Shown here: piece after piece, positions 1 to 64,000 of the stretch
Layout of the letters: each line of letters begins with the position of its first letter
How positions within the stretch are numbered: the first letter of the stretch is position 1
Assembly (NCBI RefSeq): GCF_000313135.1
Contig: NW_004457545.1
Span: 30,684-94,683, forward strand
DNA length: 64,000 nucleotides
From: Acanthamoeba castellanii str. Neff
Taxonomy: Eukaryota > Discosea > Longamoebia > Acanthamoebidae
Reading direction: 5' to 3'
Made by a program: the position numbers and the translations under genes
Notes under the pieces: model-generated
Database searches by the model: none
The model's input: only the letters and a program-made list of their open reading frames with translations
Told to the model about the DNA's origin: nothing

Positions 1-1028
1 GAAGAGGATCAGCCTACGCCCGGAGCCCCGAACACGGCCAACCAGCAGCCAGGCCTGTCCGACCAGCCGCAGCCGCCGAGCGGGCCGACAGACGAGGCCG
101 CAGCCAGTGGAGCTCCGCAGAGCGAAGCCAAGGCCGAGGCCGATGGCGAAGAGGGCGACGAGGAGTACGACGACGAGGCTGGAGAGGGCGAGGGCGAGGA
201 GGGAGAAGAAGGCGAGGAAGAGGGCGAAGAGGAGGCCGAGGCCGAGGAAGAGGGGGAGGAGGGTGGGGAGGAGAACGGCCAAGAGGAGGCGAATGGCACT
301 AACGACGCGGCCGAGGCGGAGGCCACCAGCGCGGCGACGGGGAAGGCGAAGGAGGCCAAGCCCGAGGAGAGCGCAGCGGTCGCCGCCTCGCTCGACGAGA
401 TCCGGTTTCGAGTCAAGACCGTCTGCAAGAAGGCCAAGAAGGCCGCCGACAACCGGTACGCCACGATGCCATCGATCCGATTGGATGACCCACATAAAGG
501 GTGGCCTATGGGCGTGTGGCTGATCATGATCGGTGCAACAACAACAGGGAGGATGACCAATGGGAAGACGAGCTCGAGGACATTGGCCAGGAGCTGATCA
601 AGGAGGTGGAGCTGCTGCGAGAGAAGCTCGCGCCGCACCTGGCCGCGTCGGCCTCGGCCGGCGACAGCAGCACCAACAACAGCACCACCGCCACCACCAA
701 CGGCCAGAGCAGCGAGGCCTGCCTCGACCTCCTCACCGCCTTCACCGAGAGCCTCGCCCGCGAGTGGCGTACGTCGCATTCCTCTCATCCATCACCCTTT
801 TGCCCGCGCGCGCCGCTCACCGCTATTTGTGTCGACGCAGCTGTGGAGGTGGAGTCGGCCAAGGCCGAGGAGGCCCGACAGGCCGTGGGCAAGGAGGTCG
901 GCCGCCTGTGGACGGAGGCCTTCGCCCAGCTGCAGCCGCGCATGCCGGCCAAGGTCAGCACCCGATGGGCACAGACCGTCACCAGCCTCAACGTGGCGGA
1001 TTCGAGCCTCGACCTCAACCAGCAATAG
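1..1028 (+). CDS. Acidic hypothetical protein, 5' end outside the window
   Basis: Not recognised. Three exons fit by frame: 1-455, 548-768 and 841-1028, with GT-AG introns and consistent phases (2, then 1). The first exon in frame 1 is a long Glu/Gly/Ala-rich acidic stretch (roughly residues 45-105), followed by a short basic-mixed part (DEIRFRVKTVCKKAKKAA). The second exon encodes a charged helix (WEDELEDIGQELIKEVELL) and an Asn/Thr-rich linker. The last exon (VGKEVGRLWTEAF, ending SLDLNQQ) looks helical. The true start is upstream of base 1. Coding status is supported by GC-rich third positions and clean splice phases. No catalytic motif is visible, so no function is proposed. Confidence 0.65.
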
Positions 1029-1219
1029 GCCTGATCACTCGACCACACTATTTTATCTGCAATTTTGTTCACCCACGCCGACGAGCAGAGCGTGCACGAG
1101 GTGTATATTCCCTTCAACACGATCCACCCTTACCTTCAACCAACCTCTAGATTGTTTATTTATTTATATTTATTTGTTTCAGCCATATTTGTTTTCTATT
1201 CAATTTGAGCAATAGAGAG

Positions 1220-3301
1220 ATGAAGGGAGCAGGCCACCAGCCGCAGCTGGAGGCCATCGGGAAGGACCTGGAGCGGCTGACCAAGCGGCACAAGGTGACC
1301 CACAAAAAGACTGAGGAACAGATCGACAAGCTCATCACCGACCTCTCACGATGCCTCGAAAAGATGGAAGCCGCCCAGACCCAGCCCGGTACTACTCACC
1401 TCACACATCAGCTCTTTCTTTACTTATGCATCTTCCTTTATTTGTGGCATTCATTTCTATTTACTTTTTCTTCATTGATTCATCATTTGTGGCGCACAGA
1501 AGGGGCGGATGTGGGCGTGCAGCTGGCGTTGGTGACGCTCAACCAGGCCGTGAAGCGTGCCGACCCCGCGACGAAGGTGGCCGCCGAGCAACGCGAGTAC
1601 CACAAGATCCTCGCCAAGTTCAACAAGACCATCGAAAAGGTGCCCCGCCGCCCACCCCCCCCCTGTGGTCACCCCCAGTCACGCCAAGTCCTCACCCACG
1701 CCGTGGTGCAGCAATTCCCAATGAGCATCACCAGGGCCTATCGAGACATCGAAATGGACCAGGTACCTCGCGCACACCGCACACACGCACCGCACGCACC
1801 GCGGCACGCACACGCATGAAATGTGCGATGTTGACTTTTGATGGCGTGTGCGATGTGGCGGCCAGGACCTGATGAACGGGGTGATCGCCGAGCATCTGTA
1901 CAGGGAAGGGTTCGTGGAGACGGCGCGCAAGTTCGAGGAGGAGGCCGGTGTGGCCATCGAGCCGGAGCTCAAGCCGGCCCTCCAGGAGCTACACACCATC
2001 CTCCGCGCCATCCGCCAACGCGACCTCCAACCGGCCATCCTGTACGTGGACCCCGTCTTCTCCTTCATCTCCACTTCTTTCCACCGTACCGACCTCGTGT
2101 GCGATGGTGTGTCGCGCGCGTGTGTGTCGTGCCGTGTGTGTTTTAGATGGGCCGAGAAGCATGGGATCGTGGCGGAGGCAGGGGACAAGCCGGCGCACCT
2201 GCTGTTCGATCTGCGGGCGATGGAGTACCTGCACCTGCTCAAGCAGCACAAGCGGAAGGAGGCCCTCGAATACGCGCGGACCTACTTCCCCGCACACGCC
2301 CACACCCACATGTCAGGTAACAAACCATCATCGTCATCACCCCCCCCCCCACTTGGGGTGTTGGAGCACATGCGCGTGCATGCAGTTAGTGTGGAAAAAG
2401 GATCAGCTGATCGGCTCGAGGGTGGTCTCCCGACACACACATACGACACACACACACATGCAGTGATTCAGCGGCTGATGGGGTGTCTGGCGTTCACCGA
2501 GAGCGGGCTGGAGCGTTCGCCCTATGCCTCCTTCTTCACTGGCACTGCCCACTGGCACTCCCTGGAGACCGTACGCCCCCCCCCCAACGTTTACCTCCCC
2601 ATTCCGTGCATCCGCCCAATCGACCACCGAAACACGCAGATATTGGTGAGGGAGTACTATGGGCACCTCGGGCTGCTGGCGGACAGTCCCCTCGCCACAG
2701 TGTACGCCAAGCTTTACCTTTATTTATTTTCTATATTTTATATTCTCTCTATTTTGACCTCCGTCTTTGTTATTTATTTATTAATGTGCAGGGTGGACGA
2801 AGGCTGCAAGGTGCTGCCCAAATTCGTGAAGCTGGCCGAGGTCATGGAGATGCAAGGCCGCACCCAGGAGTGGCTCAACCTGTCACAACTCATCGTACCG
2901 GACCACCCAACCTCGAATACAAATGTTGCATGTTTGCCTGATCTCTCTCTCTCTCTCTCTATCCGCGTGTGATCTGCAGGTTGATGACTCGGGGCACAAG
3001 TACCACAGCCTCTTCGTGTGCCCGGTGTCGAAGGAGCCCTGCACGCCCGAGAACCCGCCCATGCTCCTTCTGTGCGGCCACATCATCTCCCACGGCTCCC
3101 TCGTCAAACTCCCCGTCCGCTCCCACACGCACCGGTACACCCCCCCCACTCACTCTTCGCTCCACCACAAATTCCTCACATGCCATCATCACGTGAACGA
3201 CCGATCGCCCCCCCGTGATGATGTGGTGGATGACCAGGTTCAAGTGCCCGTACTGTCCGATGGAGCAAAAGGTGGGCCAGGCCACTCGCGTCTATTTCTG
3301 A
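1220..3301 (+). CDS. RMND5: RMND5/GID2 RING subunit of the GID/CTLH E3 ubiquitin ligase
   Basis: Ten exons can be placed: 1220-1388, 1500-1639, 1712-1762, 1866-2041, 2147-2316, 2464-2570, 2640-2701, 2792-2894, 2980-3134 and 3238-3301. They give about 398 residues, close to human RMND5A (391). A LisH/CTLH region (MNGVIAEHLYREGFVETA, LHTILRAIRQRDLQPAI) is followed by the CRA region and a C-terminal degenerate RING (YHSLFVCPVSKEP, LLLCGHIIS, FKCPYCPMEQ) that matches the RMND5 signature, including the C-terminal aromatic tail (VYF). In other eukaryotes RMND5 pairs with MAEA as the catalytic RING dimer of the GID/CTLH ligase. The start is the ATG at 1220, since upstream sequence in frame is AT-rich. 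The gene converges on the next, leaving 72 bp between stops. The 1712-1762 micro-exon is the least certain. Confidence 0.93.
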
Positions 3302-3373
3302 CGATCGCCATCCAGGCCCTGTACATACACGTCGTCGTCGTCGTCCACACTTGTCACATAATACAACACTCAC

Positions 3374-4880
3374 TCACTCTCGAAGAAGGCTTGAGGTCTC
3401 GGTATGCCCAACGTTGGCAACGCGGTCGAGGGTGTCCTGGACGCGACGGGCGGCGGACGAGGGGAAGGCGGGCGGCAGGGCCAGCTGGGCGATGGCGTGT
3501 CGCAGGCGTCGTCGCGGTCCGAGACGCAGGCCCAGGTGCCGCTCCAGCTCCTCGTCCGTCAGCAGCAGCACATCGCCGAGCGACACCTCCTCCTCGACGA
3601 AGCGCGCGTGGTGGTGGTCCAATCGCAGCGCCCGCAGCAGCACCAGGAGAGCATCCGCGTTGTCGTCGGCCGCATCGGCTACTACTCGGTCTTCCTCTTC
3701 CTCTTCCTCTTCCCCGATTTGGCGTTGTTGATGTGTCCCAGGCGCGGTCTCGTCCGTTCCCTCTTGTTTCTCAGCTTCGGCTTCGGCGTCAGCGGGCAGC
3801 CGCTGCACGACAAACGCCTCGTCTTCCCTCGCAGCTTCCTCTTCGGCTATCGCGATCTCCAGCGGATGACCATCGTCTTCGAAGATGATGGAAACCTCTG
3901 CCTGCTCATCCTCGCCTGCTTCGGCCGATTCGTCGATCTCTGATGATGTCTGTGACAAGAACAACTCCTCTTCCTCTTCTTCCACAGCCTTACCAGTGTT
4001 GCCGCGCGCGTTGAATTCGCTTTCAGGTTCAGGTTCGGCTTCGGCTTCGCTTTCGAATTCGCTTTCGAGTTCGGGTTCGGCTTCGCTTTCGGCTTCTTCG
4101 TCTTCGCTGTCGGAGCGGTAGGACAGGATCACCATGGGCGAGGCACAGCGCAGACTCTTGCGCGCGGCCTTCTCGCCGCTCCTGCCGCTCACTCGGACAG
4201 CGTCCGGCGTGAAGTTGGCCTCGCCATCACCATCATCTGGTTCCTCTTCTTCTTCTTCTTCTTCGCTTTCAATCCTGTCCTCGTCGTACTGCGACTGAAG
4301 GTGGTGCAGGTGATGTGTGAGAACTCCAGCCAACACAAGCACCGAAGACGGGAGAATTGAACCATGGACTCGGTCACCGTGTCGTGATCGTCTTGTTCTT
4401 CTGCGTTGTGGCGGAGTGGAGACTGGGCGAACGAGGTGTCGGGGGTCCAGTTGAGCGAAAGAGAGGGCGACGGAGGCGGGTGTGCTGCTCTCTGTAGCGC
4501 CTTCAGGTTGCTCTTGGCGGCAGCAAACGGCGGAGTCCTTTCGTCACAAGACACAACCGAAATGTTCAAGTCTGATGATGAGCATGAGAAGGAACAAGAG
4601 AATGAGAGTACCTGGAGACGCATCTGGCAAGTGGCTTCTTAATGTGTTGCTGGTTGAAGAGGTTGCAGATCTTGGAGTGCTGGAAGGTGCTCCTCTTCAC
4701 CGATCGGCCGCAGGTGCACTGCGTGCACTGATCCTCTTCGTTGCTTATATCCTGCAGTACTCCGGCCTCGCGCTTGGCCCCAACCGACGGCCTCACGGAG
4801 GTTGCTCTGTTGTGCAGATCGAAACTGTTCTCCTTGTCCATCTCCAAAATCGAACTCTCAAAATCTTGCGTCACCTGCAT
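3374..4880 (-). CDS. C2HC zinc-finger / SAM-like acidic protein
   Basis: Three exons fit by phase: 4880-4612, 4537-4343 and 4274-3374, with GT-AG introns. Near residue 50 there is a single C2HC-type finger (CTQCTCGRSVKRSTF, then H and C), like the ZC2HC class. The middle is strongly acidic (runs of Glu, Glu-Ala and Glu-Pro). The C-terminal ~65 residues (ADALLVLLRALRLDHH, LTDEELERHLGLRLGPRRR) look like a SAM domain, which binds proteins or RNA. Function is unknown; nuclear or scaffold roles are only inference. The start is the first ATG in the frame of the finger. Upstream in this frame a stop occurs without another ATG, so a further 5' exon is possible. Confidence 0.6.
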
Positions 4881-5069
4881 CGTATGATTGCTCTTCTTCG
4901 ACAAGCTCAAGCTCAGCTTCTTCTTCACTGGCGCCAGGCCCGGTCCTTGTCGCTCCGCCGCATCATGTCGTTGATTAATTCAATTACAACACTTTCAGAA
5001 TTGAGTTTTACAACTTTTTGTGTTTTGGCGCCAAAACGCAAGTCCTTGGTCGACAAAAAACACCGGAGC

Positions 5070-6836
5070 TTACTCCTGCTTCTTGCCCGCGGCGTAGTCG
5101 TCCGGAGGGAGGAGGCCGCGCCACTGTCGTGTCTTGGTGTGGTAGGTGGTGGCCACCCGCACGGCGGTGGCGGCCACGACGAGGAGCAGGAAGCCGGGCG
5201 ACGCCACGCACCGATAGAGAGCGAGCGAGATCAGACTCAGCCACCACAGGAACCACGCGTAGAGCAGTCGCGACGGCTTCAACTCCACCGCGCCACCACC
5301 CTGCGACCCATCCAGATTCAGTGAATTAGGGCGAGTGTCGTGCGTGTGCGTGTGCGTTGCAGTGTGGTTACCTGTTTGGAATCGGGGAAGCGCTGGTGCT
5401 GCTTGAAGTGGTCGAGGAGTTCGTCCTTCTCCTTCCAGCACTGGAAGATCCAGTCCTTGAGCTTCTCGTCGTCGTTCAAGGGGATCGTCGAGATCGGGTA
5501 CCGCCGGATGTGCAGGTGCACCTCCTTGGGTGCCAGGTCCATCAGTGCTCGCAACGGGTTCGGTTTCGGGCTGTGTGCGCACACAGGAACGCATCGCACA
5601 CGTCAGCAAGTACGGTGGGTGCGCATGCGGTGGGTGCGCTACGAACCTGCCGGTGTAGCACAGGGTGAAGTCGTAGATGGCGTCGATGTGGGTCCCGAGC
5701 ATCTTGACGCAGGACACGAAGCCGGTGATGCGCGGAACCAGCAGGTTCCGGTAGGACGGGAGGTTGTGCTCAGCGGCATACTGCGCGAGCGGAGAAGGCG
5801 GACAGCACATGCATGTCACACGCACGGTGCGTTAGCGCAAAGTCTTTGGACATTCGCGTAATCCCGCTCTGAGAGGTGGCACTACATCGGACCTTGATGC
5901 TCTTTTCGTGCTTGATGCGATTGAAGTCCGTGCCCTCGGGGAAGAAGGTGAGCCACAGCGGTGTCTCATCGCGGTTCCACGACTCAATCCTATCGAGTCG
6001 AATGTGAGTTACGTGTGTGTAGTGGTGTTGCGTGTGTTGTGTGTTCTGTACGTTGCGAGCGTGTTCAGTGTGAGAAAGTGAAAATGCACCTGTGGGCGAC
6101 TGTGTTCTTGTCCTTCTCCCAGTCCCTCTCGAGGAAGAGGAACTCCAGGTCGTCCATGCCGTTGCCCAGCGCAGGCAAATATGCGATTTCCTGCTCGTTC
6201 GTCCATACGTCAGCTCAAACCGCCGAGGCGCAAAGTGTGACCGCACGCACACTCACAACCGAGAGGCCAGGGTGCATTGGCACCTTTTTGAGGATCACCT
6301 TCAGGTCGCCGACCATTCCCTTGCGCCAGGCGATGGGCCACCAGCACATCCAATCAACCTGGGTGACGGTGATGATGACGGGAGTGCGCGTTACGTGAGC
6401 GTCATGACACGCATGTCGCGTGCGTGTCGTGCCGTGCCCGTGATGGCACACGTACCTCGGACGGGTGGTTGGAGATGATGAACGCCCTCTCCTTGGGCGG
6501 CACGTCGTCGCCAGACACGAGCCACCGCTTGCTATTCCACACCTCGAGGTAGAAGATGAATAGGGTATGCCTAATCGAGATGGCAATAGTCAATAAGAAA
6601 TCAAATTGAAGTAATTGAATGGCGGAAAGGGAGTCAACAGCGTACCACATCTCGATGAAGGTGGAGTTGAGGGTGCGCCAGAAGCGGGAGGAGAAGGACC
6701 AGAGGAGGAGAAGAAGGGGGCTGTGGAACGAGCTGGATCCCACAAAGAGGGACAGGAAGAGTACGAGCAGGATCCACACCCCTCGCACGATGCGGATCGT
6801 AGAATCCAACCACCCAGGGAGCAAGGTGGTCGCCAT
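5070..6836 (-). CDS. PlsC-family 1-acylglycerol-3-phosphate / lysophospholipid acyltransferase
   Basis: Membrane acyltransferase that would transfer an acyl chain from acyl-CoA to a lysophospholipid, in the AGPAT3-5/LCLAT1 clade. The split acyltransferase motifs are all present: NHPSEVDW (NHx4D, across an intron), WEKD after a GLS motif, the FPEGTDF block, and VPRITGF. An N-terminal hydrophobic segment (VWILLVLFLSLFV) and a C-terminal hydrophobic pair (YAWFLWWLSLISLALY, GFLLLVVAATAVRVA) frame the catalytic part. The C-terminus ends in a Lys-rich tail (AAGKKQE), which could act as an ER-retrieval-like signal. At least seven short introns are clear; one (6643-6570 area) splits the IEMW-HTLF join. 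The start ATG at 6836 gives a compact N-terminus. Likely ER membrane. Confidence 0.9.
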
Positions 6837-6993
6837 CTCAGAGATGTTTTGTAAAAAATTATATCTGCACAAGTTTGGTAGTACGCAGAGTGAGCACGAC
6901 GAAATGGACACCACGAAGCTACGTACTACACGCCCAAGGTTAATCGGCTGCCTTGTTGTGGATCAGTTTTTTTGATTTATTGCCCTCTTTGTT

Positions 6994-7776
6994 TTATTTT
7001 CCAGCAGAGGAGGTTTGTTGGCCCTCCTCGGGCTGTGCTCTGAAGTGCGTGGCGGCCAGCGCGGGTAGCATATAGTTCTTCTTGGCCCAGGCCTCAATCT
7101 TGAAGCTCTTCCTTCCCGCCGTGTCGCTGTAGTGAGCGGGCAGAAGAGTGAGACACTCTGCTCTTGCGTGGGCACATCACACGAGTAGGACGTACTTGCT
7201 CATCTTCTCGGGGACGATGCGATCGGGCTGCTTGAACAAGACCAGCACGTAACGGTGTTCGCCTGCAACAAAGGCCAGCACATGTCAACGGCCGAACATT
7301 TGCTAACATCATAGAAGCTCTTTGTGGTGGAGTGTACCTGATCCAGGCGGAGGGGCAGCCCCTTGGTAGGGTGTGAGGAGGTCACCTTCTTTGATGCGGC
7401 TGCCGGGAATGTTCGCCACCAGCCAATGGCGCCTGTACTCAACCACAGAGTGAGACCCACGATCACCACCACCACGTCCACGTTCGTGTCCACGTACACC
7501 TCCCGGTCCTTAGGGTCGTCTCTCGAGGGAGCGTCAGGGTCGACCATCGCTGCACAAAAGTGAGAATAGGGCATCAGAGAGCAACGCAGGAGAGCCGTAT
7601 GCGTAGGTACCCAGAGTGTACAGCGCATTCTCGTCCGCGTCCCAGTCGACGGTGGGCTGATGCTGGACCTCGCTTGGCTTTAGCTCTTGTCCCTCGGTGA
7701 CGCCTTTGGAGCCGTACTTGAGCTGCAGGGTGAGGGCGGGGGTCACCGTGGCTAGCACGTTCTCGTAGCCGCTCAT
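6994..7776 (-). CDS. Phosphatidylethanolamine-binding protein (PEBP/RKIP family)
   Basis: Five exons give a protein near the usual ~190 residues. The two PEBP signature blocks are intact: MVDPDAPSRDDPKDRE, which lines the anion pocket, and HWLVANIPGSRIKEGDLL with the following PYQGAAPPPGSG. After these come GEHRYVLVLFKQPDRI and the C-terminal block RKSFKIEAWAKK. PEBPs are small cytosolic anion/phospholipid-binding proteins, with signalling roles in animals (RKIP) and plants (FT/TFL1); the role here is not predictable. Start chosen at MSGYENVLATVTP (7776). The frame stays open to 7926, so an N-terminal extension of ~50 residues is possible but unlike the family. The preceding gene starts 157 bp away on the same strand. 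Confidence 0.92.
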
Positions 7777-8017
7777 GCTGGTGCTGGTGTTCTGTTGATG
7801 GTGAGTGCGTTGAGTCTCTGGAGTGTCCACTGGCCAGTTCGCACTCGCAGTGGTTTGCCACTCGCCTGCCCAGCCGACCGCCTGCCTTCGGTTGGTCGGC
7901 AGCTTTTCGTCAGCCAATCTGTGCAAACGTCTGCGCGCATGTCATTGACAGATTGTAACCAACAATTAATTGCATTTCTGGTGTGTGGAGGGGGTGATGG
8001 TTTCTACATTGCTTGCT

Positions 8018-8846
8018 CTAGACGGGCTCGATGACGCTTCGCAGGGCGGCATGTGCGTGTCCGCCCTTGGTCGCGCTGGCCATCGCCTTGGGCAGCCACT
8101 GGCTCGCTTTCGCCTTGGCCCCCAGTTCCGGGTGTGTCTTCAGGCCGGACCGCAGCGCTGAACACCGAACACACGACGGTCAGTCAATCAGCGCTACGCG
8201 CATAACGTCGTCGTCATCATTAATAACAGTGTGGGCAGTACCTTCGGTTGCCATGAACCACAGTTCAGAAATCTCGTTCCAGAGAGACTCGTCGCGGTGG
8301 CACAGCACGAAGAGCTTGAAGTAGTCGTCCACCAGAAGATCGAGGAGTCGCGACACGCCCCACGTCTCGCTCGTCGTCGTTGGCACGCCCCGCTTTCGCA
8401 GCTCCGGCCCGAGCTCGGCCCAGTGGTGCGCCAACGAACCGGGCGTGTGGAACTTGAGGATGAAGAAGGCCGCGACCAGCGCGTGGGCCAGCACCAGCGC
8501 CTTCTCCGTGTCGTGTGTGTCGGCCGGCGGTGCGGTGATGTCCACCAGCTGCGCGATATCCGACAGGACCGGCAGGTAGCACACAAACGTCGCCGGGTCG
8601 CTGAACACACGCACGTGAACGGTGAGCTAAATCGATGCAGTGGGCCGAGCGAGATGAGGTGGTGCTCACCGGTGGTTCAGGAGGCCCTCCTCGAGGCAGA
8701 CCAGGTTGAGAAGCGTGCCCAGGCACGAGACCAGGGGACCGTAGTTCTCCACCTTGTGCGCGCTCTGGTTGCTCCTCTGGGTCGCGACCTCCTCGCCCAT
8801 AAACGCCAGAAGCCTGCACCCACGCAATCAGCACGCGAGGGGAATA

Positions 8847-8879
<33 letters not shown>

Positions 8880-11289
8880 CGCGCGCCGTTGCGGGTGCGA
8901 CACCTGGTGCAGCTCAGTTACGTTACCTGATGTGGCCGTCGGCATCGATGAACTTGTCTCGGGCGTCGTCTTCCTGCGTGAGCGGCACCAGTCCGGGCAG
9001 GAGGAAGGAGAACGGGTCTACACCCACTCGCGCCCTGTCGGTCTTGAGGTTGACGAGGAAGGGGAGAACCCGCATCAGGCTGTCCTTAAGCGTCTCGGTG
9101 TCGTGGCTGATCCAGAGCCCCAGCAGGCGCATGGTGGCCACCACCACCAGGTCCGTCGCTTGCACCTGGTCTCCGCCGGGCTTGCTCGACGCGCCTTCGC
9201 GGACCACATCCATCTTGTCCGCCTCTTCGCCGTGCACCGGGGCAGTGGCAGCGAGGTCCATGTTCTCCAGGTCCTCGAGCGTCAGCCGCACGGTGCCCGC
9301 TTCTTCGCTCTTCGGGTGCTGCTGCTGCTGAGCGGTCTCCTTGGTCTTGCCCTTCGCGTCGGCCCCGACGGTCGCCTTCGCAACCTTCTTCTGCGCCTGC
9401 TCTCGCTCCTGCTGAACGTCCTTCACGAAGTCGAGGACCGTCTCGAACACGTCGGAGAGCATTTTCTTGATGTTGCCCAGCGCCTCGTAGTTGAGCGAAG
9501 CCCACGAGCGCGCTTCCGCCTTGGCCTTGGCCGCCTTCTTCCTGGTCGCGCTTCTTCCCTCGTCGTCGTCTTTGTCCATTTCGCTGTCGTCGGGCGACGC
9601 GAGGAAGGTGATGGCGTGCTCCAGGATCTCGTAGTAGATCGACAGCAGGCCCTCGAATCGGGATTGCACGTCATCGGAGGGCGAGGCCAGGAGTTCCACG
9701 AGCGGATCGACAGGACCCGCTGGAGCAGGAGCAGGGGTTGCTGATGTCGTCGAAGACGACGAAGACGACGATGAAGAAGTGTGGTCGGCAGTCATCTGGT
9801 CAGTCTCGTTTTCGTCTTCCTCATCGGATGAGAGCTCGTCGGTGACGTAGCTGACCGATTCGGAGGAGGCCGGTAGCGGAAGGCCTCCCGGGGCGTAGCG
9901 CATGGCCTCGCGCGGAAGCGGCGTGGCCGACGGGCCACCGCCCTTCTTGCCCTCCTGCTCCCAGGTGGAGGCCTTGGCCTTGGCCGTGCCCTGGGCACTG
10001 GCCTTGGCCTTGACCTCCTGCTGGGCCTCAAGGGCCGCGTCGCGGGTCATAATCTCGGGGTGCATGTACGAGTCCAACAGGAGCCGGACCTCGACGCCCG
10101 TCTGCAACATCATCACCTCCACGAATCGCCCTTCATTCTGTTCGCCGCCAGTCGTCTTCCCTGTGGCACCTGGTGGTGGTGGTGATGGTGGTGGTGTGTG
10201 TGTGGTTAGCAGCCGTAGTCGGAGAAAAACTGGCACGACTGCAGACTGTACCGATGTCGATGGGAGGCACGGCACCCACCGCCCAGGACTCGCCAAAGTA
10301 GCGCAGCATGTAGGCGCACAGGGTGAGCGCGTGCTCCTTCTGCAAGCGGCCGATCTTGCTCGCCAGCACGTAGAAGAGGCCCACGCGGATGTCCTCGATC
10401 CACCCGCCGTGCTGCTGCGCCACCTCGTTCCGCGCGCGCACATCGCTCTGCCGCTGGTCGTCGAAGCTCAGCGCCAAGAGTGCCGGCAGCCGCTCCAACA
10501 CGATGAACTTGAGTGCGCGCTGGTTGCGGCGGAAGAGCGTGGCGAGGTGCTCGAGCATCGCGGTGGCGGACGCCTCGGGGAGGCCCGAGGCTTCGTGGGC
10601 AGCGCTCATGAACCGGACCAACTTGTCGGAGAGGTGGAGCCGGGCTTTGAGCAGCTCTGGCGGCTCGTCTTCGGTGACGCCCAGCAGAACGGCGGCGAGG
10701 CCATCGCTGTCGATCGCCTTCTTGGCTCCGTCGGGCGTGTTGGAGACAGCGATCAGGCATTGTAGCGCGTCTCGCACTACCTCCTGCTCACTGCGCGATC
10801 TGGTTTTGACGAGTAGACGATGATGATGAAGATGGTGAGCACACAACATGACACGACAGGTGTGCAATGATGAGGGCGTACCGAGGATGCACGAGAGAGA
10901 TGAGTGATGGCACGGTGGCGATGAAGTGCGGGTCGCTCGCGAGTGTTTCATCCACCGAAAAGGCGGCCAGGAGGCTCAGGGCCAGGCCGCGATACGAGAA
11001 GCCCTCCGTTCCACCCACCTCTGCAATCCAAACGGATGGGGATGAGATTAAATCTTCATCTGCCAGAATCAAAAGACAATTTCTGCTGAATGGAGCGAGG
11101 CAAGTGTGGAGTACGTACTGCCCTCGGTCTTGAGCATTCTGTGAAGGAAGGAAGGACCGATTGACTCCCAGATCAAGCGCATCGTTGGCCGGGTTCGGCT
11201 TTGATGAATTTGGTGATGAGGTAGAGCCCCACGAATTTCTCCTCATCGCTGTTCGCACGCAGCAGCCGCAAGCACTGGTCCAAATCCAT
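8018..11289 (-). CDS. NCDN: Neurochondrin family armadillo-like protein
   Basis: Matches neurochondrin in order: N-terminal CLRLLRANSDEEKFVGL; the block GFSYRGLALSLLAAF; ALQCLIAVSNTPDGAKKAI; the helical repeats around DDQRQSDVRARNEV; VMMLQTGVEVRLLL; LRLLGLWISHDTETLKDSLM followed by LPFLVNLKTDRARVG; and near the C-terminus ESLWNEISELWFMATEG. A long low-complexity insertion (Lys/Ala, Ser-run, acidic) separates the two halves and is absent from the animal proteins. Animal neurochondrin is a cytosolic adaptor; its role here is unknown. Oddity: exon 1 from the ATG at 11289 runs into TGA at 11173-11175 before any usable GT donor, so the exon 1/exon 2 junction is unresolved (see findings). One intron carries a GT/GC repeat. 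Confidence 0.85.
8847..8886. repeat. (GT)n-(GC)n alternating purine-pyrimidine tract
   Basis: About 12 GT units run directly into about eight GC units inside a neurochondrin intron. Such alternating tracts can adopt Z-DNA in supercoiled DNA (known physical chemistry); any role here is inference. Confidence 0.9.
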
Positions 11290-11443
11290 CCGTGTGCCGT
11301 GAGGGTGCCGATGCTGAGTTGATGATTACATAAATGGTATTAACAATAAATGTCTTGGCTTTTGTGGATCTGAAAAAGACCAGAAAATGAGTCGAAAAGT
11401 CGTGCGATGACCCTTACTCCTTCTTGAGCCGGTGACGAATGGG

Positions 11444-14400
11444 TCAGCCAAGGAGGGCGAACGAGTTGTGCGTGGCGAGTCTGTCGGCGTCCTGGTCATC
11501 GCTCCCTTCCTCCTCGCCGTGGTCTTGATCTCGTCGTTCCTTCTCCTTCTCCTTCTCTCTCGCACCGCTGCCGCCGTTGTTCTCTTTTCGTCGGCGCTTC
11601 TTGTTGGTCTGCTTGGTCGTCTCCGGCTTGAAGAGGGACGGACCCGCCCGCTCGTTCTGCTTTGCGCTGTCGGGGTGGGGTCGTAGTCCGGCCACGATCG
11701 CTTCCCTCGCCTTCAGGACCGTGCTATCGCTTTCTTTATCATCGTTCTCCTCCTTCTCCACCACTTGCTCCTTCAACTTCAACTCTTCTCGTGCGTCATC
11801 GTCATCTTGTTTGTTGGCCTCTTCAGTTCGTTCTCGTTCTCGTTCTTGTTCTTCGTCGCGTGGTTGGCGAGGCGTCGATGGAGCGCCGCCTCGGAGTCGT
11901 CGCTCGGCTCGTCGCGCGTCCCACCGGTGGCAGTACTCCCGTAGGAACGCGAACCCGTCGTAGTAGTGCGACGGCGGAGGCAGCTGGAGGCCGAGCGGGT
12001 GGCCGCACAGCTGGTGCAGAAGCAGCGCGTGCAGCAGCCCCGTCTGAAGCAGACCGACCAGGCACACGAACCGCTTCCGGTCGGCGCCCTGCATCTTCCA
12101 GTCCCACGCCGCAGCCTTCCCCCGAAGGATTTTAGGTTTCCGTGAGCCCTGAGCGAGCGGCGCTCAAGTTGGGGTACCTTGACTGCTGCGGGCTGCTTGC
12201 GCTGTAGTCGCACCAGGTGGAGCAGATAGGTGTTGAGCTCCCACTCATACAGCAGAGGCTCCGCCCGCCCGAGTCGTTCGCCACCGCCGTCCTGCTCGGC
12301 GTATGAGTCCCATGGGGCGCGGGTGAGAACGCGGTTGAGTGGGTACGCACTAGGGTGGCGCTGTCGTTTTGCTCCACGAGGAGGTAGCGCAGAACTGCGC
12401 AAGGCAGTAGCAGCCCGGTGGGGAGGTCGGCGGCTAATAAGTCGTCCGCCCGCATGCTGGAGAGAAAGATGTGCAGCCGGTCGGACTCTGCCATCGAGCG
12501 AAGGTCTGCGATTGGTGGCACTGCACGGTGGCCCAAAAGAATCCCATGTCAGCCACGGTGGCCACGCGTGCTTGCACGTTGCATCAAAGGCGGGCATGCC
12601 GAGGGAGGGAGAGTGCGCACTCTGGCCCCCGGCGTCACCCGGTTTGAGCGTGACAGTGCTTCGCTTCCGGTAGCTGCGCTGAGTTTGCATCAGCTCGCTC
12701 ACGCACAGGGTAGGCCCACCTCCCTTGGTTGGCTGCTTCTTCTGCTGCTGGGCCTTGCCGCTGCCAGCGCTAGCACCCGCAGACTGCGGCTGGCCGCTCT
12801 CTTGCTCCCCCGGCTGAAGCTTCTTCGAGGCCTTCGACTGCTCTAGCTGATGGCCCAGAAGCGCGCGGTACATTGTGGCGCGCAGCTGCAGATAGATTTC
12901 ACCGGGATCAAAGAGCGTGGGATCCACCACCGACACGCCTGCCCAGTACTGAGCGTAGCGATCAGCGTCAGACTCCAAATGTAGCGGTAAAGATCAAACC
13001 ACGCGCGCGAGTGGGCGTACCTCCCCGTCGGCCAAAACGGACATGTGCTGGGTGGCGAGTCGGCCTTGTCTGAACTCGAGAGCCAGCGCCTCGTTCATTC
13101 CGCTGTCGTGCTTGAAGGCTAGCCCTCCATGACCGACTTGCACATCGGTGGGTGGCGCTTCTGGTGCCGCGGGCCAATGGGGGGATTGTATGAGAAACAA
13201 GTTGTTGCCTTTGGGGTGGTGCGTTAAGGGAATGTACTTACCAGAGGTAATGGTGTAGACGTTCACAGAACGTTTGAGCACCTGGTGAAGATGGTTCCGA
13301 TCCTCCTTTCGTATGTACTTCATGAGGTACATGTAGACATCGAGCTCCTTCTCTTCTGCATGAGCGCCAATACAAATACGACAGACGACCGAGTGAGCAT
13401 GGAGCACATTGAGCCATCAAAAGGGAGGTGTACCAACCGGCTCGAAATCGAGACAAGAATTTGGCTATTTTCCTGATGATCTGACCCACGTTGTCGCCCG
13501 CGATGATGTTCATTTGTCGGTAGAGCTTGATTAGTCTCGTATCCTCTCGCGTGTAATCATTCCCTGAATAACGACATATATGTTACTGTGAACGAACACC
13601 GAAAGCCAGGCCGAACGGTGAACCTACCTACAAGGCTGGCAAAGATCGGCATCCACTGCCGAAGGGGTGGAGTCAGATGAGTGCCCAAGACTGGTGAGAG
13701 CAGGGCGATGAAGGTACCTTCTTGTCGAAGTTGAACATGCTAGCAGTGAGATCGACGCGAAACGTTTGGCAGGTGATGGTCCACTTGCCGGGCTTGCTTG
13801 CCTGCTTGATCTGAAGCGAGTCGAGCGGCACGTAGCACGCCTCCCCCATATCGAATATGAGAAAGTCGGAGTCTTGCGATACGGCGCCTGGGCAGGGCAG
13901 CACCAAGGTCAGGCCACACAGCGAGCGCGCAGTGGTAACGATGAGCAGTACCGATGCATTCGGGGTGGGTCGTGCAGTAGCAGGCGATGTCTCGGTCGGC
14001 TTCAAAATTGGAGAACCGCATCTCGACTCCACGCCTCTGCAGAGTGCCTACGAACGCTGCCTTTTCCGAACGAAAAGTTGTACCATAGGGCATCTAAGCA
14101 ATCACAACTACACGACACGACACGACCAAAGACACGACACGACACGACACAACTACACGACGCGTGGGACGGGATGCATACAGCGGCGAGGATGGGCAAG
14201 AGCACTCTCGGGGGACCATCGGTGTTGGCACGCTCCTGGAGGGAGTGCAGGACGGACGTGGCGTACTTGGCATCGCGCGACCGTCGCTCAAGGGACGTGG
14301 CACGTTTGAGCGGGTCCACCAGGCCGTCGAAGAAGAACACCAACCCAATACCGCACGACTCGAAGGCGTCCAGCCACTCCTCGACCTTCTGCTCGAACCT

Positions 14401-14764
14401 ACGTCGAGGCAGAGACCAGAGACCCGTTTGGTCATCAGGGACACTGTAGAGAAGGCCACAACCACAACGCGAGGAAGTCCGACGTACTCTGCGTACTGCC
14501 CACCGAGCAGCCAGTTGAGGCCAGCATCCTCGTAGAGGTAATACAGCAGGCTATTGCCGTCGACACACACAGTGCTACGCGCCTGCCCGCTTCCTGCGAT
14601 GAAGCGTATTATTATTTGATTTATTTAATTAATTCTTCTAAATCCAAAGCAGGTTGCGATGTACGTTTGATTGCGGCCAGTGCAAGCAGTCGTATGTCGG
14701 TAGGGCTTGCGGAGGCGCGGCCACCATACTGCCGCATAAAGGCCGACAGACCACGGACTCCCAT
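11444..14764 (-). CDS. ASTE1: Asteroid/ASTE1-type XPG-like nuclease homologue
   Basis: Starts with the FEN1/XPG-type N-terminus MGVRGLSAFMRQYGG (exon 1, 14764-14657 area), with a phase-1 intron joining to STVCVDGNSLLYYLYED, the metal-site Asp strand. Further family blocks follow in frame: ESCGIGLVFFFDGLVDPLKR; SNFEADRDIACYC (XPG-I acidic residues); VSQDSDFLIFDMGEACYVP; and PIFASLVGNDYT. This is the asteroid branch of the PIN/FEN1 superfamily, nucleases or nuclease-like proteins; human ASTE1 cuts single-stranded DNA at breaks. The C-terminal third is less conserved, ending in a Lys/Glu-rich acidic tail (residues encoded by ~11800-11450). About ten introns. One intron at ~14107-14160 is filled with CACGA-type repeats. 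Internal exon borders between 11970 and 13100 are approximate. Confidence 0.82.
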
Positions 14765-15015
14765 CTTGCGCACTCAGTCCGCAAACTGAAACATAAAAAC
14801 TCGAGTTTCTTTCCTTGCCTCTTCTTTTTCTCTTGCTCGTGGGGTGTGGCGAGCACGTGATGTAACAAGTGAATGTATTGTTGAAGGTGCTTGTTGAGGC
14901 ATCACGAAAATGAAAACGATAATCGAATATAAGAGACAAAATAGTATGGGTGGTGAGTGGTTGCCGCAATGGCGGCGAAGCTGCTGGGGGCGGCAGGCAA
15001 TGCGCAAAGGCAGGC

Positions 15016-16721
15016 TTAGCACGCAGGATTGATGATCTGACCGCCGCCGGAGCCGCGCATCGTCCTCGCCACGACCTGGCCCGTCACCTGCCCGTTCTGC
15101 AGAGTCACATCCGCGCCCGCAGCCAAGAGTGCGCCTGCCATGGTGGGACGATAGAGCACGAAGGTGAGCCGTTCTGCCTTCTGGCGGAAAAGGAAGGAGG
15201 AATGCGCATACCAGGCAGGCCGACGGCTTGGATGACCACCAGGTCGGTGCCGCCGCAGATGTTCCAGAGCACGGAGCGGACCGGCACCGAGCCCAGGTCC
15301 ACGGCGAAGTTGGAGAGCACCAGCGACGCTTCGCTATCGTCGGCCTCGCGCATCACGTTGATGATTACCTCGTTGATGCTCTGGCCCTCGAATCCCACAA
15401 ACCGGACGCCGGTGGCCGCTGACAGATCTCTGGCCCTCACACTGAACATCTGTTTGTTGAAGAAACGCCAACTGTTAGCAAAACACTGCGCGTTGGTGCG
15501 TTGGTTGATGCGTTGGTGCGGAAGAAGACGAACCTCGACAGTTGCGCCTGTGGCGGTGAGGGTGATGCCGCCCGAAGAATCGACCTCGGCATCGGTGGCT
15601 TCGCCGTCCTCAACAGCGCTGCAGAGGGTCTCGCTTTCGTCGAGCAGCTCCCGGCCGGCCTCCTCGAAGTCGATCCCGCTCAGCTCGGTCACGTCGCCCA
15701 CCTTGACGCTGCCGCCGCCAAACGACGGGGCGCTGAGAATCTCGGCGTCGGCCGAAGCCAACAGGTTGCCGCAGAAGAGCTGCCCGTTGGAGTAGTCAAT
15801 GGTGCCGCCCTCCGCGATCAGCGTGAAGCGCTGGCTCTCTCCGTCGGTGCATGCGGATCCGGAGACCGCCTGGTTGACGCCGAAGCTTCGCAGGCGCAGT
15901 CCGCCGCGCACGGCCGCCGCCGATTCGAAGTCGCCGTTGACCATGTCGAGCGAGGGACCGACAGCCGACGAGTTGCCCAGTACGAAGGCGCTGAAGTCGG
16001 CGGCCTGGCCGAGACGAGCGTTGTTCGGCGGGCACGACGAGGTCGAAGGCGACGGCGAAGCCTCGGGAGCGGAAGACGGGCATCCACACTTCTTGGGCGA
16101 GCTCGAGGGCGAGGCCGAAGGGCAGGCACACTCGCAGGTGCAGTGCTTGGGCGGGCACTTGGTGGTGAGCTTCGGCGAGGGCGACCGCGAGGGCTTGGGC
16201 GGGCACATCATCGTGGGCGTGGGCGAGTGCGAGGGCTTGGCCGGGGAAGACGCTGACGGTGAGGCGGAAGGCGACGCCGGAGCCGAGGCCGAAGGCGAAG
16301 GCGAAGGCGAAGCTGACTCCGGGGGAGAGGGCGACGCTGAGGGAGAGGCCGACTCGGAGGGCATCGGTGAGGCCGACGCCGAGGGCGATGGAGATGCCGA
16401 CTCGGACGGCGACGGCACAGGCGAGGCCGATTCTGAGGGCGATGGAGATGCCGACTCAGACGGTACCGGGGAGGGCGATTCGGACTTCTTAGGCGGGCAC
16501 GTCGACATCGGCGGAGAGGGCGACTCGGATTGCTTGGTCATGCACGACGGGGAAGAGGACGGGGAGGACTTGGGGCTCTTCGAGTTGTGCCACCAGCCTT
16601 GGTCCTCGCCGTCGCTGCCGGCTCGCGTCGGGGAGGCGTGTGCGAGCAAGATCAGCAGCACGAAAGTCAGCAGCCCGACACTGGTCGGAAACTGACGGGG
16701 CTTGCGGTGGTGGTCGTTCAT
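15016..16721 (-). CDS. Secreted Ser/Pro-rich protein with choice-of-anchor-A domain (Jonah-lectin-like)
   Basis: Residues ~14-38 form a signal peptide core (VGLLTFVLLILLAHA) starting from ATG 16721. A ~190-residue Ser/Pro/Ala repeat follows (units like SPSPSESASP), broken by Cys-containing spacers (CPPKPSRSPSP, KHCTCECACPS). The C-terminal ~270 residues are a choice-of-anchor-A (CAA) domain: ADFSAFVLGNSSAVG, VRGGLRLRSFGVN, DLVVIQAVGLPG and the closing strand pair ALLAAGADVTLQNGQVTGQV. Introns sit within the CAA region. In Acanthamoeba, abundant cyst-wall proteins called Jonah lectins carry CAA domains and bind cellulose, so an extracellular wall role is likely by analogy. CAA domains are otherwise mostly bacterial. 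The Ser/Pro tract is probably O-glycosylated (inference). Confidence 0.85.
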
Positions 16722-17341
16722 ATTAGTTGTGGTGGTGGTTGTAGGAATGAATGGAGATTGCAAGAGCGTGTTCGTGCTGGTGTTGCGCTGCGTTGAGTTA
16801 ATGACTTGGCCAGTGCACGGATGCCTTTTGTAGGTGGGCTGGCAAGTGCCGAGCGACTTCAATTTGAAAGGCACCACCGTCAACTGCCTGGGAATTCGCC
16901 CAGCGCCGCCACCGAGAGAGTGCCCCTTCGCGCATGTGGTGTGGTGCGTGCCCAGTGATGCGCGGTCAGATTTGACCGGCTTCTCCGGCGGGCTGTAATC
17001 AAACTAGACCGAGCTCGCGATTGCCACGATCTCAACCCCCCGATCAGCGACGAGGGGCGGGGGTGTAAAGTGATTGAAGGGCCATCGTTGCACGGCATGA
17101 AATCTGTCCGTGTTCCCCTCTGGTTTGTTGCACATGCAACAGGTGAGGTGTAAATTCGTGGAAAATAGAGACGCTACAGGGAGCTGAATTCAATGGAGAG
17201 GAAATATTGAGGAGGCAAAAGTGTGAAATGTCCAAGTATATGAAGTATATAGGAGATGTAGAGTGAATTGGTGTATTCATTGTTGTTCTGTGCATCAGTC
17301 ACCACATTAAATATTGGCCTCTTACCTCGAGTTCGGTTACT
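16722..17341. other. Intergenic 620 bp
   Basis: Lies between the starts/ends of two minus-strand genes: the promoter of the CAA protein (16722 onward) and the 3' flank of the ZZ/EF-hand gene. Reading frames here are short and lack codon bias. The 17150-17320 part is AT-rich and looks like 3' UTR. No RNA gene was recognised. Confidence 0.6.
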
Positions 17342-18995
17342 CTAGAAGACGGACCCGAGGGCCTCCAGCCAAGAGATCATGGTAGGGTCCTGCAGCGCCC
17401 AAGCCCTGCATTCCCCATCCACGGGAGTGAGTAATGCGAGCTCGCTGTGGGTGTGGGTGGATCGCAGATACCTGAATTCCTCGTAGGTGATCTTGCCGTC
17501 GTTATTTACATCAGCGGCGGAGAAGGCCTTCTCCACCATCTCCTCGATGGCGACCTGGTACATGGAGTCCATGATGGGCGATAGATCCTCGTTGTTCAGC
17601 GGCGCATCCTCGGGCTGCTTTGTGATCGAGTCTATACGCCGGAGAGCGGAGTGTCAGCACAAGTGCGGTCTATATATCGTCAATCACACCGCGCGAGTGC
17701 GTCCCTTACCCTCTTGTGTTTCCGCGTCAGGCAGGCCGACAAAGGCCGACGACACGGGGTTCGTGTTGTTGTCGTTGTAGTTGAGGATGAGCTCCTCTTC
17801 GATGACCTTGACGGCTTCTCGCACGGCCTCCATGGACAGGTAGAAGTAGGCCTTGAACATTTTGTACAGCTCCTCCTTGTCAATGTCTGGTGGAGGGAAG
17901 AGCGGATCGTGCTTAGCAGACCGATGGCTGGAGAGAATGCAATGAAATAGGAGACGAAGCGCGTACAGCCGTCGCCATCCAAGTCGTATCCCTTGAAGGC
18001 ATCTGTGGCCAAGCGTAGGGTCAGTAAGGGAGGACTCGCCGAATAAGAGGGGATGCGATCAAGGGAGCGTTCATACATTTGATCTTCTCTTCTGGTGTTC
18101 CCTTGCACAGCACCGACAAGCCACACACCAGCTCCGAGAAGTCGATCGTTCCATTTCCATCTGTCGAGTGCGAGCGCATAATGAGCGTCGCGTTGGTCAG
18201 CGCACGCATGAAAGGAAGACGAGTCAAGCTGCACCTTGATCAAAGAACTTGAATATCCGATCGGTGATGAGATTGGTCTCCACGCCCAAAGGACCCAGAC
18301 ATCGCTCGAAGGTGTCCTTGTCGATTCCGTTCTTGGAGGTGGCCAGAGCCTTGAACTGCTCGAACAGCGCCTCCAGCTCCACTTCGTCAACTGTGTCACC
18401 CAAGGGAGATCAGTACTGAGGTGATAGGCAAACAGAGGCGATTGAGGTTTCATCGTACAGTGAGTCTTTCGCTTGAGCTCCTTCACTTCGGCGTGCGAGA
18501 TCTCGCCAATGGCCCCGCCCGGATAGAGGACGGGCAGAAGAGCGCCTGGCGGGATGGCCAGGGCCGGTATGGGGATCCTGATCTTCAAAAAGACGTGCGT
18601 CTTGTAGTGGCTCTCCTTCGCCTCGCATGTCTCGCACAAATCAAAGTCGGCACCTTCCACGTAGAGAAACGACCGTACCAATGAGCATGCGAGCATACTC
18701 GCGCACTAAAGCGCCAAATTAAAGGGATAAAATAAATCTGCAGAAATTCGAGGGTGGCAGTACAATTGGCGCACATGTAGCGAATGCCCCGGATGATGTC
18801 GCCACAGTCGCCGCATATGATGCCACGATGCACCGTCTGATTGGTGCGCTGCTTCTTCTGGCGCTGTCGCAGCTTCTTGCGCGCGACTGCCGCCCCAAAA
18901 AAGGCGACTGCACCGCCAAGCAGCACCCATCGCCACTGCAGCTTATCAAGCAGCGTATCAGCCGCCGAGGCCTCACTTGGCACCACAGCTTCCAT
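17342..18995 (-). CDS. Membrane-anchored ZZ zinc-finger / EF-hand calcium-binding protein
   Basis: An N-terminal transmembrane helix (WVLLGGAVAFFGAAVA, residues ~22-37) is followed by a basic patch (RKKLRQRQKKQR), then a ZZ-type zinc finger: CGDCGDIIRGIRYMCANC joined over an intron to FDLCETCEAKESHYKTHVFL. After a linker come EF-hands of the calcineurin-B/neuronal-calcium-sensor kind: a degenerate one, then DGNGTIDFSELV, then DLDGDGC joined to IDKEELYKMF, then DVNNDGKITYEEF. Canonical loop residues (D-x-D/N-x-D/N-G) are kept in three. The combination would make a calcium sensor tethered to a membrane with a protein-binding ZZ finger; partners are unknown. At least seven introns. The opposite-strand NDUFB2 gene starts 128 bp away, sharing the promoter region. 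Confidence 0.85.
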
Positions 18996-19123
18996 TCGAG
19001 GCTCTTGATTTGCGCGTTTTGGTTTTATTTATAATTTGTTTAGTGAGCAAGCAAAGCTGTTTCGGAAACAGTTGACGAAACTCTGCCGAACTGATTGTTG
19101 GCGAAATCAATTGAAAAGAGAAC

Positions 19124-19417
19124 ATGGGAGGTGATCACCACGCACCCTACAAGGGCCTCGACGTCAAGCTGCCTTATGGTGGCTTCCACCCGCCTCCGGT
19201 GAACCGCGTGCACAAGAACGCTGCCCTCTTCATCGGCACCACGATGTGGTTCTGGGTCTTCTGGAGATTGAAGCACGACTGGCGCCACCTCTTCGTATGT
19301 CCCTGCCCTCATCCCTGTCACTCTTCCGCGCTATTGACTCAATTCTGCCCCCCCCCCGTTCAGACGTCTCACCGCCCCTACGAGATTACCCACGAGGGAG
19401 AAGATGAGCACCACTGA
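19124..19417 (+). CDS. NDUFB2: NDUFB2-like subunit of mitochondrial complex I
   Basis: Two exons (19124-19294, 19364-19417) encode 74 residues, the normal size of this accessory subunit. It starts MGGDHHAPYKGLDVKLPYGG and has a single membrane helix with the family motif MWFWVFWRLKHDW, followed by an acidic His-containing tail (HEGEDEHH). Plant and animal NDUFB2 share the MGGG-like start and the MWFW core. It sits in the membrane arm of NADH:ubiquinone oxidoreductase, without redox cofactors. The intron has a C-run before its acceptor. The small size and the MWFW motif are the basis; the tail is poorly conserved. Confidence 0.85.
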   Translation: MGGDHHAPYKGLDVKLPYGGFHPPPVNRVHKNAALFIGTTMWFWVFWRLKHDWRHLFVCPCPHPCHSSALLTQFCPPPVQTSHRPYEITHEGEDEHH

Positions 19418-19574
19418 TGATGCCCCTGCCGACGGATAGAAGGTGTAGGATAATTTCTTCAGTTTCCTTTAGACTAAATCTTCTTCCATCATCTTCAAAC
19501 CTCCTTTATTTGCCCCAAGGTTTGATTTGTATTTTTCATATCTATTTATTTTATTCTGAACGGACGCAACAAGC

Positions 19575-20827
19575 ATGGAGTGGTTGGGGCATGCGATGGT
19601 GTCGGTGGCGTTCAGTGTGGCGTTTTCATACGCGGGCTACCGAAAACGATCACTGGATGCCTCGGGCGGGTTGGCGGCATTCGTGGTGGGCCTACTGACG
19701 TGCCTCGCCGGCTACCGATTCGCGGCGGTGCTCATTCTCTTCTTCATCTCTTCATCCTTCCTCACCAAGCTCAGCCCCCACAAGAAGCGAAAGATCGAAG
19801 CCGACTTCAAGGAGGGCGGACAACGCGACTGGCTGCAAGTGGTACCTTGGCCTCCATCGACTTGATTTTTAATTGAAGAATAATAGTAAGACTGCACCGC
19901 GTGTGTGGCGGTTGCAGGTGGCAAACGCTCTGCTTGGCACGCTGCTGTGTGTCGTGTGGCTGCAAGCGGTGGGTGTGGGCGATCGCTACTTCCTTGACTT
20001 CGGTGCCCAGCCCGTGCCCAGCCTTATCCTCGCCGCCTTCTTGGGGTATGGCCTCACCTCTATTCTTCTTCTTCTTGTTCGCCCGAGGCTCATACTGCCT
20101 GGCTCCCTACCCCCAACACGCCACACAGGCACTACGCATGCTGCAATGGCGACACCTGGGCCAGCGAGCTCGGTGTGCTGGCCAAAGGTAGTCCTGTCCT
20201 CATCACCACCTTCAAGCAGGTACGCACGCGCTGGTGTGTTGCTTTTTCATCGCCACTTACATCAACACTCCATGATTGCAGGTACCCAAGGGAACGAACG
20301 GTGCGCTGTCGCCACTCGGCACTGCGGCCTCGCTTGGCGGAGGTCTGTTCCTTGGCCTGGTGTTCTTCATCTCCAGCGCCCTCTTCTGCGTTGAGCCCAC
20401 GTCCGCCCCCCAGTGGCCCGTCATCCTCGTCGGCGGCTTCGCTGGCTTCGTCGGCTCGCTGGTACCGCGCCTTTGCTCCTCCACCTCCTCGGGGGCCATT
20501 GCGTGCTTCATTCGTTGGCGTCGTCGAGCGGGCGCTCACCAACCGAACCACCAGCTGGACTCGCTGCTCGGAGCGACGCTGCAGTACTCGGGGTTCTGCT
20601 CTCGACAGCAAAAGGTGGTCTCCCAGCCCGGACCCACAGTCAAGCATCTCACCGGCGCCGACCTCCTCACCAACGGCCAGGTACCTTCATCGCACCATTT
20701 CTTCTTCGTTGATCTTACGCCGCACGCCTCACCGCACACGCGCACGCCGTTGGCGCAGGTCAACTTCGTGTCGGCGCTGCTGACAGCCCCGCTCACCGCT
20801 GCGGTGACCTACGCCGTGATGGCCTGA
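19575..20827 (+). CDS. TMEM19: TMEM19 / DUF92 family integral membrane protein
   Basis: Six exons give a protein matching TMEM19 across its length: YRKRSLDASGGLAAFVVGLL, FFISSSFLTKLSPHKK, FKEGGQRDWLQV, GDTWASELGVLAKGSPVLIT, VPKGTNGALSPLG, APQWPVILVGGFAGFVGSL and SLLGATLQYSG. Several hydrophobic helices alternate with conserved loops. The family includes plant VTE6 (phytyl-phosphate kinase); the animal protein's activity is not established, so a polyprenyl-phosphate kinase role here is only a possibility. All introns are short GT-AG (e.g. 19839-19917). A polyadenylation hexamer AATAAA lies at 20884-20889, 57 bp after the stop. Confidence 0.93.
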
Positions 20828-21786
20828 GCTTCATCGCCTCGCCTTGATCGTCCAGACGAGGGAGAAAAGCGGATAATATTTTAAATAAATAGAAATAATT
20901 TATTGGCAATAAATAAATAGGATTCACACGTGTAAGATGTGACATGGGGGGTTGTGTGTGTGTTGTGATGGAAGCGAAACAAGAGCGTGCCGACGGGGAC
21001 AGTCGTGCCGATGTGCTGCCGTCTGGTCGTCGGTGGCCGATGTGTTCGCTCCGCAATTAAACAAACTTAAATTATAAATAAATATTAAATAAAGGAGTGG
21101 TTGGCGGCGAGTTGAAGCGAGCAGAGAAGTGGCGGAGGAGAGGAGTGGTGGAGAAGGAGGAAGAGGAAGAGGAGAGGGCAGATCTCACCCTCTCGCTCTC
21201 CCTCCCGCTCGGTCGCTTTCGTATCCTCTCCGCCGCCGTGGTGGTCTCTCCGCTGGCCGGTCATCGAGCGTCGTAGTTGAGTTGTACAGATCGACGTTGG
21301 TTCGTCGAGGGAACTTGAACCGTGCGTTGTCGCCCGACCGTGTCGATGGCAACAGCGGCTCGTCGGTCTCCGTCTCCGTCTCAGCTCGCTTGCGCCTTCG
21401 CGTCCCGCCGACGGTCGTAGTAGTGAGAAGGAAAGGTGTGGAGAGGAGATGGTGCTGAAGAGAGACGTCGTCGTCGTCGGTGGGCGGGGGCGGCCCGAGG
21501 AATCGAAAAAAAATAAATACAGCAAAACGGTCTCGTAATGTGTTGGGAGGAGAGAGGAGGGGGTAGAGGTGGTGTTAAGGGTACAGAGGCGCCGAAGAAG
21601 ACGATGACGAGGAGGAGAAGAGCTGAGCCGGTTCGCTTGTTGTGAGGCTGCGTCGCTCCGTCTTCGCTGTCGTCGGTGGTAGCCGTTTTTGATTTAGTTA
21701 TCGGTGGGAGGAGAGAGGAGAAGTGGTGATGCTGAGGTGGTAGAGGAGAGGGAGGAGGTGGTAGTGGTGGTGATGCTGCTCCTCCT
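20828..21786. other. Gene-poor interval between convergent genes
   Basis: The first ~100 bp are the AT-rich 3' end of the TMEM19-like gene. The rest (21100-21786) is low-complexity, with GGAG/GAGAGG-type purine runs and CGTCGT repeats on the plus strand. It is most simply the long 3' UTR of the minus-strand CCCH gene. Open frames here are repeat-driven and show no recognisable protein. Confidence 0.55.
20884..20889 (+). terminator. Poly(A) signal AATAAA for the TMEM19-like gene
   Basis: The hexamer lies 57 bp after the stop, in an AT-rich patch (20875-20930) with further AATAAA copies; its use is inferred. Confidence 0.5.
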
Positions 21787-23855
21787 TTAGCTCGAGGAGG
21801 AGATGACCTTCTGAGTGAGCGTCGCCGAGTCGGCTCCGTCGATCGTCTCCTCGTCGTCTGTACACAAAACTTGGAAGATGGGCAGTCTCTCCTTGGCGCT
21901 GAGAGTCCTCGGCCTGTGGCGGTGGGACGTGACCGGGACTGGCGTGGGTAACGCGGCCGCGACGGGCAGGGGCATGTCAACCCCGTCGTCGTCACCGTCC
22001 GTGTCGGAGCCGGCGTCGACGATGGCCGGGATCTCGAGCGAGAGGCTGGCGTCAACCGATGCGCCGCCAACGTCTCCGTCGTAGTCGTTCTCGTGCCCGC
22101 GCCCAACGGCCTCCGCACCCACGAGGTCCTCCTCGTCGTCGGCCCCTATGACGTCACAGCACAGCCGGCGTGAAATAGGTGAGGTCGCATAGAGCAACGG
22201 AGGGGTGTGAAGCGAAACAGTAGAAAAGGAGTGGAAATATCGGACTGGGGAGCTCAATTTGGGTCTGTGGTAGACACGAGCTGTGGAAGGCGAAGTGGGG
22301 AGAGAGCGTGACAGAAGAAGAGCGATGGAGCAAGAGGCGAAGGTGGATGAGTGGCTGGATACATACCAGTGCTCCTCCTACGACGATGATTCTTCTTCCT
22401 GCCGGAAGGAGAGCTCTTCGTGCGCGAGCGAGTAGACTTGGACTTCTTCTTGTCGTTCTTGCCGCCACTGCTGCCACTGCCACCGCTGCCGCTTCCCTGG
22501 CTGCCGCCCTTCTTCTTGCCCTCGTGCGACCTCCTCCTGTCGATGGCCGATATCGCGCTTCGCTGATGCTGACCGAACTCGCCGTGGGGCATGCTCTCGT
22601 GCAGCGCGTTGACGGCGTGCTGGGCGAGCAGAATGCGGTCGTGCGACGACGAGAGGCCGTTGCCCGGGAAGGCATTCATCAGGCTGATGCCGCCGTTCAT
22701 CCCATTGAGCCCGTTCATCGTGAGGAGGTGCTGCTGCTGCGGCGCGAGGCTGTCCGCGAGCGAGCTGCTGCCGCCGCCGAGGCCGCCATCGAGGTTGTCC
22801 TTCCAGATGGCCCACTCGGGATTGGAGACGCCGCCGGGTCCCAGTCCGACCGAGGCCGAGGAGCTCAGGCCGTTGGTGCCCTGGCCGCCTCCCGGCGGTA
22901 CGGGCAGGATGACGCTGTTGTCGATGATGTCGGAGTCCCCGGGCCTCTTGTGGATGAAGCGGCACCGCGTACCGTAGGGGCAGGTACCGATAGTGTGGAA
23001 GGTCTTGCAGATCTCGGTCTTGTACTTGGGATGCCGAAGGACGGGCCTCAGCTCCTTCCGACCGTGGGCGAACTGGCACTTGGAGCCGTATCGGCAGGCG
23101 CCTGTCTCGACGAACGATCGGCAGAGCTCGGTCTTGTAGAGGTTCTGGCCGCCAATCTCCTTCTCGATGTCGAGCGTCGACCTCTTCGCAGCGGCGGCGG
23201 CGGCTGCCGCTGCTGCCGCAGCCGCGGCCGAGCCGGGGCTACCTGCTCCCCCTCCGAGGGGGCTGCCGATCTTCTTGCCAGAGGGACCGGGACCCCAGCT
23301 GCCCGAATGCTGCTGGGGTTGATGGTGCTGCTGCTGTTGGGCGGCAAGCGCCAGCGCGTTCGCCATGCGCTTGGTCGTCGGAGATGTAGAGAAGATGTCC
23401 TCGATGGGCGTTCGGCCGTCAGCCCCCAGGCCGGACATCGACAGGGCGTCGTGGAGCGGCTGCTTGTGATTGTTCATGTCGAGCGTGAGGGTGGTGGGGC
23501 TGTTGCCTTGCGAGAGGCTCATGTTGGAGAGGGAGGCATTGAGGTAGTTGAAATCGAGCGAAGATTCTAGGAACGATTTGCCCTCGTACGATGAAGAGCC
23601 GCTGCCCATCGGTATGCCCATGGGCGGGAGAGGGCCTGGGTGATTGATGAATTTGCCATTCGGTGCCGTTCGGGTGGGCAGATCGGGGGCGCTGTTGCCT
23701 CGCGAGAGGGTGAGAGGAGGCGGGGGGCGCGAATTAACGCGCGTCGCGATGCGTTGGCTCGACGAGCTCCTCCAGTCCTGCTCCTGTTGCAGCTGCTGCT
23801 GGTTGTAATAGTCCTGCTGCTGCTGTTGCTGGTAGCTAGGACCGAGCAGAGACAT
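21787..23855 (-). CDS. TTP/ZFP36-like tandem CCCH zinc-finger RNA-binding protein
   Basis: Two exons. The centre has the TIS11/TTP-type tandem zinc finger: [18 protein letters not shown] with CQFAHG, an 18-residue-class linker, then [18 protein letters not shown] with CRFIHKRP. Both are CX8CX5CX3H fingers preceded by the YKTE lead-in that contacts UAUU in AU-rich elements. Such proteins bind AU-rich 3' UTRs and recruit decay machinery. The flanks are low-complexity: N-terminal poly-Gln and an Ala run before the fingers, then a Ser/Gly/Lys-rich C-terminal part. The intron joins ...RRRRSTG to [13 protein letters not shown] using the acceptor in acgtcatag (about 22150). The C-terminus is acidic and Ser-rich, ending SSSS. 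The start ATG is 23855. Confidence 0.92.
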
Positions 23856-24742
23856 GTCTCGATCGCGATGGTGCAGATGGAAAGGGGAAGGTAGTCGAAA
23901 CTCCTCCCTCGTTTCCAGCTCGAGATCGAAGAAGGCGCTGCCGATGGAAGCCTGCTGTTTGGATGATGACGAAGATGAAGATGGAGTTGGATAAGAAGTA
24001 GTTGCGAATGTGGTGCTGCGGGGATAAAGGTCGAGTTGGTGGAGCAGTAGTGGTGACAGTGGTCACGCAAGCTAGCTGACCTGCGGGAGCTCGAATAATA
24101 TAAGAATCGATCAACCCGATGAACGGGTGCGGGTCGCAGGTGGTCGGCCCGAGCTGTCGTTCGTCGGTCGTACGCCGCAGACCGGGTGGGATGTCCCGAA
24201 ACCTGTTCGCGCTTTTGCCGCTCTACTCCAACCGATCTCTCCTCTCCCTATAGATCTTCCTTCCCTTTTGTTCTTGCTCTTCTTTATCGCCAACAGACGC
24301 CGCCCACTCCTGTTCTGGTCCCTTTTTGTTGTGTTTTTACTTCCTTCTTCTCCTCTTGCCGTATTTCCTCTCGTGGCCTAAACGCCACCGCGTGCCCCCA
24401 CGACAAGGACCATATCCCCCCAACAGCACGCGGAATTGGCTCTCTGAATGGGAAATCAAAAACATGCCGAGGTACGATTCTTCATTCGTGGCTGTCTTTC
24501 CACAGAATTTCGATGGCGTGCACATGTTTGGGTCGTCGGTTGCTAGGTCTGCTGTTTCAGGAAGTGAGTACTGGACAACCTGTGTTCTTGGCGCGAACAG
24601 TTGCGACTCCCATCTTTAGTTTTTTTGAATTTGAAACTATTTCATTCGAAACTTCTGCACAAGGAAACCTCTTAGAAACATCATTTCCTTGCCTCGAGCT
24701 ATTTGTTTTCGTTTTATTTTTAATTTCTCTAGTGCACGAAAG
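23856..24742. other. Divergent promoter interval, about 890 bp
   Basis: Separates the starts of the minus-strand CCCH gene and the plus-strand HECT gene. It holds their 5' UTRs, and a TTTATTTTTAATTTCTCTAG stretch just before 24743 could be an acceptor of a 5' UTR intron. No convincing coding frame or RNA gene was seen. Confidence 0.55.
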
Positions 24743-27700
24743 ATGGAAGTGATGTTTGAGAATGGGGCGTCCTCGTCGCCTTCTGGGTTGCCGAGCGAGG
24801 CAAAGGGGAAGGAGAAGCAAGGCAGTGCCATGCCTGCACTCACCATTCACTCACCAGCAAAACAGGAGCTGCAGGCCACTAAAGCAAAATGGAGGCCCTT
24901 GCCCGCCGGTGAGCCCCACCTCGCCCTCTTTCCCTCTCCCCTCCTTCAACGTGACGGACTCCAGTGAGCTATTTTTTTCTCGCGCGTCCCGCGGTCTTGC
25001 TCACTCGATCCATGTGCGTGGGCCACGCACCAGGTACTTCCTGCAACTCACGCAAGGCTGTGGCAACCCCGAGTGCACCAACAAGTTCTGCGTGTCCTGC
25101 AAAGGTGCTGACCGCCTTTCCCACTCATTTCGTTCTTTCCTTCCGAGACGCTCTTCGTTCTTTTGCTTCTCACTGGATCGCGACAACACACACACACACA
25201 CACAGGCGGAGTGCGACTGACGCCGGAGCAGGCCAAGGTGTGGAGCGTGCAGCTGGCGGCGCGCCCGCGTCGCTACCTGTGCGTGGGCGAAGAGGAAGGC
25301 CAGCCATCGGTCGCCAAGCGCCTGTTTCCTCCCTCGGCGCTCAAGAATGTCAACCTCGGCCTGCCCTTCTCTCTGCCGTCCAAGGAACTGCCCGCCGTCT
25401 CCGCCTCACCTTCGTCGCCCTCATCCCCTTCATCGCCAGCAAAACCCGCGCAAGGCGCATCGTCAACCACGTCCCCGCCGTTGTCATCACGCTTCTCTTC
25501 ATCGTCGGCAACGTCGACCACATCGACCTCTTCCACGTCGTCGCCCGCGTCGATGACCTCTCCCTTTGCCTTCTCCTCGTCCCTCTCGCCGGTCAAGCCC
25601 ACTCAGTTCCTCTTCTCGGTGGTGTCCAAGTCCACGCCCTTCTCGGCCCTCTTCTCCAATGTCGTGACGCCCGAGGAGGGCAACACCTTCATCATTCACT
25701 CGTGGTCCCCCAAAAAGAACCAAGGCTCGCCTCTCCCCGGGCCTTCGCATGGCGTGTTCTTACGACGCACTAACTGGACCACCTGTTGGTCGCTGTGCAG
25801 CAGGGGCGCACGAGGACGAGATCGTGGTGACCAGCCTCAGCCTGGAGCTCATCAAGCAGTTGGTGGAGGCGGCCAAAGAAGGGGACATCGGTAAGCTCAA
25901 GGAGATCATCAGAGACGGGTTCAGCGACTCCTATGTGCTCAATAACAGCTTCCTCAAGGTACACGAGGCACACTTCATGTCTGTAGCCTGTACCGCACGC
26001 CACTCATCGCTTGCTTTCCTCCACACCACAGAAGTTGGAGTTGACTGACGACGAGGATATCAGCGTCGTCGACCTGGAGGCGGCTGCCGAGGCCTATCGG
26101 CTCATCATTGCACTGGTTCGCGCCTCCTCCTCTCCGGCGACACATTGTTTAGTTGACACGAGCGAGAAGTACTCAAAACGTTTTTGTATTGTGTCGCGCT
26201 ACAGGAGCGTGCGCCCATCCTCCACACGCTCGAGAACGCCACCGAGCTGGTGGTCTCCCGGCTCGCGCTCAGGAAGCAATCCATCGCTTGCCCAAAGGAC
26301 CTGCGCCAGGTCATGATCCTCCTCGAGGTGCGTATTGCCTTGCTCCCCTCCCGTTCCCCCTCCCCCTCTCTTTCTTTGTCCTTTGGTCTGTTTGAGCTGG
26401 GCCGCTCATCTCTCCACGTCTGCGTGCATCAGAACCCGCTGGTGCTGCACGGCGAATCGTACGGAGGAATTTCGCCTCTGCGAAAACTCGCGCAGACCAT
26501 CGTTGGACTTCCTCCCCATCTGCAGCGCACCCTCACCCGGTGGTTCACACTGTACGTGCTCCTCGCTGCCTGTCCCTTAAGGGGTGCGCTCCGAGACCAC
26601 CTGACTCTCTCCTGACCACTCTTTCTACCACTTTCACCGCCGGCTACAGGTACTCCGAGAAGAAGTTCGCCGAGTTGATCGACATCCTGCATTCGTTCAT
26701 CAATGCGCACATGCACCAGCAGCACACGCGAGTTCACGACAGCGTGCTCCACCACGGCATCACCCTACTCCGCTTTCTCTGTATGTCAGCTCCACGCACG
26801 CACGCACCGGCAGCACTTGACCATCGCTGCCACCAGGCCTAACGCGTCCCTTTTTTTCCTGCACTTGTCGGGCATCACTAGATGAAGCCAACCAAAGCAC
26901 AGGGCGAGTGTCGTACACGAGCTTCTACAACGACGCTGTGTGCGAGAAGGTCAACATCAAGGACGATTACCGCAAGTGGATGCAGCTCAGGTTCGAATAA
27001 TTCCCGCACGACACGCACACGCACCACCGCACACGCACCACCGCACACGCACGCACGTACACGCATGGCATGCGCAAACTAATGGCACACTCACGGAACC
27101 ATGGCCAGACACGCTGACGTTCTGGAGGAGCGGAAGAAGGACCTCTTCAACGACATCGAAAGCGCGCCCAGCAGGCCGGCCGAAGGCAGCACGCCCGAGG
27201 GGAGGAAGGAAATGGTGGCCGACGACGAGGCCGTGGACGAGCGAGCGCCCGAGTACGCTACCTGGGTGTCCGAGGACTCCCAGTCCGACTCCTCGCCGGC
27301 CGAGACCCGTGCGACGACCGACGCCTTCCGCAACCATGCCATGCCCGACGAAGAGCATGGGCGACGGGTCGAGGTGCACGTAGACGAAGTGCAGAGCAAC
27401 GAGGAGCGGGGCAGCAAGGCCCGCGTGCGCAGCTTCGCTGAGGAGGAGGCGCTGTCAAACACCAGCCATCAACGTAGGGCCGCGCGAGAGGAGAAGGGCA
27501 AGGAAAAGGTGGGAGAGGATCAGAGCGAATACGAGCGCGAGAAGAATGAAAACGAAAGCGAAAGTGAAGAAGGAAATGAGCGGAGAAGGGACGAGCAGCC
27601 GAGCGATCACGAAAGCGACGCGGCGGTGACGGAAGGCGAGGAGGCTGAGGAGACCGACCAGGAGGCTAAGAGGCGCAGGAAGCGAAAGGAGAAGCGGAGG

Positions 27701-28546
27701 GCGCGTAGCTTCCTCGACAATACGGACGCTCAGCTCACCAAGACAGAGTTCTTCTTCTGCGACTACCCCTTCCTGCTTGATCCCACCACCAAGGCCCGTA
27801 TCATGCACATCGACGCCGCCATGCAGATGAGCTACGAAGTCGAGGTAAAGCCACTCCCTACGCTCCCAGTTCTCTTGCCTTTGTGCCGTCTCTCTCGCTG
27901 AGTCTGCTGTCTTTTTCTTCTTCTTTTCTTTCGTGGCGTACCAGGACGCAATTGCGAAGCTGTCCTTCCTCGGAATGCTGAAGGAGCAGTCGCTGCCGCT
28001 GTTCATCCCCGCCAGCATACAGCGCACGGCAGTGCCGCACCTGATTCTTGAGATCCGGCGGCAGGAGCTCATCGCCGACACGCTCGCTCAGGTGCGCCCC
28101 TCACTGTTATTGTCGTCGTGTTCGCTCACTCTCTAAATACCATCGACGAAACTGTGTGTTGACCACCACCGCCGCCGCCACCGTGCTGTTGAACCGTCGT
28201 ACCAGGTCTCGGCCAAATTGAGGGATCTGAAGAAGCCGCTCAAGGTCAAGTTTGTGGGCGAAGAGGGCATCGACCAGGGCGGCGTGCAGAAGGAATTCTT
28301 CCAGCTCATCGTCGAGGAGATTTTCGACCCCAAGTTCGGTGAGACCGTCATTTCCTCTCAGCTCCGCCCAAGTGTGTGTGCACTTACCCTCGGGTGGCGC
28401 TGGCGTCCAGGCATGTTTTCGTACGATGAGGAGACGCGGCGTGTCTGGTTCAATCCCTTCTCGTTGGAAACCGAGAAACAGTACCAACTTATCGGCATGG
28501 TACGCATGCACACGAAGTGACACCGTACTCACCGCACACACGCCAC

Positions 28547-28601
<55 letters not shown>

Positions 28602-29857
28602 ATTGCCTGACAATGTCATCGTGGACCAGATTCTGGGCCTTGCCATCTACAATGGAGTCATTCTCGACCTGCATCTGCCGGTGGTCGTGTACAAAAAGCT
28701 GCTGGGCCACACACCCACCTTTGCCGACCTCAAGGAGCTCCGGCCGGTACCGCGCTGACCCCACGAGAATCGCTCTCTTGGCAAGCCACCAACTCCACAC
28801 GAACCCTCGTGTCTCACGCACACTTTCTCTCGCGCTGCGCACCACATGTCAGATGCTGGCCAAGGGTATACAGCAGCTCCTCGACTATGACGGCGACGAC
28901 GTGGAAGACGTGTTTTGCCTCACCTTCCAGGTACGTCACCGCCCGCCAACAACGTTCAACGTTCGCAAGATGCACGCACGTAGGCTCACAGTGCGCGACG
29001 CTGATTTGCCCAATGGCCAGACGGAGCACGACACGTTCGGCGAGAGGGTTGTGTACGATCTCAAGCCCGGCGGAGAGGACATCCCCGTCACCAACGCCAA
29101 CCGAAAGGGTACGGCGCCATTACCCTTCTGCTTCTACCACACGCGATGCTGTCATCGATGACATTAATGGTGGTGCCCCCCTGCAGAGTACGTTGACTTG
29201 TATGTAAAGTACCTCCTCGAGGACTCAATCGCTCCTCAGTTCAAAGCCTTTGCCCTGGGCTTCGAGACCGTCTGCGGTGGGCCGGTGCTTCAGGTTCACC
29301 TTCCCGCACACACCACATCTCTCTCTCTCTTCCACGTTGCGTCATTATCGACCTTTGTCCACTTACACGGCGATGGGCCATGATCAGCTGTTCCGCGGCG
29401 AGGAGTTGGAGCAGCTCATCTGCGGCAGCGCCGATCTGGACTTCAACGAGCTCGAGAAGATCGCAGTCTACCTTGATGGCTATCACCCGCAGCATCCCAC
29501 CATCAGGTACACCATGTGTGACGCACTTGTGCGTGCCTTGCGTGGGTGCCATCCTCGGGGCGTACCTCTGATGAGCTTCGCACGGTCTGCAGGGCGTTCT
29601 GGGAGGTGGTCCACGAGCTGTCGGTGGAGCAGAAGAAGTACCTGCTGGCCTTCGTCACCGGCAGCGATCGCGTGCCGATCAAGGGCATCTCGAAGCTCAC
29701 CTTCATCATCCAACGCAACGGTCCGGACACGGACAGGCTGCCCACCTCGTTCACGTGCTTCTCGCGCCTGCTTCTGCCCGAGTACGCGAGCAAGGAGAAG
29801 CTCGAGAAGATGCTCACCACCGCCATCGACAACGCCCGTGGCTTCGGCCTCTGTTGA
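24743..29857 (+). CDS. UBE3A: E6AP/UBE3A-type HECT E3 ubiquitin ligase with AZUL domain
   Basis: The N-terminal AZUL zinc finger ([20 protein letters not shown], then VSC) is diagnostic of UBE3A/E6AP. A Ser/Pro-rich linker and a helical central region follow. Next is a large acidic/basic insertion (exon ~27112-27843), and then the HECT domain: [77 protein letters not shown]; and the catalytic end [20 protein letters not shown], where the Cys accepts ubiquitin. It ends ARGFGLC two residues after the usual aliphatic tail. There are about 15 introns; the one at 28500-28629 holds a (CA)n run. HECT ligases form a thioester with ubiquitin and pass it to substrates. Substrates are unknown. Confidence 0.93.
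28549..28599. repeat. (CA)n microsatellite in a HECT-gene intron
   Basis: About 25 CA units lie inside the intron that joins LIGM to ILGLAIYN. The run starts about 50 bp after the donor and ends 30 bp before the acceptor at 28629. Confidence 0.95.
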
Positions 29858-29942
29858 TGAAGGAGAAGACGTTCTACGTCTTGTAGTTCATTCACCGAAT
29901 GAAGTGTAGCAAAATACGCAGCTGCATGGGGGGGGGGAGCAA

Positions 29943-29968
29943 AGAAAGATGGATGAAGAGAGCAAGCA
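29943..29968 (+). repeat. Direct repeat copy 1, at the macro-gene start
   Basis: 26 bp covering the start codon; it matches 30238-30263 at 25 of 26 positions. Copy 2 lies inside the first intron of the same gene. A G-run precedes copy 1 and a C-run precedes copy 2. Confidence 0.85.
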
Positions 29969-30808
29969 AGAGCGCAACGCGGAGAGGAAAGACCACCCAC
30001 GAGAGCTGATTGAGCTCAACGAGCGCGAGGTGCAGTCCCTCGCAGAGGTGAAGAGCGACTCCCCGTACAGTGCCAACCCGCGCCTCAACGCCAAGGTCGA
30101 GCTGTTACGCGGTGATATCTCGGCGCTGCAGGTGGACGCCATCGTCAACGCTGCCAACGAGACCTTGCTCGGTGGCGGGGGTGTAGACCAGGCCATCCAT
30201 GCCCGCGCTGGTATTCCCCCCCCCCAGCATCTTGGTCAGAAAGATGGATGAGGAGAGCAAGCACTGTAGTAACGAACTGCATGCGTGGTTACTCGACTCC
30301 AGGCCCAGAGCTGGTGGCGGAGTGCTCGCGGCTGCCAGCGAACCGGTTCGGAGAGCGCTGTGCTGTTGGGGAGGCGCTGCGAACGGAGGGGCACGGGCTG
30401 CCGGCCAAGTTTGTGATCCACACCGTGGCGCCTCTCTTGGACGACGACGGGCAGCCGCAGGGGCACCTCCTCGCGCAGTGCTACGAGAGCTGTCTTCGAC
30501 ACGTCGATGGCCAGCACGTACGCTCGCTCGCATTCTGCTGCCTGGTACAAACTACACCGCTCGCTCGTACCCAAATGAAGACTCTTACTTGCCACACACT
30601 ACACATTCGACACACACGCACGCGACACCAGGGCACGGGCTTCTATGGGTTCCCCATGGTGCCGGCGGCCAAGATCGCTCTCGGGACCGTAAGGCGCTGG
30701 CTCGAAGCGCCCGACGTGCTGGACCGAGTTGACCGAGTGGTGTTCTGCACCTTCACCGACCTGGAGATGACCGCCTACACCGCGCTCTGGCCCCACTTCT
30801 TTCCCTAG
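29949..30808 (+). CDS. Macro-domain protein, MacroD/ADP-ribosyl-hydrolase type
   Basis: Three exons. After a charged N-terminus come the macro-domain motifs: [19 protein letters not shown], with the Asn-Ala-Ala-Asn loop and glycine loop that bind ADP-ribose; HARAG joined to [19 protein letters not shown]; and [15 protein letters not shown], the second phosphate loop. This pattern is that of MacroD enzymes, which remove mono-ADP-ribose from acidic residues and hydrolyse O-acetyl-ADP-ribose. The second intron (30544-30632) splits CCL from GTGFYG. The first intron contains a near copy of the start-codon region of this gene (see repeat). There is no transit peptide, so it is likely cytosolic or nuclear. 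It converges on the Arp gene with 41 bp between stops. Confidence 0.92.
30238..30263 (+). repeat. Direct repeat copy 2, in intron 1 of the macro gene
   Basis: Near-identical to 29943-29968 (one A/G difference), including ATG and the MDEESK codons, but out of frame with the following exon. Confidence 0.85.
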
Positions 30809-30849
30809 AAGGGGGGGGGGGCATCACACATCAAAGTAATCGGCCCGGC

Positions 30850-32932
30850 CTATGAACGCGAAGCAACATCGGCGAACCATGCCGCATCCGTCTCCAGCCT
30901 CTCCAAGAGCAGTCGCGGGCCTACAGTTGTGGTTGGTGGTGTGGGTGGTGGTCAGAGAGTGAGTGAGTGGTGTACGAGGTGTTGGGTGGGGCTCATCATC
31001 CGCACCGCATTCGTCGTAGTCCTCTTTGTAGACCCAGTGGTCGATCATGCCCGGAGCGCTGGAGACCTTGGACCCTCCGATCCACGGCGCAAGCTCCGGA
31101 TTGGGAGGCACAGACACCTGAACAGTCAGGCCAGCTTCAAGCAACACGCACGACACCTTAGTGAATGTGTGTGTTGCAGGTTGAGTTGGTCGACAAAGGG
31201 TACCTGTGGTGATCAGCTTGTCGACCTCCTGCTGCAGCCTGGTGGAGAGGCCGCTGAGCCGGGCGGTTGCGCCGATCAGCAGAATGTTGCGACTGAGCTC
31301 GGACCTGTGGCGCACACGGAGCACGAACATGAGTGCACTCAAACGTTCAATGTCGACAACAAGACAACCACGATCAAGGCAGGTAACTGAATATCTCGTC
31401 CGGTGGAGTCGAGACTGTTGATGGTGTCCGCAACGGCGTAGTGGATCCCCTTGGGCGAGCAGTACTTGTCCAGAGCGCACAGCGGCTGTGGGTGGAAGAG
31501 CGCCTCTGCGCACTCGAATCGCTCGCTGCCCACTTCCACAATGCTGCCTGTGGCCAGCGACCATGCGAGTAATCCAACTCTCCGCTTGTCAATCATCACA
31601 CACAACCGCAATCCCGTCGCGAGGCTCTCGTACCATCGGGGGCTTGGTACTGGCGGGCGATGCTAGTGGTGGTGGACCGAGTGATGGACCGCGGCCAGGA
31701 GCTCTCCTGGCAGAAGGTCTAGGTAGGTCCCATTCAGGCGAATTGAATTGTAGAAGGGCAGCGAGGCCTGGGGCATGGCGGCCAGCCGACGATCGAGTTC
31801 CAGATTCGTCGAACAGTAGCCTAGCGCGTGCTTTATGTCTGACCAACCAGACCGGAGGTGTTGGTTTAACATCTTCTCCAGGTGAGAGAGAAACAAGGGA
31901 GGGACTACCTGCGGCCAGGCTGTCGTGATTGTCGAGATCGAGCGTTGTCGGCGCTTTCTTCTTGAGCAGTGTCGCCAAGTACTTGGTGAGGTTCGCTCCG
32001 CCCAGGCCAGGCAGCTGCACCGCCCCATTGCCATGGACTTCGCCTGCAGAGGAGAGGGTAAGCGAGAAACTGCTTGCACGGTTGTAGTCATCGCACCAGC
32101 ACATGCCCGCCAGTGGCCTCCCCAAAAAGTATGTGCGGTACCTTGGACGACCGGGATGATGTGCGTGTCGTCATTGCCGATGTCCACCACCAAGGCCGTC
32201 GGCCGGCCGGCCCTGACGGCTGCCAGGACTTGCTGTCGGCAGGTGCGCTGTGAGACACTTGGGAGTGGGTGGGCGAAGGGCTTGGCGAAGGGAGGGAGGA
32301 CCTGATTGGCCACAGACAAAGCGGGCACGCTGTAGTTTTCAAACAGGATGGCCATCGTGGTCGCACGCGCAACGTCGGGGGCAATCCAAGAGTCGGCAAC
32401 CATGATCGGGTGCTCCTCTGGGTCCATATCAGGTAGCAGATGACGCCTGCAGCACCACAGGAAACAAGCCGGTGAGCGCTCTACGTGACACCATGGTGCG
32501 CCCGCCATGACAGTGACGCACCATAAATCCTCCATCCAGTTCCAGCCTTCCACCGACCTGTTGCGTATCTGCGGTGTAAAGAGCGGGTGAGCGCAGAGGT
32601 CAAGGTGTGCGCGGAAGCAAAGTGGCACACAGAGGCAAACTGGGAAGCGGAGGGCCAAATAGTCCCGCTTGCTTCGCGCTTCATCTCCGACGTAGCGGTC
32701 CTTGTCTCTCACTCCCACCGTGACTCCGCTAGCAAAGGGGTAGCCCACCACGGGCTCTATGGTGGAGACCGGGGCTTCGGCTCCACCCCAGCCTATTCGT
32801 CGTGAGTGCCTGGTGCAGGCAGCAAAAGCTGGAAGAAGTACCGAGGCGCACCCGATAGCCCCCGTTGTCCAGCACCAAAGGGGCTCCTTCCTCTCCTTCG
32901 TCCATGCCGCGATTAATGCTCGGAGCAGCCAT
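30850..32932 (-). CDS. Divergent actin-related protein
   Basis: Follows the actin fold end to end: APLVLDNGGYRVRLG (phosphate-1 strand, with Asn for the usual Ser/Thr-Gly); DKDRYVGDEARSKRDYLALR; DPEEHPIMVADSW; MAILFENYSVPALSVANQ; TALVVDIGNDDTHIIPVVQG (phosphate 2); IKHALGYCSTNLELD; IVEVGSERFECAEALFHPQ; LLIGATARLSGLSTRL; and WIGGSKVSSAPGMIDHWVYK. The last intron joins YDECG to PRLLLERLETDAAWF. About ten introns. It lacks the actin KRGIL and DNase-loop sequences, so it is not conventional actin. I could not assign it to a numbered Arp class. It may bind ATP, but filament formation is doubtful (inference). The start ATG is only 14 bp past the tRNA-Ala gene on the same strand. Confidence 0.88.
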
Positions 32933-32945
32933 AAACAAAAAGAAT

Positions 32946-33018
32946 TGGAGGAGAAGGGTATCGATCCCTTTACCTCTCGCATGCTAAGCGAGCGCTCTAC
33001 CATCTGAGCTACACCCCC
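32946..33018 (-). tRNA. tRNA-Ala (AGC)
   Basis: 73-nt cloverleaf on the minus strand: the A box is TAGCTCAGATGG, the anticodon loop is CTTAGCATG with anticodon AGC, and the T arm contains GATCGATA with a 5-bp stem. The 5' end is GGGGG, and the discriminator A is at 32946. There is no intron and CCA is not encoded. An A-run on the plus strand at 32937-32941 gives a T5 RNA polymerase III terminator immediately downstream. One acceptor-stem mismatch (T6/T67) is tolerated. Confidence 0.93.
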
Positions 33019-33053
33019 GTAATAAAGAGGATACTTTCACAAGTGATGGGGCA

Positions 33054-34157
33054 ATGAAGAATTCCGAGGTAGCCACTCAGGCCCAACAACAATGCAATCA
33101 GCGAAGGCCACACACCAAGATGGAGCAGGTGCCGGACGAGGTACTGTTGCACATCTTGGAGTGCTTGGGCAATGAAAAGGACTTGGCCCGCTGCTGCCAG
33201 GTCTCGTGGCGCTGGTACGCCATAGGTTCGGACTGTGACCTTTGGGCACCCCTCTTCGTCCGTCGATTTGGTCGATCACCCAACGCCGAGCGCAAAGATC
33301 AGGGGCTCATCGTCAAAATGCAATTCATGATGGTTCTCCCTCCCCTTCACTTCTTCTGTGTCCCCTCTTGCGTTAACTGTGGCAGGGGGCAGGAAGTGGA
33401 AAGCCTCAAGGAGGAGAAGATACGGCAGGCCATTGAAGAGCACAACATGAGGATTGAGCGATGGAAGAAGGGCAGCAACCACAACCCCATGTACTCGCCC
33501 CTTCACCTTGCAAGCTTCTTGCTTCTGCGCCTCACTCGCTGTTCGGTTCAGCGCGATGCACAGCGAGCTGTTGCCCGTACTCAAATACCGCGACGGAGAG
33601 CTGCAGGAGGTGTCCTTCATCACAGGTCTGTCTTCGGCGCCCAAACCGACACGCGTGCGAGTGTGTCTGGCGTGTTGCTTACTCACTGTGGGTCTTGCTT
33701 GATGGTAGCCAAGCACATGTGGGGCCTTCTCGCCTGGTTTGTTCCTGTGGGGGTGGCCTGTAGCGTGGGTGCCCGGCCAGCTCTTGTTGCGACCGTCCTG
33801 GTGCTTACACCTCTTTTATTCGCTGCCCTGGCGTGGTTGTGTTTGCCGCCTCCGCTCACATGGCATCGGTCTGTCGCGCAGTGTTCCCTGACGCGCTACT
33901 ACACTTACGATGCGTACTACGACGAGGCGAAGCTGCAGCCCAGGCCCAACAAAGATAGGCTGCGCTCGGTCGCGAAGTGCCTCATCTCTGGTACGACACA
34001 TCAACACCACGTGTTCGCCTTTCTGCTTCGCACCATCATGACACTCCCTACAGGCATCGCCGTGTGCGCTGGGGCCGCAATGCTGGGCTGGGCATCGGGC
34101 GCCGGTGTGCGCGCATCGATCGACAAGTCTATCCAGACCATCATCGGCTCCGCGTAG
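33054..34157 (+). CDS. F-box protein with hydrophobic C-terminal half
   Basis: The N-terminal F-box MEQVPDEVLLHILECLGN, continuing CCQVSWRWYAIGSD, would recruit Skp1 in an SCF ubiquitin ligase. A charged coiled segment (VESLKEEKIRQAIEEHNMRI) follows, then hydrophobic stretches (MWGLLAWFVPVGVAC, ATVLVLTPLLFAALAWL) and a C-terminal glycine/alanine-rich helix (IAVCAGAAMLGWASGAG). Several introns break the frame (around 33328-33386, 33495-33545, 33624-33710, 33840-33880 and 33990-34055). The start may be 33054 (MKNSEVATQ) or the internal Met at 33120, which begins the F-box directly. If the hydrophobic exons are translated, this is a membrane F-box protein, which is unusual. The tRNA-Ala begins 36 bp upstream on the other strand. 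Confidence 0.72.
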   Translation: MKNSEVATQAQQQCNQRRPHTKMEQVPDEVLLHILECLGNEKDLARCCQVSWRWYAIGSDCDLWAPLFVRRFGRSPNAERKDQGLIVKMQFMMVLPPLHFFCVPSCVNCGRGQEVESLKEEKIRQAIEEHNMRIERWKKGSNHNPMYSPLHLASFLLLRLTRCSVQRDAQRAVARTQIPRRRAAGGVLHHRSVFGAQTDTRASVSGVLLTHCGSCLMVAKHMWGLLAWFVPVGVACSVGARPALVATVLVLTPLLFAALAWLCLPPPLTWHRSVAQCSLTRYYTYDAYYDEAKLQPRPNKDRLRSVAKCLISGTTHQHHVFAFLLRTIMTLPTGIAVCAGAAMLGWASGAGVRASIDKSIQTIIGSA

Positions 34158-34467
34158 TTACATCCTGGCCGATGCACGTTCACCAATTGCTTCACCATCA
34201 CCCGACTCATGGTCAATTCAAGTGCTCGTCCCCTTTGATGCTCACGCGTCTCCTTATTAGTATGGTGCAGTCGACAATAAAGTGTCTGCTTGATCTTGGC
34301 GCTGGCACGCTCATGTCTCGGGCTGACAGAGTCATGCTGCTGGCGATGGGTTGGCACCGCAGAGTCCTCTTCATGCGGAGCTGGCTCTCTTCTCCACTAT
34401 TCATACTTCACCCACCGTAGAACAACCACAATCTTAACCGCCTTTGGATTACGTCAAGTGACCGAAG
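34158..34467. other. Intergenic 310 bp
   Basis: Between the F-box stop and the KAR5-like start, same strand. Frames here lack codon bias and nothing is recognised. It must contain the 3' end of one gene and the promoter of the next. Confidence 0.6.
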
Positions 34468-36967
34468 ATGCACAGCCTCTACACAAACGCAGTACTGCAA
34501 GCAATGGCGTTAGCTATGGTGGCTGCGCTCATCTGCCCTGCGTCGGGGGCTCATTACCAACTCGACCGTACTTCAGCGACTCGAGAAACCCACGGCAGAA
34601 GTACCCCATCACCACTGACGTAATTTGCCCTTGGCTCGTTAGCTGACACTGCAATGGTTAGATGCGCTGGAGAGAATTTATAGGGACGTGGAGGTGAGCC
34701 AGTCGGTGCACAGCCTGTGCTGGAAGCGAGCAGTCGAGAACCTTGTCGAGGGCTGTAAGGCCATGGACGGTACGAATGATCTGTCTGTCCTCCTTCTGTT
34801 TCAATGGTTGACGAAGTGCGAAGCAGATGCGGAACGCAGCAAGTTTGCGATGCAACTGGCCAACTGCCACATGGAACGCTCCGGGCTGCCTGTGCACCCG
34901 TGCACCAACGACATGCAGCTCATCGAATGGTACCTTGTACACCACTTGCCTTATCTTCTCTCTCGCACGCACCCAGAGCCTCTGTCTGACACATTCATGT
35001 CATCGCTCTCTAGCACCCGACCGATCACAAACAACCCCATCGCCTTCAACGCCTACACCGGTACGTGCACCTGGGGGTTTTTTAAGCTCTCGTGGGCAGG
35101 ACATTGACGTACGCGTTCCCATGGGATCCTCTGCGCAGAGTTCCTGCTGCATTCGGAGAACATCTGCTACTTCGTGCAGAGCGTCTACTTCCAGGAGAAG
35201 ACGGAGCGGACCATATCCGCGTTGGCCTTCACCGCAACGGCCACGCTCGAGTCGATGGAAGACCTGCAGCAGCTGTCGTCAAATATGAATCAAATGCTGT
35301 ACGGATTCTATCACTGCAGATGGCCTGCACACTGCAACAACTCTGCTCATTGTTGTCCTCTGCAGGTCGCACTCGGTGCAGGCGCAAGGTGAGCTGGCCA
35401 GCAGCCAGGTGGCCCTGCGCGAGACCATAGACGAGCTGAAGGACGAACAAGTTGAGGGCCTGCGCTCCATGCAAGCCCACTTTGGTGAGCTGCAGCTGTT
35501 ATCAGGTCTCACTGTCTACGCCCCCCTCCACCAACGTGCATTCGTTGCTCACGGGTCGAGAACTCGATTGTATGCGTCGCAGGCCACATTCAAGCCGGCG
35601 TTGAGGAGACGATCCAAGGCCAACAGGCCATCCGGGAGCGGCAGGCCGAGTTCCGCGAGCAACAGGAACGCATGCACGCGCAAGGTCTCGATTTCTTCAA
35701 GCACATGAGCAGCGAGTCGGCATTCGTGCGTGAGCAGATGCAACACTCCACCGAAGCGCAGACGATGCTGCTGGAGGAGCAGAAATCGATTCTGCAGCGG
35801 GTGCAGAGCATCAAAGAATTCCAGGGTCAGCTCGTGGAGTCACAGCAAGAGTTCTTCGAGCAACAGCAAAAGCTGCACGACAACACCAAGCAGGTATGTG
35901 CTGCCCTGGTCGCCAGTTGTGTGTGTGTGTGCGCGCGCGCGCGTGTGTGCGTGTGTGTGTGTGTGTGTGTGGATCCATGCGGAACTTGCTCACTCGTTGT
36001 GGTGATGGCAGCAATTGCTGGAAATAATCACCGACTCAACTACGGCCAGCCACCACCTCCACCAGCTGGTCCAAGTGCAGACCTCGGCCTTTCAAAACGC
36101 GGTCGACAACATCGGCGAACTGGCCACCAAGTAAGCACACCAGGAACTCTTAGCACCGCGCTACGTTTCGCTTTCCTCACGGCAAGTGCCCTGCGTACCA
36201 TGATGACAGATCAGAGAGCACCATCGCGGCCATTCACGAACAGCACACAAAGCTGTCTTCTCTTCAGAACGAACTGATCGGGAGCGTTGAGAAGGTCGCC
36301 GAGTTCCAGCGGTCGATCTTGGGTACAGAAGCGTACCACGCCGGCACGTTCACGTTCATTTGGCTCATCTTCTTCTCTCACACTGTCAGGCGAGTTCTTC
36401 GATATGAAGTCGATCGCCTTCTACAGTGCATTCCTCATCGCTACGTTTATTCTCACGTCCTTCTCCTTCACCGGCTCTGCGCGTTGGCGAATCAATCATT
36501 GGTATGTCCCGGCCACTTGCATGCGTCTCTGCGTCTTCTAACGCCCCTGCGTGCTCTAGTCGTCTTAGTGAATGTTCTAGTCGAGCGGCTGTTGCGTTCG
36601 TACGATCTCCAGTTCTTCCCCTGGGCCAGTGCCGACTCCCTCATCATCGCAGCACGTTGGGTACCCTCCCCACCATCATGTGCCCTGTGGTCGCGTGCAG
36701 TGCGTGTGGTCGCGCGCGGTCGTTTTTCTGACGCCAATTACTTCGTACAACACATAGGCGAGCCTGTGTGTGGCGGTGGCGGTGCTGTTTGCCAGCGCGG
36801 TGGGGCACAAGGACATCGCGCAAGACAACAACCGGCTGCTGTTGGCCATGGAGGAGAGGAACGCGCGCATCCTCGAGCACCTGCAGCACCAGGAGACCCT
36901 GTGGAGCATGCAGCTGCGCGAGATCACCAACAAGCACAGACGCGGCCTCACGCCCGATAATGAATGA
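34468..36967 (+). CDS. GEX1: KAR5/Brambleberry/GEX1-family nuclear-fusion membrane protein
   Basis: Begins with a signal peptide (ATG 34468; AMALAMVAALICPASGA core), then after a phase-1 intron the family's Cys-containing head: VHSLCWKRAVENLVEGC; LTKCEADAERSKFAMQLANC, continuing HMERSGLPVHPC; and FNAYTEFLLHSENICYFVQS with FQEKTERTI. This Cys pattern (C-W...C, NCH-x-E-x-S-G...C, ICYFVQS) is that of Kar5/Brambleberry/GEX1, nuclear-envelope proteins needed for karyogamy in yeast, zebrafish and plants. A long coiled coil follows (SILQRVQSIKEFQGQLVESQ region), then about three membrane helices (YSAFLIATFILTSF; LVVLVNVLVERLL; CVAVAVLFASAVG) and a basic tail. About a dozen introns. Likely ER/nuclear envelope, with the Cys head in the lumen. 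Confidence 0.88.
35918..35971. repeat. (TG)n/(CG)n alternating tract in a KAR5-like gene intron
   Basis: TG repeats, a GC core, then TG repeats again, all within the intron following HDNTKQ. This is a potential Z-DNA-forming sequence. Confidence 0.9.
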
Positions 36968-37932
36968 GTGCCCGCTCCGAAGCGACGCCACCGGTTGGCT
37001 CGCGTGTGACCAATAGAAAGTCAAAGTTCCAGGGTTCGAACGAATGCAGCCAGGCTCCTCCTCGGCCGATCGGTTGTCGAGGCCTGCTTCGGGCAGCGGA
37101 CGAACATGGCCCAGCGGGCGTGGGAGTAAAGCCTGTGCTTCCGCCACAGGAACAACCGCTGCAGGAAGTAACTATTGTACCTTGTGCCAAAGGTGAGCAC
37201 ACAGAGGGATGCAAGTTTCCCCGATTGACCATAAAGCACAGGACATGGCCTGATTACTGGAGTTCTTGGTCCTCAGTTCTGGGTCACGTGTGGTTTCCAT
37301 TGCTGACCAACGTTGGAGCGGGGTGGCGTTGGCTGATCGATCCGGTAAAGGTCACTCCCTCCTAGCCTCCTGCAAAGAACAGCCTCCCGTCGGTTACCGA
37401 ACACCCTCGAAGATCTTCAGTTGCACTGTGGAACGGTGTGTCAGCCTCGAGACAGAGAGTGATGGCCTGACCGCACCGAAGGCGAGGAAGGTGGTGGGCC
37501 AAGAGCCCTCTGATCACGCGCCAGAATACGTCCGCTCGCGGGATCGTTCAGTGCTCGCAGGTGCCCGGATTAGGAGGCCCTTGATCGCGTGGTGTTTGAT
37601 GTGCTTGCCAGCCCTGCCACACTCTTCACCTGGCTGTCTCGCTGCGTCTGCGGGCGGTTTGATTGGCCTACTCTCTAGGCTTTGCTTTTATTTTTGGTGG
37701 TCGCCGCCCATTCGGGAAGCTGGCCGCGAGCGACGGTCAGTGACACTGACAGGTCCCGCGGACGGCCGAACCGCAGACCGAGCGCTCTTCTGCTCTTCAC
37801 TCGATCGCTCGCTCTCGCTCGCGCTTGCATGCGCACATCCACACCCACATCTCCCTCTCCTACCCACCCACGCGAGAACACACTCGCGACAACACAACGA
37901 CGTGGCGAGCGAAGGTGAAGGCATGAGAAGAG
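36968..37932. other. Intergenic 965 bp
   Basis: Lies between two plus-strand genes. A long open frame (37266-38066) crosses into the next gene out of frame with it and has no protein-like composition. The 37790-37930 part is CTCGCT/CACACC-rich, probably 5' UTR and promoter of the CBS gene. No RNA gene recognised. Confidence 0.55.
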
Positions 37933-40900
37933 ATGGAGGCGATGAAGCGACTGTCGAGCATGCCGGCCTTCCACCATCACGGCGGTGGCGACCACCAGTC
38001 CAGCAAGAAGGCGGCGGCGGCGGAGGACAACAAGAGGGCGACGAAGAGGGAGGAGGAGAAAGATGAGGAGAGCGAGGAGGAAAGGAGCGAGGAGGAGGTG
38101 GAGGAGGTGAAGGAGGAGCGGGATAGGAAGAGCTTCAGTCGCAGCAAGAGCTTCAAGATGAAGCTGCTGCAGAAGATGAGGAAGAAGAACGCGAGCAAGG
38201 AGGGCGGCAGCAGGAAGGAGGAGATGAAGCGCAAGATGGAGAGGGAGAAGCGCAAGGACGAGATGATCAAGACCTACGACAAGAAGGCGCAACTCGACTC
38301 GACCACCGCCTCATCGTCCCACATCAAGGAGATCCCTCAGACCGTCATGTGCGGCATGAATCTTCCCGGCTACAAATCTCACATCAAGCGGAGCGCGTCG
38401 TCATCTTCATCTCCATATTCCGCCGGCGCAGCTGCGACGAACAACCGCGGGCGGCAGGGGGATCGTCAATCGAACAGCAGCAACCCGCTTCTGATCAACG
38501 ACGAAAAGGAGCGGCGTCGGGCCGAGGCCAGGGAGAGGCACCACCGCGAGCTTCGCCTGGGGGCCGTCCTATCCACCAACAACCCCCCGGATCGCTCCCC
38601 TTCCCCCGCAGCGGCCTCATCGTCATCTCCACCTTCCGCGGCCCAAAAAAAGAACGAAAACGAAGGAGAAACGGCGAAGAAAAGAGAGAAGCACCGCTCG
38701 AGTTTCCTGGCGCTGGGTCACGGAGCCACCAAGCGCGCCGAAGCCGCAGCGCGGAGTGCCAGCCCGCCAGCCACGTCGCCAGGCCAGGCATGGGTCAAGG
38801 GCACCACCTACGGCGGCAGCGGCGGTCAACAACCCCCAACCTCGTCGCCTTCCAGTGGCGAGTGCGACTACGCCGAGCGCGGGGAGGAGGGCATCGACCT
38901 GATGGAGCTCCAGCGCCAGTTCCAGCAGGTCGGCGTCGGCGGCGCGCCCGGCTTGATCGACGAAGAGCGGCGGGTGCGGCTCGCGGAGGACCGGGTCAAG
39001 GGCGCCGCGCGGCTGCCGTGGTGGGGCCTCAACGCCTCGTCGGGCAAGGAGGGCCGCCGCAAGGAGTGGGAGCGCTTCTTCTCCGGCTTCAAGGTCTCCG
39101 AGCTGTGGGAGGACGATGAAGGCGAAGACGACGACGACGATGAAGATGACGATGACCCCTGCCGCGGAAAGAAGGTGGCCTATCTCACGGAGGAGACGAC
39201 GGTGAAGGAGGCCCTGGACGTGATGAGCGAGCGCGGGCTCAACGCGCTGCCGATCTGCCTCAAGGAGGTCGATGGCAAGGCCGAGGGCGCCAAGGCCAGC
39301 GCGGCGGAGAACGGCGGCGGCTGCGGCGGCGATACGCAGGAGGACGAGGTGCGCGAGCGTGCGCTGCGGCATCTGCGCAAGTGGCGCAAGGCCGAGCTGG
39401 CCCGCGAGCGCGAGCGGAAGCAGCGGAAGCAGCGCGGCAAGACGGTGCTCGGGTGGATCGACCTGCGCGACCTGCTCACCTTCGCCGTGTTCAAGTTCCC
39501 GCGGCCGCCGTCGGCCGACATCGGCATCGACGAGGTGCGACGGCAGGGCGTCGAGTTCACCCAACACAAGATCCGCGAGCTGGTCAACATCTACGGCACC
39601 AACGGTGCGCACGTGGTCAACGACGAGGGCACGGGCGGCCAGGGCGGCCATCGCATCGCGGCCAACGACCGCATGCCCGCCGTGTTCCGCATGCTGCGCA
39701 GCGAGAAGGGCCTCCGGGTGCTGCCGGTGTACGACCAGAGCCAGCTGCCGGCCGAGAGCCGCTGCCTGGTGCGCGTGCTGGACACCAAGGTGGTGATCCG
39801 GTGGCTCCACCGCGTGGTGCAGGACAACCGCGCGCGCTCGCCGTTCGTGCGCGAGCTGGCCAACCGGCAGGTGCGGCACTGGGGCGCCTTCGCCGACGCG
39901 ATCCTGGGTAAGGAGCTCATCTACTTCGAGACCGAGGAGATGATCAACAACTTTGACCACTTCCGGGCCAGGAAGCGCGAGCGGCGGATGAGCAAGCTCA
40001 TCGTACCCTTCGGCAGCGTCGACGGCGGCAGCACAGTCGAGGTGGCCAACCACAAGAAGAACCCGTCGCCGCCGCCGACGCCCAACGACAGCCACTCGAA
40101 GGAGAAGCTCGATCTTAACAAGCACCTCTTCACCATCTCGGCCGACCGCAGTGTGATCGACGCCTTCAAGATCATCTACAACTACAAGGTGTCGGCGCTC
40201 GGCGTGCTCGAGAAGAAGGGCAAGGAGCGCAACGTCGACGACGACGACGAGAGCAGCAGCAGCGAAAGCGACAGCTACGACGAGTCTTCGTCATCTTCGT
40301 CTTCTTCGTCTGGCGAAGAGGAGGAAAGCGTAAAGAGGAGGAAGGATCAGGAGAAGGCCAGGGGACCCAGCTTGAAGGAGGCCAAGGCCATGGTCGAAGC
40401 GACGCGCGACAGCTCGAGCGACGACGATGACGAGAGCAGCAGCGAAAGCGACAATTCGAGCGACAGCGACGATTCGGCCGCGTCGTCATCGGAGGACGAG
40501 CCAGGCAACAACGCAGCGACGACCACGACTTCGACCGCCAACCACCACCCGAGCCAGCAGTCCGCCACCAACCATCAGAGACCGGCCTCGCCCAAGCGCA
40601 CCACCGACTCGCAGGCCCTGTCCTCGCATACCAAGCCCACGCGGTCCCAGAGCGATCCGCTGGGCCTGAGCGCCTCGAAGCGGGCCAACGCCCACGACGC
40701 GTCGGACACGGTCCCGGCCAAGGCCAAGACCCACCACGGGTCGGCGACGACGAAGGAGCGCAAGCCATCCGGGTCGCGCGGCAAGCGGGCGCCGGCGCGG
40801 ATCACGCGCGAGGAGATGGTGGTGCGGGCGGCGCAGGCCGGGAAGCTGATCTCGCACCTGAGCTCGAGCGACCTCAAGAACTTCGAGCCCTTCGCGATGA

Positions 40901-41202
40901 TGCGGTGCCTTCACATGTCGATCAAGGAGTACCTGGCCTGCTTCAAGGAGAAGAAGCCCCTGGTCACCTGCCGGCGCGACACGACCCTGCTCCAGCTCCT
41001 GGAGAAGATGGCCCGCGAGGAGGTCAACCGGATCTGGCTGCTCGCCGACGAAGAGGACGACGACGATGAGGAGGAGGAGGAGGGTGACAAGGGACACGAC
41101 CGGAAGGCGAAGCATGAACCCAACAAACCGAAGGACAACGGCGGACGACCCATCGGCATGATCTCGCTGGCCGACATCATCGCCGAAGTCACTCGATTGT
41201 AG
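37933..41202 (+). CDS. Large intronless CBS-domain protein
   Basis: A single 1089-residue open frame, unusual among intron-rich neighbours. The first ~110 residues are Lys/Glu-rich. CBS-type modules are visible: VAYLTEETTVKEALDVMSER with LNALPICLK and VLGWIDLRDLLTF; NDRMPAVFRMLRSEKGLRVL with RCLVRVLDTK; HLFTISADRSVIDAFKIIYN with VSALGVLEK; and LVTCRRDTTLLQLLEKMARE with RIWLLAD and GMISLADIIAEV at the end. CBS pairs bind adenine nucleotides in AMPK gamma and related sensors. Here the two Bateman pairs are interrupted by long acidic Ser/Asp linkers (40230-40500). No catalytic domain is present, so a regulatory or scaffold role is inferred. The lack of introns could reflect retroposition or intron loss. 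Confidence 0.88.
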   Translation: MEAMKRLSSMPAFHHHGGGDHQSSKKAAAAEDNKRATKREEEKDEESEEERSEEEVEEVKEERDRKSFSRSKSFKMKLLQKMRKKNASKEGGSRKEEMKRKMEREKRKDEMIKTYDKKAQLDSTTASSSHIKEIPQTVMCGMNLPGYKSHIKRSASSSSSPYSAGAAATNNRGRQGDRQSNSSNPLLINDEKERRRAEARERHHRELRLGAVLSTNNPPDRSPSPAAASSSSPPSAAQKKNENEGETAKKREKHRSSFLALGHGATKRAEAAARSASPPATSPGQAWVKGTTYGGSGGQQPPTSSPSSGECDYAERGEEGIDLMELQRQFQQVGVGGAPGLIDEERRVRLAEDRVKGAARLPWWGLNASSGKEGRRKEWERFFSGFKVSELWEDDEGEDDDDDEDDDDPCRGKKVAYLTEETTVKEALDVMSERGLNALPICLKEVDGKAEGAKASAAENGGGCGGDTQEDEVRERALRHLRKWRKAELARERERKQRKQRGKTVLGWIDLRDLLTFAVFKFPRPPSADIGIDEVRRQGVEFTQHKIRELVNIYGTNGAHVVNDEGTGGQGGHRIAANDRMPAVFRMLRSEKGLRVLPVYDQSQLPAESRCLVRVLDTKVVIRWLHRVVQDNRARSPFVRELANRQVRHWGAFADAILGKELIYFETEEMINNFDHFRARKRERRMSKLIVPFGSVDGGSTVEVANHKKNPSPPPTPNDSHSKEKLDLNKHLFTISADRSVIDAFKIIYNYKVSALGVLEKKGKERNVDDDDESSSSESDSYDESSSSSSSSSGEEEESVKRRKDQEKARGPSLKEAKAMVEATRDSSSDDDDESSSESDNSSDSDDSAASSSEDEPGNNAATTTTSTANHHPSQQSATNHQRPASPKRTTDSQALSSHTKPTRSQSDPLGLSASKRANAHDASDTVPAKAKTHHGSATTKERKPSGSRGKRAPARITREEMVVRAAQAGKLISHLSSSDLKNFEPFAMMRCLHMSIKEYLACFKEKKPLVTCRRDTTLLQLLEKMAREEVNRIWLLADEEDDDDEEEEEGDKGHDRKAKHEPNKPKDNGGRPIGMISLADIIAEVTRL

Positions 41203-41786
41203 GCTGTGTACATAGATGTCGGCATTAATCAACGGAACAGCACACACGCACACACGACACACACGCTTCGAAGGCGTAAGCAATGGGGTGTTGTTGGGCA
41301 CTCGAACTGCTGGGGCAAGCGGTTGGTGTGTTGATGGGAGTGTAGCTTAGTGGCAAAGCGGAACGGCAAACACCATCTCACGTGGGTTCGATTCCCGCCG
41401 CTCCCGAACCACTCACCTTTCCTTTGTCGCCCTACGGCATCGGCGAGTGCCTCTACGAAGTGGCTCGGTGCTCGGCAACACGGCCCAGCAGCGGGAGGGA
41501 CGTGACCGCCTTCGGCTACTGCTTCTCGCCCTCGATTACCCTCAAGAGTTGTAATCACTCTGAAATCAAGCTCCAGTAGCCACACGAATGTTAAGGTGGC
41601 TATTTTCGCACCCGTGGCCTGACCACCTTAAAAATATGCGTCTGCGCACATGGACCCAGCCTTCTCTTGTTGGGGATTATTGCGCCCGGTCGGCGATTGG
41701 TGGGATTCGGCGGTTTTTTTTTTCAAAACAAACCACCACGATAAAGGCAACCCATCTTCAAGACAAGACACACAACCGCACAGCGG
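41203..41786. other. Intergenic 580 bp with a tRNA-like element
   Basis: Apart from the tRNA-like sequence at 41336-41406 and CA-rich DNA at 41240-41270, nothing is recognised. Short T and C runs at 41710-41730 and 41870-41880 lie near the start of the next gene. Confidence 0.55.
41336..41406 (+). pseudogene. Degenerate tRNA-like sequence with intact A and B boxes
   Basis: The acceptor stem is complete (GGGAGTG pairs with CGCTCCC), the D stem GCTT/AAGC forms, the A box is TAGCTTAGTGG, the B box is GGTTCGATTCC, and the T stem GTGGG/CCCGC forms. The spacing is that of a normal tRNA, but the anticodon arm is poor: two of five pairs fail, and the seven-base loop GCAAACA lacks the invariant T33. 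No TTTT terminator follows within 30 bp. It is most likely a tRNA pseudogene or tRNA-derived element, not a decoding tRNA. Confidence 0.65.
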
Positions 41787-43855
41787 ATGGAAGCTCCCGA
41801 CCGTCTTCAGTGCACCGACGTACGCTTTTTCCCCTGTGTGATTTGCTTCTCGGATTTGATGAAAAATCTCTTTTTTTTTCAAGCATCAAATCGCTGACGG
41901 GGGGCTGGCTCGCAGGTCGGTGCGCTGGCAGAGCGGCTGCGGGACCCCCAGAAGGGGGTGTCGGTCCAAGACAGGCGCTACTTCTTTCGCACCTACCCCA
42001 AGACCTTTGTCGGTAAGCCCAAGCCTCAACCACGTTCCTAAGTAGCAGAAGAAGGAGAGTGACCCTCTCAACACGCGCGTTGTGTCCAGGCTCTGAAATG
42101 GTGGACTGGGTCTACACCAACGTGGTGGGCCTACGCAGGCGCAAGGACGCGGTCGAGATATGCCAGCAGCTGATGGACACTGTACACACCCGCCTCCTTC
42201 TTTTGCTGACGGTGGACCACAGCACATAGTGCTGACTTCGTCGTGCAGGGTCTCTTCCGTCCGGTCAGCAGCCGCAGGCAGGGCAAGCCCTTCTATGATG
42301 CGTCGGTCCTGTACCGCTTCACGGTACGTACCCACACACATGGGCGCTCTGCCTGCATTGTGCGTTTTCGTGCGTACTTGGAAGACGCCCAAGCGTTTAA
42401 CGCTTTGCTGGCGTGTCGCGCTGCTCTAGGTGGACTTCACTGGCGGCGAGTGCGACGAAGATGAAGACGACAGCGACATTCTCGGGGAGAATAACAAGAT
42501 CTCGTCCGACCAGGTGCGCGCCTGGCTGACACCGCCGTCGAGCGTCATTTCATGCGCGTGCTAACTCGCCCCACCACTTCGTGTGCTTGGGGGGCTGCAG
42601 CTTGATGACGTCCTTGTGGCGTTCGCCAGCGGCATCGAAGTCAAGAAGAGGCGACACTTCTTGCGCTCGTATGACCACTGCTTTGTTGGTTCGTTTTTCC
42701 TCATCTTTTCTTTATCGGACGTCGTCACGAACCCGCTCACACCGTCGCCACCTGCAAACCTGCTCGACAGGCTCTGAGGCTACGGACTGGATCGTAGACA
42801 AGTTCAACGTCTCCCGCGTGCAAGCCGTCGAACTGGGCCAGAAAATGCTGGGCATGGTACGCTGTCGCCTCACACCTCAACCCCTGCTGGTCACCAGTTT
42901 GTTCAAACTCGATCGTGTGGCTCACCTTGCACTGTGCGCGGTGTGATTCCCAGGGCTTCTTCGAGCACGTCAGCGACCAGAACAAGCCCTTCGAAGACGC
43001 CAACGAGTTCTACCGCTTTGTGGACACCGAAGCGGCCGGACCGCAAGTCACCGAGAATACCACTCTGTACGACTTCAACGCTCTCGACATCGACAAGAAT
43101 CCGGTCTCGCTCAGCGAGTTCTCCGGTCGAGTGGTGCTGGTCGTCAACGTGGCATCGTTCTGAGGTTTGACCCCGAAGAACTATACGCAGCTTCAAGAGG
43201 TACGCTTCGCACGCCGTTCTTTCGCGCGGCTCGATATCACCCCGCTCTAGAACTAACGCGCTGCTTTCTCGCTACAGTTGGTGGAGACTCATGGAGCATC
43301 GGGATTCACCGTTCTGGGTTTCCCGTGCAATCAATTCGGCAAGTACGTTTCTCCCAGCCGCGCGGCCATGTGAGCGAGTGCCCCAGCGAGCGCACGTAGT
43401 TATGTCGGCACCGAGCGCGCGTTCACCTTTCTCTTTATTTGATGCTATATATCTTGAATGTAGGCAAGAGCCGGGCACGAACGATGAGATCAAGGAGTTC
43501 GTCAAGAAGTTCAACGTCACTTTCCCTCTGTTTGACAAGGTTAACGTGAATGGACCTCAGGCCCACCCGCTCTTCAAGTGGCTCAAGGACGAGTACGTTT
43601 CCACCCGCCCCCACCACGCCCACTGGCTCGTCTTGCATTGGGCTCACCTCACCTTCGCTGTTCGTTTGTCTGTCCGTCCGTATGTACACACTGTGTAGGC
43701 TCCCCGGATCCCTGGGCATCAAGGGCGTGAAGTGGAACTTCACCAAGTTCTTGATCAACAAGCAGGGAAAGCCTGTCCAGCGCTACGGCCCGCCGACCGA
43801 CCCCAAGTCCATCGAGAAGGACATCCTCACCCTGATGGAGAAGGACTCCCTCTAG
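41787..43855 (+). CDS. DEP-DEP-glutathione peroxidase fusion, selenocysteine at UGA 43161
   Basis: A short first exon (41787-41819, [11 protein letters not shown]) joins in phase 0 to exon 41916. Two DEP domains follow: [20 protein letters not shown] with [10 protein letters not shown], and [20 protein letters not shown] with [12 protein letters not shown] domains bind membranes or receptors. A complete GPx4-like glutathione peroxidase then begins [20 protein letters not shown] and runs [25 protein letters not shown], on to [15 protein letters not shown] and [15 protein letters not shown]. The TGA occupies the catalytic selenocysteine position; the Gln and Trp-Asn partners are present. The frame, splice phases and conservation continue unbroken for four exons after TGA, to a TAG at 43853-43855. 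A SECIS-like hairpin lies 84 bp downstream. It would reduce lipid or other hydroperoxides, perhaps at membranes. Confidence 0.92.
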
Positions 43856-43930
43856 GGCGCCAAGCTCGAGGAAGGGAAGCGGCGAGTCGGTGAGAGACGA
43901 GGCGAGGGACGGACCGTGACGAAGAAGAGT

Positions 43931-44000
43931 GCATGCGAATGAAGGCGCCTCCGGAAAACACAGCCCCAGATGCTCGTGTCGGTCGCGCCTGATAGGATAC
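43931..44000 (+). promoter_or_regulatory. SECIS element candidate in the 3' UTR
   Basis: The core is ATGA at 43939-43942 opposite TGAT at 43990-43993, giving the U.U, G.A, A.G kink-turn quartet. Helix II is 43943-43948 paired with 43985-43990, then a 2x2 internal loop, then CCG 43951-43953 with CGG 43980-43982. The unpaired AAA sits at 43955-43957, 12 nt after the quartet as expected. A small apical helix ACAC/GTGT (43958-43961 with 43976-43979) makes it form II. Helix I is weak. Confidence 0.82.
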
Positions 44001-44189
44001 GGAGCGATTCCAACCGTCGCTCCTTGCGCTCCTTCTCCGGCTCGTCTCCTCACCTCCCCTCACCCTCGCCCTCTCCCGCCCTTGCAGGCAAACCCCCTTT
44101 ACACTTCAAACCCTTTTTTTTCAATCTACATTTCAACTCAGCCTTGTGTGTTGAGTTTCGCGAAAAAGAAGAGAAACGTTGTCAGAAAG

Positions 44190-45077
44190 ATGGAAGTTGA
44201 AGATGTGCGGCTGGGGGCTGAACTCGAGCGGCTCACGGAGGGAGCCACGTGGTGCCGTGTCTCTGTTGGGTGCTCGGGTGCAGCGGTTTGGCATCTACAA
44301 CGACCGCTCTCTCCAACCACGGCCACTGCCGCGCCCCCTCTGCCGTCATCGACCTACCTCAAGATGGCCCCGGCTGGCACGCTGGCCGCTGACGTGGCGG
44401 TCATGCAGCTGCTGAAGTCTTGTGACGTACCAGCCCCACACGTGCTCCACTACGCCCAAGGCGGCGAAGGCCAGGCCGACTTCCTGCTCATCAGCGCACT
44501 GGCGGGCGTGCACGGCGCGACCGCTGAGGCCTTGTCTAGGCCCGAGGCGCTGGTGAGGAGCTTCGCCGGCGGCTTGCAAAGCCTTCACGGCCAGCACTCG
44601 ACGGCCCTCTTGCGCAGTGCTGAAGACCTGGGCGCCAAGTTCGACAGGCGGGTGGCGGTGCGAGTGGCCCGGGTGGAGCGGAGGCTGCGTGTGGGCGAGG
44701 TGCCCGGCCACGCAGAGCGGCTGGAGGCCATTCTAGCCCATGTCGCAAAACCGCCGCCCAACGTCGAATCCGATCTGGTGTTCACCCACGGCGACTACTG
44801 CCTGCCGAACGTCATCTTCCAGATCCTCAACAATCAGGCCGGTGAAACCGAGGCGGAGCTGCGAGTGGTCGGCTTCGTGGACCTGGGCTCGGCTGGCGTG
44901 GCCGATCGATACGTGGACCTGGCCAGCGCCGTGTGGAGCCTCAGATTCAACGGGTTGGAGAAACACGTCCCTGCCTTTCTGCAGTGCTACACCGCCAGGT
45001 CCGAGTTGTCGGGTCACAAGATCACCATCAACCAGGACAAGCTCGACTGGTACATCAACATGTTCACCCTGACCTGA
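44190..45077 (+). CDS. APH(3')-like aminoglycoside phosphotransferase-family kinase, intronless
   Basis: One exon of 295 residues. It has the Brenner-type motif of APH(3') kinases (FTHGDYCLPNVIF, with catalytic Asp and Asn) and the downstream metal-binding strand VVGFVDLGSAGVADRYVDLA, in which the AGVADRY block is typical of the kanamycin-kinase branch. The N-terminal lobe is plausible (YLKMAPAGTL with the ATP-lysine, then AADVAVMQLLKSCDVPAPHV). Such enzymes move ATP gamma-phosphate onto small-molecule hydroxyls; the substrate here is unknown, and resistance should not be assumed. The lack of introns beside intron-rich genes, together with the bacterial-type motif set, suggests transfer from bacteria. 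The frame is open upstream to 43929, but Met 44190 starts the conserved part. Confidence 0.88.
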   Translation: MEVEDVRLGAELERLTEGATWCRVSVGCSGAAVWHLQRPLSPTTATAAPPLPSSTYLKMAPAGTLAADVAVMQLLKSCDVPAPHVLHYAQGGEGQADFLLISALAGVHGATAEALSRPEALVRSFAGGLQSLHGQHSTALLRSAEDLGAKFDRRVAVRVARVERRLRVGEVPGHAERLEAILAHVAKPPPNVESDLVFTHGDYCLPNVIFQILNNQAGETEAELRVVGFVDLGSAGVADRYVDLASAVWSLRFNGLEKHVPAFLQCYTARSELSGHKITINQDKLDWYINMFTLT

Positions 45078-45280
45078 ACCCAAAAACGCGTTTAGGAGAG
45101 CATCGCTTTTCTTTCGCTTTTCTTCTCGCTTCATTTTTTTGCTTTTCTTTCTTCACTCCGCCAAATTACTTTGGGTGCAATGGCACTTTTCACTTCAACC
45201 CCCCCCCGTCACAGTGCCTCTACCGCAAGCTATCCCCTTCTCCACCTCCAGCACACCAACAAGTGTACACTTAAAAGACA

Positions 45281-45955
45281 ATGGCTAACCAGCAGAAGGA
45301 GAACGAACCGGCGGTGGACGTGTACATTCTGCTAGAGGGCATTAAGGGTCCCGTCACCGAGCCCGGGCACGAGGGCTGGATCAAGGGCCTGTCGGCGCAG
45401 TTCGGCGTGGGCCTCGCTGTGGGCGGCCGCAACCGCCGCTACCGCCGCAACCAGACGCCCGAGCAGCTCGAGGCCGAGCGCAAGAAGAAGGAGGACGAGG
45501 AAGCCGAGGCCAAGGCCGCCGAGGAGCGGGGCGAGACCGAGGAGGAGGCCTGGGAGCGCAAGGTCAGGTCCAGCGTCAACTGCTCGTCGCCGTCGGTGAG
45601 CGAGATCACCGTGACCAAGGAGAGCGACGCCGCGTCGCCGGTGGTCTTCCACCACACGGTCCTGCGCAAGCCCGTGCGCCGGGCCGTGGTGGAGGTGGTC
45701 CAGCGCTCGGACAAGGCGACCACCCGCTTCGAGATGGACACTGTTTTTATTTCAGGCTTCTCGCTCTCGATCGGCCGCAATAACAGGCCGCAGGAGTCGA
45801 TGTCGCTCAACTTCCAGAGCATCACCTTCGGCGTGCGGATCGGGGAGCAGGCCACGACGAGCGGGTACGACCTGACCGACGAGGTGGTGTCTCTCAATGG
45901 TGAGCCGTCCAAGCCCTTCTGGGAGAAGAAGGACGGTGACGACAATGACTACTGA
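45281..45955 (+). CDS. Hcp-like protein (type VI secretion tube-protein family), intronless
   Basis: One exon of 224 residues. It shows the Hcp fold pattern: VDVYILLEGIKGPVTEPGHE followed by GWIKGLSAQFGVG, the strand EITVTKESDAASPVVFHHTV, VRRAVVEVVQRSD, FISGFSLSIG and the closing strand SMSLNFQSITFGVR. A charged ~38-residue insertion (EQLEAERKKKEDEEAEAKAA region) separates the first strands from the rest and is not usual in bacterial Hcp. Bacterial Hcp stacks hexameric rings into the T6SS tube. In a eukaryotic genome its role is unknown. It lies 200 bp after the APH-like gene on the same strand, and both are intronless. An AATAAA follows at 45993. There is no signal peptide. Confidence 0.82.
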   Translation: MANQQKENEPAVDVYILLEGIKGPVTEPGHEGWIKGLSAQFGVGLAVGGRNRRYRRNQTPEQLEAERKKKEDEEAEAKAAEERGETEEEAWERKVRSSVNCSSPSVSEITVTKESDAASPVVFHHTVLRKPVRRAVVEVVQRSDKATTRFEMDTVFISGFSLSIGRNNRPQESMSLNFQSITFGVRIGEQATTSGYDLTDEVVSLNGEPSKPFWEKKDGDDNDY

Positions 45956-45992
45956 GGTCTCTTGTCTCTTGTTGTACAACAAGAAATGAATT

Positions 45993-45998
45993 AATAAA
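45993..45998 (+). terminator. Poly(A) signal AATAAA after the Hcp-like gene
   Basis: The hexamer lies 38 bp after the stop, in an A-rich stretch. It supports expression of the gene as a eukaryotic transcript. Confidence 0.55.
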
Positions 45999-46129
45999 GA
46001 AAAAGGAAAACAACAAAAAAATATGGTCAACGCAGGGAAAAGAAGGTCAATGCGTACCGTGACTGGTGCCGCGTAGCCAGCAATTACACGAGGCAATCAA
46101 CAGATCTCATCTTTCCTATCATTGGACAA

Positions 46130-47377
46130 ATGGAGCATCTGGAACAACTGCAGAAAGCCAACTTCACAGAGGTACTACTCTACACAATCATTTAATTTAA
46201 TTGAACAAATTGCCGTCCATTGAGCAGTCCTCATCACTGTGCCCTCCCCCGATTTACAGTACTATGAAGTACTGGAGAAGAAGATCGACGAGTTCGGTCT
46301 GCCAGTGACGCCGCCGCAGTTCCTGGCCGCAGCGATCGGTGGCCTGCTTGTCGTCCTGTTCCTGTTGAGCGTCATCTTCAGAGGTAAGAAGAGCGGCAAC
46401 TCCTTCCTCTTCGTCGGTCTGTGCGGCTCGGGCAAGACGGCCCTCATGTGTCTGGTACCTTCCCATCTAATCATCCATCCATCTTTCCTGTGCCGGTCTG
46501 TGCTTGGCGGCCCTGTAGCTCATCTCCTCCTCTTCTTGTTGTGTGGGAACAGTTGAAAAACGGAAGGGTGGCGGAAACTGTGACCACCATGAAAGAGAAC
46601 GACGTCACTTTCAAGCTGCCCTCGAGCGGTCGCCAGGTCCACGTCGTTGACTTCCCCGGTTCGTTGCTTTCTTCCTCTCTTGCTCACTCCCCCGTGCGTT
46701 CACAACCCCTTGCATGTCTGACCACGCCACACACAACACAACACAACACACACACAGGCCACCAAAGGCTGCGCTCGCAGCTGGACACCTTCCTCCCGAT
46801 CACCAAGGGGATCGTGTACCTGATCGATTCCGTTGAGTCCCGCTCCCAGCTTACCCAGAACGCGCAGTACTGCCCTGCCCACGCGATGCCATGGCCCATT
46901 TGGCTCGAGTTGCCTTTTCAGCTGATCGTGTTGTGTGTGTGTGATTACAGGTTCCTGTTTGATCTGTTCACCAACAAGACCGTGAACAGGCGAAGGACAC
47001 CCATTCTCATTGCCTGCAACAAGAACGAGATGGTCACCGCCAAGCGCAAGGAATTCATTCAGGGCGAACTCGAGAAGGAGCTGTACGTTTTCACCGCCAA
47101 GTAGAGTCCATGAGCCCTCTTCATGGGCCTCCGTGTGTCTCCAGGCACTGATGCTTCCCATTACCCTCCGCAATGCAGCAACCACCTGCGCGAGAGCAGC
47201 GCGCGCGGTACGCTGGCCGACATCGACGGTAAGAAGGGAGGCAACGTCGAGGAGATCACCCTCGGCGCCGCCGATGAGCCCTTCAAGATGGACCAGCTGC
47301 CCTTCAAGGTCTCCTTCGCCGAGTGCTCGGTCAAGCAGGGCGAGGTCTCCGCCATCGAGGCGTTCCTCAGCAAATGA
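46130..47377 (+). CDS. SRPRB: Signal recognition particle receptor subunit beta
   Basis: Exon 1 (46130 to about 46171, MEHLEQLQKANFTE) joins YYEVLEKKIDEFGLPVTPPQ and a single membrane helix (LAAAIGGLLVVLFLLSVIF). The GTPase follows: P-loop FLFVGLCGSGKTAL; VHVVDFPG joined to HQRLRSQL (G3); GIVYLIDSVES; LIACNKNEM (G4, with NKNE for NKxD); and a C-terminal VSFAECSVKQGE (G5). This is the Arf-like, membrane-anchored GTPase that holds SRP receptor alpha at the ER for co-translational targeting. Six to seven exons; one intron splits the DFPG-H motif. Length is in the family range (~260-270 residues). Confidence 0.92.
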
Positions 47378-47509
47378 GCAAACAAACAACGCCTGTACAG
47401 GTCTTCATCTTCATGTTAATCTTTGAACACTGTTCAAACGCTGTCCTTCGCCTCTTCCCCCCCCCCCTTCAAGAGGAAAAGGAGAAAGAAAAGCAACTTG
47501 TTCAGCGTC

Positions 47510-48624
47510 ATGTCGGACAGGGCGCAGAAGACGGTGCAGGTCGTGCCGGTAGGCCCCCTACAGTGCAATTGCATCATCTTTGGCGACCCGCAGACGCAAG
47601 GTATGTTGTTGGCACCCTCCCCGTAGGTGGTTGCTGCGGCATTGGTCAATGCAAGCCCCCCCCTCAGGTAGGGCACTAAACCAACAAACCACCAAGAGTG
47701 CGTGGTGGTTGACCCGGGCGGCGATGCGGACACCATCATGCGCTATTGCGGTGATTGGCATATCCGCTACATCCTCATCACGCATGCCCACTTCGACCGT
47801 ACCCCCTCCCCCTCTTCCCCCCAGCTACCCCGCGGGACGTAGCTCCTTTCTTGCTTACAGCGGGTGGCGAAGATATCTTGGCCGCAGGAGAAGTGAAGCG
47901 AAGTGCAGAGGAGAAGTCCAAGAAGAAGACGTTGATCGCACTGCATCCGAACGATCGCCACATGTATGACCACCTCGGCCTCCAGTGCTGCTCTTTCGGC
48001 GTACCGCTGGAGCAGTATGTGCCGTCTGCCAAAGGTGCGTGAGGGGAGCCTTCTGGCCTTCTGTATTGCGCCGTACCTCACACAAGACGTCCACTCGGTT
48101 GCTTCAGACAGCAAAGACGAGAGCGGGGACGTCGCGTCCTACACGCTGCCGCCGCCGGACGTAGAGTTGAAAGACGGTCTGGAGCTGAGCCTCGCTGAAG
48201 ACTCGATCAAGTGTAAAGTGATGCACACACCAGGCCACTCGCAGGTATACTGGGAAGGAGATGGTGGACCCGAAACGACCAGTCACTGACTTCATTTGAG
48301 CAGGGGTCGTGCTGCTTTCTACTCCATCACAGTGGCTCGAAGACGGCGCTGCTCTCGTCAGGCGACACCCTGTTCTGTGGTAGCGTCGGTCGATCCGATC
48401 TTCCAGGTAGGTACCGCTCGGGCGAGCACCTATGATTCTCATGCATGACAACCTTGGTTTCAGGTGGAGACGGAGCGCAGTTGCTACAGTCCATTCAGGC
48501 CAAGCTGTACGTGCTTCCGGACAAGCTGATGGTTGTACCCGGCCACGGCCCCTTCACGACCATCGGCCACGAGAAGAAGAGCAACCCGTTTGTTCGTGGC
48601 TCACGCACCGGCGCTCGGCTGTGA
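47510..48624 (+). CDS. Metallo-beta-lactamase-fold hydrolase (glyoxalase II/YcbL-like)
   Basis: Exons encode VVPVGPLQCNCIIFGDPQTQ, ECVVVDPGGDADTIM, YILITHAHFD, an inserted Lys-rich part, KVMHTPGHSQ, SGDTLFCGSVGRSDL and VVPGHGPFTTIGHEKKSNPF. These are the metal-ligand motifs of the small hydroxyacylglutathione-hydrolase-like MBL family. Oddity: the THxHxDH motif reads HAHFD-P at the exon join (GAC C + CG), so the last His appears replaced whichever nearby acceptor is used. The start is ATG 47510 (MSDRAQKTVQ), although the frame opens a little earlier. It is probably a cytosolic thioester hydrolase; the substrate is unknown. Confidence 0.85.
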
Positions 48625-49157
48625 CTTTGTCGGCAAGCGGTGAGTGCCCTTTGCACGCGGAGCGAACGCAGACTTCAAGCGGCGCGAGGCCTCAGCTCGT
48701 GGCAGATGCAAGAGATACCGAGAAGCCAGAATGTTCTCGTAACGCGGTGCCTGGTGGGATTCGCGGTCAGAAATGCGAAATATGAATTACCATTTTATAT
48801 CGTGCATATTTCACATTTTAGTCACACACTGACCGGAGGCATCGGGTTGGCGTGTCGACGAGGTGGGCCAGCACCACACCTCGCCGCGTAGGTTGTGCCG
48901 CTACGGGGCGGAGAGCACAACTGCCAAGGCGACCAAGACGCGCAGGCAAACGAAACCGCACGAGGAGGGGTGGACAAGCTGCCCGTGCATCAGTCAACGA
49001 TTTGCGCCTGAAGAGGGAATAGGAATCGATCGAATCGATTCACGTCGACAGGCCGGCAGCAACGCGTAAAAGATCCTCGCGTTCTGAAGAAAGACCGGTC
49101 GAGGCGCAATTCATCCAATCGAAAGGCGAAACCCTTGCGTAAACATCACCAGCACAG
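48625..49157. other. Intergenic 530 bp
   Basis: Between two plus-strand genes. It contains an AT patch (48775-48825) probably from the 3' end of the MBL gene, and a short palindromic stretch around 49025-49050 (ATCGATCGAATCGATT). No coding or RNA gene recognised. Confidence 0.55.
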
Positions 49158-52100
49158 ATGGACGGCAAGGATGGAGGTAACCGTTTCTTCTGCCCGCAGC
49201 GCCAAGGCATGCCTGGCACCGCAGCACAAAGTTGCTCGGTGCCCACTATCTTTATTAGTACTTCATTTTTGTTTATTTGTGTATTTGTTTCCTTCTTGCG
49301 TGGGGCTGACCCCTCCTTGCTCGCAGGCAGGGAAGGGCTTCCCACTTCTGCGCACGAACTGGACACAAATCTATCGTCGCCACGCTCGCACGTGTCCACC
49401 AGCCCGCGCCGCTCGTCCAACAACTCGCCCGACTCAGCCGCGGGCAAGGTGGAGCTCACTTTCAGCTCGGTGCCCACCCTCCCCATGCTCGAGTTGCCCA
49501 AAGGCAATGCCGACAGCTTCAACGGCAAGTATGACTACTCGATCGCTGTCGACAAGCCCTTTGCCTTCGACACTCCCAGCGATGAAGAGCGTACGCGTGC
49601 TACTCTCGCCTGATATTCTCGCCCTTTACAGTGGTCTTGTCATGCTCATCTCGCCGGCCATGTGAATGTAACGCAGTGACCAACTTCCGCATGCACGTGG
49701 AGCCCGATGACTTTCTGAGCAGCATACCCGAGCCAGACACGGGCATCTTTCCCGAGGAGTTCGACCGTGAGGTATTGTTCCCTCACCCGTGGCCTGGCCC
49801 CGATGGCAATTGATGCTCACCGTCCTCCTCTTTTGAACCCACAAACGCAGAAATTCGAGAAGGTCGCGGGCAACATCAGCTGCTTCAGCTACGTCCCGTA
49901 TGTGTTCATGTCTCCTGTCGCGCCCCTTCGTCCGCCCGACCAGGTACGGTTTCTGCAGACTGAACATGACCGTAATTAATTCTTTATTGACATTTTCTCG
50001 TGCATTGATTGGTCCTCCAGTTCGAAGAGGCCGAGAAGTGCGAGGACGTCAACGAAGTAACGAGGAAGAAGAAGGCCGCCGACGGCCGGGTCACCTTCAT
50101 CAAGATAACCGACGTTCAGCTGGGTTCGAAAGTGCTCAAGTCCCTCGGCAAGTCTGTACGTTGCTCGGCAGCCACTGGCCCGTTATGTTTCAGAGAGCTA
50201 ACTCTTGGGCTTGTGTCGATGTCTAGATATCGCAATACGGTGGCTTGAGCGTGTTAATTCTGCGCTCGCTCAAGCTGCAGAAGCTGGACGACTTTGTATT
50301 GCCCAAGCTCCAATACGTCGATCTCTCCCAGAACCTTCTCAAGACGGTCAAGGCCTGCTTGGCCATGTTCAAGCATTCCCCCTATCTCGAGATGATCAAA
50401 TTGCAGGACAACCCCGTCACGAGCAAGCCAAGCTATAGATCGAAGGTACTGGCCTCCTTTTGGTGAGTCCCCTCTCTTGGCGATCGATCGCTCTGATCAC
50501 AGTACTTTGTCTTTGGTTTCATTCAGGTGATCGGCAACTGCACTCTGTTCTTGAAGGCGCTGGATGGCCAGCGCGTGGAGATCCAAGAGAGGATCCAGGC
50601 CATGATCACCTACGGCCCCAAACAGGTCAAGAACACCACAGGCCCCGTCCAGTGGGACCTCAGCTTTGTCGCCACGCCCGAAGTCAACGGTTTCGCACCC
50701 TCCTTCTTGCACATGAAGCCTTCCTTCCGGCTAAACGCGCTTACCTCTTTATGTCACTGTGACCATGCAGCGATGAAGACGTGGCAGCCCTCGCAGCTGG
50801 TCATGCTCACGTTGCCCAGGCAGAACCTGACCTACTTCAACGTGGGCGGGCTGGTGAACCTCGAGTACTTGGACCTGTCGAGGAACGCGATCAGGGAAAT
50901 CCGGGGCATGGGCCTCGAGAAGTGCCACGCTTTGCAGCACCTCAACCTCAAGCAGAATCTGATCGCGAAGCGCGAAAACCTCAAGGTGTTGGGCTTCCTG
51001 CCCTGCCTGCAGTACCTCATGCTCAAGGGCAACCCGGTGACCAAGGCACCCGACTACCGACTGACCGGTACATCCATTACTCATCGTACTGGGGCTCGGA
51101 TCTAACACAATCAGCGTGGCATGCGTGATTACAGTCACGTTCGAGACGCGGTATCTGCGGGGCTCCAACAGGACGACGGGTCTGGTCGAACTAGATGAAG
51201 TTCCAATCACCATCGACGAGAGGATAGCGGCGCTCGAGGCCAACAAGACGAGTATCGACATCCCTATGTGGCGGTACGCCCCCCCCCCATACCACGTTTC
51301 TCTCAACCATTTCACGAAACCGCCAATCCTCACAAACTCTATGGCGATGGCAGGTGGAAGTACATGATCATGCAAACCTTTGGCCACATGCAGATCAAGA
51401 CACCCGACGTCGTGTCGAAGATCAAGTCGCTCTCCTATCCGAGGAGCCGGCTGACTGTAGTCGAGGTTCGTTCAACTCAGTCCTCGCTTTAAAGCTGACC
51501 GCACCCCAAAGCGAAGACCTGTCACTCACAAGCGTTGCGCTCTCTCGACAGCTCTCCGGCTTTACGTCCGTCGAGTTGTTGGACCTCAGCAAGAACAGTC
51601 TCAAGGACGTCACTGGGCTGGAGTGTTTGCACAAGTACGGCGAGCCTTCGCCCCAGCTCAACAGTGACGCAGTCTCATTCTTATCATACCTTTCCTTTCC
51701 CTTGCGCGCAGGCTCCGATTCCTCAACCTGTCGGACAATCCCAAGCTCAAGTGGAAGGCCGTTCTGTCGAAGCTGAGGAATGTCACCACCCTGGAGAAGG
51801 CCAACCTGTGCGTCACCATGGAGGGCCACCCGCGACAGGCCGACAACAAAAAGTACCGCGCGTACGTACTCAAGGAGCTCCTCCTCAACAATCCGGACCT
51901 GTTTGCGGTCGACGAGGTGCCCATCACACCGGCCGAGCGAGTGGAGACCTTTCGATCGATGAAGGGCGTCAAGTCCGAGAAGGCCGAGCACTATCGCTTC
52001 CTCCTGGCCGTCAACATCAACTCCACCCAGCCGACCAACAGGAAGTACCACCCGGAGGCCGTTGCCGTGGGCAAGCAGTACGACCCCGCCAAGGTGACCA

Positions 52101-55100
52101 GTCTGCTCCGCCTGCACAACATGGGCATTCAAATGGCGAACTTCAGGTACGCCCCTTATGAACCATCGCCAGCAGTCGGCGTCCACTGACCGAACTCATG
52201 CGTGAAGCCCGTTCGAGAACCTGGAGGAGATCAACCTGGCGCGCAACAAGCTCACCGATCTCACCACGATCGGACTTCAGAGTCTCAAGAAGCTCAAGGT
52301 GCTGGACGTATCGTTCAACCAGCTCTCGGGCTCTCTGAAGAGCGTACGCCGTTCCCTCTGCGGTTCCCTTGGGTGAAGCTCCCCACCTAATACTGACCCT
52401 CGCTCGCACTTTTGCCCCCCCCCATCAGTTGGCAGCGTTCCTGGATACGCTCAAGACGCTGGAGTGTCTGTCGATCCGTGGCAACCCGATCGTAAAGAAC
52501 TTCCCCGAGGACCGCAAGCGGCTCATCTCGCTGATGGGCAACATGAAGGAGGTCAGCTGTCGGCTGCAGGTGATCGACATCCAGATCTCCATCTCCGAAA
52601 GGATCGAGGCCTGGAAGAAGTGCACCGCGCCCAAGAAGGGCTTCACCCTCCGCAAGTCGACCGCGCCCGCTCCCGAGCAGCTGTCGCGCTTCCGGATGGA
52701 GGCCATCATCTTCCAGCGCATTCCCACCAACGTGCCCGCGAGCCAGCTCAAGACACTGGACCTGCATGAGTGCGCGTTGGCCTCATTCGACGTGACCAAG
52801 TTCACCAACCTCGAGATGCTGCTGATGCGAAAGAACGACGTGCGCACGCCGAGCGACATCGCGGGACTCATGGAGCTCAGCCACCTGCGCGTGCTCGACC
52901 TGAGGGACAACTGCTTCGAGAAGCTCGAGGACTTCGTGAGCATCGTGAACAGCATCGCCTCCCTCGTGGCCATCGGCCTGCGCGGCAACAAGTGCACTGT
53001 GGCCAAGGACTATCGCACCAAGTTCATCGCCCAGCTGCCGCAGCTGCACGAGTCGCGATTCCGCCTCGCCATGGTCGACAACATGCCGATCACCATCGAC
53101 GAGATCTGCAGCGTCTGGAAGGCACCCAAGGGCATGACCGCACGCGAGAAGTTCTTCCACGTGCTCATCCTCCGCAAGACCCCCGACGACGTGCCGTTCT
53201 ATGAGGTCAAGGAGCTCGACCTCTCCCTCTGCGGGCTCACCAACGTCGACCTCTCCAAGTTCTCGGGCCTCGAGAAGCTCAGCCTCCGGGGCAACTCGCT
53301 GGACGCGGCCAATCTCCTCGGTACGTACCATTGACCTCCTCCACCAACAGTACCTGCGGTGGGTGTTAATGTCTGACGTGCTTCTCACTCTCAGACTCGC
53401 ACGTGACCGATCTGGAGCACCTGACGGCGCTCGATGTGAGCGACAACAACATCTGCGACTTTGGCGCGTTGATCACCATCGCGTCGTCCCTGCCCGCGCT
53501 TGAGTACTTCTCCTGCAGCGGCAACCCGTGCTTTCCCAACAACGAGCCGCTGCTGCGAGTCAACCTCATCTTCAAGCTGCCCAGCATGAAGGCGTTGGGC
53601 GCGCCCCTCAAGCTCCTCAACGGGCACGAGATCTCTATCGACGAGCGGGTTCATTCACCACCCCCCAAAACTCTAGAGTTGCACCTAGTCTGACACACAC
53701 ACACACACACACACTATTGCCACCCAATAGTGCACTGCTGTGGAGAGGGACCCCTACATCAACATCGAGAACTTCCGCATGGACCTCCTGTTCGAGAAGA
53801 TGGGGGTCGACGAGCAGGAGCGGGACCAGGTGCTCCGGGTCCAGGAGCTCGATCTCAACTACTTCAACCTCTCCTCCCTGCGTCGGCTGCAGCCCTTCTC
53901 CAAGCTCGCGTTCCTCATCGCCAGCCACAACCACCTCAAGAGCCTCGAAGAGGAGGTGTTCTTCAACCTTCCGTGCCTCACCTACCTCGATCTGCAGCAC
54001 AACGACATCGAGGACAAGGGCGCCAAGCTCCTGGCCGTCTTCTCCCGCATGCCCGCTCTCAAGGCGCTCTTCATCAGGTACGCGCGCACCAGCTCTTACC
54101 CCACCAGGCCTCGCTCGTGTCATGACCGTATGCGGTGCCCTGCTACAGGAAATCGACCAAGGACAAGAGCAAGACCGCCAAGCCCAAGCAGTACCTGAAG
54201 AGGGTGTGCTCAGTGGTACGGCAGATCGAACTCCTGGACGGTCTGCCCAATCCCTTCCAGGCAACCGGCCCGAGCGGCTCCGGCATCCACGGCTTCAACG
54301 GGGTCGGCGGCCCGCCGCCGCTCATGATGAACCCGGGCGGCATGCTCGCGCCGCCGCCCGGCGTGCAGCCCATGTACCCCATGGGCGGCGTGCCCGACCC
54401 GCAGATGCAATTCGTGCCGGCGGGCTACCTGCCCCACATGGCGCCCATGGTCAGTAACGGCGGCTACGCCGAACCGCCGCAGGGCGACGGCTTCGGCCAG
54501 CAGGTGACCCCGCCATGGTTCGGCGGCGGCCTCTCGTCGACCTTCTCCAAGGTCGTCGGCTCTCCGGTGAAGACTCGCAGCAATGGCTTCGCCCAACCGC
54601 CGACGGACGTGGAAGAGGAGGAGGACGAGGAAAGCCTCTCGAGTGAGTCCGACGCCAGTGAGGAGGATACCGACGAAGACGACGACGTCGATGCCGAAGA
54701 CGAGGTCGCCGTGAGGGACGACGGCGCGGCCGTGCCGGTGCATCGAAATGCCGCGGGGCTCATCGGCGTCGCCGCTCTGCCACTTCAAGCGGATGATGGC
54801 GAGGAGGAGGAGAGAGAAGTTGTCAGGAAGAACCCGTGGAACACGCGGAAGACGATACGATCGAACGGCCAGCTGGTGTCCAAGGGACGCACGCCCACGC
54901 TCAAGAAGGTGGAGCCCATCAGCGACGCGTCGGAGGACAGCGACGACGGATTCGGCGAGGGCGAAGATGAGCAGGAGGAGGAGTGGGAGAAGGAGACGTC
55001 GGATAAGGGCAAGGACGCCCACGGCGACGACGGTGACAGCGAGATCGGAGAGGAGGACGATGATCTGGAGGAGGAGAAAGAGAAGGAAGAGGAGAAGAAC

Positions 55101-55749
55101 GAAAGCGACGACGTCAAGGTCTCGGGCAGCGAGAGCAAGAGCGAAAGCGACAGCGAAAGTGAAAGCGACAGTGGCGATAGCGACAGCGAGGCCGAGGCCG
55201 AGCTAGAAGTCGCGCTCGAGAGCGAACAGAGCGAGGTCGAGGTCGAGGAGGGCGGTCGGCTGTGGGAGCGCGAGAAGGAGATCATCCTCCAGGACCTGGA
55301 GGATGCCGAGCAGAAGAGCTTCAAGGAGTCCATGCGCCAGCAGGCCGCAGCGGCCGCCAAGCAGAAGAAGCAGCAGCGGAAGGAGAAGGCCGACGGCCAG
55401 GACAAGGGCAAGGCCAAGAAGGGTAGCCAGCTCTTCAACGGGAAGGCCTCGCATGAGAGCAGCTCCAGCAGCTCCGATACCGACAACGGGGTGCGTGCCC
55501 CTTCGTTCTTTCAGCTGTCGCTTTTCGTTCTTTGTGTTGACGTTTTCCTTTTTGTGTTTGTTATTGCAGGGCAAGGACGATGAGTACTGGGAGACGGACG
55601 AGGAGGGCTCCGAGAACGACGAGGCCGGGTCCGGGTCGACTCACAGGGTGCGGAAACAGACGCTCTGGAGCTCCACCCCGACCACCTCGGACACCCTGCG
55701 CCTGCTGGCCTCCAGCGTGTCGCCCGAGATCCTCGCCGACTATGGCTAA
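49158..55749 (+). CDS. Giant leucine-rich-repeat protein with repeated LRR-cap modules
   Basis: Starts MDGKDG at 49158 and, over roughly 15 exons, encodes about 1,600-1,700 residues. After a Ser-rich leader come LRR blocks (e.g. LVNLEYLDLSRNAIREI, LKKLKVLDVSFNQLSG, LEKLSLRGNSLDAANLL), each ended by a cap of the form NPxxKxxxYR...VPITIDERI. That cap recurs as VEIQERIQAM, VPITIDERIAAL, VPITPAERVETF, ISISERIEAW, MPITIDEICSVW and ISIDERV. The C-terminal third (from about 54190) changes to a Pro/Gly/Met-rich segment, then long Glu/Ser/Asp acid runs and a Lys/Ala helix, ending SSVSPEILADYG. No kinase, GTPase or membrane segment was seen. Probably a cytosolic scaffold; family not identified. Confidence 0.82.
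53696..53714. repeat. (CA)n microsatellite in an LRR-gene intron
   Basis: About nine CA units in the intron after SIDERV. Confidence 0.9.
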
Positions 55750-55886
55750 AGCACGGCTACCCGCCACACAACAACTACCTTTTGTACAAACCCTGTTACA
55801 TCTTTTTTTCTCTTCTCGTGAATGTTGCCTGTTCAATACAACATTGTGTTCTACATTTTATTTTATTTTCGGTGCATCAGGAGGCC

Positions 55887-56807
55887 TCACACGTGGTCGG
55901 TGTGGAGGTGGTTGTGGTTGCTGGGGTCCTGGTACATGTCGTTCTGGTGGGCCACCCCTCGCTGGTCGTCCTCCTCGACGAAGTAGGGGTCGGCCGGCTC
56001 CTGCGGCGCTGACTGTCGTCGCTTCCGGGCCAACACGACGCCCGCAGCCGCTAGGCCCGCCAGGCCGGCCGCTGCCGCAGCCACGCCTCCTGCCACGCCC
56101 AGGCCCACCGCCATCTTGTGCTGTTCCGTCAGGCCCTCCGACGCGGCCACCGCCGGCGTGACCAATGCGGACAGCGAAGGCGCAGCGGTGCTGGGCGTGG
56201 GCGACGCCGAGGGGGAGGACGGATAGGCGGAAGTGGAGGGCGGAGACGAGGCCGACGAAGCCACTGGAGACGGCGAAGCAGTGCTGGCCGCCGGCGAAGG
56301 CAAGGACGAAGGAGCGAGCGAAGCCGAGGCCGAGGAAGAAGCAGACGGGCTGGGCGAAGGCGACGAAGAGGGGATGGCTGAGGCGGTGGGGGAAGAGGAG
56401 GGCGAGGCCGGAGAAGATGGAACGAGCGAAGCCGACGGCGAATGCGTAGCTACTGGCGAAGCTGAAGGCGGACGAGGTCGAGGCGCTCGCAGCCGGCGAG
56501 GGCTGCCCGAGGCTGAGCTCGAAGGAACCGCCGAGGCCGACGGGCTCGACGGCGAAGGCGAGAGCGAAAGAGAAGGCGACGGCGAACGCGAATGCGGCGG
56601 CACCAGCGAAAGCGAAGGCGCCGGACTCAGGGAGAGGGAGGGGGTGGGCGAGGCCGAGGCACACACGGCGCCAATGCTGACGTCGATCTTCCCCGAGCAG
56701 ACCGCCGTGGCACAGCTTGGCCATAATGTCGTCCTGGATCGACTTGATGATCGCGTACTTAGGCGAGTCGTAGTTCGGGTCGTAGACCTCCACTCGTGGC
56801 CGGGCAT
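55887..56807 (-). CDS. Ser/Pro-rich single-pass membrane protein, N-terminus unresolved
   Basis: A long Ser/Pro/Ala repeat (units like SPSPSPSA, ~170 residues) leads to a clear membrane helix (AVGLGVAGGVAAAAAGLAGL), a basic stop-transfer (RKRR) and a short acidic, His/Asn-rich cytosolic tail (NHNHLHTDHV). This looks like a type I cell-surface mucin-like protein. The N-terminus is a problem: the first ~40 codons read better in another frame (YDPNYDSPKYAIIKSIQDD, then IMAKLCHGG), while the ATG at 56807 opens the Ser/Pro frame with a basic, non-signal sequence. No intron sites link the two, so a one-base sequence error or a missing upstream exon is likely. Resembles the Ser/Pro tract of the protein at 15016-16721. 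Confidence 0.65.
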   Translation of the reverse strand: MPGHEWRSTTRTTTRLSTRSSSRSRTTLWPSCATAVCSGKIDVSIGAVCASASPTPSLSLSPAPSLSLVPPHSRSPSPSLSLSPSPSSPSASAVPSSSASGSPRRLRAPRPRPPSASPVATHSPSASLVPSSPASPSSSPTASAIPSSSPSPSPSASSSASASLAPSSLPSPAASTASPSPVASSASSPPSTSAYPSSPSASPTPSTAAPSLSALVTPAVAASEGLTEQHKMAVGLGVAGGVAAAAAGLAGLAAAGVVLARKRRQSAPQEPADPYFVEEDDQRGVAHQNDMYQDPSNHNHLHTDHV

Positions 56808-56869
56808 TTTAGTTATAAAAACTCAGGCTTTTGTGATTGGCTGATTGCGAGCTACGAGTGGAGGTCTAC
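56782..56869. repeat. 16-bp perfect inverted repeat between divergent genes
   Basis: GTAGACCTCCACTCGT at 56782-56797 is the exact reverse complement of 56854-56869, with a 56-bp spacer. It spans the shared promoter of the Ser/Pro protein and the F-box-like gene. Confidence 0.9.
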
Positions 56870-56930
56870 CACCGCTTTTTCTCATGAGAAAGAGAAGGGA
56901 AATGATGTAATTTGCACTTCACAGCGGAAG

Positions 56931-58655
56931 ATGGGAGGCAAGGGAAGCAAGGGCAAGGACGAAGCTGGGTCTGGCTCACGCGGGCCTCGGTTGCTGACCG
57001 AATTGGACCCCGGGGCGGAGGTGGAGGTGGTGAGCCAGCTGTCCGCGCTCGCCCTCCTCAAACAGGAGCTCGCCCAGCTGCAGGCGGCAGCAGAGGAGGT
57101 GCAGGCCGACCCGAGCACCAACAAGAAAAGTAAAAAGAAGAAGAACCCTTCGCTGCCCGCGAGCGGCCAGCAGCAGCGCCTGGCCACGCTGTCGCGCTAC
57201 ATTGGGACGTGGGCTGACGTGGCCCGAAAGCTGGAGGACAAAGTTCCCTCCGCCGCCCAACAAGAGAGCTCCCACTTCGCACGCATGCCGCCCGAGCTCG
57301 TCTGCGAGGTCCTCTCCTTCCTGGACTACGGTAAGCATCACCGCACACACGACCGCACACGCCGCACACACGAGTAATGGCTAATTGGGCTCGCGCACAG
57401 AGTCGCTGCTGGCGTTTGGGCAGACGAGCGTGTGGAGCTACGGCGCGGTGCACCACTCGAGCGGTGCCCTTGTGTCGGCCAAGCTGGTGGACCACGTACA
57501 CGCCGCCCGCGGCCCGGGCCTGGCCCACCTCCTCGGGCCGCTACCGCTAGAGGCCCCGCCCACCGCCGCCCGCCGGATCGCTTACAGCAGCGCCAGCAGC
57601 GCCAGCAGCCTCAGCGCATCGGTCTCCGACGTCAGCTCCGGTAGCGACGACGAAGACGGCGGCGACGCGGCGGCGGCCAAGGGCGGCGAGCCGCAGGCGG
57701 CCGAGACGCCATCGCGAGCGGCGATTGCAGCGCGTCTGTTGGTGGTGCCCGCGCTGCGGGACAAGGGCGCTTGGCTCACCCCGCGCGACGCGGAGATGTT
57801 CGAGGACGTGTTCGAGCCACGCGTGAGCCAAAACATGAAGGCCTTCGCCTCCGTGCGCACCTTCCGCATCCCCACAGCCCTCTACGCCTTCCGTACGCTT
57901 CTTTCTTTCTTGTGTGCGTGTCGTGTCGTACGTCGAGCGTGTGCCGCGTGCCGCGTGCCGTGCGCCGTGCGCCGTGTGCCGTAGTGGTGTATGTCGTTTG
58001 TGTCGTGTGCGCTCACCAAAGGGTGCAGGAGGCGGCGTGGGGGCAGCGATCGCGGAAGGACTGGCGAATGTCGAGGTGCAGCTGGCGAGCAACCGCAACG
58101 TGTGCCTCAACAGCGATGCGTGGACCCACCGTCCACTCCGATTCGGTCCCGAGCTCGTGCCCATCTCCTCGATCGAGCAGTTCGACGAAATGTTTCAGAG
58201 TACCACCGCATTGATGACGACGACGATGATGATGATTGTCGAGATCAGGCTGATTGTTTGTTTGTTTCCTTGGGGCAGGCTTGCGAGAGGTCAGGTGGCG
58301 CTCGACCGAGTTGGTAGCGCTGAACCTGCCCAGTGCCGGCGACGCGCTCAAGGCCGTGGCTCGATTGGCAGGCAGCCACGAGCTGCTCATGTGGAAGGAC
58401 ACCCAGTTCAAGGCACGCACCACCTTCGTCGTAGCCTTCGTCTTCTTCTTCTTATTCTTATTCTTATTCTTCTTCTTTTCCATTTGTTCTTTCACTCAAC
58501 AAGTGCGCACCAACCACGCACATCACCAGGGGAGCGGCCTCGGTGGCCACCGGTTCCTGGTGGTGGGCGGCGGTCAGGCGACCGTGGTGCAGTGGGAGTA
58601 CTACAGCAACTTCTGTGGTGGACCCTACGCCACCTACAGCTGCGGCATGGGCTGA
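56931..58655 (+). CDS. F-box-like protein with SUKH/unknown C-terminal region
   Basis: After a Gly/Lys/Ser leader and a helix rich in Leu/Gln (LSALALLKQELAQLQAAAEE), an F-box-like motif appears near residue 120: MPPELVCEVLSFLDY joined over an intron to ESLLAFGQTSVW. The remainder (ALRDKGAWLTPRDAEMFEDV, ELVALNLPSAGDALKAVARL, HRFLVVGGGQATVVQWEYYS) is not recognised; the SUKH suggestion is weak and rests only on overall look. Five exons. The last intron seems to use a GC donor (AAG/gcacgc at about 58414) and acceptor caccag before GGG AGC, since that keeps phase 0 and codon bias. The end is YATYSCGMG at 58655; AATAAA lies at 58830. Confidence 0.68.
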
Positions 58656-58829
58656 CCCAGCTGCTTCTACACAGAATGGCCGAATCCATCGTTCACCACC
58701 TCGCTCCTCTGACCTCCTCTCTGAACCAGAGCCACGGAAGAAACAAACAATGTTGGTCGTTGACAAGGTCGGCAAGAACTCTTGTTTTGTAACCGACCAC
58801 GTCTCGGGCGTCGCCCGGGTCTGTACAAG

Positions 58830-58835
58830 AATAAA
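58830..58835 (+). terminator. Poly(A) signal AATAAA cluster after the F-box-like gene
   Basis: Four overlapping AATAAA units (58830-58850) lie 175 bp after the stop and 33 bp before the convergent gene's stop. Confidence 0.45.
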
Positions 58836-58867
58836 TAAATAAATAAATAGGTCGTGTGCGGTGGTAT

Positions 58868-60488
58868 CACCACCGGGCCTCAAGACCCTCCAGCACCCAG
58901 TTGAGGCCGAGGATGAACATCACAAGCACCACGGCCGCATGGGCCACGTTCTGTGGCGCCGAACTCAAGCGTGTGTCCTGAATGAAGGGCGGACAGGGGC
59001 AATGTCAGGCCTGACGAGCTGCATCACGGAGCGCGGATGAGTGTGCACGTGGTGGAGAAAGAGCGACGCACCCGTTCCGAATGTGGTCGGTTGGTGTCAG
59101 AGTTGGTGCACGCCTTCGAAAGCAGGAGCGTTCCGTCGACGTCGATCACGCTGGCCTGTCCCTCGCATCGCACACTGGTACGCTGGATTGCGCACAAGCG
59201 ATTAATATTCAGAATGAGCTGGTGCCTCGTGTGTGTTGTGTTGTGCGTGTGTGTTGTGTGTGTGTGTGCGTGTGTGCGTGTGTGTCGTGCGTGTCGTGCG
59301 TGTCCTGCGTGAAGAATCAGAGGAAGCCGTGCTCACCTTGTTGGGCGTAATAGCCACGCGCTGCACCACCAGTTCCGAACCGACGACGTGTATCGCGCTG
59401 CCCTTTCCTCCCGACGAACAGGCGATGAGCGTCGCGTCGCTCAGAGTGGTCTTGTCCTTGCACGCGGCGATGAATATGCCGCCGCCCGAGCGGATCTGGA
59501 GTCGCCGCAGCTGCACGCCCTCGCTGGCGTCCACGAAGAGCGCCCCACCTGGTCGGGCGGTGTGGTTTACGAACACGCTGTCCTGCACCACCAATCCGGT
59601 AGCTGTGTGCGCCGCACGCGGTGAAGCGCCGCCGGTGAGTCGCAGGCCTGCGACGCGCACAGGAGGGGCACGTACTGTGGGTGACCATGAGCGCGCTTCC
59701 GCCGGTCATCGCCGCCGACTGGGCGACATTCCTCCGCGCAAGGCGGGAGTCGGTGGGAGCGAGGGGCTTGCCGTCGAGGAAGTGGGCGTCGGTTACAGTG
59801 AAGCCGGTGCTGCCGGCGACAAGCACCGTCGGGCAATGCCTCAGTTCAATCCCTGTGAGAGACGACGCCGAGCAGTCCTTGAAGGCGAACGACGCCGGGC
59901 CGTGCTCGCAATCGAAAACGACGCGCTGCTCGGACTCCTCCGGCCACCGCTTCAGGCTGAAGGAGAAGCAGCAACAAGTGGTTTAGCCAGCACCACACAG
60001 AGTAGAAGAAGGAGTTGAGGCGCGAGCAGTACCTGATGGAGCTGTCGGTGAACACGAAGCCCACATTCTCTGACGCCCGGTACACACCAGGTCGGATCCG
60101 CACCTGCGCACGTCAGGCAGTCAGTCAGCATTGAGAAAGAGCCCTGAACGGTGGCACGGTGTGGCGCGCACGAGACTGGGCGCGGGGCGAGAAGAGGTGG
60201 TGGTACCTCGTAGTCGGTGGACTTGAGGAGGTGGGAGCCGCCAAAGGCATCGGCCAAGGTGGGGCACGGCTCGTCCGCACTCCCGCCGCACGGACGCCCG
60301 GGCAGGTAGGAAGCCCGCTCATCGACGTACACTTGACGTGCACAAGACAAAATGAGGATTTTGTAAAATCTCGAAAGAGTCAAGAAGAACATACCAATTT
60401 GAAGCGCGGCTGTTAGAAGGCATTGGGTGATGATAAGAATCGCCAGAGGCAAGAGTCTAATGGCGAAAGAAGAAGGGCGGGCCTTCAT
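58868..60488 (-). CDS. Secreted/membrane right-handed beta-helix protein
   Basis: A signal peptide (ATG 60488; LLPLAILIITQCLLTAALQI) joins over an intron to VYVDERASYLPGRPCGGSAD and EPCPTLADAF, the typical lead-in of eukaryotic pectin-lyase-like repeats (C-G...PC.TL). VRIRPGVYRASENVGF and several irregular beta-helix rungs (SLTGIELRHCPTVLVAGS, HLLKSTDYE, GLVVQDSVFVNHTARPGGAL, LQIRSGGGIFIAA) follow. The C-terminus has a single membrane helix (AAVVLVMFILGLNWVL) before LEGLEARW and the stop. No catalytic pectinase residues stand out; similar proteins in amoebae are surface-exposed. Six or so introns, one with a GT/CGTGT repeat near 59226-59300. Exon borders in the middle are approximate. Confidence 0.75.
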
Positions 60489-60955
60489 TCTTATCTTAAG
60501 CGGGAAATAATGAAAGAAGAGGAAATCAGAGATCGAGACAGCTAGTAGAAGAAAGAGAACAACAGCGAGGCGTGTAGAACGTGGTCAATTGAGGGTACTG
60601 GATCCCAGGATCTCAGCCCCATCCTTCCAGGACAACAGATTTCTGGATCGTTGTTCGTCCAAAAACAGAGGAAAATTGGTCGCAGATATTTTGGACGCCG
60701 ACTCCCCCACACTCGCCCCCAGCATTACAGCACCTGCCACCCTAACCCTCGAAACTGTCTACAAGTTTGTGGTGCGACAGAAATCTTGTTGGAGAAGGGC
60801 TGGATGTGCAACACCACTTGATGTTCCTCTTCGCCTGGCCAGAGATTGTGATAATTGGGTTTTAATAATGGTGACCGGATCTCCAACCTTTCTTACATCC
60901 TTGTAGTTTTCTACAACCAACAGAAGTCTTTCTTCTTCTTGTCTTCTTGCAAGAC
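60489..60955. other. Intergenic 470 bp
   Basis: Promoter of the beta-helix gene plus the 3' flank of gelation factor, both minus strand. A plus-strand frame at 60589-60906 has poor codon bias and no recognisable content. Nothing else seen. Confidence 0.5.
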
Positions 60956-63567
60956 TTAGTCGAGGTTCTGCTTGTAGGTACCGACCTTCCGGTTGTTGAG
61001 CTTGGCGGTGATGGTGAAGACGGCGCCCTTGTCGCCGGTAAGAGCGTAGACGGCGGTGTAGGTACCGTCGCTGTTGTCGGTGGTCTGGACCTCGACGTCC
61101 GAATCGTCGGGACCCTTGATGGCAACGTCGAAGGCGTCGCCGCCGAAGGTCTTGTTCTCGCCACGCTTGTCGCGGGACTGGATGGTGAAGGAGAAGATGC
61201 CGAAGCCCGACTCGTCGGCGTCGGTACCCTCCTTGCAGTGGACGTGGAAGGGGGCATCCTTGATGGGGGCACCCTCGAAGGTGACGTTGATGTCATAGTC
61301 ACCGGGGTTCTCGGGGTCGAACTTGACACCATAGGTGCCGTCGCCGTTGTCGGTGACGTCGGCGGGGACGTTGCCGTTGGGGCCCTTGATGTCGACGTCG
61401 AACTTGTCGCCGCCGTCAACGCGCGGGTTGCCGTCCTTGTCCACGGCGTGGATGGTGAAGAGGCCGGGCTCGTTATCAACGAGGCCCTCGAGGGCGGGAC
61501 CCTCAGCCCAGGTCTTGGAGGCGTCGGGGGTGGCCTTGACGTGGACCTGACGGGGCACATCCTTGATGGGCTCGTCGTGGAGGGTCACGTTGACGGTGTA
61601 GTCGCCGGCCTCGGTCGGGGTGTACTCAACGGTGTAGGTGCCGTCGCCGTTGTCGGTCACGGTGGGCTGCACGTCGGCGGGACCCTGGATGTCGACCTTG
61701 AAGGGGTCGCCACCGTCGGTGCACTTCTGGCCCTCGGGATCGTAGGCGTGGATGGTGAACACGCTGGGCTTGGTGGCCTGGCCACCCTCGAGGCCGGGAC
61801 CCTCGGCGTACGAGTTGCCGGCGCGGGCGCCCTCGATGAGCACCTTGTAGGGGCTGCCCTTGATGGGCTCGTCGTCGAGCGTGATGTTGACGAAGTAGTG
61901 GCCGGGGGTGGACACCTGGTAGGCACCGTCGAAGGTACCGTCGTTGTTGTCGGTGAGGCTGGGGTCGGCCACGTCCTCGGGACCCTGGACCTGGACCTGG
62001 TACTTGTCGCCGCCGGACTGGACCTGCTGGCCCTTGTCGTTGAACGAGGTGATGCGGAAGTTGGCGGGCTTCTTGGTCTGGGCGCCCTCGACACCGGGGC
62101 CGGAGGCGACCGAGTGGCCGGCGTTGGGACCGTCGACGTGCACGTGGTAGGGCGAACCCTTGATGGGCTCATCGCGCAGCTTGATGGTGATGGTGTAGTC
62201 GCCGGGCTTGGCCACGGTGTACTGGGCCGGGTACTTGCCGTCGCCGTTGTCGGTGACGGTGGGCTGCACGTTGCTGTCGGGGCCGGCGATGGTCACCTCG
62301 AACTGGTCGCCGCCGGTGGGCAGCTCCTCGTCGAAGTAGTTCTTGGCCACGATGGTGAAGTGGGCCGGCTGGTAGGTGTCGGCACCCTCGAGGCCGGGGC
62401 CGTACGCGTAGCAGTTCGAGGGGTCGGCGGTCCTCTTCTTGCGGGCCAGCTCCTCGCGGCGCCTCTGCTCCTCCTCGCTGAGGTAGTTGCGGAAGGCCGA
62501 GACGTAGGTCATCATCGACAGCTCGTCGGGGCAGTTGACCATGTCCTCGGGGTCGATGAGCCTGGCGATGTTGTAGTTGTCGAGCGCGGTCTGCATGGCC
62601 TTCTCGAGATCCTGCAGGGCGTCGCCGGACAGGGCCGACATGTCGGTCGGGGTGAGCACGCCCGGCTGGAGCGAGTCAGCCAGAGCGCTGAGCACCTTAC
62701 CGTCGGACCAGCTGTTGGTTGGTTGGGTTGGTTGGGTAAAGTGAGCGTTAAATATTAATTAAATGTTTTGCATATTTTGTTAATTATAAAATAAATACTC
62801 CGTTAATTAAGAGATATTAATAAATCACGTAGAGCAACACGGAAGGAAGGAAGAAGAAGGTGCAACGTACTTGGTGGTGAAGTTGACGACGGGCTTGTCG
62901 ACGTTGTAGGGGGCGATCTGCTTGTTCACCCACTGGAGGAGCTCCCACTTGGGCGAACCCTCGCCGATCATGTTGATCTGGTAACGCAGAATGAGCGTCC
63001 AGATGAGACCCAGGATAAGCTTGAGCTTGCCGTCCACGATATCTGTTTGTTCATTCGAGTAGTGGAGCCAAAAATAATATAAATCAGACATGAATCGTAA
63101 ATTGCAAGAAGAGCGTGTAGAGTCGGTAGTAGTGGTAGTGTGAACGTACCCTCAGGACCGATACCGACGAGCTGGAGGCCCTCGTCCTTGATGAACTTGA
63201 CGGCGCGGCCGTTGTTCTCGAGGTAGTGGTAACGCATGGTGGGCTTGTGGTTGTACTTGCCGAGCGACTTGGACGAGATGATCTCGAGCAGGTTGCACAG
63301 GTTGATACCAGTGGCCAGATCGGTCTCGATGTTCTCGATCTTCAGGCGCCTCTCCGAGAGGAACTGGTTGGCCCAGCGGGTGAAGGCCTGTCATGACGCA
63401 CATCATCAATGAACTCGTGTTAATTAATGGAATGACCTGGGTAGTGACGGCGGCAGTGCATTCTACAAAAATCGGGGGAAAAAAATCGAATCAAAAGAAT
63501 GAACGCGGTGGTCAGTGGTGCGCACCTTCTTCTGGACATCAACCCAGGTCTTATTCTGTTCCGCCAT
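60956..63567 (-). CDS. abpC: Gelation factor (ABP-120 / filamin-type actin crosslinker)
   Basis: Starts MAEQNKTWVDVQKK (63567), joined to AFTRWANQFLSERRLKIENI, a spectrin-type actin-binding CH domain, followed by a second CH domain (KLKLILGLIWTLILRYQIN; LLQWVNKQIAPYNV; WSDGKVLSALADSLQPG). A rod of filamin/ABP280 Ig repeats follows, about five, each beginning like ...GPGLEGADTYQPAHFTI and ending DEPIKGSPYHVHV. The last repeat is shortened and ends GTYKQNLD. Dictyostelium ABP-120 has six rod repeats and dimerises through the last one to crosslink F-actin in the cortex; this is the same architecture. Introns are confined to the N-terminal part (four exons), while the rod is one exon ending at TAA 60956. 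Confidence 0.96.
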
Positions 63568-64000
63568 GTTGTTGTGTGACTACTACTGCTAGCGGAGGAC
63601 TGCTGGGCTGGACGGGAGGTGGGAGTGAGGAGTGAAGAAGAAGAAGAGGAGCCAGGCACGAAAGGGCTTGGAGCAGCTTCGGGAGACCCAACCCGCCATT
63701 CGCTGGGGTCCCTGACGGCGAGTGACAAGCCACCAAATTGCGGTTACCGCCTTGGCCCCGCCCGACGCAACAAGCTCGCGTGCGCCCAACGGTCGACAGG
63801 AAGCGTGACGTGGGCTCGACTTCGTGGTTTTGATTTTCAAATCAAACGCCACCACCGGTGAGCCCCGGCACCCTGCGCTCCGTAGTACATCTCGTTGTTT
63901 CTGTTCACCTTCTTCTCTCCGCTACCGATAATGCCACGCCGGACCACGGTCTGTTGAGCGGGCGGCCGGGTTGCGCAGCGGAGCGGAACAAGAAGGTGGA
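63568..64000. other. Upstream region of gelation factor
   Basis: Contains its 5' UTR and promoter. From 63820 to the window end there is no clear gene, and open frames are short shadows. Confidence 0.5.

Follow-up and report, generated by a model that had tools for sequence, protein, structure and literature searches.

An Acanthamoeba castellanii gene that probably encodes a DEP-DEP-GPx selenoprotein read through UGA

The window, a 64 kb stretch of Acanthamoeba castellanii DNA that was analysed at its full length, contains a gene on the forward strand in which two DEP domains are followed by a glutathione peroxidase (GPx) domain and in which the reading frame crosses an in-frame TGA. Its features are:

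41787..43855, forward strand: coding region of 11 exons and 383 residues, with Sec at 255 (splice model, GT-AG throughout)
41787-41819, 41916-42012, 42090-42181, 42249-42323, 42430-42513 and 42601-42688, forward strand: exons 1-6
42771-42856, 42954-43199, 43278-43342, 43464-43592 and 43699-43855, forward strand: exons 7-11
41916..42323, forward strand: first DEP domain, exons 2-4, ends approximate
42631..43019, forward strand: second DEP domain, residues 138-207, exons 6-8
43065..43855, forward strand: GPX4-like peroxidase domain, residue 223 to the C-terminus, exons 8-11 (PF00255, 139.2 bits)
43161..43163, forward strand: in-frame TGA, codon 255, at the catalytic Sec/Cys site (Cys or Trp in aligned relatives)
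43856..44189, forward strand: 3'UTR at its maximal length, if the next ORF begins at ATG 44190
43939..43992, forward strand: SECIS-like hairpin with an ATGA core, a 12-position helix with two mismatches, AAAA, an apical stem-loop and a 3' GA core (pattern scan, fold)

In the splice model the gene starts at the ATG at 41787 and closes with a TAG ending at 43855. The ten introns, each GT-AG and 67-121 nt long, leave a spliced CDS of 1152 nt that is in phase, and the TGA at 43161-43163, within [16 protein letters not shown], is its sole in-frame interruption. The sequence-only reading of this DNA had drawn the gene at these same coordinates, and its span and single internal TGA are upheld here, except that the gene should be extended to ~43995 so that the SECIS-like element is included. 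Some 380 nt upstream lies a tRNA-like gene (41336-41406, forward strand; Rfam tRNA, 43.7 bits) with an odd anticodon arm, to which ARAGORN assigns no clear anticodon.

The earlier claim of a fusion to two DEP domains is confirmed by both domain matching and exon structure. Pfam places DEP (PF00610) on two stretches of the protein (154.1 bits) and GSHPx on residues 223-330 (139.2 bits), and the DEP fold also occurs twice in a structure model of the relative P0001. A single exon, exon 8 (42954-43199), extends from the second DEP across a linker to beyond the GPx active site and is open except for the TGA; because it spans both parts, the fusion is a single gene and no splice guess is needed to join them. 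The two DEP units (41916-42323 and 42601-43019) have two intron places and phases in common, phase 1 ahead of the GSE stretch and phase 0 ahead of GLF/GFF, which points to internal duplication of a three-exon unit.

A selenoprotein would be expected to have its UGA in frame at a redox site and conserved sequence downstream, and this locus has both. GC3 is 0.803 over the 254 codons before the UGA and 0.805 over the 128 codons after it, against 0.516 and 0.320 in the two alternative frames of the latter part. Identity to the full-length relative P0002 is 109/205 (53%) over residues 1-212, 25/41 over residues 213-253 and 85/125 (68%) over residues 255-383, counting the U/W column as a mismatch. 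The sequence-only reading had placed the TGA at the selenocysteine site with conserved GPx sequence after it, and codon 255 does align with Cys or Trp in relatives. Beyond it, the best PDB sequence matches of the GPx domain, after de novo designs, are human GPX4 chains, with which Gln290, Trp344 and Asn345 align alongside Sec255, as the earlier reading had also proposed for Gln and Trp-Asn. We take these residues to be the catalytic set of GPX4, and the PF00255 domain of the window protein thus has all four columns (Sec, Gln, Trp and Asn) of a GPX4-like enzyme.

Relatives were collected with the full protein (781 proteins, best 120 examined), with a profile (7254, best 120 examined) and with residues 1-215, which matched 8 proteins in total. 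Four of these eight (P0001, P0003, P0005 and P0006; 254-256 aa, 58-82% identical) end exactly at NVASF, the Sec site, in agreement with the earlier expectation that automated gene models would stop at the UGA. Their frames are unbroken where the window gene has seven introns, from which we infer that they are cDNA-like, and their longest contigs, at 1357-1572 nt, have room for the remainder of a spliced message. These proteins are also what would be seen if the UGA were a true stop, giving a 254-residue tandem-DEP protein with the GPx exons as a decaying remnant or 3'UTR, and the standard reading of the window gene does end there. However, the part from the UGA onward is the best conserved against P0002, has the high GC3 given above and retains the catalytic residues along with three in-phase GT-AG introns, and the UGA falls precisely on the Sec codon. 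We therefore regard a true stop as highly improbable.

The residue at the catalytic site was compared across 198 of 216 rows, made up of 196 database proteins, the window protein and a Cys-GPx paralog on contig C189. The 18 rows left out were P0008 and those whose GPx part was unrecognisable or too short, including the four NVASF proteins. Cys occupies the site in 178 rows, Trp in 18 and Gly in one, and the UGA is that of the window. For 17 of the 18 W proteins every source bears the label jgi or lgn, which we take to mark metagenome assemblies, the remaining one being the plant gene model P0113. This restriction to particular sources fits a pipeline that reads UGA as Trp, and the W proteins of these sources are probably unrecognised Sec-GPx proteins translated with the pipeline's alternative code. 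Besides P0002 and P0113, Trp was seen at the site in P0012, P0014, P0016, P0018, P0023, P0037, P0038, P0048, P0121, P0122, P0127, P0146, P0151, P0166, P0170 and P0171.

At least nine further proteins combine DEP and GPx: P0007, P0010, P0011, P0019 and P0084 with Cys at the site, and P0002, P0012, P0018 and P0023 with W, most of the nine having a PH domain between DEP and GPx. Separately, a 653-aa protein, P0213, has in its Pfam listing a DEP joined to the mechanosensitive-channel domain PF00924. A resolving Cys was present in none of 17 scorable W forms (one unscorable) as against 106 of 153 scorable C forms (25 unscorable), a contrast with a Fisher p of 1.4e-8 when kinship is ignored. The window protein has none and groups with the W (presumed Sec) forms. 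However, the five Cys-bearing DEP fusions also have no resolving Cys, so its absence is partly a clade trait.

A tree of 67 of the 198 rows (25 core, 36 random and 6 named, rooted at the midpoint; the four NVASF proteins stand outside it) pairs the window protein with P0002 (99/87), beside P0013, a Balamuthia Cys-GPx without DEP annotation (99/85). A group of 33 rows (99/90) holds the window protein, all 11 fusion rows (counting P0014, which has PH only) and 17 of the 18 W rows, while P0113 and the C189 paralog fall outside it. The 11 fusion rows may share one origin, which the tree does not reject (p-AU 0.134), although the fewest changes needed on it is four.

Two alternatives bear directly on this comparison. 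The first is that the UGA arises from a sequencing or assembly error, or from a recent Cys-to-stop mutation, for which a single base would be enough in a genome that has a Cys-GPx elsewhere. But the stop position is shared by four relatives, P0002 has W there, the resolving Cys is absent and a SECIS-like hairpin is present, and we consider this explanation extremely unlikely. The second is general readthrough, in which UGA would give Trp or some other residue instead of Sec. The W shown at the site by relatives in the databases is what this predicts, yet 17 of the 18 such proteins come only from jgi or lgn sources, the other being the plant model P0113, and the genome has both the hairpin and dedicated Sec machinery. 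Trp is, moreover, not expected to perform peroxidase chemistry, and we give general readthrough very little credence.

The hairpin begins 83 nt past the stop, which is 470 nt past the UGA in the message. We scanned both strands of the window with the pattern [AG]TGA, 11-13 nt, AA, apical part, pairing strand, GA, obtaining four matches, of which the one at 43939 is the top-scoring match on the forward strand. When the 335-nt stretch 43856-44190 was shuffled with dinucleotides preserved, any match arose in 40 of 4000 shuffles and the candidate's score was reached in 0 of 4000. Of 382 blocks of 335 nt taken from the actual window sequence, counting both strands, 4 had a match and two reached the candidate's score, one of them being the candidate by place. 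Other loci of the genome, totalling 208,702 nt with both strands counted, some loci overlapping and eight loci excluded, gave eight matches, only one of which scored at least 21, the score of the element of a SelW-like gene. Folding predicts the helix together with an upper stem, the AAAA being left unpaired on the 5' side of the helix, and the layout resembles that of the SelW SECIS of the same genome (ATGA, 12 nt, AAA, GA). A pattern of equal score at 34039 on the reverse strand, beside which no selenoprotein was noticed, is probably due to chance.

Covariance searching gave a different answer. With E values of up to 5 allowed, Rfam SECIS_1 found no SECIS over 43000-45300; across the whole genome, with the limit at E 1, it matched once, at another locus, so that the hairpin at 43939 was missed. 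The SelW SECIS itself scores 28.3 bits, under the gathering score of 35. The folding energy of the hairpin region, compared with shuffles, gave a z of 0.04, that is, no extra stability. Thus the SECIS element to be looked for behind a gene of this kind is supported by pattern and shuffles, but not by the Rfam model.

Genes of the Sec machinery, on which the sequence-only reading depends, are present in the genome (38.4 Mb, 250 contigs searched). We found a tRNA-Sec with anticodon TCA (72.2 bits), SepSecS as eight pieces on C242, a SelD-like gene as five pieces on C161, each under the family cut-off, and eEFSec domain III on C73. Seven other matches to the tRNA-Sec model were under the cut-off at 42.8 bits; one of them was checked and is a tRNA-Ser. 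The SelD-like gene (C161:452995-453126, reverse strand) reads as Cys (GCGCK) at the usual Sec site, a position that in SPS2 is often occupied by Sec. The only genome-wide Rfam SECIS match (C122, 28.3 bits, E 0.031) lies behind the SelW-like gene, near 58000 on the minus strand, which reads MKVLVEYCNA-UGA-GRYAFFK..., has two introns and carries its SECIS ~40 nt past the stop. This gene was found by reading around the SECIS match, a Rdx family search of the genome for SelW-type genes having given no matches. Given the machinery genes and a SelW with both UGA and SECIS, we conclude that, to the extent that sequence can show it, this genome uses Sec decoding. A tRNA-Sec, Sec machinery and SECIS-bearing genes have been reported for A. 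castellanii in the accessible parts of PMC3521657 and PMC8038987.

Taken together, the gene is real and its protein is very probably a true selenoprotein; we put the probability of a Sec-decoded DEP-DEP-GPx peroxidase at about 0.88. Actual insertion of Sec at codon 255 is predicted with high confidence. The ribosome would meet the UGA at this codon, the 3'UTR hairpin at 43939-43992 would recruit Sec factors, and incorporation of selenocysteine would yield the 383-residue enzyme and not a 254-residue stub. It is likely that the product is a lipid hydroperoxidase, its GPx part acting like GPX4, with Sec255, Gln290, Trp344 and Asn345 reducing lipid hydroperoxides. Having no resolving Cys, the enzyme would rely for its regeneration on glutathione or a different thiol instead of the intramolecular disulfide of Hyr1-type enzymes. 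For the tandem DEP, the proposed role would most likely be to take the peroxidase to membranes, the site of its lipid substrates, through acidic lipids or G-protein-linked partners, although the odds on DEP-mediated membrane recruitment are about even.

Another way to view the DEP pair is as a regulatory module of the selenoprotein, binding TOR or G-proteins or serving as a scaffold, in place of membrane targeting of a lipid peroxidase. The tandem DEP of DEPTOR also contacts mTOR, according to the accessible portion of PMC8439649. The DEP folds matched by the P0001 model include those of RGS7 and Dvl2 in complex with partner proteins. Against this, the DEP-PH-GPx relatives add a second domain type, PH, and PH domains often bind lipids; GPX4-like enzymes, too, act on membrane lipids. 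Neither point is decisive, and we hold the regulatory role as a tentative alternative, somewhat doubtful yet deserving to be kept in view. There is also an unlikely further possibility, that the UGA is a selenium switch, giving a membrane-recruited GPX4-like lipid repair enzyme with selenium and a free tandem-DEP protein without it. If this were true, the stub, resembling the DEP pair of DEPTOR, would act on TOR or G-protein signalling, and selenium supply would feed directly into signalling at membranes or in growth, perhaps in a whole DEP/PH-GPx family spread through the protists.

The Sec-decoded peroxidase, if right, would add a DEP-DEP-GPx selenoprotein architecture, with a GPX4-like enzyme tied to membrane or signalling domains in protists. 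A dependence of the lipid-peroxide defence of Acanthamoeba on selenium would become testable, and the gene suggests a way for such a family to stay hidden, with pipelines either ending proteins at UGA or calling Trp. The sequence-only reading knew of no described DEP-GPx selenoprotein, and we likewise found no description of one in the open-licence literature, in so far as its text was accessible; the domain pair itself, however, recurs in the nine or more public proteins listed above. The gene may already be in Table S3 of the supplement to PMC3521657 (2012), which is headed 'Putative selenoproteome in A. castellanii'. Algal selenoproteomes contain other fusions, of SELENOM with pVHL or ShKT, and the accessible text of PMC7539508 names none of the DEP-GPx kind. 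In our judgement the protein is a new domain variant of Sec-GPX4-like peroxidases, whose relatives are mostly hidden in metagenome sets.

The finding would also correct the statement that Acanthamoeba GPx is selenium-independent. The GPx of A. castellanii is reported as having no UGA and being independent of selenium in the accessible parts of PMC8038987 and PMC9083255, and both Gpx primers seen in the latter match the C189 locus (C189:313126-313552, reverse strand) exactly; we equate the published Gpx XM_004335951 with ACA1_365760, as the other paper calls it. The primer match and a profilin that differs from PDB 1acf, the profilin I of Acanthamoeba, at two of 125 aligned residues mark the genome as Acanthamoeba-like. 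The C189 gene encodes a PF00255 protein with both Cys and resolving Cys (EIQEFC), and the published statement fits this paralog only. Although this Hyr1-type Cys-GPx and the window gene belong to the same family and genome, they lie on different contigs, their intron places differ, and no DEP was seen in the paralog. A parallel in decoding is the TrxR-L of Acanthamoeba, with a UGA and a predicted 3'UTR SECIS (PMC8038987, accessible part), which is a selenoprotein like that of the window but an unrelated enzyme. Our genome search did not locate TrxR-L: the two TGR-family places that were translated read as glutathione-reductase-like, the SECIS pattern being absent at both.

Among proteins of known structure, DEPTOR (7dkl, 7ped) also has a tandem DEP, and the window protein matches these chains at 89.2 and 88.9 bits. 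With 7dkl, 175 residues of the P0001 model are alignable over the DEP pair at an rmsd of 14, so that agreement in relative DEP pose is not established. DEPTOR ends in a PDZ, whereas a Pfam search of the window protein at E up to 0.01 found no PDZ; membership of the DEPTOR family was rejected, since GPx replaces PDZ after the tandem DEP. Human GPX4/PHGPx (2obi, 6hkq, 6elw), by contrast, is a single domain, to which the window protein adds two DEPs on the N-terminal side. Several of the DEP-(PH)-GPx proteins of public sets have a central PH, whereas the window protein has the order DEP-DEP-GPx.
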